Below, in pieces: positions 1 through 30,587 of a stretch of 30,587 nt of DNA. Under the pieces are notes generated by a model, which was not told where the DNA came from, ran no database searches, and worked only from the letters and a program-made list of their open reading frames with translations. Made by a program: the position numbers and the translations under genes. This DNA comes from a virus. How positions within the stretch are numbered: position 1 is the first letter of the stretch; the number at the start of each line of letters is the position of its first letter. Where the stretch lies: positions 1-30,587 of the IMG/VR virus record IMGVR_UViG_3300043496_000078. One strand, 5' to 3'.

Positions 1-69
1 GCCATAGGGTTGGCGCTGCTGCTCGGGACGTGCTGTCCCCCGCCGCAACTGCCCAATGTTGGGTTCGAG

Positions 70-318
70 ATGGCGAGCGCGGAATCGACGCCGGTTGTTT
101 GTACTGATCCCACGACACGAGAGACCGTCCGTACAATCATGTCCGAGGCTTTGGACACTGCTCTCAAGAATCATGTGGTTCATTTGTTCGAGGTCTGGAT
201 GCGGGATGATCGCGGCCAGCCCGAGCGGGCTCGGACCGGAGTTACCAATGGTGTCGCGGCATATCTGAGGGCAAGCAAGTCGGTTGCGGCGTGGGCGCCA
301 TCGGATTGCCCTGGGTGA
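70..318 (+). CDS. conserved phage hypothetical protein, end of late operon
   Basis: An 82-residue protein from the ATG at 70. The frame stays open to the left edge of the window, with a TTG at 10, so a longer or truncated form is possible. No strong Shine-Dalgarno sequence precedes either start. The middle has the pattern TRETVRTIMSEALD followed by HVVHLFEVWM and QPERA. I recall this pattern from small proteins next to lysis genes in Bradyrhizobium phages; no function is known to me. It is probably soluble and helical, and it lies 39 bp upstream of the endolysin on the same strand. Confidence 0.5.
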   Translation: MASAESTPVVCTDPTTRETVRTIMSEALDTALKNHVVHLFEVWMRDDRGQPERARTGVTNGVAAYLRASKSVAAWAPSDCPG

Positions 319-363
319 ATCGCCGCGCGACTTAAGAATTTTCCGAACATTCAGGAGATGATG

Positions 364-1947
364 ATGGCGGCACCACAGGCGGTTGCGCGCACACGCGCCG
401 ACGAAACACCGGAATGGCTGTCGGTCATGCGCGCCATGACTGGCATCGTCGAGACGCCGGGCGACGCCGACAATCCGAAGATCATGGCGATGGCGGACGA
501 GATCGCGCACACGTTTCCCGACATGGCCAGCTACTGCGCGCAGTACAATCACGACTCGGTGCCGTGGTGCGGGCTCACTGTCGCCTATTGCATGACCATG
601 GCCGGCATCCGGCCGGTGTTCGGCTCAACCGACACCGACAAGTTCCTATGGGCGCAGGCCTGGGCGAGCGATCCCGGCTATGTGCGGCTGGCGTCGCCGC
701 GGCTTGGCTGCATTGTGGTGATGACGCGATCGGGCGGTGGGCATGTCACGCTCTACGAGAGCACGTCGGGCAGCAACTATGTCTGCCGCGGCGGCAATCA
801 GTCCGACGCCATCAACACGCAGAGTTTTCCGATCAGCGGCGTGATCGCGCTGGTGTGGCCGAGCGCAGCCGGCCCAGTGCCTCCGGTGCCGCCAGCCGAG
901 CGGCGCGAGCTCAAGAAAGGCGACAAGGGGCCGGACGTCGCGGCGTTGCAGACGTCGCTCGGCCTCGTCCCAGCCGATGGCGACTTCGGCGCGATCACTG
1001 ATGCACAGGTCAAGAGCTTCCAAGCGGCAGCAAAGTTGAGCGTCGACGGCGTGGTCGGCGACGCCACATGGGCGGCGGTCGATGATCTCGACGCGCGCAT
1101 GGACGAAGGCGACGACGGTCTAGTGCCACCAGAGTTGAGCGCGGCCATCATCGATCTGGTCGGCAAGTCTCCGCTGGTAAACTACTCGTGGAAGGATCGC
1201 GGCAAAGCACCACGCGCCTATCTCAACGGCATGGCCAATGCGTTCGGTGTGGCGGTGCTGGAATTGCAGGAAGGGTTGCCGCGTTCTGTCGAGATGGCGC
1301 AGGCGCAGCGCTCCGACGATCAGACCGATGCGCTGACGTGGTATCGCAGCGAGTTCTCCGCCAAGGGCATGGACAATTTGACTGCGGGCTATGACACCCT
1401 GCGGCACCTGTTCGTGATGATGGTCGGGCTCGGGATGCGCGAGTCGTCCGGCGAATACTATGAAGGGCGCGACACCACTGCGTCGAACACATCATCTGAA
1501 ACGTGCGAGGCGGGCTTGTTCCAGACATCGTGGAATATCAGCTCGTGCAGCTCGAACATTGCGCCGCTGCTGACAGAGTATTGGGAAGACCCGAATGGGT
1601 TCCTCCCGTCATTCCAGCAAGGCTTGAGCCCGACAGCGGCGGGGCTCAGCAGCTTTGGCAGCGGCGACGGCGCTCGCTATCAGTTCTTGGCCAAGTTCTC
1701 GCCGGCGTTCGCCGCCTTCGTCACTGGCATCGGTATGCGCAAGCTGCGCAAGCATTGGGGACCGATCAACCGCAAGGAAGTCGAGATCAACAAGGACGCC
1801 GATACTTTGCTACTTGCGGTGCAAGAGCTGGTGCTGGAAGCCGAGCCGATCCCGGTGCCGCCCGAGCCCGAGCCGGTGATCGCGACTATCACCATCACGA
1901 TCGATCCTCCCGGCAGTGCGCATGTGGTGATCACAGGAAATGCGTAA
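364..1947 (+). CDS. modular endolysin: CHAP-like peptidase, peptidoglycan-binding, lysozyme-like domain
   Basis: Probable cell-wall hydrolase for lysis, 527 residues. Three ATGs stand in a row at 358, 361 and 364. The AGGAG at 353-357 touches the first and is best spaced for the third, so I chose 364. Numbered from 358, residues 60-165 resemble the TIGR02594/CHAP-type cysteine amidase, with C71 (PWCGLTVAYC), H129 (GGGHV) and N147 (GGNQ). Residues 185-245 match a PG_binding_1 repeat (KKGDKGPDVAALQ, DGDFG, DGVVG). Residues 340-470 contain GMRESSGEYYEGRD with a candidate catalytic E362, like a lysozyme or transglycosylase. A proline-rich linker (170-180) and a Pro/Glu tail separate the parts. 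No signal peptide is evident, so a holin or similar is expected. Catalytic assignments are inferred. Confidence 0.85.
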   Translation: MAAPQAVARTRADETPEWLSVMRAMTGIVETPGDADNPKIMAMADEIAHTFPDMASYCAQYNHDSVPWCGLTVAYCMTMAGIRPVFGSTDTDKFLWAQAWASDPGYVRLASPRLGCIVVMTRSGGGHVTLYESTSGSNYVCRGGNQSDAINTQSFPISGVIALVWPSAAGPVPPVPPAERRELKKGDKGPDVAALQTSLGLVPADGDFGAITDAQVKSFQAAAKLSVDGVVGDATWAAVDDLDARMDEGDDGLVPPELSAAIIDLVGKSPLVNYSWKDRGKAPRAYLNGMANAFGVAVLELQEGLPRSVEMAQAQRSDDQTDALTWYRSEFSAKGMDNLTAGYDTLRHLFVMMVGLGMRESSGEYYEGRDTTASNTSSETCEAGLFQTSWNISSCSSNIAPLLTEYWEDPNGFLPSFQQGLSPTAAGLSSFGSGDGARYQFLAKFSPAFAAFVTGIGMRKLRKHWGPINRKEVEINKDADTLLLAVQELVLEAEPIPVPPEPEPVIATITITIDPPGSAHVVITGNA

Positions 1948-2050
1948 GCGCCAGCGCCTCCAACCCTGGCGGCGCTTTGCCCATAACCTCGCGTGGTTCG
2001 CGTTGATCGTCGCCATCGTGGTGATCGTGATGGTTCTGCTCGCGCGCTAA
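1940..2050 (+). CDS. 36-residue single-span membrane protein after the endolysin
   Basis: A tiny protein whose ATG overlaps the last codons of the endolysin gene by 8 bp; AGGA lies just upstream. It has a basic N-terminus (MRKRQRLQPWRR) and one hydrophobic helix (residues about 18-35, LAWFALIVAIVVIVMVLL), so the N-terminus is probably cytoplasmic. Position suggests a lysis accessory role such as a small holin or regulator, but size and sequence alone do not prove it. Confidence 0.55.
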   Translation: MRKRQRLQPWRRFAHNLAWFALIVAIVVIVMVLLAR

Positions 2051-2063
2051 GGAGGAGGTCGTC

Positions 2064-2240
2064 ATGACTCTCGGTTTAGCGTTTTGGGTAATCATGCTGA
2101 TCTGGTTTGTGTTCGGGCTGGCGGTGCACTTCGCCTTTGTGGCTGGCACGTATGGTGTGATTGGCGGCACGTTGCTGCTGTTCGTGCTGTTCGTGCTGCT
2201 CGGCTGGCAAGTCTTCGGACCTCCGCTCCGTAAAGGTTAG
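2064..2240 (+). CDS. 58-residue two-span membrane protein, lysis cassette
   Basis: This gene has one of the best ribosome binding sites in the window (GGAGGAGG at 2051-2058, 5 nt before the ATG). The product is almost entirely hydrophobic: helix 1 about residues 4-29, a short Gly-rich turn (GTYGVIGG), helix 2 about residues 33-50, then a basic tail ending LRKG. The two-span shape and its place after an endolysin fit a class II holin. I do not recognise the family, so holin is only the leading guess. Confidence 0.6.
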   Translation: MTLGLAFWVIMLIWFVFGLAVHFAFVAGTYGVIGGTLLLFVLFVLLGWQVFGPPLRKG

Positions 2241-2252
2241 GAGCAATCAGTC

Positions 2253-2384
2253 ATGAGAGGACGGCGCTCAATGGATCGTTCAACAAAAATGGCGTTCATC
2301 ATCTTCGCGGTTGCGGTGGTGTTGATGCTGGCGCTTGCCGCATACGGCTATTTCAGTGGTGTATGGATGGCGGAGTTCGACTAA
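2253..2384 (+). CDS. 43-residue single-span membrane protein
   Basis: AGGAG at 2239-2243 lies 9 nt upstream of the ATG, straddling the end of the previous gene. The product has a basic N-terminus (MRGRRSMDRSTK), one membrane helix (about residues 13-34) and a short acidic C-terminus (MAEFD). It is the last gene before a strong terminator, so it closes the late operon. A second start at 2271 (MDRSTK) would give a 37-residue form. Function unknown; it is possibly a lysis accessory protein. Confidence 0.55.
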   Translation: MRGRRSMDRSTKMAFIIFAVAVVLMLALAAYGYFSGVWMAEFD

Positions 2385-2422
2385 GGTTACTCCGCTCGTA
2401 AGGCTCTCAGGATAGCAACACG

Positions 2423-2452
2423 GGCCGTCGCCTACGGGCGGCGGCCTTTTTT
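2423..2452 (+). terminator. intrinsic terminator of the late/lysis operon
   Basis: A 10-bp GC-rich stem (2423-2432 with 2437-2446, one G-T wobble), a TACG tetraloop and six Ts (2447-2452). It stands 38 bp after the last (+) gene and just before the convergent (-) cluster. This is a textbook Rho-independent terminator. Confidence 0.9.
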
Positions 2453-2473
2453 ATTGCTTCATCGGCAGCAGCT

Positions 2474-2701
2474 CTAGCCCTCATAAGCATAAGCGCGCGT
2501 CCGCGCCTTAGCCCGCTCAGCGAAATAGGCGTTGATCTCGCTCTCAAACCAAAGATTGAGGCCGCTTCCGGCGGCCTTGAATGGTTTTGGGAACTGGCCG
2601 GCGAGCACGAGCCGTCGCGTATGTACGCGCGTGTAAGGCCAGCCTTTCTTCTTCAAATCATCGAATGTCAGGACATTGATGTCAGTGAGGGCGGTTTTCA
2701 T
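2474..2701 (-). CDS. AlpA/MerR-like helix-turn-helix DNA-binding protein
   Basis: A 75-residue basic protein. The pattern TFDDLKKKGWPYTRVHTRRLVLAGQFPKPFKAAG, then LWFESEINAYFAER, is that of AlpA/excisionase-type winged helix proteins, which read a first-helix, recognition-helix and FPKP wing and end with a helix. The start at 2701 was chosen because it forms an ATGA overlap with the upstream stop; the frame itself stays open further upstream. It is the last gene of a leftward cluster. A role as a second excisionase or local transcription regulator is plausible, but its target is unknown. Confidence 0.7.
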   Translation of the reverse strand: MKTALTDINVLTFDDLKKKGWPYTRVHTRRLVLAGQFPKPFKAAGSGLNLWFESEINAYFAERAKARTRAYAYEG

Positions 2702-2802
2702 GTCAGCGCCAGGATCAGCAAATTCAGAGCGATGTTGGCGGCAAGCATCCACCGCATCCATCGCAGCCACCGTTCAAGGCTCTCACATTCGCTGGCGGTC
2801 AT
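2698..2802 (-). CDS. 34-residue membrane microprotein
   Basis: A tiny gene with a clear GGAGG 7 nt before its ATG. The product (MTASECESLERWLRWMRWML then a hydrophobic stretch to LILALT) is a short amphipathic N-terminus followed by one membrane helix. Its stop overlaps the next start by ATGA. The MTASE opening resembles the start of the gene at 3049-3279. It is one of four small neighbours built from an acidic helical N-terminus with or without a C-terminal membrane helix. Function unknown. Confidence 0.5.
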   Translation of the reverse strand: MTASECESLERWLRWMRWMLAANIALNLLILALT

Positions 2803-2845
2803 CGCGCGTCCTCCAGCTTGGTGACGCGATCGGTCAGGGTCGTTT

Positions 2846-3052
2846 TCACATATGCCTCCCTGCAATGTTGAGCATCCATCCAACAATGCCGGCAGTCGCG
2901 CCCACGGTCGCTATGAACTGCACAACGAATAGACCAACAAGCCAGCGGATATGCGTGAGCATTTCCTGCCGCCATTCGACCCGCAGCAACAGAAATTGCT
3001 GGTTCATGTCATTGCGCAACTGATCGAGATCAGCACGGGTAAGATCGGTCAT
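2846..3052 (-). CDS. 68-residue coiled-coil plus membrane-helix protein
   Basis: The N-terminal half (MTDLTRADLDQLRNDMNQ) is acidic and predicted helical or coiled. The C-terminal half (about residues 36-62, RWLVGLFVVQFIATVGATAG) is one or two tight membrane helices. Its start overlaps the upstream stop by ATGA. The shape recalls XhlA-type haemolysin/holin accessory proteins, but no signature decides this. It also resembles 3276-3488 in layout, so the two may be diverged copies. Confidence 0.6.
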   Translation of the reverse strand: MTDLTRADLDQLRNDMNQQFLLLRVEWRQEMLTHIRWLVGLFVVQFIATVGATAGIVGWMLNIAGRHM

Positions 3053-3279
3053 CGCGCGTCCCTCGTTTCCAAAGTGCGCAACCGATCGAGAATATCCATG
3101 GTGACGGTGTCATTGAGCCGCGCAATGGCAGAACCATGCATGCGAAGCTGTTCCCGTTGCAGGCTAAGCTCGTCATGAAGGCCCGCTAACTGGTTTCGCA
3201 TGAGCCGCTGCTCAGCCAGCACGCGCTCGAGCTGCTGCGCGATGAACTCCAAAGAAACTTCGGTTTCGCTGGCGGTCAT
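3049..3279 (-). CDS. 76-residue soluble coiled-coil protein
   Basis: A wholly helical, charged protein with heptad-like spacing (FIAQQLERVLAEQRLMRNQL, then LHDELSLQREQLRMHG and TVTMDILDRLRTLE). It has no membrane helix and no cysteine. Both ends overlap neighbours by ATGA, so it should be made in step with the two coiled-coil membrane proteins beside it and could pair with them. Family not recognised. Confidence 0.6.
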   Translation of the reverse strand: MTASETEVSLEFIAQQLERVLAEQRLMRNQLAGLHDELSLQREQLRMHGSAIARLNDTVTMDILDRLRTLETRDAR

Positions 3280-3488
3280 GAAAAGAAAGCCCTGGTCAAC
3301 AGCCCGCCCACAGCAGCGCCTGATGCGAATAAAGCAGCCCCTGCAGTCATGCCCGCAAATGCTATTTGCCAGGGAGCCAATCGCATCTCCTGCCGCTTGC
3401 GATCATGGTCCGCCAACATTTGATCGATATGCGCAAGCTTCTCGCGAATATCCAAACGGCGCAGATCGGTGTCGGTAATGTCGGTCAT
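3276..3488 (-). CDS. 70-residue coiled-coil plus C-terminal membrane protein
   Basis: The start at 3488 (MTDITDTDLRRLDIREKL) follows GAGGGCAAGG and is preferred over the longer in-frame opening at 3539, which would overlap the upstream gene. Residues 8-35 form a charged helix (LAHIDQMLADHDRKRQEMRL). Residues about 40-66 are small-residue-rich and hydrophobic (GMTAGAALFASGAAVGGLL), typical of a tail-anchored membrane helix. It ends by ATGA overlap with the next gene. Possibly XhlA-like; not proven. Confidence 0.6.
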   Translation of the reverse strand: MTDITDTDLRRLDIREKLAHIDQMLADHDRKRQEMRLAPWQIAFAGMTAGAALFASGAAVGGLLTRAFFS

Positions 3489-3498
3489 TGCCTTGCCC

Positions 3499-3744
3499 TC
3501 ACCGCGAATAGGAGCGGAAAGTGTACACGCTCGTCCCATAATCGGACGTGATGACCGTCCGGCTTTGATAAGTAGGCTCCTTGAACTCGCGAAACCTCAC
3601 TCCACCGACTACGGCTGGCTGTAATACAGGCCGCGGGGCGACGCATTTGCTGGCACAAGGTCGATCGATCTTGAACCAGCTTGCAGCGTTCGATGGGCTG
3701 ACAATTGCGGTCGCTAATAGCATTGCAACAATAGTGGTCTTCAC
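3499..3744 (-). CDS. 81-residue exported protein with signal peptide
   Basis: It starts with GTG at 3744, 8 nt after a GGAG (CAGGAG). The first 20 residues (MKTTIVAMLLATAIVSPSNA) are a clear Sec signal peptide with a likely cut after SNA. The mature part of about 61 residues has two cysteines (CASKC) and a Tyr/Ser/Arg-rich tail, so it is probably periplasmic. It is first in the leftward small-gene cluster and faces the ribbon-helix-helix gene across a palindrome that may control both. Function unknown; superinfection exclusion or lysis are possible roles for an exported phage protein. Confidence 0.65.
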   Translation of the reverse strand: MKTTIVAMLLATAIVSPSNAASWFKIDRPCASKCVAPRPVLQPAVVGGVRFREFKEPTYQSRTVITSDYGTSVYTFRSYSR

Positions 3745-3815
3745 GTTCGTTCTCCTGTTCCGTTGCCCAGAAAATCCTGGGGCAACACTCTTTTCGGCTT
3801 GGCCCTTAGTGTCTA

Positions 3816-3829
3816 TTCGTATATACGAA
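3816..3829. promoter_or_regulatory. perfect 14-bp palindrome, candidate operator
   Basis: TTCGTATATACGAA is exactly self-complementary. A second half-site, TATACGAA, lies at 3859-3866, touching the start of the ribbon-helix-helix gene at 3868. Proteins of that fold usually bind such short palindromes in their own promoters, so autoregulation, perhaps also of the divergent gene at 3744, is likely. The protein-site link is inferred. Confidence 0.6.
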
Positions 3830-3867
3830 CTTGCGATCCGAAAGTCAAGTATTTGGGATATACGAAA

Positions 3868-4077
3868 ATGCGCACGGGAAAACGCCGCAAAACTGCTAAA
3901 AACGCGCCTAAAACCCGGATCCGTGGGCGTCCGAAGCTGTATGGGCGGCGAATCGTGCTCCCTCTGGCGGACGGTGCCCTGGCTGATATCGACGCCGTCA
4001 TCGGCGCCGGCGAGACCCGCCTGGACGTGATCCGCTCGGCAATCGAGCGCGAGATCGAACGCCGCATAAGATCATAA
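3868..4077 (+). CDS. ribbon-helix-helix DNA-binding protein with AT-hook-like segment
   Basis: A 69-residue very basic protein. Residues 1-26 contain KTRIRGRPKLYG with an AT-hook-type RGRP core. Residues 27-33 (RRIVLPL) would be the DNA-reading strand. ADGALADIDAVIG and ETRLDVIRSAIEREIER would be the two helices of an Arc/CopG fold, with the usual R-x-x-V-I-R pattern. The longer frame from 3763 is rejected because it runs through the palindromic operator. It stands alone on the (+) strand between two (-) clusters and is probably a local repressor. No toxin-like partner is adjacent, so I do not call it an antitoxin. Confidence 0.7.
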   Translation: MRTGKRRKTAKNAPKTRIRGRPKLYGRRIVLPLADGALADIDAVIGAGETRLDVIRSAIEREIERRIRS

Positions 4078-4092
4078 GCTGGGCTATTGGCG

Positions 4093-4431
4093 TCAGAGCG
4101 CCTCCATGAACTCCTCGTCGCCGTACACGACGGCGATCTGGCCGGCCAGATAATCCGGGGCGCAGCCGGTGCCGTATGCCTGCCGCATGCATTTGTCCCA
4201 CAGCCTCGTCGCCATCATGTTCATCGGCAATTGCTTGAGCTTGCCCTCCTCGTCGCAGAACGCGACGCATCGGTGATGGTCGCCGGCATGCGCGATCTTG
4301 TTCCAACGCGGGACTATTTCGAGATAGCCGCCGCCGATCGCATCCTTCAACAGCTCCAGCGTAGGCTCGCTGATCTCACGCACCTCGGGCTCTACTGAAT
4401 CGGGTTTGAAAATGACAATGGTGCCCTGCAT
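4093..4431 (-). CDS. DUF3846-family protein
   Basis: A 112-residue protein. The pattern ELLKDAIGGGYLEIVPRW, then FCDEEGKLKQLPMNMMATRLW and GQIAVVYGDEEFMEAL, matches DUF3846: an IGG.iE strand, an N/D-EEGK loop with following N-AT, and a final strand ending in vv.G. These proteins occur in phages, plasmids and mobile elements. Their function is not established, although fusions to anti-restriction proteins are known. It is the last gene of a leftward accessory operon and ends 15 bp from the convergent ribbon-helix-helix gene. Confidence 0.75.
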   Translation of the reverse strand: MQGTIVIFKPDSVEPEVREISEPTLELLKDAIGGGYLEIVPRWNKIAHAGDHHRCVAFCDEEGKLKQLPMNMMATRLWDKCMRQAYGTGCAPDYLAGQIAVVYGDEEFMEAL

Positions 4432-4456
4432 GGTGACTGCTCCGCGCTGCCAAGAA

Positions 4457-4687
4457 TTAACCCGCCACGTTCCTCATGTCGTCGCGCATTTGATCCACGA
4501 TATGCTGCAGCACGTCGGGCAGTGTCGTCATTGTCTGCAAATCACATTGGCAGGAAAAGCCGTCGCCGCGATTGCCGCCAACCACGATCACAAACACGCC
4601 GCCGCCTGTATCATCGCCAATGCCAACGCTCTTGCGGACCAAAGTACAGAGGTCGTCGTACTTGCCCGGACCTATTGCCATGGTCAT
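4457..4687 (-). CDS. conserved phage hypothetical protein, 76 aa
   Basis: The start at 4687 forms an ATGA overlap with the upstream stop; the longer frame upstream is a shadow of that gene. The protein begins MTMAIGPGKYDDLC and has a beta-rich centre (GGGVFVIVVGGNRGDGFSCQ) followed by a helix (LPDVLQHIVDQMRDDMRNV). I recall small rhizobial phage and host proteins with the same VVGGN-G-GFS core, but no known activity. Three cysteines are present without a clear metal motif. Confidence 0.65.
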   Translation of the reverse strand: MTMAIGPGKYDDLCTLVRKSVGIGDDTGGGVFVIVVGGNRGDGFSCQCDLQTMTTLPDVLQHIVDQMRDDMRNVAG

Positions 4688-5283
4688 TCCGCCTCTTTCT
4701 TGGGAACGATCTTCGGCGCGGTCGAAATGGCGGCGACCTTTTCGGCCAGCGTGTGCTCTGCCCGCAAAGTGCCATTGGCATATTCGCGCCAGGTGTCGCC
4801 GGTCATTGACGGAGGAAAAACGGTAATGCCGCGCTTGTTGTCGAACCGGATCAGCGCGGCGGTGCCGTCCTGGCCGCGGCGGTCGAGATAGCGCAACAGC
4901 GCGGGATCGCGCCAAGCCTCGGGTGCGCGGGGATCGCACCAGATTTGAACCACCGGCACGTTGTAGGGTTCGCTGCCGTCGTCGGGCCTGAGCGTCACGA
5001 AGTCGGGCATGACGTCGATCACATAGCGCGAGCGATCCGGCCGGCGCAGATCAGCGGTGTCGTCATTGACCAGCCAGCGGCACGTCCACATTGCGCAACT
5101 CGCGGGCCGTCGCGCATAGATGGCGCAACCGACGCCGTGCTTTTGATGCTGGCAGCGCTGGCCCGCCGGCTTGTTGTAATGCGGCAGCGGCATCGGCAGC
5201 AATTTGCAGCAAAGTTGGCAATCTCCGCATCGGCGCAAGCCCGGTTCGCTGAACACGAGTGTGACCTTGCCGTCGGCGCTCAT
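4684..5283 (-). CDS. YkgJ-like zinc/iron-chelating cysteine-cluster protein
   Basis: A 199-residue protein. The N-terminal half has CGDCQLCC (C19, C22, C25, C26), then C44, C53, C63 and C68 in the order expected of the CxxCxxCC/YkgJ family (GCAIYARRPASC is characteristic). The family is thought to bind zinc or an iron-sulfur cluster; the cellular role is unclear. The C-terminal half (YVIDVMPDFVTLRPD, PVVQIWCDPRAPEAW) is a conserved extension. ATGA overlaps on both sides place it inside the leftward accessory operon. All cluster cysteines are intact. Confidence 0.75.
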   Translation of the reverse strand: MSADGKVTLVFSEPGLRRCGDCQLCCKLLPMPLPHYNKPAGQRCQHQKHGVGCAIYARRPASCAMWTCRWLVNDDTADLRRPDRSRYVIDVMPDFVTLRPDDGSEPYNVPVVQIWCDPRAPEAWRDPALLRYLDRRGQDGTAALIRFDNKRGITVFPPSMTGDTWREYANGTLRAEHTLAEKVAAISTAPKIVPKKEAE

Positions 5284-5606
5284 TGTTTCACGCGCTGGCC
5301 GCTCGCGGCGCGCACCTTGGCGACCATCATGCGGTGCCCGGTCTCCGCGTCGTCATAGGATGAATAGCGCGAACCGTCGCCGTCGAGCGGTCCGCCGAAA
5401 ACCATGGTTTCGAATAGGATGGGCGGGCCGCTGCCAAGGAAGCGATGATCTAAGCCGATAAAGACCGTGCTGACGAGGATCTCGCTATTGATTTGCGTAT
5501 AGCCGACCGTGCGATTGCCGTCCTCGAGCCACTTCGCCCAAGTCAGCAAATCGACCTCGATCGCGTGGTTGTCAGCGTCGAGAATGTAGTGTCGCGGCGC
5601 GGTCAT
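5280..5606 (-). CDS. conserved phage protein of unknown function, 108 aa
   Basis: It starts MTAPRHYILDADNHAIEV and contains DLLTWAKWLEDGNRTVGYT, then VSTVFIGLDHRFLGSGPPIL and FETMVFGGPLD...DAETGH. This is a widespread phage/prophage protein that I recognise by the STVFLGLDH and FETMVFGG blocks. It is usually annotated only as hypothetical. Length is typical. It is coupled by ATGA to both neighbours. No catalytic motif is obvious. Confidence 0.8.
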   Translation of the reverse strand: MTAPRHYILDADNHAIEVDLLTWAKWLEDGNRTVGYTQINSEILVSTVFIGLDHRFLGSGPPILFETMVFGGPLDGDGSRYSSYDDAETGHRMMVAKVRAASGQRVKQ

Positions 5607-5755
5607 GGCTTCCCCAACACCAACGCGATCCATCCGCACAGCGGGATCGCGATCATCAGAATGGCCAACCCCGGATTGTGATTGCGCTCGCGCAGGCCGT
5701 TCAAGACCAGGATCACGGTGAGCAGCGACATCCAAAAGATTTCCTCGCGGGTCAT
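5603..5755 (-). CDS. 50-residue two-span membrane protein
   Basis: Short gene with ATGA overlaps on both sides. The product has two hydrophobic helices (about residues 5-20 and 29-47) joined by a charged turn, LRERNHNPG. It lies between two soluble hypothetical genes and is too generic to assign. Confidence 0.55.
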   Translation of the reverse strand: MTREEIFWMSLLTVILVLNGLRERNHNPGLAILMIAIPLCGWIALVLGKP

Positions 5756-6051
5756 CGTCGTGTCTCGCCGAACAGCATCGCCGCGTTTGGTCCGTTGAGC
5801 AGAAACCAGTGCCGCCGGCCGGCGACCTGGTTGCACGGATTCGGTGTCGGCTGGCCAAGTCCCAGCTTCGACTTGTCCACCGTCACCCACTTGCCGAATT
5901 GCGAGGCCGGTCCATGCTCGTTGGCGAAGGCTTCCACCTGCGCCGAGGTCATCGCGGCGGGCGCGCAGATCGAGCAAGTCACGCCCATCAGCTCGGCGAA
6001 CACCACCGGCGCGTCGGGCGTCGTCAGCGTGATGGGGTCGTGCACGATCAT
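5752..6051 (-). CDS. hypothetical protein, 99 aa
   Basis: The start at 6051 (MIVHDPITLTTPDAPVVF) gives an ATGA overlap with the upstream stop and drops a 19-residue shadow. The centre has GVTCSICAP, a CxxC pair, then AQVEAFANEHGP and KWVTVDKSKLGLGQPTPNPC. The tail GRRHWFLLNGPNAAM is hydrophobic and aromatic. The cysteines could bind a metal, but no family signature is clear to me. Confidence 0.6.
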   Translation of the reverse strand: MIVHDPITLTTPDAPVVFAELMGVTCSICAPAAMTSAQVEAFANEHGPASQFGKWVTVDKSKLGLGQPTPNPCNQVAGRRHWFLLNGPNAAMLFGETRR

Positions 6052-6281
6052 GATGCGTCGCACAAATGCCCAAACCGCGATGCGGGATGATCCGGGCAAT
6101 CGCGGCATGGCTCGAGGTGAACCTTCGGCGATCGCTGGGCGAAGGCGACGCTGCCGTGGCGGCGCTGATAGGTGTATCGCGTCGGCGCCTCGTCGACCAA
6201 AGGGCCGAGAAGGTTGCAGGGGCCGAAACGGGAGCTTTCGCGAACGATCATCGCCGATCTCACTTCAACGGTTGTACTCAT
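6048..6281 (-). CDS. hypothetical protein with His/Cys cluster, first of leftward operon
   Basis: A 77-residue protein from the ATG at 6281; a TTG at 6332 would add 17 residues. The C-terminus carries HLEPCRDCPDHPASRFGHLC, a Cys/His set that could hold zinc. No good Shine-Dalgarno is visible. It appears to be first in the (-) operon running to 4093, transcribed away from the XRE gene at 6383, so the promoter should lie in 6282-6382. I could not find a convincing -35/-10 pair there. Confidence 0.55.
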   Translation of the reverse strand: MSTTVEVRSAMIVRESSRFGPCNLLGPLVDEAPTRYTYQRRHGSVAFAQRSPKVHLEPCRDCPDHPASRFGHLCDAS

Positions 6282-6382
6282 CCGGTTGTTTCGCCTTGGA
6301 TCTTCGCGCCGGTAGGTTTCTGTGTTATTCAAGGTCTGATCCCCGTTTTGAATATCGGGCAGTGCTGTTTCACCATTACGGA

Positions 6383-6652
6383 GTGCGGACGATCCACACC
6401 AAATTGCACCGCGAACTTGTAGAGTTCCTGGCCCAGGAACGATTGGCGGCTAATCTCAATCAGCGCGCCCTTGCCCATCGCCTCGGCCTCTATCAGTCGT
6501 GGGTCGCAAAGATCGAAGCCGGCCAGAGGCGCATCGACGTTGTCGAGCTGTTCGCCATCGCCGATGCGATCGGCTTCGATGTCGTCAAACTGGTCAAGCA
6601 CCTGCGCGAGCGGCATCCGCCGCCGGCCAACAAGCGCTCACGTACTGCATGA
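6383..6652 (+). CDS. XRE-family helix-turn-helix regulator
   Basis: An 89-residue protein. It has an XRE domain: LAANLNQRALAHRLGLYQSWVAKIEAGQRRIDVVEL, then AIADAIGFDVVKLVKHL. Q-ALA-RLG and W-KIE-G-R are the key HTH positions. No ATG precedes the fold; the GTG at 6383 with GGA directly upstream is the best start I can offer. It overlaps the tail of the (-) XRE gene by 59 bp, tail to tail. A Cro-like or host-type regulator is likely. Confidence 0.7.
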   Translation: MRTIHTKLHRELVEFLAQERLAANLNQRALAHRLGLYQSWVAKIEAGQRRIDVVELFAIADAIGFDVVKLVKHLRERHPPPANKRSRTA

Positions 6653-7130
6653 ATATCTTGCCGCTCCAGCCCGATTGTTTCTGCTGATTCCATTGTTCCG
6701 TGCGCGCGAGCTCGGCGGCAAAATCACCTTGGAGCGGGGGCAAATCGAAGAGTTCAGCGAGCAGATTGCGCAACCGGTCGCGTTCGGCCAGAAGCGGCCT
6801 GGCCTCCGTCAGATCGGGAATATTGCGCAGACGCGCGGTGATCCCCCGGATGATTTCGCAAAGGCGCCGCGCCTCTTGGAACTTGATGCCGGCGTCGATA
6901 TCGGAATCGATCCGCAACAGATCGCTCGGTGTCCAGCGCAGGGCGCGGCACATCGGCATCAGTTTATCCACAGGGAAGCAGCACTCGTCGTTTTCCCAAT
7001 TGTGGATCGTCTTCTCGCAGACGCCGATTTCCTGGGCGAGTTTTTTCATCGACAGGCCGATCAGCCTGCGGCGGGCCTGCAGGTCTTGCCCGAGGGTCGA
7101 TCCAATTCTTTTGGTTGCTTCCATGGCCAA
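6594..7130 (-). CDS. XRE-family repressor candidate (CI-like role)
   Basis: A 178-residue protein. The TTG at 7130 lies 6 nt after GGAGG; the ATG at 7124 is the alternative. Residues about 15-72 form an XRE HTH (DLQARRRLIGLSMKKLAQEI, VCEKTIHNWENDEC, PMCRALRWTPSDLL). Residues 85-150 are helical and charged, consistent with a dimerisation segment. There is no S24/LexA-type protease domain, so RecA-driven self-cleavage is not expected. The long upstream spacer with repeated TGTAAAA boxes suggests autoregulation and control of the early operon. That role is inferred from position and box sharing. Confidence 0.75.
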   Translation of the reverse strand: MAMEATKRIGSTLGQDLQARRRLIGLSMKKLAQEIGVCEKTIHNWENDECCFPVDKLMPMCRALRWTPSDLLRIDSDIDAGIKFQEARRLCEIIRGITARLRNIPDLTEARPLLAERDRLRNLLAELFDLPPLQGDFAAELARTEQWNQQKQSGWSGKIFMQYVSACWPAADAARAGA

Positions 7131-7466
7131 AATTCGCCTCCCTTTTCACACGCTCGTTTCTGCAGTGGGTTGAGATGGTCGTCGCCCGACAACCGTATCA
7201 AAGGCGGTTGATCCCGAAAAGGGTTCAAAGCTGCCTGTAGGCTGCCTGTAGGCTAAGATTTTCCTGTGGATCAGGGTTTTGCACAATTTTACAAATTCCT
7301 GGCCTCTCACGCTGTAAAAAGCACTGTAAAATCGTTGTAAGCCTTTGATAATGCAAACGTGTCTTGTACCTGAATGGAATAGGAAAGCTTAGCAAAATCA
7401 AAGGTTTTACAGTTGTAAAAAGGAGAACGAATAGGGGGGAAACTGTAAAAAGCTGAGGGTTCTATC
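7131..7466 (-). promoter_or_regulatory. control region with repeated TGTAAAA boxes
   Basis: No gene is visible in these 336 bp, which are AT-rich compared with the surroundings. TGTAAAA or its complement occurs at 7287-7293, 7313-7319, 7325-7331, 7405-7411, 7414-7420 and 7444-7450. The pair at 7405-7420 forms a perfect inverted repeat around GT. A tandem repeat of GCTGCCTGTAG lies at 7230-7251. It is upstream of the repressor gene, so these are candidate operators. I found no clean -35/-10 pair for that gene. Confidence 0.6.
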
Positions 7467-7745
7467 TCAGTGCGTGAGGCGGCAGGCGAGTTGCAGGCTG
7501 CGCGGATCGTCCGGCCGGCCGGCGGTGGTGACGACAACGGATTGATTGCAGGTCGTGCATTTGACTATGTAGTAGCCGATGCGTTTCGCCGGGTAGGGCA
7601 GGGCGCCGGTGCAGGTCGGCCCGGCGGCGCCGGTGTCGGCGGTCAGCCTGATATCGATCCCGCTCGGGTAACGCGGATCGGGCGGGCATTGCGGTTCCTT
7701 CCCGCCGTCGATCCATTCAATCTGCCACATCGGGCGCTCGGTCAT
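7467..7745 (-). CDS. Cys-rich conserved phage hypothetical protein
   Basis: A 92-residue protein with C20, C45, C63, C66 and C88. The block GYYIVKCTTCNQSVVVTTAGRPDDPRS is a small zinc-ribbon-like segment that I recall from many rhizobial phage and host proteins of unknown role. The ATG at 7745 is the first in frame. It lies 51 bp beyond the integrase on the same strand and may share the integrase transcript. Confidence 0.65.
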   Translation of the reverse strand: MTERPMWQIEWIDGGKEPQCPPDPRYPSGIDIRLTADTGAAGPTCTGALPYPAKRIGYYIVKCTTCNQSVVVTTAGRPDDPRSLQLACRLTH

Positions 7746-7796
7746 CGCCTAATCATCCGATTAAAGGTAATTTCAGTCTCAATGCGCTGACGTTCT

Positions 7797-8858
7797 TCAG
7801 GCCGCGTTCTCCCACTTGTCCATGGCGGTGTCGATCAGCTTCCGCTTGCTGGCTTCGCGCGTGTAAGCAAGCGCCTGGGCGGGCGAGGCATGGCCGAGCA
7901 CCCGCATGATCTCGTCGACCGTGGCGCCGGCCTCGGCGAGCTTGACGCCGGCGGTCTTGCGCAAGCCGTGCAGGGTGTATTGCTCGGGGGCAATCCCCAC
8001 CTCGCGCAGCCGGGCCACGATCAGGTGCGTCAACCCGCCAGGCGAGTAGGGTTTCTTGAAGTAGTTCGTGCAGATGTGTTCGCGCACGCGCGGCGTCTGC
8101 GCCAGCAGCTTGGCGAGTTCCTTATGGGCGCGCAGCGGCACGGTCGCGCCGGTCTTCTGTTGCACGACGAGGATGCGTTTGGTCGTGCTGTTGTAGTCCG
8201 ACCATTTCATTGCCAACACATCGCCGCGGCGCTGGCCGGTGTAGAGCAGCAGATAAAATGCCAACCGCGTGTAGTCTGGGGCACCCTTGAGGAACAGCTG
8301 CTGGATCTTGTCAGGCCACGGCGCATGCGGCTTTTTCACCTTGTAGTGCAGTTCGACGTCGCGCGTCGGGTTGCTCGCGTCCTCGTCGATCCTGGCATCC
8401 TTCAACTTGAGCGCAAATTTCCAGAGGATCGAGATCTTGCGCAGCATGGAATCACCGCGGGCATCGCCATGTTTCTTGGCGATCTCGGCGCAGTATTGCG
8501 TGACATGGCTGCGCTTCACATCGGCGATCAGGCCGGCACCCAAATCGCGCTTGAGAATGTCGAGGGTGCGCCGATAGCTGAGCCTGGTCTCTTCGGCCAG
8601 GTTGCCGAATTTCCTCGAGGCCAGATCTTGCTCGATGACCCAACCGTTTGAGCCGGGCAGAAACGCTACCCGCGCCGGAATGTTTGAAACCGTGAGCGCC
8701 GGTGCTGCGTGCCCGTTCTCAGCCGCCGCACGGAGCTGCTCGTAATGCCGCAAATACTCTTGCGAACCTTCCGCGCCGCGCAGGCGCTGGCGATCGTGAC
8801 CAGGAAATCTGGCGTAGTGATATTTGCCCGCGCGCTGCACGTGCTTAAGAGTCGCCAT
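7797..8858 (-). CDS. int: tyrosine site-specific integrase
   Basis: A 353-residue tyrosine recombinase, the usual length for phage integrases. It catalyses attP-attB recombination. All catalytic residues are present: R210 (TGQRRGDVL), K235 (QQKTG), H297 and R300 (LHGLRKTAG), H323 (LGHASPAQ) and the nucleophile Y332 (LAYTREA). Residues 1-55 are the basic arm-binding part and about 75-170 the SAM-like core-binding domain. Its start overlaps the excisionase-like gene by 14 bp, so the two are expressed together from the promoter at 9135-9163. I saw no tRNA or obvious attP core beside it. Confidence 0.95.
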   Translation of the reverse strand: MATLKHVQRAGKYHYARFPGHDRQRLRGAEGSQEYLRHYEQLRAAAENGHAAPALTVSNIPARVAFLPGSNGWVIEQDLASRKFGNLAEETRLSYRRTLDILKRDLGAGLIADVKRSHVTQYCAEIAKKHGDARGDSMLRKISILWKFALKLKDARIDEDASNPTRDVELHYKVKKPHAPWPDKIQQLFLKGAPDYTRLAFYLLLYTGQRRGDVLAMKWSDYNSTTKRILVVQQKTGATVPLRAHKELAKLLAQTPRVREHICTNYFKKPYSPGGLTHLIVARLREVGIAPEQYTLHGLRKTAGVKLAEAGATVDEIMRVLGHASPAQALAYTREASKRKLIDTAMDKWENAA

Positions 8859-9123
8859 CGGTATTCATCCCTAAAATTACATCCATGGTATTACGGCGCC
8901 TGGGTTCGTCCTGTTTTTCCGGGCCGAGTGATTCGAAAGCAGCGTCGATCTCGAGCCGATCCCAAAGAACCATGCCCCGGACCCGTTTCGGTTTTGGCAT
9001 GAGGCCGTCGGCGACCAGTTGGAGGAAAGAAGTCGGGCTTACGCCGATATAAGCCGCTGCCCGCGCTGCTCGCAGACCCCGCGGCGGGTACGCCAGATGA
9101 TCCTGGAGTTTGTTGGACACCAC
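8845..9123 (-). CDS. excisionase/AlpA-like helix-turn-helix protein
   Basis: A 92-residue protein. GLRAARAAAYIGVSPTSFLQ, then LVADGLMPKPKRVRGMVLWDRLEIDAAFESL, is the HTH_17/AlpA winged-helix pattern common in excisionases. It overlaps the integrase start, the usual place for a recombination directionality factor. The start is GTG at 9123; the next in-frame ATG (residue 42) would remove the fold. The promoter leaves only about 5 nt of leader, so the message may be nearly leaderless. It could instead be a transcription activator. Confidence 0.75.
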   Translation of the reverse strand: MVSNKLQDHLAYPPRGLRAARAAAYIGVSPTSFLQLVADGLMPKPKRVRGMVLWDRLEIDAAFESLGPEKQDEPRRRNTMDVILGMNTDGDS

Positions 9124-9134
9124 GAGCCTCGCCG

Positions 9135-9163
9135 AATATAGTTTGAACCTATTTTGGTATCAA
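9135..9163 (-). promoter_or_regulatory. sigma70-like promoter of xis-int
   Basis: On the (-) strand, TTGATA (9163-9158) is followed by exactly 17 bp and TATATT (9140-9135). Transcription should start near 9128, about 5 nt before the GTG of the excisionase-like gene. The near-consensus boxes and correct direction make it one of the clearest promoters in the window. Confidence 0.7.
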
Positions 9164-9196
9164 GCCCAAATCGCCATTAACGCTGCCGGAAAGGCC

Positions 9197-9216
9197 CGCG
9201 GGCATTTGCGCCCGCG
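9197..9216. other. GC-rich hairpin at the border of the repeat array
   Basis: CGCGGGC (9197-9203) pairs with GCCCGCG (9210-9216) around a 6-nt loop. It sits between the xis-int promoter and the pentamer array. On the (-) strand it is followed by only a short T run (CTTT), so it is at best a weak terminator for leftward transcripts leaving the array. Confidence 0.4.
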
Positions 9217-9227
9217 TCCTCCGTTCG

Positions 9228-10563
9228 CCTGCCTTGCCAGGCCCAGCCCTGCCACGCCCCGCTCTGCCGCGCCTAGCCCTGCCCTGCCGGCCTTGCCAGC
9301 CCTGCCACGCCCCGCTCTGCCGCACCTAGCCCTGCCCTGTCCCGGACGGGCCATGCCCGGCCGCGCCCCGCCAGCCTTGCCTTGCTCCGCTTTTGCCGCG
9401 CCAAGCCATGCCACGCCGCGCCAAGCCCTGCCGGCTTTGCCTTGCCGCGCCTAGCCGTACCCGGACTCGGCATGCCATAGCGCGCCACGCAGAGACGTGC
9501 CTCGCCAGCCGTGCCTTGCCGAGCCATGCCGAGCCTAGCCTCGCCAGGCCATGCCGAGCCTTGCCAGCCTTGCCTCGCCCAACCCAACCCGGCCTCGTCG
9601 AGCCACGCCAGGCCCGGCCACTCCGCGCCAAGCCACGCCAGCCTTGCCTTGCCTTGCCAGCCTTGCCGAGCCAAGCGTTGCCGCGCTTGGCCTAGCCCGG
9701 CCTTGCCGAACCGCGCCAGCCTTGCCATGCCTTGCCCTGCCGTGCCCTGCCAAACCGAGGCTTGCCGGACTTCGCCATGCCCTACCTCGCCATGCCAGCC
9801 TTGCCTTGCCCGGCTCTGCCGGGACCAGCCAGACTTCGCACCGTCGCGCCGTGCCACGCACTGCAAGGCCGTGCCTAGCCGCGCCGGCCTTGCCTCGCCT
9901 TGCCGAACCGGACCGGGCTGTGCCTGGCCGCGCCAAGCCAAGCCCCGCCGGCCTCGCCTTGCCCAGTCATGCCGCGCCCTGCCAGAACTCGCCCTGCCTC
10001 GTCGAGCCAGGCCACGCTCGGCTTCGCCCGGCCAGCCTCGCGTTGCCTCGCCACGCCTTGCCGCGCCCTGCCGTGCCCGGCCAGGCCTCGCCCCGCCCCG
10101 CCAGCCTTGCCTCGCCACGCCTTGCCGAGCCTTGCCGCGCCCTGCCGTGCCGTGCCCCGCCGGCCTTGCCTAAACGAGCCGTGCCGAGCCTTGCCGGGAT
10201 CTGCATAGCCGAGCCAAGCCACACTCGGCCGAGTCCTGCCGCGCCGCGCCAAGCCATGCCGTGCCAGCCTCGCCGCGCCTAGCCATGCCGTGCCGAGCCT
10301 TGCCGCGCCTTGCCGGCCTTGCCACGCCGTGCCCCGGCTGCGCCTTACCCTGCCTAGCCGCGCATTGCCACGCCGAGCCAGCCTTGCCTTGCCGAGCCCT
10401 GCCCTGTTCTGTCGGACAGAGCCATGACCGGCCGAGCCGTGCCTTGCCAGCCTTGCGTTGCCGCGCCACGCCAAGCCGAGCCGCGCCGCACTGTGCCGAA
10501 CCTGGCCAGCCTTGCCATGCCGTGCTAAGCCCCGCCGCGACCCTGCCGGGCCGAACCTTGCCA
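9228..10563. repeat. degenerate GCC-rich pentanucleotide array, about 1.3 kb
   Basis: Almost the whole stretch follows CCNNG every 5 bp, read on (+) as GCCTTGCCNNGCC and so on. Frequent 4-bp variants give a 9-bp form CCAGCCTTG. The (+) strand is extremely C-rich and the (-) strand G-rich (GGCAAGGC-type). Because 3 codons equal nine bases and 15 bp equal three units, every frame gives the same cycling peptide (Gly-Lys-Ala-Arg-Gln on the minus strand). Long open frames therefore appear on both strands without implying genes. It lies between the leftward early operon and xis-int. Possible roles: origin, R-loop or spacer DNA, or simple expansion. No function is shown. Confidence 0.9.
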
Positions 10564-10569
10564 AAAACC

Positions 10570-11073
10570 TCATTGCGCCGGTCGGTTTTCCTGGTGCTCG
10601 ATTCGTTGCCGCAGCCGCGCGCGGGCGTCGCGAACGAGCTCGCAGATGTCGAGCAGCTCGTTGTATCTAGTCTCGAATGCCCGAAGCTCTCGTTCGGCTG
10701 CCACGAGGACTGCCAGCTGCAAGCTCTGGCTGTTCAGAACCTCGTTGATAGCGCGATAAGACTTGCCGTCATCGTTGACCGACAGGAATGCTCGGCGCGG
10801 CGGCTTATCCGTATCGGTGTCCTCGACCTGGATGATGCGGATCAAATCCCGCGCCTGATCGAGGCGGTATGCTTCCGCCGCGTTCTTGTCATTCCATTCG
10901 AAATATCGATGTAGCGGATTGCGTCGGTTGCGCGCCTCGTCGACAACGGCATGAGCCATTAAGCGACCGTTGTTCGCGGATCGAATTCGTTCCAGCTCGT
11001 TGCCGATCACAGTGGGATCGGCATCCTTGTTGTTGTGAAAGATTGTCGGTTCTCTGAAGACATAACGTAGCAT
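10570..11073 (-). CDS. conserved phage early protein, 167 aa, unknown function
   Basis: GGAGG (minus strand) lies just before the ATG. The protein contains VVDEARNRRNPLHRYFEWND, then NAAEAYRLDQARDLIRIIQV. I recognise this block from early regions of rhizobial and other alphaproteobacterial phages, where it is always hypothetical. The C-terminal third is a long charged helix (LAVLVAAERELRAFETRYNE and LVRDARARLRQRIEH). Its stop overlaps, by ATGA, an ATG that opens a frame into the pentamer array. It is the last firm gene of the recombination operon. Confidence 0.75.
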   Translation of the reverse strand: MLRYVFREPTIFHNNKDADPTVIGNELERIRSANNGRLMAHAVVDEARNRRNPLHRYFEWNDKNAAEAYRLDQARDLIRIIQVEDTDTDKPPRRAFLSVNDDGKSYRAINEVLNSQSLQLAVLVAAERELRAFETRYNELLDICELVRDARARLRQRIEHQENRPAQ

Positions 11074-11083
11074 TGTTCTCCTC

Positions 11084-11875
11084 CTATTCAGCGGCTTCTA
11101 GAATCGGTGGTGCTTTCCGCGGCGCGGTCTTCGGCACAGGACCGCCGCGCGCATGCGCGTCCCATTCGCGTTGCTCTGCTGGCGTTGCGATATGGAAGGC
11201 GCCGAACCATCCGCCTTTCTCGTTGCGCCAGTCCCCGATGCCGATGCCAGATCCAGCCTGGCGGACGAGGAACGCCAAGGCGTGAGGCGCAACCATCAGT
11301 GGATTGACATTGCCGGTGATGCGCAGCGCCCACGTGCTGAACTGCGCGCGATAGGCCAGGTTCGCGGTTTTGCGCAAGCCTGCACCGATGCGAACCATGT
11401 CTTCGCGCATCTCGGGCTGTGAACCATAGATGCGAACCAGCGGCATGTCGCAGATGGCGCCGGCGAGTGCCGGACGGACACGCACGACTTCGGCATCGAG
11501 CCAGAGCGCTTGCATCACATCGCTGCGCGGGACGCCGCGGTCCTTGTGAGCGCAACTTAGGATCGCCTTCTTCACGGCGGTCACCGGAAAGCCATAGATG
11601 CCGTCGCCCATGTCATAGAGCGATTGCAAGAAGTCCTTTTCGGGATCGCGCTTCTCTTTGGCTGTGCGCGTTGCGCCAGCCTGCGTTTTGAGCATGTCGC
11701 CCTTCGCCTTCTCGCTCCATGCATGGACGATGATGGGCGTGTCGCCGACAATCCAGAAGATGAAATCCTGCGATGGCGCTTTCTCGGAAAGAAGCTCGCC
11801 GAGCTGAATTCGATCTACCTTCTCGTTTGTTGTTGTCGGTTGCGGAGTTTCCACCTTCTTGCGCTTGAATGCCAT
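11084..11875 (-). CDS. conserved phage early protein in recombination operon
   Basis: Start at 11875 (MAFKRKKVETP) after GGAGGAC, giving 263 residues; the longer frame to 11929 has no such site. Core blocks: FIFWIVGDTPIIVHAWSEKA, DPEKDFLQSLY, YGFPVTAVKKAILS, and MREDMVRIG followed later by GIGDWR. This is a well-spread phage family that I recall without assigned function. It usually lies beside annealing protein and exonuclease genes, so a part in DNA recombination or protection is reasonable but unproven. Confidence 0.75.
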   Translation of the reverse strand: MAFKRKKVETPQPTTTNEKVDRIQLGELLSEKAPSQDFIFWIVGDTPIIVHAWSEKAKGDMLKTQAGATRTAKEKRDPEKDFLQSLYDMGDGIYGFPVTAVKKAILSCAHKDRGVPRSDVMQALWLDAEVVRVRPALAGAICDMPLVRIYGSQPEMREDMVRIGAGLRKTANLAYRAQFSTWALRITGNVNPLMVAPHALAFLVRQAGSGIGIGDWRNEKGGWFGAFHIATPAEQREWDAHARGGPVPKTAPRKAPPILEAAE

Positions 11876-11933
11876 TTGCCGCGTCCTCCTCGCTGTTGCC
11901 GGAAGCCGTCCGGCGGCGGTTCGTTTCAATGGA

Positions 11934-12152
11934 TTATTGTTTCAGCCTGGCCATTTGCGCGCCCTCGAGCGCGCCGCGCGCCATCCGCATGAAGGCTTCA
12001 TTCGATCCGTCGTGCGCGACGTGCGCCATTGCAGCGAGCAGCAGGGTTTCGCGCGCGATCTCCTTGCATTTGTCGGATTCGGATGTCTGCAAGCCGTCCA
12101 GATAGACCATGATGGCGTCGCCGATCTGCAGCTTGAGCTCGCCCAGACTCAT
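11934..12152 (-). CDS. small helical hypothetical protein, 72 aa
   Basis: MSLGELKLQIGDAIMVYLDG then KCKEIARETLLLAAMAHVAH and AFMRMARGALEGAQ: an all-helical, soluble protein. Its start overlaps the upstream stop by ATGA. Its place in the recombination operon suggests an accessory role. Family not recognised. Confidence 0.6.
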   Translation of the reverse strand: MSLGELKLQIGDAIMVYLDGLQTSESDKCKEIARETLLLAAMAHVAHDGSNEAFMRMARGALEGAQMARLKQ

Positions 12153-12664
12153 GACGCACCGCCGGTTGGCTCGTCCTTCTGCGGATAGTCGCGCGGCCCG
12201 GCGACCACGACGTGCGGCAGCGCTTCCTTCATGAGCTCGTCGGCTACCGCAGCGAGGCCAACCTTGTCGGCTTCGCCCGGCGCGCGCCGCTTGCCATCTT
12301 CGAGGATCTGCAGGAACACGGTGGCGCCGTTCTGCGCGCAGGTCTTCACCCGGATAGTTTCGCCTTTCCAGTAGTCGCGATCCTCCATCAGCTTGCCGAC
12401 GATATCGTCGTGGCCGGCGCGTTCGCGCTTGCCGGTTTCGTCGTGCTCGGCGCGTTCCTGCTCGAGCCGTGCCTCGAGGCGCTTGACCTCAACCTGGGCA
12501 TCGAGGGCCTGGCGGCGCCAGTTGTCGACCTCGGCCTGCAATGCGGCAATTGTCCTGGTCGCCTCGATCTGCTTATGGGCAACCCGCAACACCTCGTCGT
12601 CGTATTCGATCGGTGGCGGCACGTTGGCGATGCGCGGCATGCGGGGCTCGGGCTTGGTGTTCAT
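12149..12664 (-). CDS. coiled-coil protein of the early operon, 171 aa
   Basis: The ATG at 12664 has GGAGG upstream (GGAGGAATGATCCA spacing) and is preferred over the frame start at 12718. After a proline-rich N-terminus, residues about 30-105 form a long coiled coil (IAALQAEVDNWRRQAL, VKRLEARLEQERAEHDE). The C-terminal part has KTCAQNGATVFLQILEDGKR. It is coupled by ATGA to the next gene. Function unknown; it could be a scaffold for recombination proteins. Confidence 0.65.
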   Translation of the reverse strand: MNTKPEPRMPRIANVPPPIEYDDEVLRVAHKQIEATRTIAALQAEVDNWRRQALDAQVEVKRLEARLEQERAEHDETGKRERAGHDDIVGKLMEDRDYWKGETIRVKTCAQNGATVFLQILEDGKRRAPGEADKVGLAAVADELMKEALPHVVVAGPRDYPQKDEPTGGAS

Positions 12665-12736
12665 TGGATCATTCCTCCGTCGCAAGTTTTCGAGCACGGC
12701 CATGGGGGGTGTCTCCATTGCGCAGAATGAAACGCC

Positions 12737-13645
12737 TTACGCCTGGTCAGAGGGGCGGCGGGACTTGTCGTCCACGTGCTGGTCCGCCCCCGCCGCCTCC
12801 TCCTTGTTGGCTTCGCCGCCAGGGGTATGGACAGCGGACGAAGCAACCTCTTCCTTCGGCTGTTCCATCGGTGGAAATGTCTCGTCGGCGCTGGCCATGC
12901 CGTCGGCAATCGACTTCATCATCGCGATCACCGTGGCGACATCCGGTGCCAGCCAGTCCTTTGCCGCGCGCCCAACCACACGCTCGGCGCGGGCAAGCTC
13001 GACCGGAATTTTTGCCAGGCCCTGCACGGTACGCTCGCGCCAGCTGGCAAGATCCTTGCCGATCTTTTCGACCAGCGAGTTACGCGCTTGCTCGAAGGCG
13101 TAGTCGCAATAAATCTGCAGGCCGTTGCAGATGACGTTACGAATGCTTTTCGATTGGCCTATCTGGTAGGCGATGTCCTGCTGCCGATCAGCGTCTTTCG
13201 TCTTGAGCGACAACTGCGACTTGCGCTGGCGGTAAGCACGCTCCATCGAAAAGCCGGTCTCGATGTCGGTGAACCTGGCATAAAATGTCCAGGCATCGCC
13301 GACGTCGATCTCGCGCACCTCGACTGCACAATTGCCGAAGACGCGCGCGACATCGTTGGCGAGCTTGATCGACGGGCCTTCGATATAATCGACGCCGCCG
13401 TCTTTTTTGCGAACCGGAAAACGGTAAAGCCAATCGGAACCTGCAGCAGCGGCAAGGGCGCCGAGCTTTTGCAGAATGCGGGCCTCGTCGCGATAGACCG
13501 CGACCGGCTGCGCGCCGATCACGCGCTCGGAGATACCGGTGGTCGGCCGCACCAGCGCATGGCCCTGCGGCTGGTTGGGTTGTGCGCCAGCATTGGCAAA
13601 CTCGTCGAGTGCCTTGCGCTGATCGCGGCGTTCAATGTCGTTCAT
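12737..13645 (-). CDS. candidate single-strand annealing/recombination protein
   Basis: A 302-residue protein immediately downstream of, and ATGA-coupled to, the YqaJ-type exonuclease. The core reads GGVDYIEGPSIKLANDVARVFGN, then AWTFYARFTDIETGFSMER, and DIAYQIGQSKSIRNVICNGL. The tail is Glu/Ala-rich and acidic. In phages a 5'-3' exonuclease is normally paired with an annealing protein of the RecT, Erf or Rad52-like groups. Position argues for that role. I do not see a signature that fixes the group, and some databases may list it only as hypothetical. Confidence 0.6.
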   Translation of the reverse strand: MNDIERRDQRKALDEFANAGAQPNQPQGHALVRPTTGISERVIGAQPVAVYRDEARILQKLGALAAAAGSDWLYRFPVRKKDGGVDYIEGPSIKLANDVARVFGNCAVEVREIDVGDAWTFYARFTDIETGFSMERAYRQRKSQLSLKTKDADRQQDIAYQIGQSKSIRNVICNGLQIYCDYAFEQARNSLVEKIGKDLASWRERTVQGLAKIPVELARAERVVGRAAKDWLAPDVATVIAMMKSIADGMASADETFPPMEQPKEEVASSAVHTPGGEANKEEAAGADQHVDDKSRRPSDQA

Positions 13646-14604
13646 GCGACGTCCTCATTCTTGGGTTTTGAGAGAATCCGCAGCACACGGAAGTCTGCCG
13701 CCGGCGCGGTGTAGGCTTTGCGATGCTGCAGTTTCCAGGAGATACGCCGGCCGTCGGCAAGGCGGCCATAGGTGTGATGCGCGAGCTTGGCCTCGAGCTC
13801 GGTCTTGATGATGTCTTCCTGCGCCTCGAGCCGCTTCCTGCCGGACTGCGTCTCGATCAGTTCCTCGACCAGGACGAGCGCGCGATTGTCTTTGGTGAGG
13901 TCGAGCTCGGTGCCATCGTCGGTGGGATACAGGAGGCGCACCAGCTCGGCATCGCGACCGAAGTCGACCGGCGGCATGATGTTCGGCGTGAGGTAGTTGT
14001 CATGGAATTCGCGCACCTTGCGCTCGATGAAGCCCTCGAGCTCGGGGTCGCGGGCAATATTGAAAGTGCGGAAGTGCCAACTGTATTCGCTGTTGATGAG
14101 CACGACGAGCATGCCCCAGGCGCAATCCGCCAGCATCATCTCGTTGAGGGTTTGCAGGTGGTACTGCCGCGGCGGCTGGGCGTCGCCGTATTCGACCGAG
14201 TCGTTCGGATCGAGCAGCCACTTGTCCTGGAACACGCGCCGGCTGATTACCTTGGCCTGAATAATGCCGGGGCCATCGCGATCAGGGCTGATGGCGAAAC
14301 CGTCGGGCGTCGCGCCCATGCCACGATCGAGATCGCGCAGGAATATCTTCGCGCGGGTCGCCTGCATGTCGGGGAATGTTTCGCTCAGCGCTTCGAACGC
14401 CGAGGCCTCGCCCCATCGGCCTTTTTTGAGCGTAGGGGAATCGACTAGCGGCGGCCGCAAGCCTTTCTTTTCGGCAAATAGCACCGCCGCCGATGCGAAT
14501 GCGCCTTCGCCGCATACCGTGGCGACATCGCTGGCCGTGATCACTGGCTGGCGCAGTGCCGACCATTGCTCATAGCTCTCGATCGGAATGCGCTCGACGG
14601 TCAT
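13642..14604 (-). CDS. YqaJ-type viral exonuclease with Gln in place of the ExK glutamate
   Basis: A 320-residue lambda-exo/YqaJ-fold nuclease expected to trim double-strand ends for annealing. Visible motifs: ITASDVATVCG (22-32), GRWGEASAFEAL with E66, ATPDG with D101, IIQAKVISRRVFQDKW (114-129) with K118, and PPRQYHLQTLNEMM. The usual E-x-K is here Q116-A-K118 (codon CAG). This may mark a subfamily or a loss of activity. ATGA overlaps on both sides. The C-terminal 100 residues form a helical extension. Confidence 0.85.
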   Translation of the reverse strand: MTVERIPIESYEQWSALRQPVITASDVATVCGEGAFASAAVLFAEKKGLRPPLVDSPTLKKGRWGEASAFEALSETFPDMQATRAKIFLRDLDRGMGATPDGFAISPDRDGPGIIQAKVISRRVFQDKWLLDPNDSVEYGDAQPPRQYHLQTLNEMMLADCAWGMLVVLINSEYSWHFRTFNIARDPELEGFIERKVREFHDNYLTPNIMPPVDFGRDAELVRLLYPTDDGTELDLTKDNRALVLVEELIETQSGRKRLEAQEDIIKTELEAKLAHHTYGRLADGRRISWKLQHRKAYTAPAADFRVLRILSKPKNEDVA

Positions 14605-14996
14605 CGCGCTTGGCCTTTGATGGCGGTCACGATTTGACCTGCGCGTGCTCTGTTGATCAGACGCTCGCGCTGCAACGGCGTCATTCTGGCCAGGGCATCG
14701 AGCTCGCGCCCATGATCGAGCGAGGTGCCTTCAACAGCGTTCAAGGTCGCAAGTCCCAGCACGCGGGCGCGGCGCAAATCGGTATAAACAGTCGAGCGCG
14801 ACGATTTTGTTTCACGTGCAACACTGCGCACAAAAGCCTCGCCGACGCGCGTCTTGCCGGTATGACCGATGCGGTGCAGCCGCTCGAGCACCTGCAAGGC
14901 GCGCTTGGTTTCTGAAACGATGGTCTTGGCGGCCTTTTCCAGGGCCATGGCGGACAGCAGTTCGTCGTTGTCGGTTTGCTGTTTGATCTTGGGCAT
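14601..14996 (-). CDS. ParB/KorB-like helix-turn-helix protein, first of early operon
   Basis: A 131-residue protein from ATG 14996; upstream starts in frame lack context. AFVRSVARETKSSRSTVYTD, then LRRARVLGLATLNAVEGTSL, is an HTH of the ParB/KorB central-domain type. It ends with the common LDALARMTPLQRERLINRAR helix seen after such domains. No ParB N-terminal nuclease part is present. First gene after the leftward promoter, so it may regulate the early operon or bind the phage origin. Confidence 0.7.
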   Translation of the reverse strand: MPKIKQQTDNDELLSAMALEKAAKTIVSETKRALQVLERLHRIGHTGKTRVGEAFVRSVARETKSSRSTVYTDLRRARVLGLATLNAVEGTSLDHGRELDALARMTPLQRERLINRARAGQIVTAIKGQAR

Positions 14997-15148
14997 AGTT
15001 CCACCGTGCTCCCGCACTAATGCGCGGCCGCGCGAATTCCGCTGTGACTCCATTGGATTTTGCCGTTGCAAGCGGCAGAGAACTGACGAACGTCGTCCGA
15101 TCTGATCGCAAGGTTAACGAAATGTTTATGGATGTCGCAAGACGAAAA

Positions 15149-15177
15149 ATTTTACAGAACGATGACAAATGACTCAA
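15149..15177 (-). promoter_or_regulatory. leftward early promoter overlapping an operator-like box
   Basis: On the (-) strand, TTGAGT (15177-15172), 17 bp, then TAAAAT (15154-15149). The -10 overlaps TTTTACA at 15150-15156, the same box repeated upstream of the repressor gene. Repression by that protein is a direct prediction. The leader to the first gene would be about 145 nt. Confidence 0.65.
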
Positions 15178-15296
15178 TTGGACAGTAGCATTGCCCCAAG
15201 TTATGGCGATGCCTTGCGGCTAACTTGAATTGCGAAAGCCAAAAATTTATTCGCGTAGGATATACAGTGTTTGGACGTTTCTGGACGGAATAGCTC

Positions 15297-15328
15297 AAAA
15301 CCTAAGAGCGACAAAGCTTTAGGTTTTT
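15297..15328. promoter_or_regulatory. hairpin with T tracts in rightward operon leader
   Basis: AAAACCTAA (15297-15305) pairs with TTAGGTTTT (15319-15327); an inner AGC/GCT can extend it past a bulge. It ends in five Ts on (+) and has four on (-). It could be a bidirectional terminator or an attenuator about 160 nt before the first rightward gene. Confidence 0.45.
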
Positions 15329-15486
15329 GCTGCCGCAACGCTGGCCAATTTGCCATCCGCTTTTGATTTGGTTTAGCATTGCTGCGCTTGCGATCTGCCT
15401 GGTCCGCCGATCGTTTCACTTGCGACGATGCAACACCGAAACACCGCGCACGCGGGCGCGCAGTTATGCGCGATAAGGGAGGACCA

Positions 15487-15873
15487 ATGGCAGAGCAGCA
15501 TCCAGGCTCCAACGGCTTCAACAAGACCCAGATCAGCGGCTATCTCGCCGAGATCGATCTGCGGGATGACCAGCTCGACAGCCTGCGATCGGACTACATG
15601 CTCAAATGCAAGACGCCGCGGGCTGCGATCCGCGAGATCAAGGCCGCGGTGAAGGAAGCCGGGATCAACCGCAAGGCATTTGACGAGTTGCTGACCCAGC
15701 ACCGCGAAGATCGCGCCGCAATAAAGCGCGTTGCAGCGATGGAAGCCGACGACGCCGCCGACCTCGAGGCGCTGCAGGAGGCGCTCGGCGAATATGCCGA
15801 CACGCCGCTCGGATCTGCGGCACTGAAACGCGCCGGCGCCAGCGAGGAGACGCTCGACACCCTCAGCGCATGA
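15487..15873 (+). CDS. small early DNA-binding-like protein (GapR/DUF2312-like layout)
   Basis: GGGAGG sits 4-5 nt before the ATG at 15487, which I prefer to the frame opening at 15379. The 128-residue product has ISGYLAEIDLRDDQLDSLRS, then YMLKCKTPRAAIREIKAAVKEAGI and FDELLTQHRED. The layout of two helices, a basic K/R stretch and another helix recalls DUF2312/GapR proteins, but the match is distant. It is first in the rightward DNA-metabolism operon. The C-terminus is acidic. Confidence 0.6.
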   Translation: MAEQHPGSNGFNKTQISGYLAEIDLRDDQLDSLRSDYMLKCKTPRAAIREIKAAVKEAGINRKAFDELLTQHREDRAAIKRVAAMEADDAADLEALQEALGEYADTPLGSAALKRAGASEETLDTLSA

Positions 15874-15880
15874 GGGCGTC

Positions 15881-16462
15881 ATGCTCGACCATAGCTGCCA
15901 GGTCAACCGCGCCCCGCTGCAGGAACGTCGCGGCGATTGCTACGACACGCCGGCGGTCGCCGTGCACGCGCTGCGGAAGGTGGAGCGGCTCCCACATCGG
16001 ATCTGGGAACCGGCCTGCGGCACCGGCAACATCGTCACCGTGCTGCGCGCGGCCGGGCATGACGTCATCGCCACCGATCTGAATGATCGCGGATGCCCCA
16101 ATTCCTCGATCCGCATTGATTTCCTGTTGCCTGGATTCAATGGCGGTGGCTGCGATGCGATTGTCACCAATCCACCGTTCGCGTTGGCGGAAAAGTTCGT
16201 CGCCGCTGCGCTCGAGCGCGCGCCGGTGGTGATTATGTTGCTGCGGCTGGCGTTTATGGAAAGCGAGCGGCGCTCGCACATCCTCGACAACGGCAAGCTC
16301 GCCCGCATCCACGTTTTTTCCAAGCGCCTGCCAATGATGCACCGGGCCGGATGGGAAGGGCGCAAGGCGAACAGCGGCATGGCCTTCGCCTGGTTCGTCT
16401 GGGATCGCGCGCACAGCGGCCCGGCGACCGTCGATCGGATCAGATGGGAGGCGGCGGAATGA
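15881..16462 (+). CDS. DNA N6-adenine methyltransferase
   Basis: A 193-residue SAM-dependent methyltransferase. Motif I is WEPACGTGN (42-50), with ATD (64-66) ending strand 2, and the catalytic motif is TNPPF (96-100), diagnostic of N6-adenine enzymes. The opening DCYDTPAVAVHAL is typical of phage versions. There is no separate target-recognition domain, so the specificity is unclear. It ends by ATGA overlap with the RuvC-like gene. It could protect phage DNA from restriction or mark it for regulation. Confidence 0.85.
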   Translation: MLDHSCQVNRAPLQERRGDCYDTPAVAVHALRKVERLPHRIWEPACGTGNIVTVLRAAGHDVIATDLNDRGCPNSSIRIDFLLPGFNGGGCDAIVTNPPFALAEKFVAAALERAPVVIMLLRLAFMESERRSHILDNGKLARIHVFSKRLPMMHRAGWEGRKANSGMAFAWFVWDRAHSGPATVDRIRWEAAE

Positions 16463-17001
16463 CTCTGATCCTCGCCCTCGATCTTGCGACCGTCTGCGGC
16501 CATGCGCGCGGCAGAGTCGGTTCGACTCCGGTCGCGGGATCGGTGCGCTTCGCCAGCGTCGGCGCCTCGCAGAACGCGATCTTGGCATCTGCGTTCGATT
16601 GGTTCGTTGAGCTCACCAAGCAGGCGCCGCGGCCGGATATGATCGCGATCGAGGCGCTGCTGCCGCACGCGGCAATGAAGGGCCAACGCACACAAAACCA
16701 TGACTTGCTGGCGTATCTGCATGGCGTCGCGCGCGTGGTGTTTTTCAAGCGCGGCATCTTTCGCATCGAGACCTATCGCGCGGTGGATATTCGCGGCCAC
16801 TTTCTGGGCCGGCGCGATCTGAAACGCGACGCCGCTAAACGCGAAACGATGCAGCGCTGTCGTGCGCTGGGCTGGCAGGTCGAAGATGACAACGCCGCCG
16901 ATGCTGCGGCGACCTGGAGCTGCGCCTGCGCGCATATTGATCCGGTGACGGCGCTCGAGGTGTCGCCGTTGTTTAATCGCAAGCTTCGGGTGGTGGCATG
17001 A
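16459..17001 (+). CDS. RuvC-like Holliday junction resolvase
   Basis: A 180-residue RNase H-fold protein. LILALDLATVCG places D8 on the first strand, MIAIEALL places E65, and VEDDNAADAAA places D144 and D148 on the last helix. These four acids are the expected metal site. The spacing fits RuvC-type resolvases, which cut branched DNA before packaging. The start at 16459 is set by the ATGA overlap. Phage RuvC-like proteins often lack an assigned name. Confidence 0.8.
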   Translation: MTLILALDLATVCGHARGRVGSTPVAGSVRFASVGASQNAILASAFDWFVELTKQAPRPDMIAIEALLPHAAMKGQRTQNHDLLAYLHGVARVVFFKRGIFRIETYRAVDIRGHFLGRRDLKRDAAKRETMQRCRALGWQVEDDNAADAAATWSCACAHIDPVTALEVSPLFNRKLRVVA

Positions 17002-17237
17002 CCGACGAGCAGCTTGCACAATTCCTGGGGCTCGATCGCTGCACGTCATTACAGCGCGAGAAGGTATTGCGCAGCATCACGCCGGCTAGGCGAGAAGTTT
17101 ATGAGCGCATGGCGCAACTCGAGGTCGCGCTTAATCTGTGGAAGCACGGATTAGCTCCGAAGCCGCGCGGCGTCTTGATCGATGGCGTGCGCGCTGTGCA
17201 ACGACGGCGGCGTCGTCATCAGGGGATGATGCCATGA
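16998..17237 (+). CDS. small hypothetical protein, 79 aa
   Basis: MTDEQLAQFLGLDRCTSLQR then ITPARREVYERMAQLEVALN and a very basic C-terminus (AVQRRRRRHQG). ATGA overlaps on both sides. Helical and basic, so nucleic-acid binding is possible. Family not recognised. Confidence 0.6.
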   Translation: MTDEQLAQFLGLDRCTSLQREKVLRSITPARREVYERMAQLEVALNLWKHGLAPKPRGVLIDGVRAVQRRRRRHQGMMP

Positions 17238-17443
17238 GTTTTTCCGCACGCGAGAAGCGCCAGGCCGCCGGCCGCGAGGTCGGATTGCGCTGCAAGGTCT
17301 ATCACGGGCGCGTCTCGCGCGGACTGATGACGCAAAGCCAGGCCGACTACGAGATCGCCATCATGCAGTCGATCGAGGCGGACTATCGCAGGCTCGAGGA
17401 GGAGGAAGCGCCGCCGCTGTTTCGTGCACCGGTGCCTACATGA
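17234..17443 (+). CDS. small hypothetical protein, 69 aa
   Basis: The start at 17234 comes from the ATGA overlap. MSFSAREKRQAAGREVGLRC, then VYHGRVSRGLMTQSQADYEI and IEADYRRLEEEEAPP, forms a basic N-terminus and an acidic helical C-terminus. This resembles the small proteins often found between RuvC-like and helicase genes in alphaproteobacterial phages. Role unknown. Confidence 0.6.
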   Translation: MSFSAREKRQAAGREVGLRCKVYHGRVSRGLMTQSQADYEIAIMQSIEADYRRLEEEEAPPLFRAPVPT

Positions 17444-17634
17444 ACCCGTACCTGTTGCTGCAGGCACGCATCGAGGCCCGGTCGGTGCTGTTTAACGCGG
17501 CCGAATATGACTCGCTCGGCGAGGCGATCGATCCGCTGCTGGCCTATGCCGACGACAGCGGCATTACCCAGGACATAGGTTCGGACAATGTGGTGGCCAT
17601 GGTTTTGAAAGGTTTTGGCGTTGATGTCGGTTGA
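17440..17634 (+). CDS. small acidic hypothetical protein, 64 aa
   Basis: MNPYLLLQARIEARSVLFNA, then GEAIDPLLAYADDSG and VVAMVLKGFGVDVG: soluble, acidic and helical. The start overlaps the upstream stop by ATGA, and its end overlaps the next gene by 11 bp. No family recognised. Confidence 0.6.
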   Translation: MNPYLLLQARIEARSVLFNAAEYDSLGEAIDPLLAYADDSGITQDIGSDNVVAMVLKGFGVDVG

Positions 17635-18355
17635 AAGCCGGACCATAGGTTGGTTCTCTTGCGGTGCCGCATCTGCCGTCGCGGTAAAACTCACACATGC
17701 GCTGCCGGTCTATTGCGATACCGGATCCGAACATCCCGACAACGTGCGTTTCCTAGCAGACTGCGAGCGATGGTTCGGCTGCACGGTGAAGCGGCTGAAA
17801 TCGGAACGCTATAAGGACACCTGGGACGTATGGCGAAGACGTCGGTATCTCGCCGGTGTCGACGGCGCGCTCTGCACGGTCGAATTGAAGGTAATGCCGC
17901 GGCTTGCTTTCCAGCGACCCGACGATCAGCACGTTTTCGGCTACACCGCCGACGCTCTTGACATGGCGCGGGCCGAGCGGCTGCGCGCTACCTTCCCGGA
18001 GCTGATCATCCATACCCCACTGATTGAGCGCGGCCTAAGCAAAGCCGCGTGCCTCGACATCATCCAGCGCGCGGGCATCGCGTTGCCGCCGCTCTATGCG
18101 ATGGGGTTCCAGAACAACAACTGCCTACCGTGCGTGAAGGCGACGAGCCCGGACTATTGGGCATTGGTGCGCCGCCGGTTCCCAGACAAGTTCGATCGCA
18201 TGGCCAAACTATCGCGTGAGCTTGACGTGCGACTGTGCCGCCTAGAGGGCGAGCGCGCGTTCATCGATGAGATACCGCTCGACCATCCGACTATCCATCC
18301 AATCCAGCCGGCCTGCGACTTCCTCTGCTACATCGCGGAGGTGGATTTGCAATGA
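17624..18355 (+). CDS. PAPS reductase-like ATP-pyrophosphatase-fold protein
   Basis: A 243-residue protein of the adenine nucleotide alpha hydrolase superfamily. Residues 10-18 (WFSCGAASA) are the modified SGGxxS-type P-loop; PVYCDTGSEHPDN (28-40) follows the second strand; CTVELKVMPRL (84-94) and a CxxC at 167-170 (NNNCLPC) complete the PAPS-reductase pattern. Relatives reduce sulfate esters or, as DndC, help place sulfur in DNA. Phage copies have no proven job. ATG 17624 is preferred over TTG 17615. It is ATGA-coupled to the helicase. Confidence 0.75.
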   Translation: MSVESRTIGWFSCGAASAVAVKLTHALPVYCDTGSEHPDNVRFLADCERWFGCTVKRLKSERYKDTWDVWRRRRYLAGVDGALCTVELKVMPRLAFQRPDDQHVFGYTADALDMARAERLRATFPELIIHTPLIERGLSKAACLDIIQRAGIALPPLYAMGFQNNNCLPCVKATSPDYWALVRRRFPDKFDRMAKLSRELDVRLCRLEGERAFIDEIPLDHPTIHPIQPACDFLCYIAEVDLQ

Positions 18356-19806
18356 CAGAGTTAGGCACCTTTGCGGAAGGCTTTGCGTCCTGGCGGCGCG
18401 TGCTGGCGTCATGTCCGCCGGCGGCGCGCTTAACCGTATTCGAAAACGCCGCCCATGACGTGGCGCAATACATCATCAAAGGGCTCGATAAGGTTATTGC
18501 GAGCGATGAGCTCTATGAGATCGCTACCGCGCACAATGTCGCCGAGGGCGACGCCGATGTGGTGCAGGGCGTTATCGTGCGCGCGTTCTATGACATCGAG
18601 GCCGAGCTCGAGCGCGTCCCGCCGGACGATCTCGAGCGCCGCAAAGGCAAGGGTAACGGCCACGATCACGGCCAGCGCGCGCGACCTTATCTCTTGCCCG
18701 ATCCGGCGACGATTCCGCCACGGCAATGGCTGCATGGTCGCCACTATATGCGCTGCGTTGTCACCGCCACGGTGGCACCAGGTGGTTTCGGCAAGACCTC
18801 GTTGTCGCTGTTCGAAGCGCTGGAAATGATCAAGGCCGGCCTGCGCGTCTGGTACATCAGCGCCGAGGACGATCGCGACGAGCTCGATCGGCGCATCGCC
18901 GCCTACGTCAAACGCCACACCATCACGCCGATGGAAATGGCCAGCAACTTTTTCGTCGACGACAAGATATCGTTTCCGATCAAGCTCGCCAAAATGGGCA
19001 AGAACGGCGCGGCGTTCGACGAGCATAAACTGGCGGAATTCGAGGCCGCGATCGCGATCGATCGCATCGACGTGGTGATCCTCGATCCGCTGATCAGCTT
19101 CCACTATCTGCCCGAGAACGACACCAGCTCGATGGATCTGTTGGTCAAGCGGCTCGGCGAGGTCTGCGTGCGCCGCCAATGCTGCATCGAGCTCTCGCAC
19201 CACGTGCGCAAGCCCACCATGGGCCAGGCCGAGATCACCGTCTATGACGCCCGCGGCGCCGGCGCCATCGTCAATGCGGTGCGTAGTTGCCGGGTGCTCA
19301 ACCAGATGAGCATGGTCGAGGCACAGCAGGCCGAGGTCGAGGTCGAGCAGCGCTCGTTCTACATCCGCGTCGATCCCGGCAAGCGCAACATGGCACCACC
19401 GGAAAAGGCGCGCTGGCGCAAGCTGGTCTCTGTCGAGATCGCCAACGGCGACAATGTGCAGGCGATCGAACGCTACGAATACCCGAAAATCTTTTCCAAG
19501 CTCAGCACCCTCGACGTCGAATGGATCAAGGGCCTGCTGGCAGTGCGCGACTACCGCGTCGACACGCGATCCGGTGACTGGCTCGGGCTGCCGATCGCCG
19601 AGCGCTTCGGCCGCGATCCGAAGGCGAACGAGGGCGACGCCAAGTGGATCTCCGCCGTGCTCAAGACCTGGGAAAAAAACAAGGTATTCAAGCGTGAGGA
19701 ACTCGAAGATGTGCACCGCAAACCGAAGTGGTTTTACGTCCCCATCAACGGTCGTCCGAGGCGGGAAATCGTGTTCGTCGAGGAGCAGGATGACATGGAA
19801 CTCTGA
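18352..19806 (+). CDS. RepA/RecA-like AAA ATPase, candidate replicative helicase
   Basis: A 484-residue protein. Walker A is APGGFGKTS (142-150), SAEDD (170-174) holds the candidate catalytic glutamate, Walker B is VVILDP (241-246), and LSHHVRK (281-287) is the sensor-like motif. This is the AAA_25/RepA hexameric-helicase pattern. The N-terminal 110 residues are helical with a Lys/Gly/His linker. The C-terminus (residues 400-484) looks like a winged-helix extension. It is followed directly by iteron-like DNA, which supports a replication-initiation role as in RSF1010 RepA systems. That last step is inference. Confidence 0.85.
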   Translation: MTELGTFAEGFASWRRVLASCPPAARLTVFENAAHDVAQYIIKGLDKVIASDELYEIATAHNVAEGDADVVQGVIVRAFYDIEAELERVPPDDLERRKGKGNGHDHGQRARPYLLPDPATIPPRQWLHGRHYMRCVVTATVAPGGFGKTSLSLFEALEMIKAGLRVWYISAEDDRDELDRRIAAYVKRHTITPMEMASNFFVDDKISFPIKLAKMGKNGAAFDEHKLAEFEAAIAIDRIDVVILDPLISFHYLPENDTSSMDLLVKRLGEVCVRRQCCIELSHHVRKPTMGQAEITVYDARGAGAIVNAVRSCRVLNQMSMVEAQQAEVEVEQRSFYIRVDPGKRNMAPPEKARWRKLVSVEIANGDNVQAIERYEYPKIFSKLSTLDVEWIKGLLAVRDYRVDTRSGDWLGLPIAERFGRDPKANEGDAKWISAVLKTWEKNKVFKREELEDVHRKPKWFYVPINGRPRREIVFVEEQDDMEL

Positions 19807-19813
19807 TTCTCTC

Positions 19814-20003
19814 ACTGCCGCGGGACTGCCGCGGGACTGCCGCAGACTGGCGCAAACTGCCTGCGGCGGAAAACCGGTATTTGCGCCAGTGCGCCAGTTG
19901 GGGGCGTCCCCTACGTGGGACGCCTCCAAACTGTCGTGGGGCGTCCACGCCCCCAACTGGCGCTCAAGCCAGGCGCAATGACCGCCGCGGGACTGCCGCA
20001 GAC
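19814..20003. repeat. iteron and inverted-repeat region, candidate replication origin
   Basis: Units of ACTGCCGCGGG start at 19814, 19825 and 19836 (the last ends CAG), with weaker ones at 19846 and 19856. A 20-bp exact repeat lies at 19828-19847 and 19984-20003. A perfect 17-bp inverted repeat lies at 19891-19907 and 19947-19963. Two local hairpins (19903-19910 with 19917-19924; 19938-19944 with 19947-19953) compete with it. TGCGCCAG is also doubled at 19882-19897. No gene fits here. The position right after the helicase gene favours an origin. Confidence 0.6.
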
Positions 20004-20027
20004 CGTCTATTCGTCGAGGAAAGATTC

Positions 20028-20327
20028 ATGAAACGACGCCGGCCATCAAAACCATGGCAGCCCACCGAAGGCGCTGAACTCGTCGGGCTACTCGGCGCAA
20101 GCGGAGATTGGATGCTCTGGCAACGCCATACTGTTGCCGGCTGGCATAATTTTGCGATCACACCGCCCCCCGATGCCAAACTGAAAAAGTCGGTGTTCCA
20201 TGGTGCTTGGAATGGTGAGCGTCTTTGCGGGAATGCAGACTTGGGGGTGCTCGCCGAGCATCATCTGGAAATTTACGTCGAGCTGGAAAAGCTGTGCCCC
20301 ACGATCGAATGGGACTTCGACCAATGA
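20028..20327 (+). CDS. hypothetical protein, 99 aa
   Basis: GAGGAAAG precedes ATG 20028; the longer frame from 19881 runs through the inverted repeat and is rejected. The protein has a basic start (MKRRRPSKPWQ), then LLGASGDWMLWQRHTVAGWH and PDAKLKKSVFHGAWNGERLC, and an acidic end (IEWDFDQ). Trp-rich, probably a small beta-rich fold. Its end overlaps the next gene by ATGA. Family not recognised. Confidence 0.6.
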   Translation: MKRRRPSKPWQPTEGAELVGLLGASGDWMLWQRHTVAGWHNFAITPPPDAKLKKSVFHGAWNGERLCGNADLGVLAEHHLEIYVELEKLCPTIEWDFDQ

Positions 20328-20527
20328 CCACGCAGCTCAGGTTCCGCGACGGGTTTTGGCAGGGCGTCACCTGGAGCCGGCCCGATAGCCCAACCCCGGC
20401 GCTGTGCTCGCGCTGCTCGGGTGCGCTGCCCGAGGTCCCGTTGATGTTCTGGCGCGAGAACAAGTCGGCCGCCTCGTTCTGCGATGCCTGCGTCGAGACC
20501 TGGGTCACATCGGAGATCGCGCAATGA
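20324..20527 (+). CDS. small zinc-ribbon-like protein, 67 aa
   Basis: Two Cys pairs, CSRC and FCDAC, spaced about 22 residues apart, are likely to bind zinc. The rest (FRDGFWQGVTWSRPD, LMFWRENKSAASF) is aromatic. It is coupled by ATGA on both sides. Such proteins are common in phage early regions; the partner is unknown. Confidence 0.65.
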   Translation: MTTQLRFRDGFWQGVTWSRPDSPTPALCSRCSGALPEVPLMFWRENKSAASFCDACVETWVTSEIAQ

Positions 20528-20838
20528 CCGCGCGCAGCACGCTGCCCGCTCGCCGCCGCGCCGAAACGTTTCCCGTGAAACACGGCGGCCAAAATACCGA
20601 ATTTCAGGTGACGCTCGGCTATTACCGGGACGGCAGGGTTGGCGAAGTGTTCATCTCGGGCGCCAAAGCCGGAAGCGGCGTCGAGGCCGTCGCCCGTGAC
20701 GGCGCCGTCCTGCTCTCGATCGCGCTGCAGTTCGGCGTGCCGCTGGAAACCATCAAGCACGCGATCACCCGCGAAGGTGACGGCGCACCCTCAACCATCA
20801 TCGGCGCCGTGGTCGATCGCCTAACGGAGCGCGAGTGA
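20524..20838 (+). CDS. TSCPD-domain-like protein (RNR C-terminal type)
   Basis: A 104-residue protein. RRRAETFPVKHGGQNTEFQV, GYYRDGRVGEVFISGAKAGS, then ARDGAVLLSIALQFGVPLET and IKHAITREGDG, follow the TSCPD domain found at the end of B12-dependent ribonucleotide reductases. Stand-alone copies are common in alphaproteobacteria and their phages. The two cysteines that give the domain its name are missing here (G and S positions). It may modulate a host reductase; this is inference. Confidence 0.7.
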   Translation: MTARSTLPARRRAETFPVKHGGQNTEFQVTLGYYRDGRVGEVFISGAKAGSGVEAVARDGAVLLSIALQFGVPLETIKHAITREGDGAPSTIIGAVVDRLTERE

Positions 20839-20863
20839 AGCCATGACCGAGCGCACGGCCTAC
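20835..20863 (+). repeat. 29-bp start-region repeat, copy 1
   Basis: An exact copy of 21059-21087. It covers GTGAAGCC, the ATG and the codons for MTERTAY. The two genes that carry it differ after this point, so only the start region is shared. Confidence 0.85.
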
Positions 20864-21070
20864 AACATGTTTACCAAAGTCATCGATTACTTTGTTGATT
20901 GGTGGTTGAGGCACTGTCCTCACGATGGGCAGAACGTGGCCGCCGATCTTCTTGAGGGCTCCGGTGGCGTAGCGGTTAAATACTGTCGCAGATGCGGTGC
21001 CGTGCGCCCTGAATATTCCAGCGAATGGCGCAGACCGCGCCCCCTTTGGTTCCCCGAGGTGAAGCCATGA
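20843..21070 (+). CDS. small Cys/His protein, 75 aa
   Basis: MTERTAYNMFTKVIDYFVDW, a Trp/Phe-rich helix, then LRHCPHDGQNVAADLLEG and KYCRRCGAVRPEY. C-x-H and CRRC could form a zinc site. It shares its first seven residues and start region with the next gene. No classical Shine-Dalgarno; GTGAAGCC precedes the ATG. Confidence 0.6.
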   Translation: MTERTAYNMFTKVIDYFVDWWLRHCPHDGQNVAADLLEGSGGVAVKYCRRCGAVRPEYSSEWRRPRPLWFPEVKP

Positions 21071-21087
21071 CCGAGCGCACGGCCTAC
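21059..21087 (+). repeat. 29-bp start-region repeat, copy 2
   Basis: Identical to 20835-20863. It begins in the last codons of the upstream gene and supplies the start and first seven codons of the gene at 21067. Confidence 0.85.
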
Positions 21088-21261
21088 CGATGGAAACCTA
21101 TGAAGATGCATGAGGCATGTCCCGGCTATCGCATCGAGGCATTCGAGGCGTGCTGGTGGATCGTGATTGGCAAGTATGTCCTGCGCGTTGGCAAGCCGTG
21201 GGGACATCCATATCGCTATGCGTGGCGACCACTGTTCAGTTTCTTCAGAGCATTTCGATGA
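21067..21261 (+). CDS. small aromatic hypothetical protein, 64 aa
   Basis: MTERTAYRWKPMKMHEACPG, then EACWWIVIGKYVLRVGKPWG and YRYAWRPLFSFFRAFR. It is rich in Trp, Tyr and Arg, and probably a small basic beta protein. ATGA overlap upstream; its last bases open a 9-codon frame (MTEDDAGKP, 21258-21287) that looks like a gene remnant. Confidence 0.6.
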   Translation: MTERTAYRWKPMKMHEACPGYRIEAFEACWWIVIGKYVLRVGKPWGHPYRYAWRPLFSFFRAFR

Positions 21262-21277
21262 CCGAGGACGACGCGGG

Positions 21278-21327
21278 CAAGCCATGACTCGAGATCAACG
21301 CTGGACGAATGAGGCACACCGCTCTTG
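21278..21327 (+). repeat. 50-bp repeat of the Trp-rich gene start, copy 1
   Basis: Matches 22255-22304 at 49 of 50 positions (A at 21316 against G at 22293). It covers CAAGCC, the ATG and the codons to about residue 14 of the Trp-rich gene, then the similarity stops abruptly. Confidence 0.85.
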
Positions 21328-21364
21328 TGATGCCGCCACTGAATGCAGGTCAGACGATGCGTGA
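21284..21364 (+). pseudogene. truncated copy of the Trp-rich gene at 22261
   Basis: A 26-codon frame: MTRDQRWTNEAHRS is identical to the start of the gene at 22261-22464, then the sequence changes to CDAATECRSDDA and stops. This is best read as a recombination scar where a gene body was replaced by the one starting at 21357. Whether the short peptide is made is unknown. Confidence 0.6.
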
Positions 21365-21581
21365 ATGGCTTGTGATCGAGAGCGCCCGGAACAAAGCCGT
21401 CTTTGCTCCCGATGGCGGCTATCCAACGGGCTACATCCCGCGCGAAGTTGCCGAGAAACTACTTGGTCGCGACCTCGGCGGCAGAGTTTGGTTCCGGAAG
21501 GATGAGAACGAGAAGATGCGCGCCCATCCTGATTGGCGAGACAGCGAGCCCGGCTGGTCCCCTTTGGGGTTCTGGTCATGA
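21357..21581 (+). CDS. hypothetical protein, 74 aa
   Basis: The start at 21357 (MREWLVIESARNKAVF) has AGGT upstream; the frame opening at 21309 runs through the duplicated segment. DGGYPTGYIPREVAEKLLGR and GGRVWFRKDENEKMR follow, and the end is Trp/Pro-rich (WSPLGFWS). A small mixed fold; family not recognised. Confidence 0.55.
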   Translation: MREWLVIESARNKAVFAPDGGYPTGYIPREVAEKLLGRDLGGRVWFRKDENEKMRAHPDWRDSEPGWSPLGFWS

Positions 21582-21594
21582 AACCTGCACAGAA

Positions 21595-21837
21595 ATGAGC
21601 GAGAAGCCCGATAACACCATGACCGATAAAGTGGGATGGGAAGTTGAAGGCTTCATCAACCGATTAACGCAGCGCGACGACACGAACAGCGAGCGGCTTG
21701 TGCTTGAAGCAGTTTCGCATCTACGCGCGTTCTCGCGTGATTGCGACGGGCTGCGTGAAGATAATCAAGAACTACGTGCCGAGCTCAAGGAGGCGCAGTT
21801 CGAGATCGAGCGGCTGAAGGCAAGCGGAGTTGACTGA
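21595..21837 (+). CDS. coiled-coil protein, 80 aa
   Basis: Starts at 21595 (MSEKPDNTMTDKVGW) or at 21619 (MTDKVGW). GFINRLTQRDDTNSERLVLE, then SHLRAFSRDCDGLREDNQEL and AELKEAQFEIERLKASGVD. The C-terminal coiled coil carries the FEIERLKA form of a motif repeated in later genes. TGATG overlap with the next gene. Confidence 0.6.
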   Translation: MSEKPDNTMTDKVGWEVEGFINRLTQRDDTNSERLVLEAVSHLRAFSRDCDGLREDNQELRAELKEAQFEIERLKASGVD

Positions 21838-21998
21838 TGAAACACATTATTAAGAATCTAGGCAGGCGAACGACAGTATGCGTCATCGAAAAAGACGGCC
21901 ACATGACAACGATTGAGCCGGGCGAGACCCGCATCTTGGATGTCAGGGAGATCAAGACACCTTCATATTGCCGTTTTTCAATCGAGCCCCAGCCATGA
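21837..21998 (+). CDS. small hypothetical protein, 53 aa
   Basis: Begins within the upstream stop (TGATG) and ends by ATGA overlap. MKHIIKNLGRRTTVCVIEKD, then TTIEPGETRILDVREI and YCRFSIEP, suggests a compact beta barrel. The shape recalls small phage head or capping proteins, but evidence is slight. Confidence 0.5.
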   Translation: MKHIIKNLGRRTTVCVIEKDGHMTTIEPGETRILDVREIKTPSYCRFSIEPQP

Positions 21999-22264
21999 CC
22001 ACCAGAGAGCTGCCCAGCCCGGATGCAACTCTCGGGGATTTATGGCTCGCCTTGACGGACGCGCGCGCCGAGATCGAGCGGCTGAAAGCGGGATGGCAAT
22101 CCGCCTTTGACATCGGCGTGTCAGAGCAAGAGCAAAACAAGAAACTGCGCGCCAAGATCGAGCGGCTGCGGGCAGGCATTCATGATGCCATCGAAGCACT
22201 GGAACGCAATTCGACATCAGCGCCAGTCTTAGAAGCATTGCGCGCCCTGGAACACAAGCCATGA
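21995..22264 (+). CDS. coiled-coil protein with two motif copies, 89 aa
   Basis: MTTRELPSPDATLGDLWLAL, then DARAEIERLKAGWQ and LRAKIERLRAGIHDAIEALE. It carries two copies of the RAEIERLKA-type heptad motif in one chain. ATGA overlaps on both sides. Soluble; likely oligomerises through the coil. Confidence 0.65.
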   Translation: MTTRELPSPDATLGDLWLALTDARAEIERLKAGWQSAFDIGVSEQEQNKKLRAKIERLRAGIHDAIEALERNSTSAPVLEALRALEHKP

Positions 22265-22304
22265 CTCGAGATCAACGCTGGACGAATGAGGCGCACCGCT
22301 CTTG
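22255..22304 (+). repeat. 50-bp repeat of the Trp-rich gene start, copy 2
   Basis: Full-length context of the repeat also found at 21278-21327; here it continues into the intact Trp-rich gene, so this is probably the parent copy. Confidence 0.85.
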
Positions 22305-22464
22305 GCGTTGGTTGTGCTGGTTCGCGTGGCACCCCGTCAAGACTTTTGATGCTGGCTGGATTTGGTTGCGGCCTTACTGGCGGTGGCAGTGTTCATGGGG
22401 CTGGGGTTTCTTTGACGATTACCCCTATCTATTCCGTTCTTCGCGCGAGGAACGCAAGCCATGA
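22261..22464 (+). CDS. Trp-rich microprotein, 67 aa
   Basis: It has 11 tryptophans in 67 residues (RSWRWLCWFAWHP, AGWIWLRPYWRWQCSWGWGF), plus several Phe and Tyr, and a charged tail (RSSREERKP). It is too polar for a plain membrane span but could bind membranes or pack as a small beta fold. ATGA overlaps on both sides. I know no family with this pattern. Confidence 0.65.
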   Translation: MTRDQRWTNEAHRSWRWLCWFAWHPVKTFDAGWIWLRPYWRWQCSWGWGFFDDYPYLFRSSREERKP

Positions 22465-22934
22465 CCCGAGAGACAGATGAGACCGAACGCAATCGCAACA
22501 ACGCATTGTTGATTACGGCTCAGACCGAAGAAATACGGAGGCTCACGATTGACCGTGACGCCTGGAGACTTACTGCGAAAACGTTGGCTTCGGGCGCGCA
22601 AGGAACCCAAGCCATGACCCTCGTGCCCTGTAAATGGTGCGGCAAGCTAAGCGATACTACCGGCTGGTCTGCAGCCCATTGCTGTCGTGGGATCGATCTG
22701 CGCGCCGAGATCGAACGGTTGACCCTGGAGAACTGGCAACTGAAAGGCGCACTTGGATATCCGGTCCCCGGCAACATTCCAGAGGGTCCGTTCAAGTGCG
22801 GGCTGTGCGAGGCCCGCGCACTGCAAGACCCGTTCAGGGCAGGATTTGAGGCGGCTATTGAAGAAGTGGCGGCATATAGCGATGAACTGCGCGCCGAGAT
22901 CGGGCGGCTGAAAGCGGAGGTGCGAGATGTCTAG
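22461..22934 (+). CDS. composite protein: coiled coil plus Cys pairs, 157 aa
   Basis: Residues 1-51 are a charged helix (MTRETDETERNRNNALLITA). A second start follows at residue 52 (MTLVPCKWCGKLSDTTGW), preceded by the CAAGCC leader used elsewhere in this block. CKWC, HCC and CGLC may bind zinc. LRAEIERLTLENWQLKGALG and LRAEIGRLKAEV are coil motifs. It looks like two cassettes joined in frame. Confidence 0.6.
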   Translation: MTRETDETERNRNNALLITAQTEEIRRLTIDRDAWRLTAKTLASGAQGTQAMTLVPCKWCGKLSDTTGWSAAHCCRGIDLRAEIERLTLENWQLKGALGYPVPGNIPEGPFKCGLCEARALQDPFRAGFEAAIEEVAAYSDELRAEIGRLKAEVRDV

Positions 22935-22946
22935 AACAGGAACGCC

Positions 22947-23432
22947 ATGAGCTATTGGACCGTCGTGCAAGTCGAAAGCCAGTGCGAGCATGTCGTGCGC
23001 CTGTTGCTCATGCGCGCTCGTTTTCAAACCTATATGCCACGGATCCGGGACCGCCGCCGTGTGGCCCCGTTGTTTCCCGGCTACCTGTTCGTGCGCATCG
23101 TCGATCGCTGGTATCCCGTAGTTTGGACGGTCGGTGTCGTGCGCCTGCTCATGTCGGGCGATCAGCCGGCGTGTTTATCGGAAAAAATCATGAACGAGAT
23201 TCGCAAACGCGAAGATCGCGACGGTTATGTCAAGTTGCCATCGCCGACAAACGGACTGCGCAAGGGCCAGCACGTGCGCATCACCCGCGGCAGTTTCGAG
23301 GGACAGATCGCACTCTGCGAGGGCATGAGCAGCAAGGATCGGGTTTGGGTTCTGCTCAACCTGATGGGTCAGAAGGTGCCGGTCGAGCTTTCCGGTCGTG
23401 ATCTCGAGCCACTACCTGTTGCGGCTCAATAG
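22947..23432 (+). CDS. NusG/RfaH-like transcription antitermination protein
   Basis: A 161-residue protein. Residues 3-85 are the NGN domain (WTVVQVESQCEHVVRLLLM, then LFPGYLFVRI, the family hallmark at 42-51). Residues 104-155 are the KOW domain (LRKGQHVRITRGSFEGQIAL). Full length for the family. AGGAA precedes the ATG. It lies directly upstream of the packaging/head genes, so it probably lets RNA polymerase read through into the late operon. Specific targets are unknown. Confidence 0.85.
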   Translation: MSYWTVVQVESQCEHVVRLLLMRARFQTYMPRIRDRRRVAPLFPGYLFVRIVDRWYPVVWTVGVVRLLMSGDQPACLSEKIMNEIRKREDRDGYVKLPSPTNGLRKGQHVRITRGSFEGQIALCEGMSSKDRVWVLLNLMGQKVPVELSGRDLEPLPVAAQ

Positions 23433-23591
23433 CGGATCATATACAAACCACTTTATCCCGTCGAAATAACAGCCTGTTTTATCGAAGAAATCCCTGCAAA
23501 ATGGGACTTCCTCGCTGTGCAGCGCGTTTTCGGTGCTTGGCCTTTCGACGGGATTTAAGCACCGAAGCTGACGCCAGGCACCCTGGGCCAT
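23412..23591 (-). CDS. possible 59-residue protein on the opposite strand
   Basis: GAGGAGG lies two bases before the ATG at 23591 on the (-) strand. The product (MAQGAWRQLRCLNPVERPST, then FCRDFFDKTGCYFDGIKWF) has a plausible protein composition. It overlaps the NusG-like gene end by 21 bp and the inverted repeats. Its start region lies in the loop of an 11-bp hairpin. It could be a small inserted gene, or the open frame may be chance. Confidence 0.35.
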   Translation of the reverse strand: MAQGAWRQLRCLNPVERPSTENALHSEEVPFCRDFFDKTGCYFDGIKWFVYDPLLSRNR

Positions 23592-23624
23592 GTCCTCCTC
23601 AAGCCAATACCAAGGTGCCTGGCG
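23455..23624. promoter_or_regulatory. interleaved inverted repeats, possible pseudoknot RNA or control site
   Basis: Three perfect inverted repeats: a 12-bp pair (23455-23466 with 23543-23554), a 10-bp pair (23529-23538 with 23557-23566) and an 11-bp pair (23572-23582 with 23614-23624). The first two interleave in an A-B-A'-B' order, which in RNA is a pseudoknot. No T run follows, so these are not ordinary terminators. It sits between the NusG-like gene and the next late gene. Confidence 0.6.
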
Positions 23625-23658
23625 CTCATGCCTTACGTGACCGTGAGGAGAACGATCG

Positions 23659-23997
23659 ATGCCACTGACAATCATCAATGGTCCCGTGATCGCGGCCGGT
23701 GAATCGCTGTCTGAAGCCATCGATTGCAGCGCCGGCACGATCGTGCGCATTACCATGCCGGCCGCTTGGTCAAAGGCCAGTTTGACGTTCGAGATCTCGT
23801 CCGATGGCCAGGGCTACAACCAACTTGTTTCTGCTTCGGGCTCGGAGGTTAGGGTAGCAGTCGTCCCAGGTGCGGCCGTGATCGTGCCGACCGATGTGGC
23901 TAATGCCAGCGCATTCATCAAGTTTCGTTCGGGCAGCAAACAAGCACCAGTGCCGCAGCCGGTGGAGCGGGAATTTGCCGTTGCACTGCGGACCTGA
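23659..23997 (+). CDS. conserved phage structural-like protein, 112 aa
   Basis: AGGAG lies 7-8 nt before the ATG. The product is beta-rich (PLTIINGPVIAAGESLSEAI, VRITMPAAWSKASLTFEISS, AVVPGAAVIVPTDV), like a jelly-roll or decoration-type fold. I recall similar proteins near head genes of Bradyrhizobium phages without assigned function. Virion protein or adhesin-like head decoration are guesses. Confidence 0.65.
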   Translation: MPLTIINGPVIAAGESLSEAIDCSAGTIVRITMPAAWSKASLTFEISSDGQGYNQLVSASGSEVRVAVVPGAAVIVPTDVANASAFIKFRSGSKQAPVPQPVEREFAVALRT

Positions 23998-24002
23998 TCG
24001 CT

Positions 24003-24332
24003 ATGGTGCTGCGCTCCCTCGCCCCGCTGGTGTCGACCCTCGATACCCGCACCACCAAGCTACCGCCCAAGGTCAAGGACGAGGCGTATACGACTAACCA
24101 ATTCAGGGCATGGCGTGCCCAGGTGGTGGCCCGTGCTGGTGGTAGGTGCGAGGCTGTCGACCAAGGGCATAGGTGCACCAAGGCAATGCCTGAGCACCGC
24201 ATGTACTCGGACCACATCGTCGAGCTTCGTGATGGTGGTTCGTTACTCGATCTCAACAATGGCCAATGCCTTTGCGCTTCGCATCACCAGATCAAGACGG
24301 TTGCGGCTCGAACTCGACGCCTTCGAGGCTGA
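24003..24332 (+). CDS. HNH endonuclease
   Basis: A 109-residue protein. C49 and C58 form the first zinc pair, YSDHIVELRDGG (69-79) holds the catalytic His, N86 follows in LNNGQCLCASHHQIKT (85-99), with C89/C91 and the final HH-K. This is the short HNH form placed beside terminases, where it helps cut concatemers during packaging. No good Shine-Dalgarno; it follows the upstream gene by 5 bp. Confidence 0.85.
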   Translation: MVLRSLAPLVSTLDTRTTKLPPKVKDEAYTTNQFRAWRAQVVARAGGRCEAVDQGHRCTKAMPEHRMYSDHIVELRDGGSLLDLNNGQCLCASHHQIKTVAARTRRLRG

Positions 24333-24454
24333 TCGACGCCATTCGAGCCTGATGACCGGGGGGTAGGCGCGAATTCGAAAGTCGCCCCCGCTATACCCGC
24401 GCCCTTTGTCACGCGTAGACTTTTTCCTGTTAAAAAAAGGACTTAGCCGGAACT
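24333..24454. other. 122-bp spacer before the methyltransferase fusion
   Basis: No gene is visible. GGGGG and CGCCCCC tracts around 24358-24396 may form a hairpin. A weak promoter candidate (TTGTCA at 24408-24413, TTAAAA at 24432-24437, 18-bp spacer) precedes the TTG-start gene. Evidence for either is slight. Confidence 0.3.
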
Positions 24455-25738
24455 TTGGAACCAAATTTGTGGCCTGCAGACAAGGTTGAGCGGTGGCCGA
24501 TCGATCGGCTGGTTCCGTACGCGCGCAACGCGCGGACCCACAGCGATGAGCAGATTGACCAGGTTGCGGCGTCGATCCGGGAGTGGGGTTGGACGAATCC
24601 GGTTCTCGTCGGGGAGGATGGCGGGATCATTGCGGGCCATTGCCGGGTGCTGGCGGGCAGGCAACTCGGTCTGGCCGAGGTGCCGGTGATGTTGGCGGTC
24701 GGTTGGAGCGAGGCGCAGAAGCGCGCGTATGTCCTGGCCGACAATCAATTGGCGCTGAACGCAGGCTGGAACCCGGAGTTGTTGCGGCTCGAGCTGGGCG
24801 AGTTGCAGGGGCTGGGGTTTGATATCGGGCTGATTGGATTCGGCGACATACGTCCCACGGGCTTGACGGATCCGGATGCTACTCCGGAACTGCCTGCCAT
24901 TCCCATCTCGCTACTCGGCGATCTATGGATTTTGGGACGGCATCGGCTGTTATGTGGCGATGCGACTACCAAGGCGGATGTCGAGCGGGTGACCACTGGG
25001 GTGCAACCCCATTTGATGGTAACCGACCCACCGTATGGCGTCGACTATGACGCCGCCTGGCGGGTCCGCGCCGGCCTCAACAATCCGACGGCGGCAAACG
25101 GCAAGGTAATCAACGATGATCGGGTCGACTGGCGCGACGCTTGGGCGCTGTTCCCCGGCCATGTCGCCTATGTCTGGCATAGCGGTCTGCACTCGGCAGA
25201 GGTGCTCGACTCGTTAGCGGCACGGCGGCTGCGCATGCGGGCGCAAATTGTTTGGGTCAAGACCCGGCCAGTGATCGGGCGCGGTGCCTACCATTGGCAG
25301 CATGAGCCGTGCGCCTATGCGGTTGAGGATGGTGCCGACGATCGCTGGCGTTTCATCCCCGAGCACGAAATTCTGTCCTATGCGGTTGGCGATGGCAGAG
25401 CGGAATGGCATGGCGGCCGCAAGCAATCGACCGTGTGGCATATCGAGCACATCAAGTCGGAGACTGGGCATTCGGCGCAGAAGCCGGTCGAGTGCATGAA
25501 GCGGCCGATCGAGAACAACTCCTCGCCCGGCCACGCGGTCTATGATCCGTTCGTCGGCTCGGGCACCACGATCATCGCCGCTGAGACGACCGGTCGCGCA
25601 TGTTACGCGCTCGAAATCAATCCCGCCTATTGCGACGTCTCGATCGAGCGCTGGCAGAACTTCACCGGCGAGCGGGCGACGCTCGACGGGCGCGCCTTTG
25701 AGGACATAGCCGCCGCTCGGCGGCAGGAGGCGGCATGA
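24455..25738 (+). CDS. ParB-N domain fused to beta-class DNA methyltransferase
   Basis: A 427-residue protein starting with TTG. Residues 12-110 are a ParB/Srx-like N-terminal domain (PIDRLVPYARNARTHSDEQI, GGIIAGHCRVLAGRQLG with the GHxR core, and LADNQLALN). Residues 150-410 are a methyltransferase with DPPYG (191-195) before DPFVGSGTT (364-372), the beta-class order; DPPY fits N6-adenine or N4-cytosine. Phages often place this fusion just before the terminase. It may modify phage DNA or mark packaging sites. ATGA-coupled to the small terminase candidate. Confidence 0.9.
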   Translation: MEPNLWPADKVERWPIDRLVPYARNARTHSDEQIDQVAASIREWGWTNPVLVGEDGGIIAGHCRVLAGRQLGLAEVPVMLAVGWSEAQKRAYVLADNQLALNAGWNPELLRLELGELQGLGFDIGLIGFGDIRPTGLTDPDATPELPAIPISLLGDLWILGRHRLLCGDATTKADVERVTTGVQPHLMVTDPPYGVDYDAAWRVRAGLNNPTAANGKVINDDRVDWRDAWALFPGHVAYVWHSGLHSAEVLDSLAARRLRMRAQIVWVKTRPVIGRGAYHWQHEPCAYAVEDGADDRWRFIPEHEILSYAVGDGRAEWHGGRKQSTVWHIEHIKSETGHSAQKPVECMKRPIENNSSPGHAVYDPFVGSGTTIIAAETTGRACYALEINPAYCDVSIERWQNFTGERATLDGRAFEDIAAARRQEAA

Positions 25739-26127
25739 GCCAAGGGAAGCAGCACGAGCCGAGCGAGAAGGATCGCAAGACCGTCGAGTCGATGGCGGGC
25801 TACGGCGTCCCGGAAGATGATATCGCGCGGGTGCTCGGCATCTCGAGGCCGACATTGCGCAAGTGGTATTCGTATGAACTGGAGACTGGCCACATCAAGG
25901 CGAATTCACAAGTGGCGCAGAGCTTGTACCAGAAGGCGATGGGCAGCGGCCAGGGCGCGGTGACGGCCTGCATTTTCTGGCTGAAGGTCCGGGCCGGCTG
26001 GGTCGAGCCGCGGCCGTGGGACGAGGCGCCCGTGGGCCGCAAGGAGCAGTTGCAGCAGGCGGCGGCGACGGCTGGCGGGACCGGCACCGAGTGGGCCGCC
26101 GATCTTGAGGTTAATCAGGTTAATTAA
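25735..26127 (+). CDS. small terminase subunit candidate (HTH protein)
   Basis: A 130-residue protein. An HTH covers about residues 12-46 (DRKTVESMAGYGVPEDDIAR, then LGISRPTLRKWYSYEL), followed by the helix KANSQVAQSLYQKAMG and a block AVTACIFWLKVRAGW. This is the common short small-terminase/DNA-recognition form in these phages. It lies just before the large subunit and would recognise pac or cos DNA. Low homology between small terminases limits certainty. Confidence 0.75.
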   Translation: MSQGKQHEPSEKDRKTVESMAGYGVPEDDIARVLGISRPTLRKWYSYELETGHIKANSQVAQSLYQKAMGSGQGAVTACIFWLKVRAGWVEPRPWDEAPVGRKEQLQQAAATAGGTGTEWAADLEVNQVN

Positions 26128-26130
26128 TTA

Positions 26131-27900
26131 ATGCTGGAGTTCCTACCCCCCGCTATCCAACAGCCCGTCAGCCCGGAAAACGCACCAGCGGCCCGCGCTG
26201 CCAGCCCTGGGGGCATCCTACGGGAGGTCGAAGACTGGGATACGAGCTGCCTGGACTGGGAGGAGCGCATCCTGGACGGCCGCAGCCTGGTGCCGGAACT
26301 TCCGCTGTACGAGGGCGAGGCGGCTAAGGCGCTGCGGGTGTTCAAGCGGCTGCGGCTGCCGGACGTGATCGGGACGCCGCGGCTGGGGGATGTTTGCGGC
26401 GCCTGGTTCTATCCGATCGTGGCCGCCCTGTTCGGGAGCTACGACCGGGCCACCAATATCCGGCACATCAGCGAGGTGTTCCAGCTCATCCCGAAGGGCA
26501 ACAGCAAGTCGACCAATGGCGGCGCGGTGATGGTGACGGCGCTGATCTGCAATCCGCGGCCCGAGGCCGAGTTCCTGTTCATCGCCCCGACGATGGAGAT
26601 CGCGGCGATCGCCTACAAGCAGGCGAAGGGCACGATCCGGCTCGATCCCGAGCTGACCAAAATTATGCACGTGCAGGACCATATTCGGAAGATCACGCAT
26701 CGGCAGACGGGTGCGACGCTGCAGATCAAGGCGGCTGATACCGATGTCATCACCGGCAGCAAGGCGACCGGGACGATGATCGACGAGACCCATGTGTTTT
26801 CCAAGCGTGCCAACGCGGCAGAAGTGTTCGTCGAACTGCGCGGCGCGCTGACCAAGCGCACGGACGGGTTCCTGTTTCAGACCACGACGCAGAGCAAGCA
26901 GACGCCGTCCGGTGTGTTCGCGTCCGAGCTGGCGATGGCGCGCGCGGTGCGCGACGGCAAGATCCGCGGCATGCCTTTGCTGCCGGTGTTGTATGAGCTG
27001 CCCGATCGCATGGCGCGCGATGGTGGCTGGAAAGAACGCAAATACTGGCCGCTGGTCAATCCCAACTTGGGGCGCTCGACCAACGAGGGCTTCCTGGCGC
27101 GCGAGATTGTGCGGGCCGAGGCCGATGGGCCGGCGGCGTTGGCCTTGATCGCGAGCCAGCATTTCAACGTTCAAATCGGGATGTCGTTACGTGCGGATGG
27201 CTGGGCCGGCGCCAATCACTGGAACCGCGGGGTCGAAGAGGGGCTATCGCTCGATAGTGTGCTTGCGCGCTCGGAGGCGGTGGTCGTCGGCATCGACGGT
27301 GGCGGGCTTGACGATCTGCTCGGCATTGCCGTGGTCGGACGCGAGAAGGACACCAAGACGCATCTCGCGTGGACGCACGCGCTGATTTCGCCGGAAGGGC
27401 TCGAGCGGCGCAAAGCTAATACCGGGTTTTATGAAAGGTTTCAGGCCGACGGCGACTTAACCGTGGTCGAGGAATTACCCGACGATATTAGTTTTGTCAC
27501 CGACATCGTCGAGAAGGTGAAGAACACGAAGAAGCTCGCCGGCGTCGGTGTCGACGCCATCGGCATCGGCGGCATCGTCGATGCGCTGGCCAAGATCGGC
27601 GTCACTCAGGAAGACAAGCTCCTGGTCGGCGTGCGCCAGGGCATCTCGCTGATGGGCGCGATCAAGACGGTCGAGCGCAAGCTCGTCGACGGCAGCTTCA
27701 AGCACGGCGGCCAGGCGCTGATGACCTGGTGCGCCGGCAATGCGCGGATCGTGCCGACGCCAACCGGAATGCGCATCGCCCGAGACGATTCCGGCTACGG
27801 CAAGATCGACGCGCTGATGGCGCTGTTCAATGCCGCGGCATTGCTGGCACTCAATCCGACGCCGCAGAAGCGGCCGGAAGTCCGACTGTTTTTCGCCTGA
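26131..27900 (+). CDS. terL: terminase large subunit, HK97-type
   Basis: A 589-residue packaging motor. The ATPase part has the P-loop-like PKGNSKST (121-128), strand FLFIAPTMEIAAIAY, and Walker B TMIDETH (215-221). The nuclease part starts at VVVGIDGGGLDDL (385-397) with candidate D389, and further acids follow (VGVDAIGIGG). It matches the Terminase_1 family in length and order. ATG 26131 follows the TTAATTAATTAA run; Shine-Dalgarno is weak. It drives DNA into the prohead through the portal. Confidence 0.9.
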   Translation: MLEFLPPAIQQPVSPENAPAARAASPGGILREVEDWDTSCLDWEERILDGRSLVPELPLYEGEAAKALRVFKRLRLPDVIGTPRLGDVCGAWFYPIVAALFGSYDRATNIRHISEVFQLIPKGNSKSTNGGAVMVTALICNPRPEAEFLFIAPTMEIAAIAYKQAKGTIRLDPELTKIMHVQDHIRKITHRQTGATLQIKAADTDVITGSKATGTMIDETHVFSKRANAAEVFVELRGALTKRTDGFLFQTTTQSKQTPSGVFASELAMARAVRDGKIRGMPLLPVLYELPDRMARDGGWKERKYWPLVNPNLGRSTNEGFLAREIVRAEADGPAALALIASQHFNVQIGMSLRADGWAGANHWNRGVEEGLSLDSVLARSEAVVVGIDGGGLDDLLGIAVVGREKDTKTHLAWTHALISPEGLERRKANTGFYERFQADGDLTVVEELPDDISFVTDIVEKVKNTKKLAGVGVDAIGIGGIVDALAKIGVTQEDKLLVGVRQGISLMGAIKTVERKLVDGSFKHGGQALMTWCAGNARIVPTPTGMRIARDDSGYGKIDALMALFNAAALLALNPTPQKRPEVRLFFA

Positions 27901-27913
27901 AGGACTAACCATC

Positions 27914-29887
27914 ATGCTCAACCGGGCTTTTTGCCTCCTTGAAATCAAGGGGGTCGACGAGGACGCGCGCATCATCACCGGCATGGCGACGACGCCGACG
28001 CCGGATCGGCTGCAGGATGTGGTCGAGCCCGACGGCGCGCAGTTCAAGCTGCCGCTGCCTTTGCTGTGGCAACACGACTCGCGCGAGCCGGTCGGCCACG
28101 TCACCCGCGCCAAGGTCACCAAGGCCGGCATCGAGATCGTCGCCAAGATGGCGCGCATTGCCGAGCCGGGGCGGCTCAAGGATCGGCTCGACGAGGCCTG
28201 GCAGACAATCAAGATCGGTCTCGTCTCCGGGCTCTCGATCGGGTTCAAGCCGATCGAGCATGCATTCATCGACGAGACTGACGGCGTTCGCTTCATCAAA
28301 TGGCTGTGGCTGGAATTGTCGGCGGTGACGATTCCGGCGAATGCCGAAGCCAGCATCCAGACCATCAAATCGATCGACATCGCGCAGCGGGCCGCGTCCG
28401 GCCAGCGAGTGCTGCATCGTGTCGTTCATCTCAACCCACCCGGCGCCTCGGGACGATCACAACCGAAGTCCGCCCAGGAGGGCGCCATGAAAACCATTGC
28501 TGAACAGATTACTGCCTTGGAAGCCAAGCGATCCGCCAGTGCGGCGCGCATGGAAGCCGTGATGCAGAAGAGTCTCGACGAGGATCGTACCTCGGATGCG
28601 GGCGAGCAGGACGAGTTCGATACGCTGTCGGGCGAAGTCGAAGCCCTGGACAAGGATCTGGTGCGGCTGCGCAAGATCGAGCAGGCCAAGGCGTTCGCCG
28701 CCAAGCCGGTCATCAAGGCCGAGACGCAGCATGACGGCGCTGCGTCGCGCGGCGGCTCGATCATCGTCAAGCCGCAGCCGAAGTTGGAGCCCGGCCAGGT
28801 ATTTGCCCAGAAGGTCAAATGCCTGGCGCTGTCGCAAAAGGTGTTTCGCCCCGCCGTCGACATCGCTGCGGAAATGTATGGCCCGGATAGCGCTGTCGTC
28901 GGCGAGTTCAAAGCCAATGTGCCGGCCGGCACCACGATCAGCGGCAACTGGGCGGCAAACCTGGTTGGCGCGGACACCAATGCGGTCGCCGCGTTCTTGG
29001 AATACCTTCGCCCGATGACCATCCTCGGTCGTTTCGGCGCCGGCGGTGTTCCGGCGCTGCGCTCGGTGATGTTCAACACGCCGATCGTCACGCAGACCGG
29101 TGGCGGTGCCGGTTACTGGGTTGGTGAAGGCAAGGCCAAGCCGCTAACCTCGCTGAACTTCGCGCGCACGACACTTCCACCGACCAAAGTCGCCAATATC
29201 TGCGCGCTGACCGAGGAGTCGATCCGGTTCAGCAACCCGAAGTCGGACCTTATCGTTCGCGATAGTCTGGCGGCGGCGTTGCGCGAACGTCTCGACATCG
29301 ATTTCATCGATCCAGCGAAGATCGCGGTGGCGGGTGTCTCGCCGGCCTCGATCACCAACGGTGCCGCGACGATTGTATCGTCGGGCGATGATTCCGATGC
29401 CATCCGGCTCGATATCCGGTCGCTCTACGCCAAGTTCAGCGCGGCCAATAATCCGATCTCGAGTGGCGTGTGGATCATGTCATCGAACAACGCGGTGGCG
29501 TTGGCGATGATGACCAATCCGCTTGGCCAGCCCGAGTTCGCCGGCATGTCGATGACCGGCGGCGTGCTCAACGGCATGCCGGTGATCGCCAGCGATTACA
29601 TCACCAAGGCGATGAATATCGTCGTCCTGGTCAATGCCTCCGACATCTTCGTGGCGGATGACGGCGAGATCGCGATCGATGCCAGCCGCGAGGCCTCGCT
29701 CGAAATGTCGGACGCGCCGGCGCACAACTCGGGCACGCCGACTGGCAGCACATCGCTAGTCAGCATGTTCCAAACGAACACCGTCGCGATTCGCGCCGAG
29801 CGAATTATCAATTGGATGCGCGGCCGGGCGCAGTCGGTTGCGTATCTGACGAGTGCTGATTGGGGCGGCCCAGTCCACACCGCCTAA
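27914..29887 (+). CDS. fused HK97 prohead protease and major capsid protein
   Basis: A 657-residue fusion. Residues 1-165 are the S78-type protease: TPTPDRLQDVVEP, LLWQHD with H54, GLVSGLSIGF with candidate S108, and ELSAVTIPAN. A linker (170-190) leads to the scaffold-like coil (MKTIAEQITALEAKRS from residue 192), then the HK97-fold capsid (VPAGTTISGNWAANLV to the end). Start 27914 (MLNRAFCLLEIKG) follows AGGAC. An internal start is listed separately. Such fusions are known in Bradyrhizobium-type phages. Confidence 0.9.
   Translation: MLNRAFCLLEIKGVDEDARIITGMATTPTPDRLQDVVEPDGAQFKLPLPLLWQHDSREPVGHVTRAKVTKAGIEIVAKMARIAEPGRLKDRLDEAWQTIKIGLVSGLSIGFKPIEHAFIDETDGVRFIKWLWLELSAVTIPANAEASIQTIKSIDIAQRAASGQRVLHRVVHLNPPGASGRSQPKSAQEGAMKTIAEQITALEAKRSASAARMEAVMQKSLDEDRTSDAGEQDEFDTLSGEVEALDKDLVRLRKIEQAKAFAAKPVIKAETQHDGAASRGGSIIVKPQPKLEPGQVFAQKVKCLALSQKVFRPAVDIAAEMYGPDSAVVGEFKANVPAGTTISGNWAANLVGADTNAVAAFLEYLRPMTILGRFGAGGVPALRSVMFNTPIVTQTGGGAGYWVGEGKAKPLTSLNFARTTLPPTKVANICALTEESIRFSNPKSDLIVRDSLAAALRERLDIDFIDPAKIAVAGVSPASITNGAATIVSSGDDSDAIRLDIRSLYAKFSAANNPISSGVWIMSSNNAVALAMMTNPLGQPEFAGMSMTGGVLNGMPVIASDYITKAMNIVVLVNASDIFVADDGEIAIDASREASLEMSDAPAHNSGTPTGSTSLVSMFQTNTVAIRAERIINWMRGRAQSVAYLTSADWGGPVHTA
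28487..29887 (+). CDS. capsid-only product from internal in-frame start
   Basis: CAGGAGGG lies 5-6 nt before an ATG that is in frame inside the fusion gene, exactly at the protease-capsid border (MKTIAEQITALE). The 466-residue product would be the scaffold coil plus capsid. This would supply more capsid than protease without a separate gene. The strong site is seen; its use is inferred. Confidence 0.6.
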   Translation: MKTIAEQITALEAKRSASAARMEAVMQKSLDEDRTSDAGEQDEFDTLSGEVEALDKDLVRLRKIEQAKAFAAKPVIKAETQHDGAASRGGSIIVKPQPKLEPGQVFAQKVKCLALSQKVFRPAVDIAAEMYGPDSAVVGEFKANVPAGTTISGNWAANLVGADTNAVAAFLEYLRPMTILGRFGAGGVPALRSVMFNTPIVTQTGGGAGYWVGEGKAKPLTSLNFARTTLPPTKVANICALTEESIRFSNPKSDLIVRDSLAAALRERLDIDFIDPAKIAVAGVSPASITNGAATIVSSGDDSDAIRLDIRSLYAKFSAANNPISSGVWIMSSNNAVALAMMTNPLGQPEFAGMSMTGGVLNGMPVIASDYITKAMNIVVLVNASDIFVADDGEIAIDASREASLEMSDAPAHNSGTPTGSTSLVSMFQTNTVAIRAERIINWMRGRAQSVAYLTSADWGGPVHTA

Positions 29888-29901
29888 CTTTCTCGCCACC
29901 T

Positions 29902-29941
29902 CGGGGGCGGGAATTCGTCCTCCTCGCCCGCCCCCGTTTTT
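29902..29941 (+). terminator. intrinsic terminator after the capsid gene
   Basis: A 10-bp stem (29902-29911 with 29927-29936) of almost pure GC, a 15-nt loop and five Ts (29937-29941). It stands 14 bp after the capsid stop, within the head operon, so it may set a capsid-rich transcript and need antitermination for the downstream portal gene. Confidence 0.85.
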
Positions 29942-29951
29942 CCCGGAGTGA

Positions 29952-30290
29952 ATGCCGATGAAAATGCGCTCCTTGACGGCGATCAAGCCGCACAAGTACG
30001 GCACCCGGCACTTGACCGCCGGCGAGGAATACGAGGTGCCGCCCAGGCACGCGATCGCGCTGGTCGCAGGCAAAAAGGCACGGTTTGCAGACAGGCCAGT
30101 TCGCGCGCCCGCGGCGAAGGCCGAAGCGAAGGTCGAGGCCGCGGTTGAGGAACAAGCCGAGGCGGTTGCCATCGCCGAACCCGTGAACATCGACAGCCTG
30201 CGCATGGAAGCCACGCAGCTCGGCATCGATGTCGACGGGCGCTGGGGCGTGCCTCGGTTGCAGCATGAGATTGCGCAGGCAAAACCCTGA
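29952..30290 (+). CDS. small head-module protein with HeH/SAP-like tail
   Basis: A 112-residue protein (ATG 29952 or 29958; GGAG at 29945-29948 favours the second). LTAIKPHKYGTRHLTAGEEY, then AIALVAGKKARF, resembles the small protein between capsid and portal in many phages. An Ala/Glu/Lys linker follows, and the C-terminus (DSLRMEATQLGIDVDGRWGV then LQHEIAQ) looks like a HeH/LEM-type helix pair. TGATG overlap with the portal gene. Confidence 0.7.
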   Translation: MPMKMRSLTAIKPHKYGTRHLTAGEEYEVPPRHAIALVAGKKARFADRPVRAPAAKAEAKVEAAVEEQAEAVAIAEPVNIDSLRMEATQLGIDVDGRWGVPRLQHEIAQAKP

Positions 30291-30587
30291 TGCGCATTTT
30301 CGGTCTGCCGATTCCGTTCACCGGCGAAAAGCGCAAGGCGCTGGCCTCGGTCCCGGAAGGCCGCGGCGGCTGGTATCCGATCATCCGCGAGCCGTTCGCC
30401 GGCGCCTGGCAGCGCAATCTTGAGATCAATGTTGATACCGCGGCATCGTTTCATGCCGATTTCGCCTGCAAGACGCTGATCGCCCGCGATATCGCCAAGC
30501 TGCGCGTCAAGCTCGCTGAAAAGGATAGCAACAACATCTGGTCGGAGACCACCAATCCGGCATACAGCCCGGTACTGCGGCGGCCGA
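30290..30587 (+). CDS. portal protein, N-terminal part (cut by window end)
   Basis: Starts inside the upstream stop (TGATG). About 99 residues are visible: MRIFGLPIPFTGEKRKALAS, GGWYPIIREPFAGAWQRNLE, then FHADFACKTLIARDIAKLRV and NPAYSPVLRRP. The PIIREPFAGAWQ block and ACKTLIARDIAKLRVKL helix are typical of HK97-type portals. Gene order capsid then portal is reversed from lambda-like maps but common in this group. Confidence 0.8.
   Translation, partial: MRIFGLPIPFTGEKRKALASVPEGRGGWYPIIREPFAGAWQRNLEINVDTAASFHADFACKTLIARDIAKLRVKLAEKDSNNIWSETTNPAYSPVLRRP

What the first reader, a model, noticed from the sequence alone, without database searches (positions are those of the whole stretch)
9228..10563. 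1.3-kb degenerate pentamer array with extreme strand bias
Nearly every 5 bp carries CC on (+) and GG on (-), with occasional 4-bp units. It is far longer and more degenerate than a typical simple repeat, so it seems old and maintained rather than newly slipped. It lies between the leftward early operon and xis-int. Leftward readthrough would make a G-rich RNA able to form R-loops or two-tier quadruplexes. It may be an origin, a structural spacer, a recombination hot spot, or a protein-binding track with 5/10-bp helical phasing. None of this is shown.
Basis: partly seen in the sequence, partly recalled or inferred. Interest (0 to 1): 0.8.

Follow-up and report, generated by a model that had tools for sequence, protein, structure and literature searches.

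The report
Phage VIPR guide-RNA array
The strange repeat is a bank of about twenty guide RNAs of a newly described, CRISPR-like phage weapon (VIPR), which phages appear to use against rival phages.

Summary
The array is real: about 270 units, read leftward as (GGY NN)n, with a pyrimidine at position 3 in 245 of 246 five-base units. It does not look like a decayed microsatellite. In IMG/VR, GGYNN arrays sit beside two phage gene families, nearly always on the genes' sense strand (exceptions are told). One family (phrog_4652; window 11084-11929) matches the solved SUSP1 Vipr protein (profile E 6e-27) and models as a Csm3/Cas7-type RAMP (Z 10.6). The other (phrog_15946; window 10570-11073) models as a winged-helix-like protein. 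A 2026 preprint (PMC13142463, main text read) describes such loci as VIPR: vrRNAs of 9-16 GGY/NN repeats that read DNA by their NN pairs with a 1-nt skip. I file the window as a VIPR locus: vipr, a vap-like gene and about twenty guides. The 'occasional 4-bp units' look like guide boundaries (AA-GGCY-GGC). One guide matches the active-site end of another phage's integrase gene at 23 of 26 coded bases; another decodes to an integrase motif. No perfect target was found. New here: this member, its tail-less junction layout, a vap-like family that SUSP1 lacks, integrase targeting. Its VIPR type could not be assigned.

The parts
9228..10563 (-). vrRNA-type array: about 270 GGYNN units on the minus strand, about twenty guides in tandem
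   Evidence: same grammar as VIPR vrRNAs (PMC13142463)
11084..11929 (-). vipr: RAMP-fold protein, phrog_4652 family. The listed start is TTG; an ATG 18 codons in (about 11875) is as likely
   Evidence: 36pp_D SUSP1 Vipr, profile E 6.2e-27; Csm3, Z 10.6
10570..11073 (-). vap-like gene: winged-helix-like protein with a long C-terminal helix, phrog_15946 family
   Evidence: (pLDDT 94.6)
9433..9506 (-). guide 15: NN = GA AC TC GT GC AT AT GA CG AC TA GC AA AA; best target is an integrase gene in L059 (8038-8076, +). 5 of its 14 five-base units depart from GGY
9797..9885 (-). guide 10: read on the other strand it decodes to [FL]RLG[HQ][RS]SPAVTL[RS]V[Y*]A, an integrase-like motif
10449..10507 (-). 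example of a guide (12 units) closed by the 4-nt junction unit GGCT; 20 such junctions lie in the array
8845..9123 (-). excisionase / regulator-like gene next beyond the array
   Evidence: phrog_25900, phrog_66
7797..8858 (-). tyrosine integrase of the window phage itself
   Evidence: (PF00589)

Best explanation
The array is the guide-RNA bank of a phage VIPR (Viral Interference Programmable Repeat) locus. Leftward transcription through vipr, the vap-like gene and the array yields an RNA of GGY/NN units. By analogy with SUSP1 VIPR, Vipr (a Cas7-like RAMP) would polymerise on each stretch of about 9-16 units, hold the GGY bases, and present each NN pair to DNA, with one target base skipped per repeat. 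Bound targets would be repressed. Here about twenty guides lie head to tail without long tails, parted by a 4-nt unit in the context AA-GGCY-GGC, which I infer to be a guide boundary or processing mark. At least two guides appear to be aimed at integrase genes of competing temperate phages. Shown here: array grammar, sense orientation, linkage to vipr/vap families, RAMP fold, junctions, one significant target. Inferred: transcription, processing, RNP formation, repression, and use against rivals.
For: (1) GGYNN grammar on the sense strand, Y in 245 of 246 units. (2) Array-blind fetch by the phrog_15946 motif: a sense array in 104 of 120 loci, 76 of 91 protein clusters; antisense 0 of 120, shuffled 0 of 120, distant windows 0 of 523. 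(3) vipr-family genes (strict hits) in 80 of 120 loci fetched by array pattern alone, 90 of 109 fetched by the vap motif, 0 of 39 CCGNN control loci; on the array's sense strand in 72 of 74 hits within 1 kb. (4) Family profile hits 36pp_D 'SUSP1 Vipr protein' E 6.2e-27 and the SUSP1 record E 9.5e-30; four arrays of 12-15 units lie on the vipr strand there. (5) Model matches Csm3/Cas7 subunits, Z 10.6, 153 residues, 3.8 A. (6) Junctions 10-11 units apart most often in 109 arrays, in line with 9-16 repeats per vrRNA. (7) NN pairs fit codon positions 1-2 best in 50 of 57 loci, the window included. (8) Guide 15 to an integrase gene: 23/26 at skip 1, 19 or fewer at skips 0, 2, 3 and reversed; 24/28, E 1.2e-4, with wobble skips.
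Against: No expression data. No perfect target: three exact scans of viral contigs gave 0, 397 genomes of the order of a Rhizobium MAG gave 0. Over all 335 guides skip 1 is hardly above control: E<0.1 in 20 guides against 13 for reversed order and 5 for shuffled; 8-NN seeds 43 against 38 shuffled. The L059 hit has a chance of about 0.04 over 335 guides, 0.002 over the window's 14. The L059 protein scores under Pfam's integrase cut-off (22.4 against 27.1 bits). 16 of 120 vap loci show no array by the fixed model. Two vipr hits lie antisense to the array (L081 partial, L036 good). The window's Vipr alone hits 36pp only at E 0.26. No tail structure and no Rfam match were found.
Confidence: 0.95

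Rival explanations
1. A DNA track for the adjacent winged-helix-like protein: the protein coats the array as duplex DNA (partition, silencing or replication control), and no guide RNA is involved.
For: The phrog_15946 gene is next to the array and its model resembles winged-helix DNA-binding proteins; linkage in 104 of 120 loci.
Against: Of 80 loci fetched by array, 55 lack this gene, and 45 of those 55 have the vipr family. Strict sense orientation with the array upstream (47), downstream (46) or on both sides (11) is not needed for duplex binding. The NN pairs carry codon-like information. SUSP1 has arrays without this gene.
Confidence: 0.03
2. An old microsatellite or minisatellite that expanded by slippage and decays neutrally.
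For: A 53-bp near-duplicate inside the array (9243-9371, 88% match) shows that segments do duplicate.
Against: Neutral decay should hit all five positions alike; here GGY is kept at 89-99.6% and NN is near random. The equal-composition control CCGNN has 41 stretches in all, against at least 120 for GCCNN (a capped scan). Fixed linkage and orientation.
Confidence: 0.01
3. A transcription or replication element of the G-rich strand itself (R-loop, quadruplex, Rho-type polarity), not a guide bank.
For: Strong strand skew; one of three folded stretches is more stable than shuffles; orientation follows transcription.
Against: Does not explain the conserved Y, the 10-11-unit junction spacing, the vipr linkage or the integrase match.
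Confidence: 0.01

Closest known systems
VIPR, Escherichia phage SUSP1 (type II in PMC13142463; record KT454805)
   Same: Vipr-family RAMP gene; GGY/NN arrays of 12-15 units on the vipr strand in the flanking intergenic DNA.
   Different: SUSP1 has four separate vrRNAs with 3' tails; the window has one compact 1.3-kb array of about twenty guides parted by 4-nt junctions. The SUSP1 gene beside vipr belongs to another family (matches a profile of the phrog_5926-like genes at E 2.4e-22) and the window's phrog_15946 profile finds nothing in SUSP1.
VIPR staggered or hammerhead-interspersed arrays (other types in PMC13142463)
   Same: Several guides in one array; vap genes of some types are predicted DNA-binding proteins (stated in the main text).
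   Different: Cannot be told: figures and supplement were not available to me. No Rfam ribozyme in the window stretch 8800-12000.
Class 1 CRISPR-Cas (Csm3/Cas7 subunits)
   Same: RAMP fold with a glycine-rich loop; RNA-guided complex by analogy.
   Different: No identical repeats with long spacers; gapped 2-base code instead of contiguous pairing; only two genes in the module.
Cheoctovirus mycobacteriophages and Gordonia phages (Donkeykong, Quico, Brocalys, DRBy19, UmaThurman, Ecliptus)
   Same: Same vap-like family, arrays and a vipr-family gene.
   Different: Shorter arrays (47-70 units in the six parsed); genes annotated as hypothetical proteins.

Membership tests
VIPR | Vipr gene (RAMP homologue with G-loop) | tested here: met
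   Profile to 36pp_D SUSP1 Vipr E 6.2e-27; RAMP fold Z 10.6; invariant G226, G230, R235, G243 in the alignment
VIPR | Intergenic RNA-coding array of alternating GGY/NN units | tested here: met
VIPR | 9-16 repeats per guide | tested here: met
   Junction spacing peaks at 10-11 units over 109 arrays. In the window segments range from 2 to 21 units, 11 of 25 within 9-16 counting the closing unit
VIPR | Accessory vap gene | tested here: inconclusive
   A linked winged-helix-like gene is there; whether it is one of the paper's vap1-6 could not be checked
VIPR | NN pairs match a target with a 1-nt skip | tested here: inconclusive
   One window guide: 24/28, E 1.2e-4, skip 1 only; exact and genome scans empty
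VIPR | Structured 3' tail on the guide (type II) | tested here: inconclusive
   No long tail between guides; 3' flank fold z -0.45; the paper says array architecture varies by type
VIPR | Guides are expressed and bound by Vipr | not testable with these tools
   needs RNA
CRISPR-Cas class 1 | Identical direct repeats parted by unique spacers of some 30 nt | tested here: not met
Simple sequence repeat | Units decay alike at all positions | tested here: not met
   GGY kept, NN near random

The most novel reading that the evidence does not exclude
A VIPR variant in which about twenty guides are packed head to tail without tails, parted only by a one-base-short unit (AA-GGCY-GGC) that serves as the processing or boundary signal, with a phrog_15946 winged-helix-like accessory protein, and with guides aimed at the catalytic codons of integrase genes, so that the prophage stops rival temperate phages from integrating or being kept.
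Probability: 0.45. Interest if true: 0.75.

Novelty: new member of a known kind. Interest (0 to 1): 0.62.

Why it matters
VIPR was described only in 2026, from loci characterised in E. coli and Pseudomonas. The window gives a compact bank of about twenty guides, and the same family lies in cultured phages of Mycobacterium smegmatis and Gordonia, where at least one array is annotated as a gene. That makes guide processing, targeting and phage-phage interference testable in ordinary laboratory hosts. It also shows a practical lesson: degenerate pentamer arrays in phage genomes should be read as possible guide banks, and their NN pairs can be decoded to name the rival gene.

Tried and rejected
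Led nowhere: single-protein search for vap relatives in viral contigs found none by tblastn; Pfam, NCBIfam and PADLOC gave no family for vipr or vap (the best Pfam and NCBIfam rows were single-member chance-level hits); Rfam found nothing at 8800-12000; six paper searches before the Vipr hit found nothing on GCCNN or pentamer arrays in phages (listings only). Two later searches found only the one VIPR paper.

Considered and dropped: coding sequence (long ORFs are a by-product of the 5-base period; not tested further); winged-helix DNA track; Chi- or KOPS-like polarity element; Rho-type polarity; RecT-like filament track (replaced once the RAMP fold and the Vipr match were seen). A word-to-residue covariation between array variants and the vap recognition helix was looked for by eye and not seen.

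Target search, against my reading: one search shows hardly more 8-NN hits at skip 1 than shuffled (43 against 38). In one search seven guides pass E<1e-3 at skip 3 and one at skip 2; one search shows that all seven skip-3 hits are a locus's own unmasked array, and the skip-2 hit is L358 to L293. A guide of L364 matches the codons for EDMVRVGM in 11 of 11 vipr genes it hits, but these are one event, at a score that is chance level. The decoded guide-15 peptide found no phage protein at E<=10. L407 and L408 were fetched with a pattern made from guide 15, so their matches are not independent. Of the matches to the guide-10 peptide, 12 of 17 records were listed and 11 of those 12 are annotated as integrase, one as gp33; I chose residues at its ambiguous positions with the motif in mind. 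The HMM survey fits its model to each flank and so over-calls; I rely on the fixed model.

Absences told here only: the PDB fold library (to April 2026) did not list 36pp among the rows shown.

Full report
What was seen. At 9228-10563 the + strand repeats GCCNN, with 4-base units now and then. Composition, autocorrelation and pattern counts confirm it. Read leftward it is GGY NN: G 220/246, G 228/246, C or T 245/246, while positions 4 and 5 are mixed. A neutral satellite should decay alike at all five positions; this one does not.

Context. The record is a 30,587-base virus sequence. Leftward genes run: YqaJ/RecE-like exonuclease 13642-14604, phrog_3657 12737-13645, an unassigned ORF 12149-12718, phrog_4652 11084-11929, phrog_15946 10570-11073, the array, an xis-like gene 8845-9123, integrase 7797-8858.

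Relatives by array. GCCNNx9 hits at least 120 stretches of IMG/VR (capped scan); the equal-composition control CCGNNx9 hits 41 in all. BLAST of the array finds 31 phage records (26 Mycobacterium, 5 Gordonia), while the phrog_15946 protein finds 33 records (27 Mycobacterium, 5 Gordonia, 1 cyanophage). That overlap was the first hint of linkage.

Relatives by gene, blind to the array. A DNA motif of the phrog_15946 protein gave 120 stretches (capped; 11 of the 120 had also come from the array scan). With one fixed array model and 800-base flanks, 104 of 120 have an array on the gene's sense strand, 0 of 120 on the antisense strand, 0 of 120 in shuffles, and 0 of 523 distant windows on either strand; 76 of 91 clusters at 70% identity. 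The array lies upstream only in 47, downstream only in 46, on both sides in 11. Of the 16 without one, several have cut-off flanks and some carry other 5-base words, such as GGANN in L345 (judged by eye).

The second gene. Of 80 array-first loci with a clear array, 25 hold phrog_15946, all 25 with the array in sense; 45 of the other 55 hold a phrog_4652-like gene. Strict hits (E<1e-8, coverage 0.6 or more) number 80 of 120 array-first loci, 90 of 109 gene-first loci, 0 of 39 control loci and 5 of 120 array-like stretches from bacterial and archaeal genomes. Within 1 kb of an array the gene is in sense in 72 of 74 hits; the exceptions are a partial hit (L081) and a good one (L036). A third family, phrog_5926-like, stands beside some arrays.

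What the second gene is. A 59-sequence profile headed by the window protein hits PDB 36pp_D, 'SUSP1 Vipr protein', at E 6.2e-27; the window protein alone reaches only E 0.26. Its model (pLDDT 88.3) matches Csm3 and other Cas7-type subunits: Foldseek best E 2.7e-4, VIA-align Z 10.6 over 153 residues at 3.8 A. The phrog_15946 protein has a confident model (pLDDT 94.6); no PDB match is strong (Foldseek none at E<=0.001), but most rows listed are winged-helix domains at Z 3.5-5.

The known system. PMC13142463 (a 2026 preprint; I read the whole main text; figures and supplement not seen) describes VIPR: a Vipr RAMP protein, usually one vap gene, and vrRNAs of 9-16 YNNGG repeats. The NN pairs pair with double-stranded DNA with one skipped target base per repeat, mostly the codon wobble base. 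It reports repression of targets, phage interference, natural targets in competing phages and prophages, and seven types. As a positive control I took the SUSP1 record: my profile finds its vipr (E 9.5e-30) and my parser finds four arrays of 12-15 units on the vipr strand, one upstream and three downstream, as the paper says. SUSP1's neighbouring gene belongs to the phrog_5926-like family (E 2.4e-22), not to the window's phrog_15946.

Anatomy of the window's guides. The array splits into 25 segments at non-5-base units. Twenty 4-nt units are preceded by AA in 15 and GA in 3, read GGCT or GGCC in 19, and are followed by GGC in 20; AA occurs in 27 of the other 226 units. Over 109 arrays with three or more such units, spacing peaks at 10 and 11 units (114 and 107 of 610 intervals). 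I infer that they mark guide ends. No long tail or ribozyme is seen.

Decoding. In 57 loci with enough data, the NN pairs fit dinucleotides of codon positions 1-2 best in 50, positions 2-3 in 7, positions 3-1 in none; the window is among the 50. This is what the 1-nt, wobble-skip rule predicts, and was not aimed at a chosen target. Guide 15 (9506-9433) matches L059 8038-8076 at 23 of 26 bases with skip 1, against 19 for skips 0, 2, 3 and reversed order over the loci in hand. With the last pair added it is 24/28, E 1.2e-4 in 5.0 million positions, the second best of 335 guides. L059 was fetched for its array, not for this match. The site is in frame, skips fall on wobble bases, and the protein ends HDTSSAIIDRNYAKHI, the active-site end of an integrase; its Pfam integrase score is 22.4 bits, below the cut-off of 27.1, E 1.1e-4. 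Guide 10 (9885-9797), read on the other strand, decodes to [FL]RLG[HQ][RS]SPAVTL[RS]V[Y*]A, like the integrase motif recalled as LGHSSPxVTLxVYAH; 11 of the 12 listed phage hits of that peptide are annotated as integrases, at E 3-6. The best guide of all, L329 to L354, matches 23/24, E 1.3e-6.

Limits. No guide has a perfect target. The bulk statistics over all guides barely separate skip 1 from controls, as expected if the true rivals are not among the loci in hand. Expression, processing and repression are inferred from SUSP1. The type is open. Confidence that this is a VIPR locus is high; confidence in the integrase aim is moderate.

Noticed in passing
window 17615-18355 (+): PAPS-reductase-like gene (phrog_424) that also matches PADLOC SspD, a phosphorothioation-system protein, at E 1.3e-15.
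   Followed up: no
window 24455-25738 (+): One ORF that joins a ParB-like and a DNA-methyltransferase domain (phrog_498).
   Followed up: no
window 9243-9371: A 53-base near-duplicate within the array (88% match): guides can be duplicated as a block.
   Followed up: no
L403 6890-7235 (Donkeykong record about 36889-37234): Annotated gene 48 (36870-37256) lies over the array and is probably not a gene.
   Followed up: partly
L103, L089, L097, L102, L108, L113, L123: A phrog_5926-like family, the same as the SUSP1 gene beside vipr, stands by arrays that lack phrog_15946; hhalign sees no kinship between the two accessory families (probability 0.4%).
   Followed up: partly
L364 array, 8-NN guide GA GA AT GT CG GT GG AT: Decodes to EDMVRVGM, a conserved stretch of Vipr, and matches 11 vipr genes of other loci in frame: possibly VIPR against VIPR, but at a chance-level score.
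   Followed up: partly
L396, L388, L345, L351, L355, L362: Arrays with other words (GCANN, GGTNN, GGANN, GTTNN or little beyond a G), and in L351 and L396 a recurring GGCAGT or GCCAGT about every 55 bases.
   Followed up: no
Genome-contig scan, L129-L248: Most GCCNNx11 stretches in bacterial and archaeal genomes have no vipr nearby (strict hits in 5 of 120); many look like low-complexity coding repeats (seen).
   Followed up: no

Follow-up and report, generated by a model that had tools for sequence, protein, structure and literature searches.

The C-terminal domains of SaPI Rep and SCCmec Cch2 bind iterons located just downstream of the genes that encode these proteins (PMC7581432). RSF1010 (IncQ) has an origin with iterons and hairpins, and hairpins comparable to the one described below serve there as primase sites (PMC4234260). 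For the archaeal plasmid pRN1, the origin lies directly downstream of the replication gene and is described as a stem-loop without iterons (PMC4234260). Here we set beside these systems a locus from a 30,587-bp virus record (the window, i.e., the whole stretch of DNA analyzed) in which an integrase, a terminase, a capsid protein and a RecE-like exonuclease were recognized. Repeats fill the 221-bp gap between the stop codon of a helicase gene (19806) and the start of the next, small gene (20028), and comparison with related loci makes it likely that this gap is the replication origin of the phage and that the helicase encoded just upstream is its initiator. The features of the locus are as follows.

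18352..19806, + strand: RepA-like (AAA_25) helicase, 484 aa, proposed initiator (Pfam AAA_25, 8e-24)
19507..19743, + strand: C-terminal winged-helix domain of the helicase, residues 386-464, proposed iteron reader (AlphaFold2)
19567..19569, + strand: codon of R406, which tracks the first variable iteron base (R/K: ACTG; Q: GGTG)
19714..19722, + strand: codons of wing-tip residues H455, R456 and K457, of which 455 and 457 track the central iteron bases
19814..19843, + strand: three ACTGCCGC iteron variants at 11-bp spacing (19814, 19825, 19836)
19846..19854, + strand: iteron ACTGGCGCA, exact predicted form
19882..19890, - strand: inverted iteron ACTGGCGCA, exact predicted form
19890..19898, - strand: inverted iteron ACTGGCGCA, exact predicted form, adjoining the hairpin
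19898..19929, no strand: hairpin TTGGGGGCGTCCC-CTACGT-GGGACGCCTCCAA
19930..19936, + strand: degenerate iteron ACTGTCG 3' of the hairpin (locus L005 likewise has one there)
19947..19963: second arm (first at 19891-19907) of the 17-bp perfect inverted repeat; near relatives showed no such pairing
19956..19964, + strand: iteron ACTGGCGCT
19981..20000, + strand: iteron variants ACCGCCGC (19981) and ACTGCCGCA (19992), within the second copy of the 20-bp repeat (19984-20003)

The five iteron units, 20-bp exact repeat and 17-bp perfect inverted repeat listed in the initial annotation were all recovered at the same positions: ACTGCCGC occurs at 19814, 19825, 19836 and 19992, a one-off fifth unit, ACCGCCGC, at 19981, the two copies of the exact repeat GCCGCGGGACTGCCGCAGAC at 19828-19847 and 19984-20003, and the arms of the inverted repeat at 19891-19907 and 19947-19963. 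A second iteron form, ACTGGCGC, which had been overlooked and is the form conserved among relatives, is present in the gap at 19846(+), 19883(-), 19891(-) and 19956(+). The gap repeats are far beyond chance, with eight ACTGSCGC sites on the two strands of the 221-bp gap (maximum of 2 in 2000 shuffles) and an inverted repeat of 17 bp (longest across 100 shuffles, 10 bp). Neither similarity of the gap DNA to known phages nor a clear AT-rich unwinding element in the gap was found. Elsewhere in the window, positions 9231-10440 hold a GCCNN array of approximately 1.2 kb in which 137 GCC-to-GCC distances are 5 bp; this degenerate pentanucleotide array has no counterpart in the rest of the window.

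The gene that the repeats directly follow was read in the initial annotation as that of a RepA-like helicase. AAA_25 was the only Pfam domain assigned to the protein, and RSF1010 RepA was both the only match of the helicase alignment profile in the PDB (E = 6e-28) and the top fold match of the helicase model; by profile and fold, the ATPase domain is related to the RSF1010 replicative helicase RepA and belongs to the RecA-fold, hexameric helicases of the RepA family. The AlphaFold2 model of the helicase (mean pLDDT 89.5) has a winged helix at its C-terminus, and this domain, when modelled alone with AlphaFold2 (mean pLDDT 87.4), matched winged-helix domains with a best Z of 7.1, a value indicative of a common fold only. 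In the predicted model, residues 453-457 form the turn between two wing strands and residue 406 lies in the loop preceding the helix at 412. Directly 5' of the helicase gene is a phosphoadenosine phosphosulfate reductase-like gene (17615-18355), a position at which some relatives have a primase domain.

The comparison set comprised approximately 200 related phages and prophages in all. Alignment-based scans yielded 80 viral loci and 80 bacterial-genome loci, the latter nearly all from Alphaproteobacteria; a genome-contig scan with the single helicase protein gave no match, but the alignment query did find loci. The same architecture, in which arrays of a 9-bp iteron, (A/G)(C/G)TGNNGCA, flank a hairpin often bearing a CCC-TANN-GGG apex, occupies the same position in relatives down to approximately 32% helicase identity. 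In the nearest viral relatives (58-60% identity), a ACTGGCGC array directly 3' of the helicase gene is followed by an inverted copy, the hairpin and more direct copies, and two plasmids (38-40% identity) have a matching layout but with AGGTGGGG words. The commonest 8-mer within 400 bp 3' of the helicase stop codon is a word of the (A/G)(C/G)TGNNGCA family in most loci (ACTGGCGCA, GTGTCGCA, GTGGGGCA, CTGGAGCA, CTGATGCA and GTGACGCA, among others), and in many loci its count exceeds that of every control stretch from the same contig. Three or more copies of one iteron type were found at 124 of 162 loci and in 8 of 622 other, length-matched stretches. Using a typing consensus derived from the first set of loci, we found that one iteron type dominates within a phage and that types differ between phages, with 20 types among 86 deduplicated loci. 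The initial annotation had held that a lack of repeat conservation in phages with the same helicase would speak against an origin; arrays are conserved in these relatives, next to the replication gene, and the comparison lends good support to an iteron-type origin.

Not every relative has this arrangement. Some helicase relatives have no recognizable array near the helicase, and the named phage RHph_X2_26 has the helicase and no iteron array of the (A/G)(C/G)TGNNGCA form. A wider look at array-less loci located an array approximately 1-2 kb away in L163 (TC x10), L174 (AC x8) and L114 (GC x4). The word alone is no marker, because when tandem ACTGGCGCA was tried as a search word against viral contigs, most dense matches fell inside long ORFs as 9-bp in-frame repeats that are apparently coding. 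Relatives encode a primase beside the helicase or fused to it, and no primase gene was recognized among the window proteins scanned. One relative (L369, NZ_AP024151.1) is a circular 31.5-kb Methylobacterium plasmid that carries a phage tail gene, a Toprim primase and the same helicase, and no further replication protein was recognized among the genes of this plasmid that were checked. A Rhodoplanes phage-plasmid with the same helicase has a NusG-family gene close to it; in the window, 22947-23432 encodes a NusG-like protein (Pfam NusG; PHROG transcription antiterminator).

At 86 loci, the variable iteron bases were compared with each alignment column across the C-terminal 400 residues of the helicase. 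Residue 406 gave z = 55.5 for the first variable base (ACTG or GGTG) and the next column 13.5, with R paired with C in 28 of 28 loci, K with C in 2 of 2 and Q with G in 55 of 56 (85 of 86 loci in total). Residues 457 and 455 ranked highest for the last variable base, and typical wing pairs (455, 457) corresponded to the central bases as HK-GC (5/5), QH-AC (3/3), AR-GA (3/3), QR-GA (4/5) and IK-AC (4/4). We think that the sole exception to the residue 406 rule, L244, is mistyped, since its typing used three sites and two close relatives, L160 and L224, have the GGTGGGG type; it was kept in these counts and left out of the close-pair comparison described below. Taken together with the predicted fold, this pattern suggests that the C-terminal winged helix of the helicase reads the iterons through residues 406, 455 and 457. 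The ParB-like protein that had been put forward as a possible binder is not supported: its ParB-like domain is the N-terminal part of a fusion with a DNA methyltransferase (24455-25738, just before the terminase genes), and it is the helicase with which the iterons covary base by base.

Because related sequences can covary by descent, controls for relatedness were applied. A tree of the 86 loci built from the ATPase domain only requires a minimum of 51 changes of the central dinucleotide and 11 of the first base. We also formed 55 disjoint pairs of closest relatives. Residue 457 differed in 31 of the 36 pairs with different central bases and in none of the 19 pairs with the same central bases (Fisher 1.5e-10, a value that overstates independence because several pairs share clades); for residue 455 the counts were 28 of 36 and 2 of 19, respectively, and the column ranked next is much weaker. 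For the first base, there are only five tree-supported independent pairs, of which four agree, none oppose and one shows no change. An example of a close pair is L073 and L137, whose ATPase domains are 98% identical and which have wings HRK and QRR and iterons GC and GA, respectively. In these and related loci, helicases with 97-98% ATPase identity differ in wing and iteron, as if the C-terminal domain and the origin had been swapped jointly.

Near-identical helicases that differ mainly at the C-terminus could also be expected if a separate DNA-binding protein read the iterons and merely travelled with the helicase C-terminus through linkage, the 3' end of the gene and the array being exchanged together. 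Such linkage would mark all columns at the end of the gene alike, whereas 457, 455 and 406 stand out, and both the gene 3' of the array and the primase type (Prim-Pol or Toprim) vary between loci. Moreover, the arrays displaced by 1-2 kb in L163, L174 and L114 still fit residues 406 and 457: each has the last base predicted by residue 457, although the fit to residue 406 is not an independent test because the search fixed the first base from that residue. We therefore regard a separate, linked reader as very improbable.

Recognition by the helicase itself was further assessed with a held-out set of 47 helicases less than 97% identical to the earlier ones, drawn from a scan with a different query, plasmids and one named phage. 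The rules from the first set gave the correct first base at 31 of 31 typed loci and the correct last base at 26 of 30; with near-duplicates removed, the counts were 27 of 27 (residue 406) and 22 of 26 (residue 457), and none of 100,000 permutations reached either count. The code is only partly solved, since the full central pair was correct in 15 of 22 held-out loci. In the window, R406, H455 and K457 predict the iteron ACTGGCGCA, of which the gap has three exact copies together with one ACTGGCGCT. The ACTGCCGC units depart from the predicted iteron by a single base, at a central position, and may represent weaker sites; half of the iterons in the window are of this variant form, which counts against the explanation that we favor.

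The hairpin is the second conserved element of the architecture. For 55 of 91 regions, 20 shuffles produced a hairpin as good as the best one no more than once; of these 55 hairpins, 45 lie between iterons. A CCC-TANN-GGG apex occurs in 46 of 88 regions as compared with 12 of 1,218 control stretches, with CCCCTAAAGGGG alone present in 19 regions. Position and apex type are conserved while the stem sequence varies (GGGGGCGTCCCCTACGTGGGACGCCTCC in the window versus GGGGGTCTCTCCCTACGGGAGAGAGACCCCC in L005), and inverted iterons lie mainly 5' of the hairpin, with direct iterons on both sides. By analogy with RSF1010, we infer that the hairpin is a priming site in loci that combine an AAA_25 helicase with iterons.

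The initial annotation had also raised the possibility that competing folds act as an RNA switch, and a function as RNA, whether switch, attenuator or terminator, would account for the stable fold of the gap (z = -7.1 when folded as single-strand DNA) and for the two long inverted repeats that have a common arm in the window. However, the gap contains no intrinsic terminator and has no Rfam match, and the nearest relatives keep one hairpin without a second copy of its arm, so that the switch lacks support: the second arm of the window has no counterpart in near relatives. Function as RNA would also leave the base-by-base tracking of a DNA-binding wing unexplained, and we find this account scarcely credible. 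The earlier interpretation thus survives in its central part, an iteron origin, which the comparison supports well; the RNA switch and the ParB-like binder are not supported.

The conserved architecture and position, the uniformity of iterons within a phage and their difference between phages, the covariation with its success in predicting held-out loci and the predicted winged-helix fold support the following mechanism. The iterons would be bound directly by the C-terminal winged helix of the helicase, with loop residue 406 setting the first variable base and wing-tip residues 455 and 457 setting the two central bases. Once bound, the copies would load the RepA-type ring of the helicase at the hairpin between the iterons, and a single-stranded structure for priming would probably be exposed there. 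The iteron and the wing change together, and each phage would therefore have its own origin specificity. For the window protein, this mechanism predicts that, among ACTGGCGCA, ACTGCCGCA and GGTGGGGCA, binding to ACTGGCGCA is preferred, binding to the ACTGCCGC form is weaker and the GGTG form is not bound; changing the wing from HRK to QRR, as in L137, is predicted to shift the preference to ACTGGAGCA.

Origin function is the best-supported reading rather than a direct observation, because GC skew is silent, some relatives have no recognizable array and the typing consensus came from the first set of loci. Covariation indicates recognition and not replication, and the repeats to which the winged helix binds could instead serve in control or incompatibility (copy control or autoregulation), with the true origin elsewhere. 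Iteron arrays of known plasmids also function in copy control, and GC skew, calculated for the window and for three circular plasmids, gave no origin signal that would mark the site. On the other hand, the array lies 3' of the gene with no promoter-like site, a conserved hairpin between iterons suits an origin better than an operator, and SaPI and Cch2 have an origin or putative origin at the same position (PMC7581432). A control site with the origin elsewhere thus seems unlikely to us.

A probable origin has been located and a probable initiator named for mostly uncharacterized alphaproteobacterial phages, prophages and phage-like plasmids, and the amino acids that would read the origin have been pointed to. 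We consider it reasonably probable that these are widespread phage and prophage replicons in which a RepA-type ring helicase acts as a self-recruiting initiator and a winged-helix code (406, 455, 457) has been repeatedly rewritten together with the iteron, giving private origins. If this is true, origin sequence would be largely predictable from the helicase protein. Private origins perhaps avoid replication interference between co-resident prophages, and the system thus bears on how co-resident phages hold their replication separate. It also provides a natural data set for rapidly changing protein-DNA specificity, as iterons switch at 97-98% ATPase-domain identity.

We found no description of the (A/G)(C/G)TGNNGCA iteron family or of the wing code in the open-licence literature. 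The closest parallels in working are SaPI Rep/ori and Cch2, in which the helicase is likewise the initiator, the iterons lie directly downstream and specificity is element-specific (PMC7581432); the window locus shares the position of the iterons, and reading of them by the C-terminal domain is suggested by covariation. Their helicases are DUF927/MCM-like and D5/Primase_Cterm, whereas the present helicase, to which only AAA_25 was assigned and for which neither of those domains was found, is of the RecA-fold RepA type with a winged helix, and occurs in alphaproteobacterial phages and prophages. From its profile and fold, the window element groups by its helicase with RSF1010 RepA, and it resembles SaPI Rep/ori in working without being a member of that group. 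The pRN1 protein ORF904 also carries a winged helix on the helicase protein, its origin has the same placement relative to the gene, and its stem-loop is kept in structure and not in sequence (PMC4234260); it differs in being an SF3 helicase of an archaeal plasmid and in its iteron-free origin (PMC4234260). RSF1010 shares the helicase family and an origin with iterons and hairpins, but there a separate RepC reads the iterons and RepA is without an extra domain (PMC4234260). No RepC was seen among the window proteins scanned (a subset of ORFs), and it is the extra domain of the helicase that tracks the iterons. The reader thus appears to be fused to the helicase, so that one protein would unite a RepA-type helicase and an iteron-binding domain, parts that are usually found apart.
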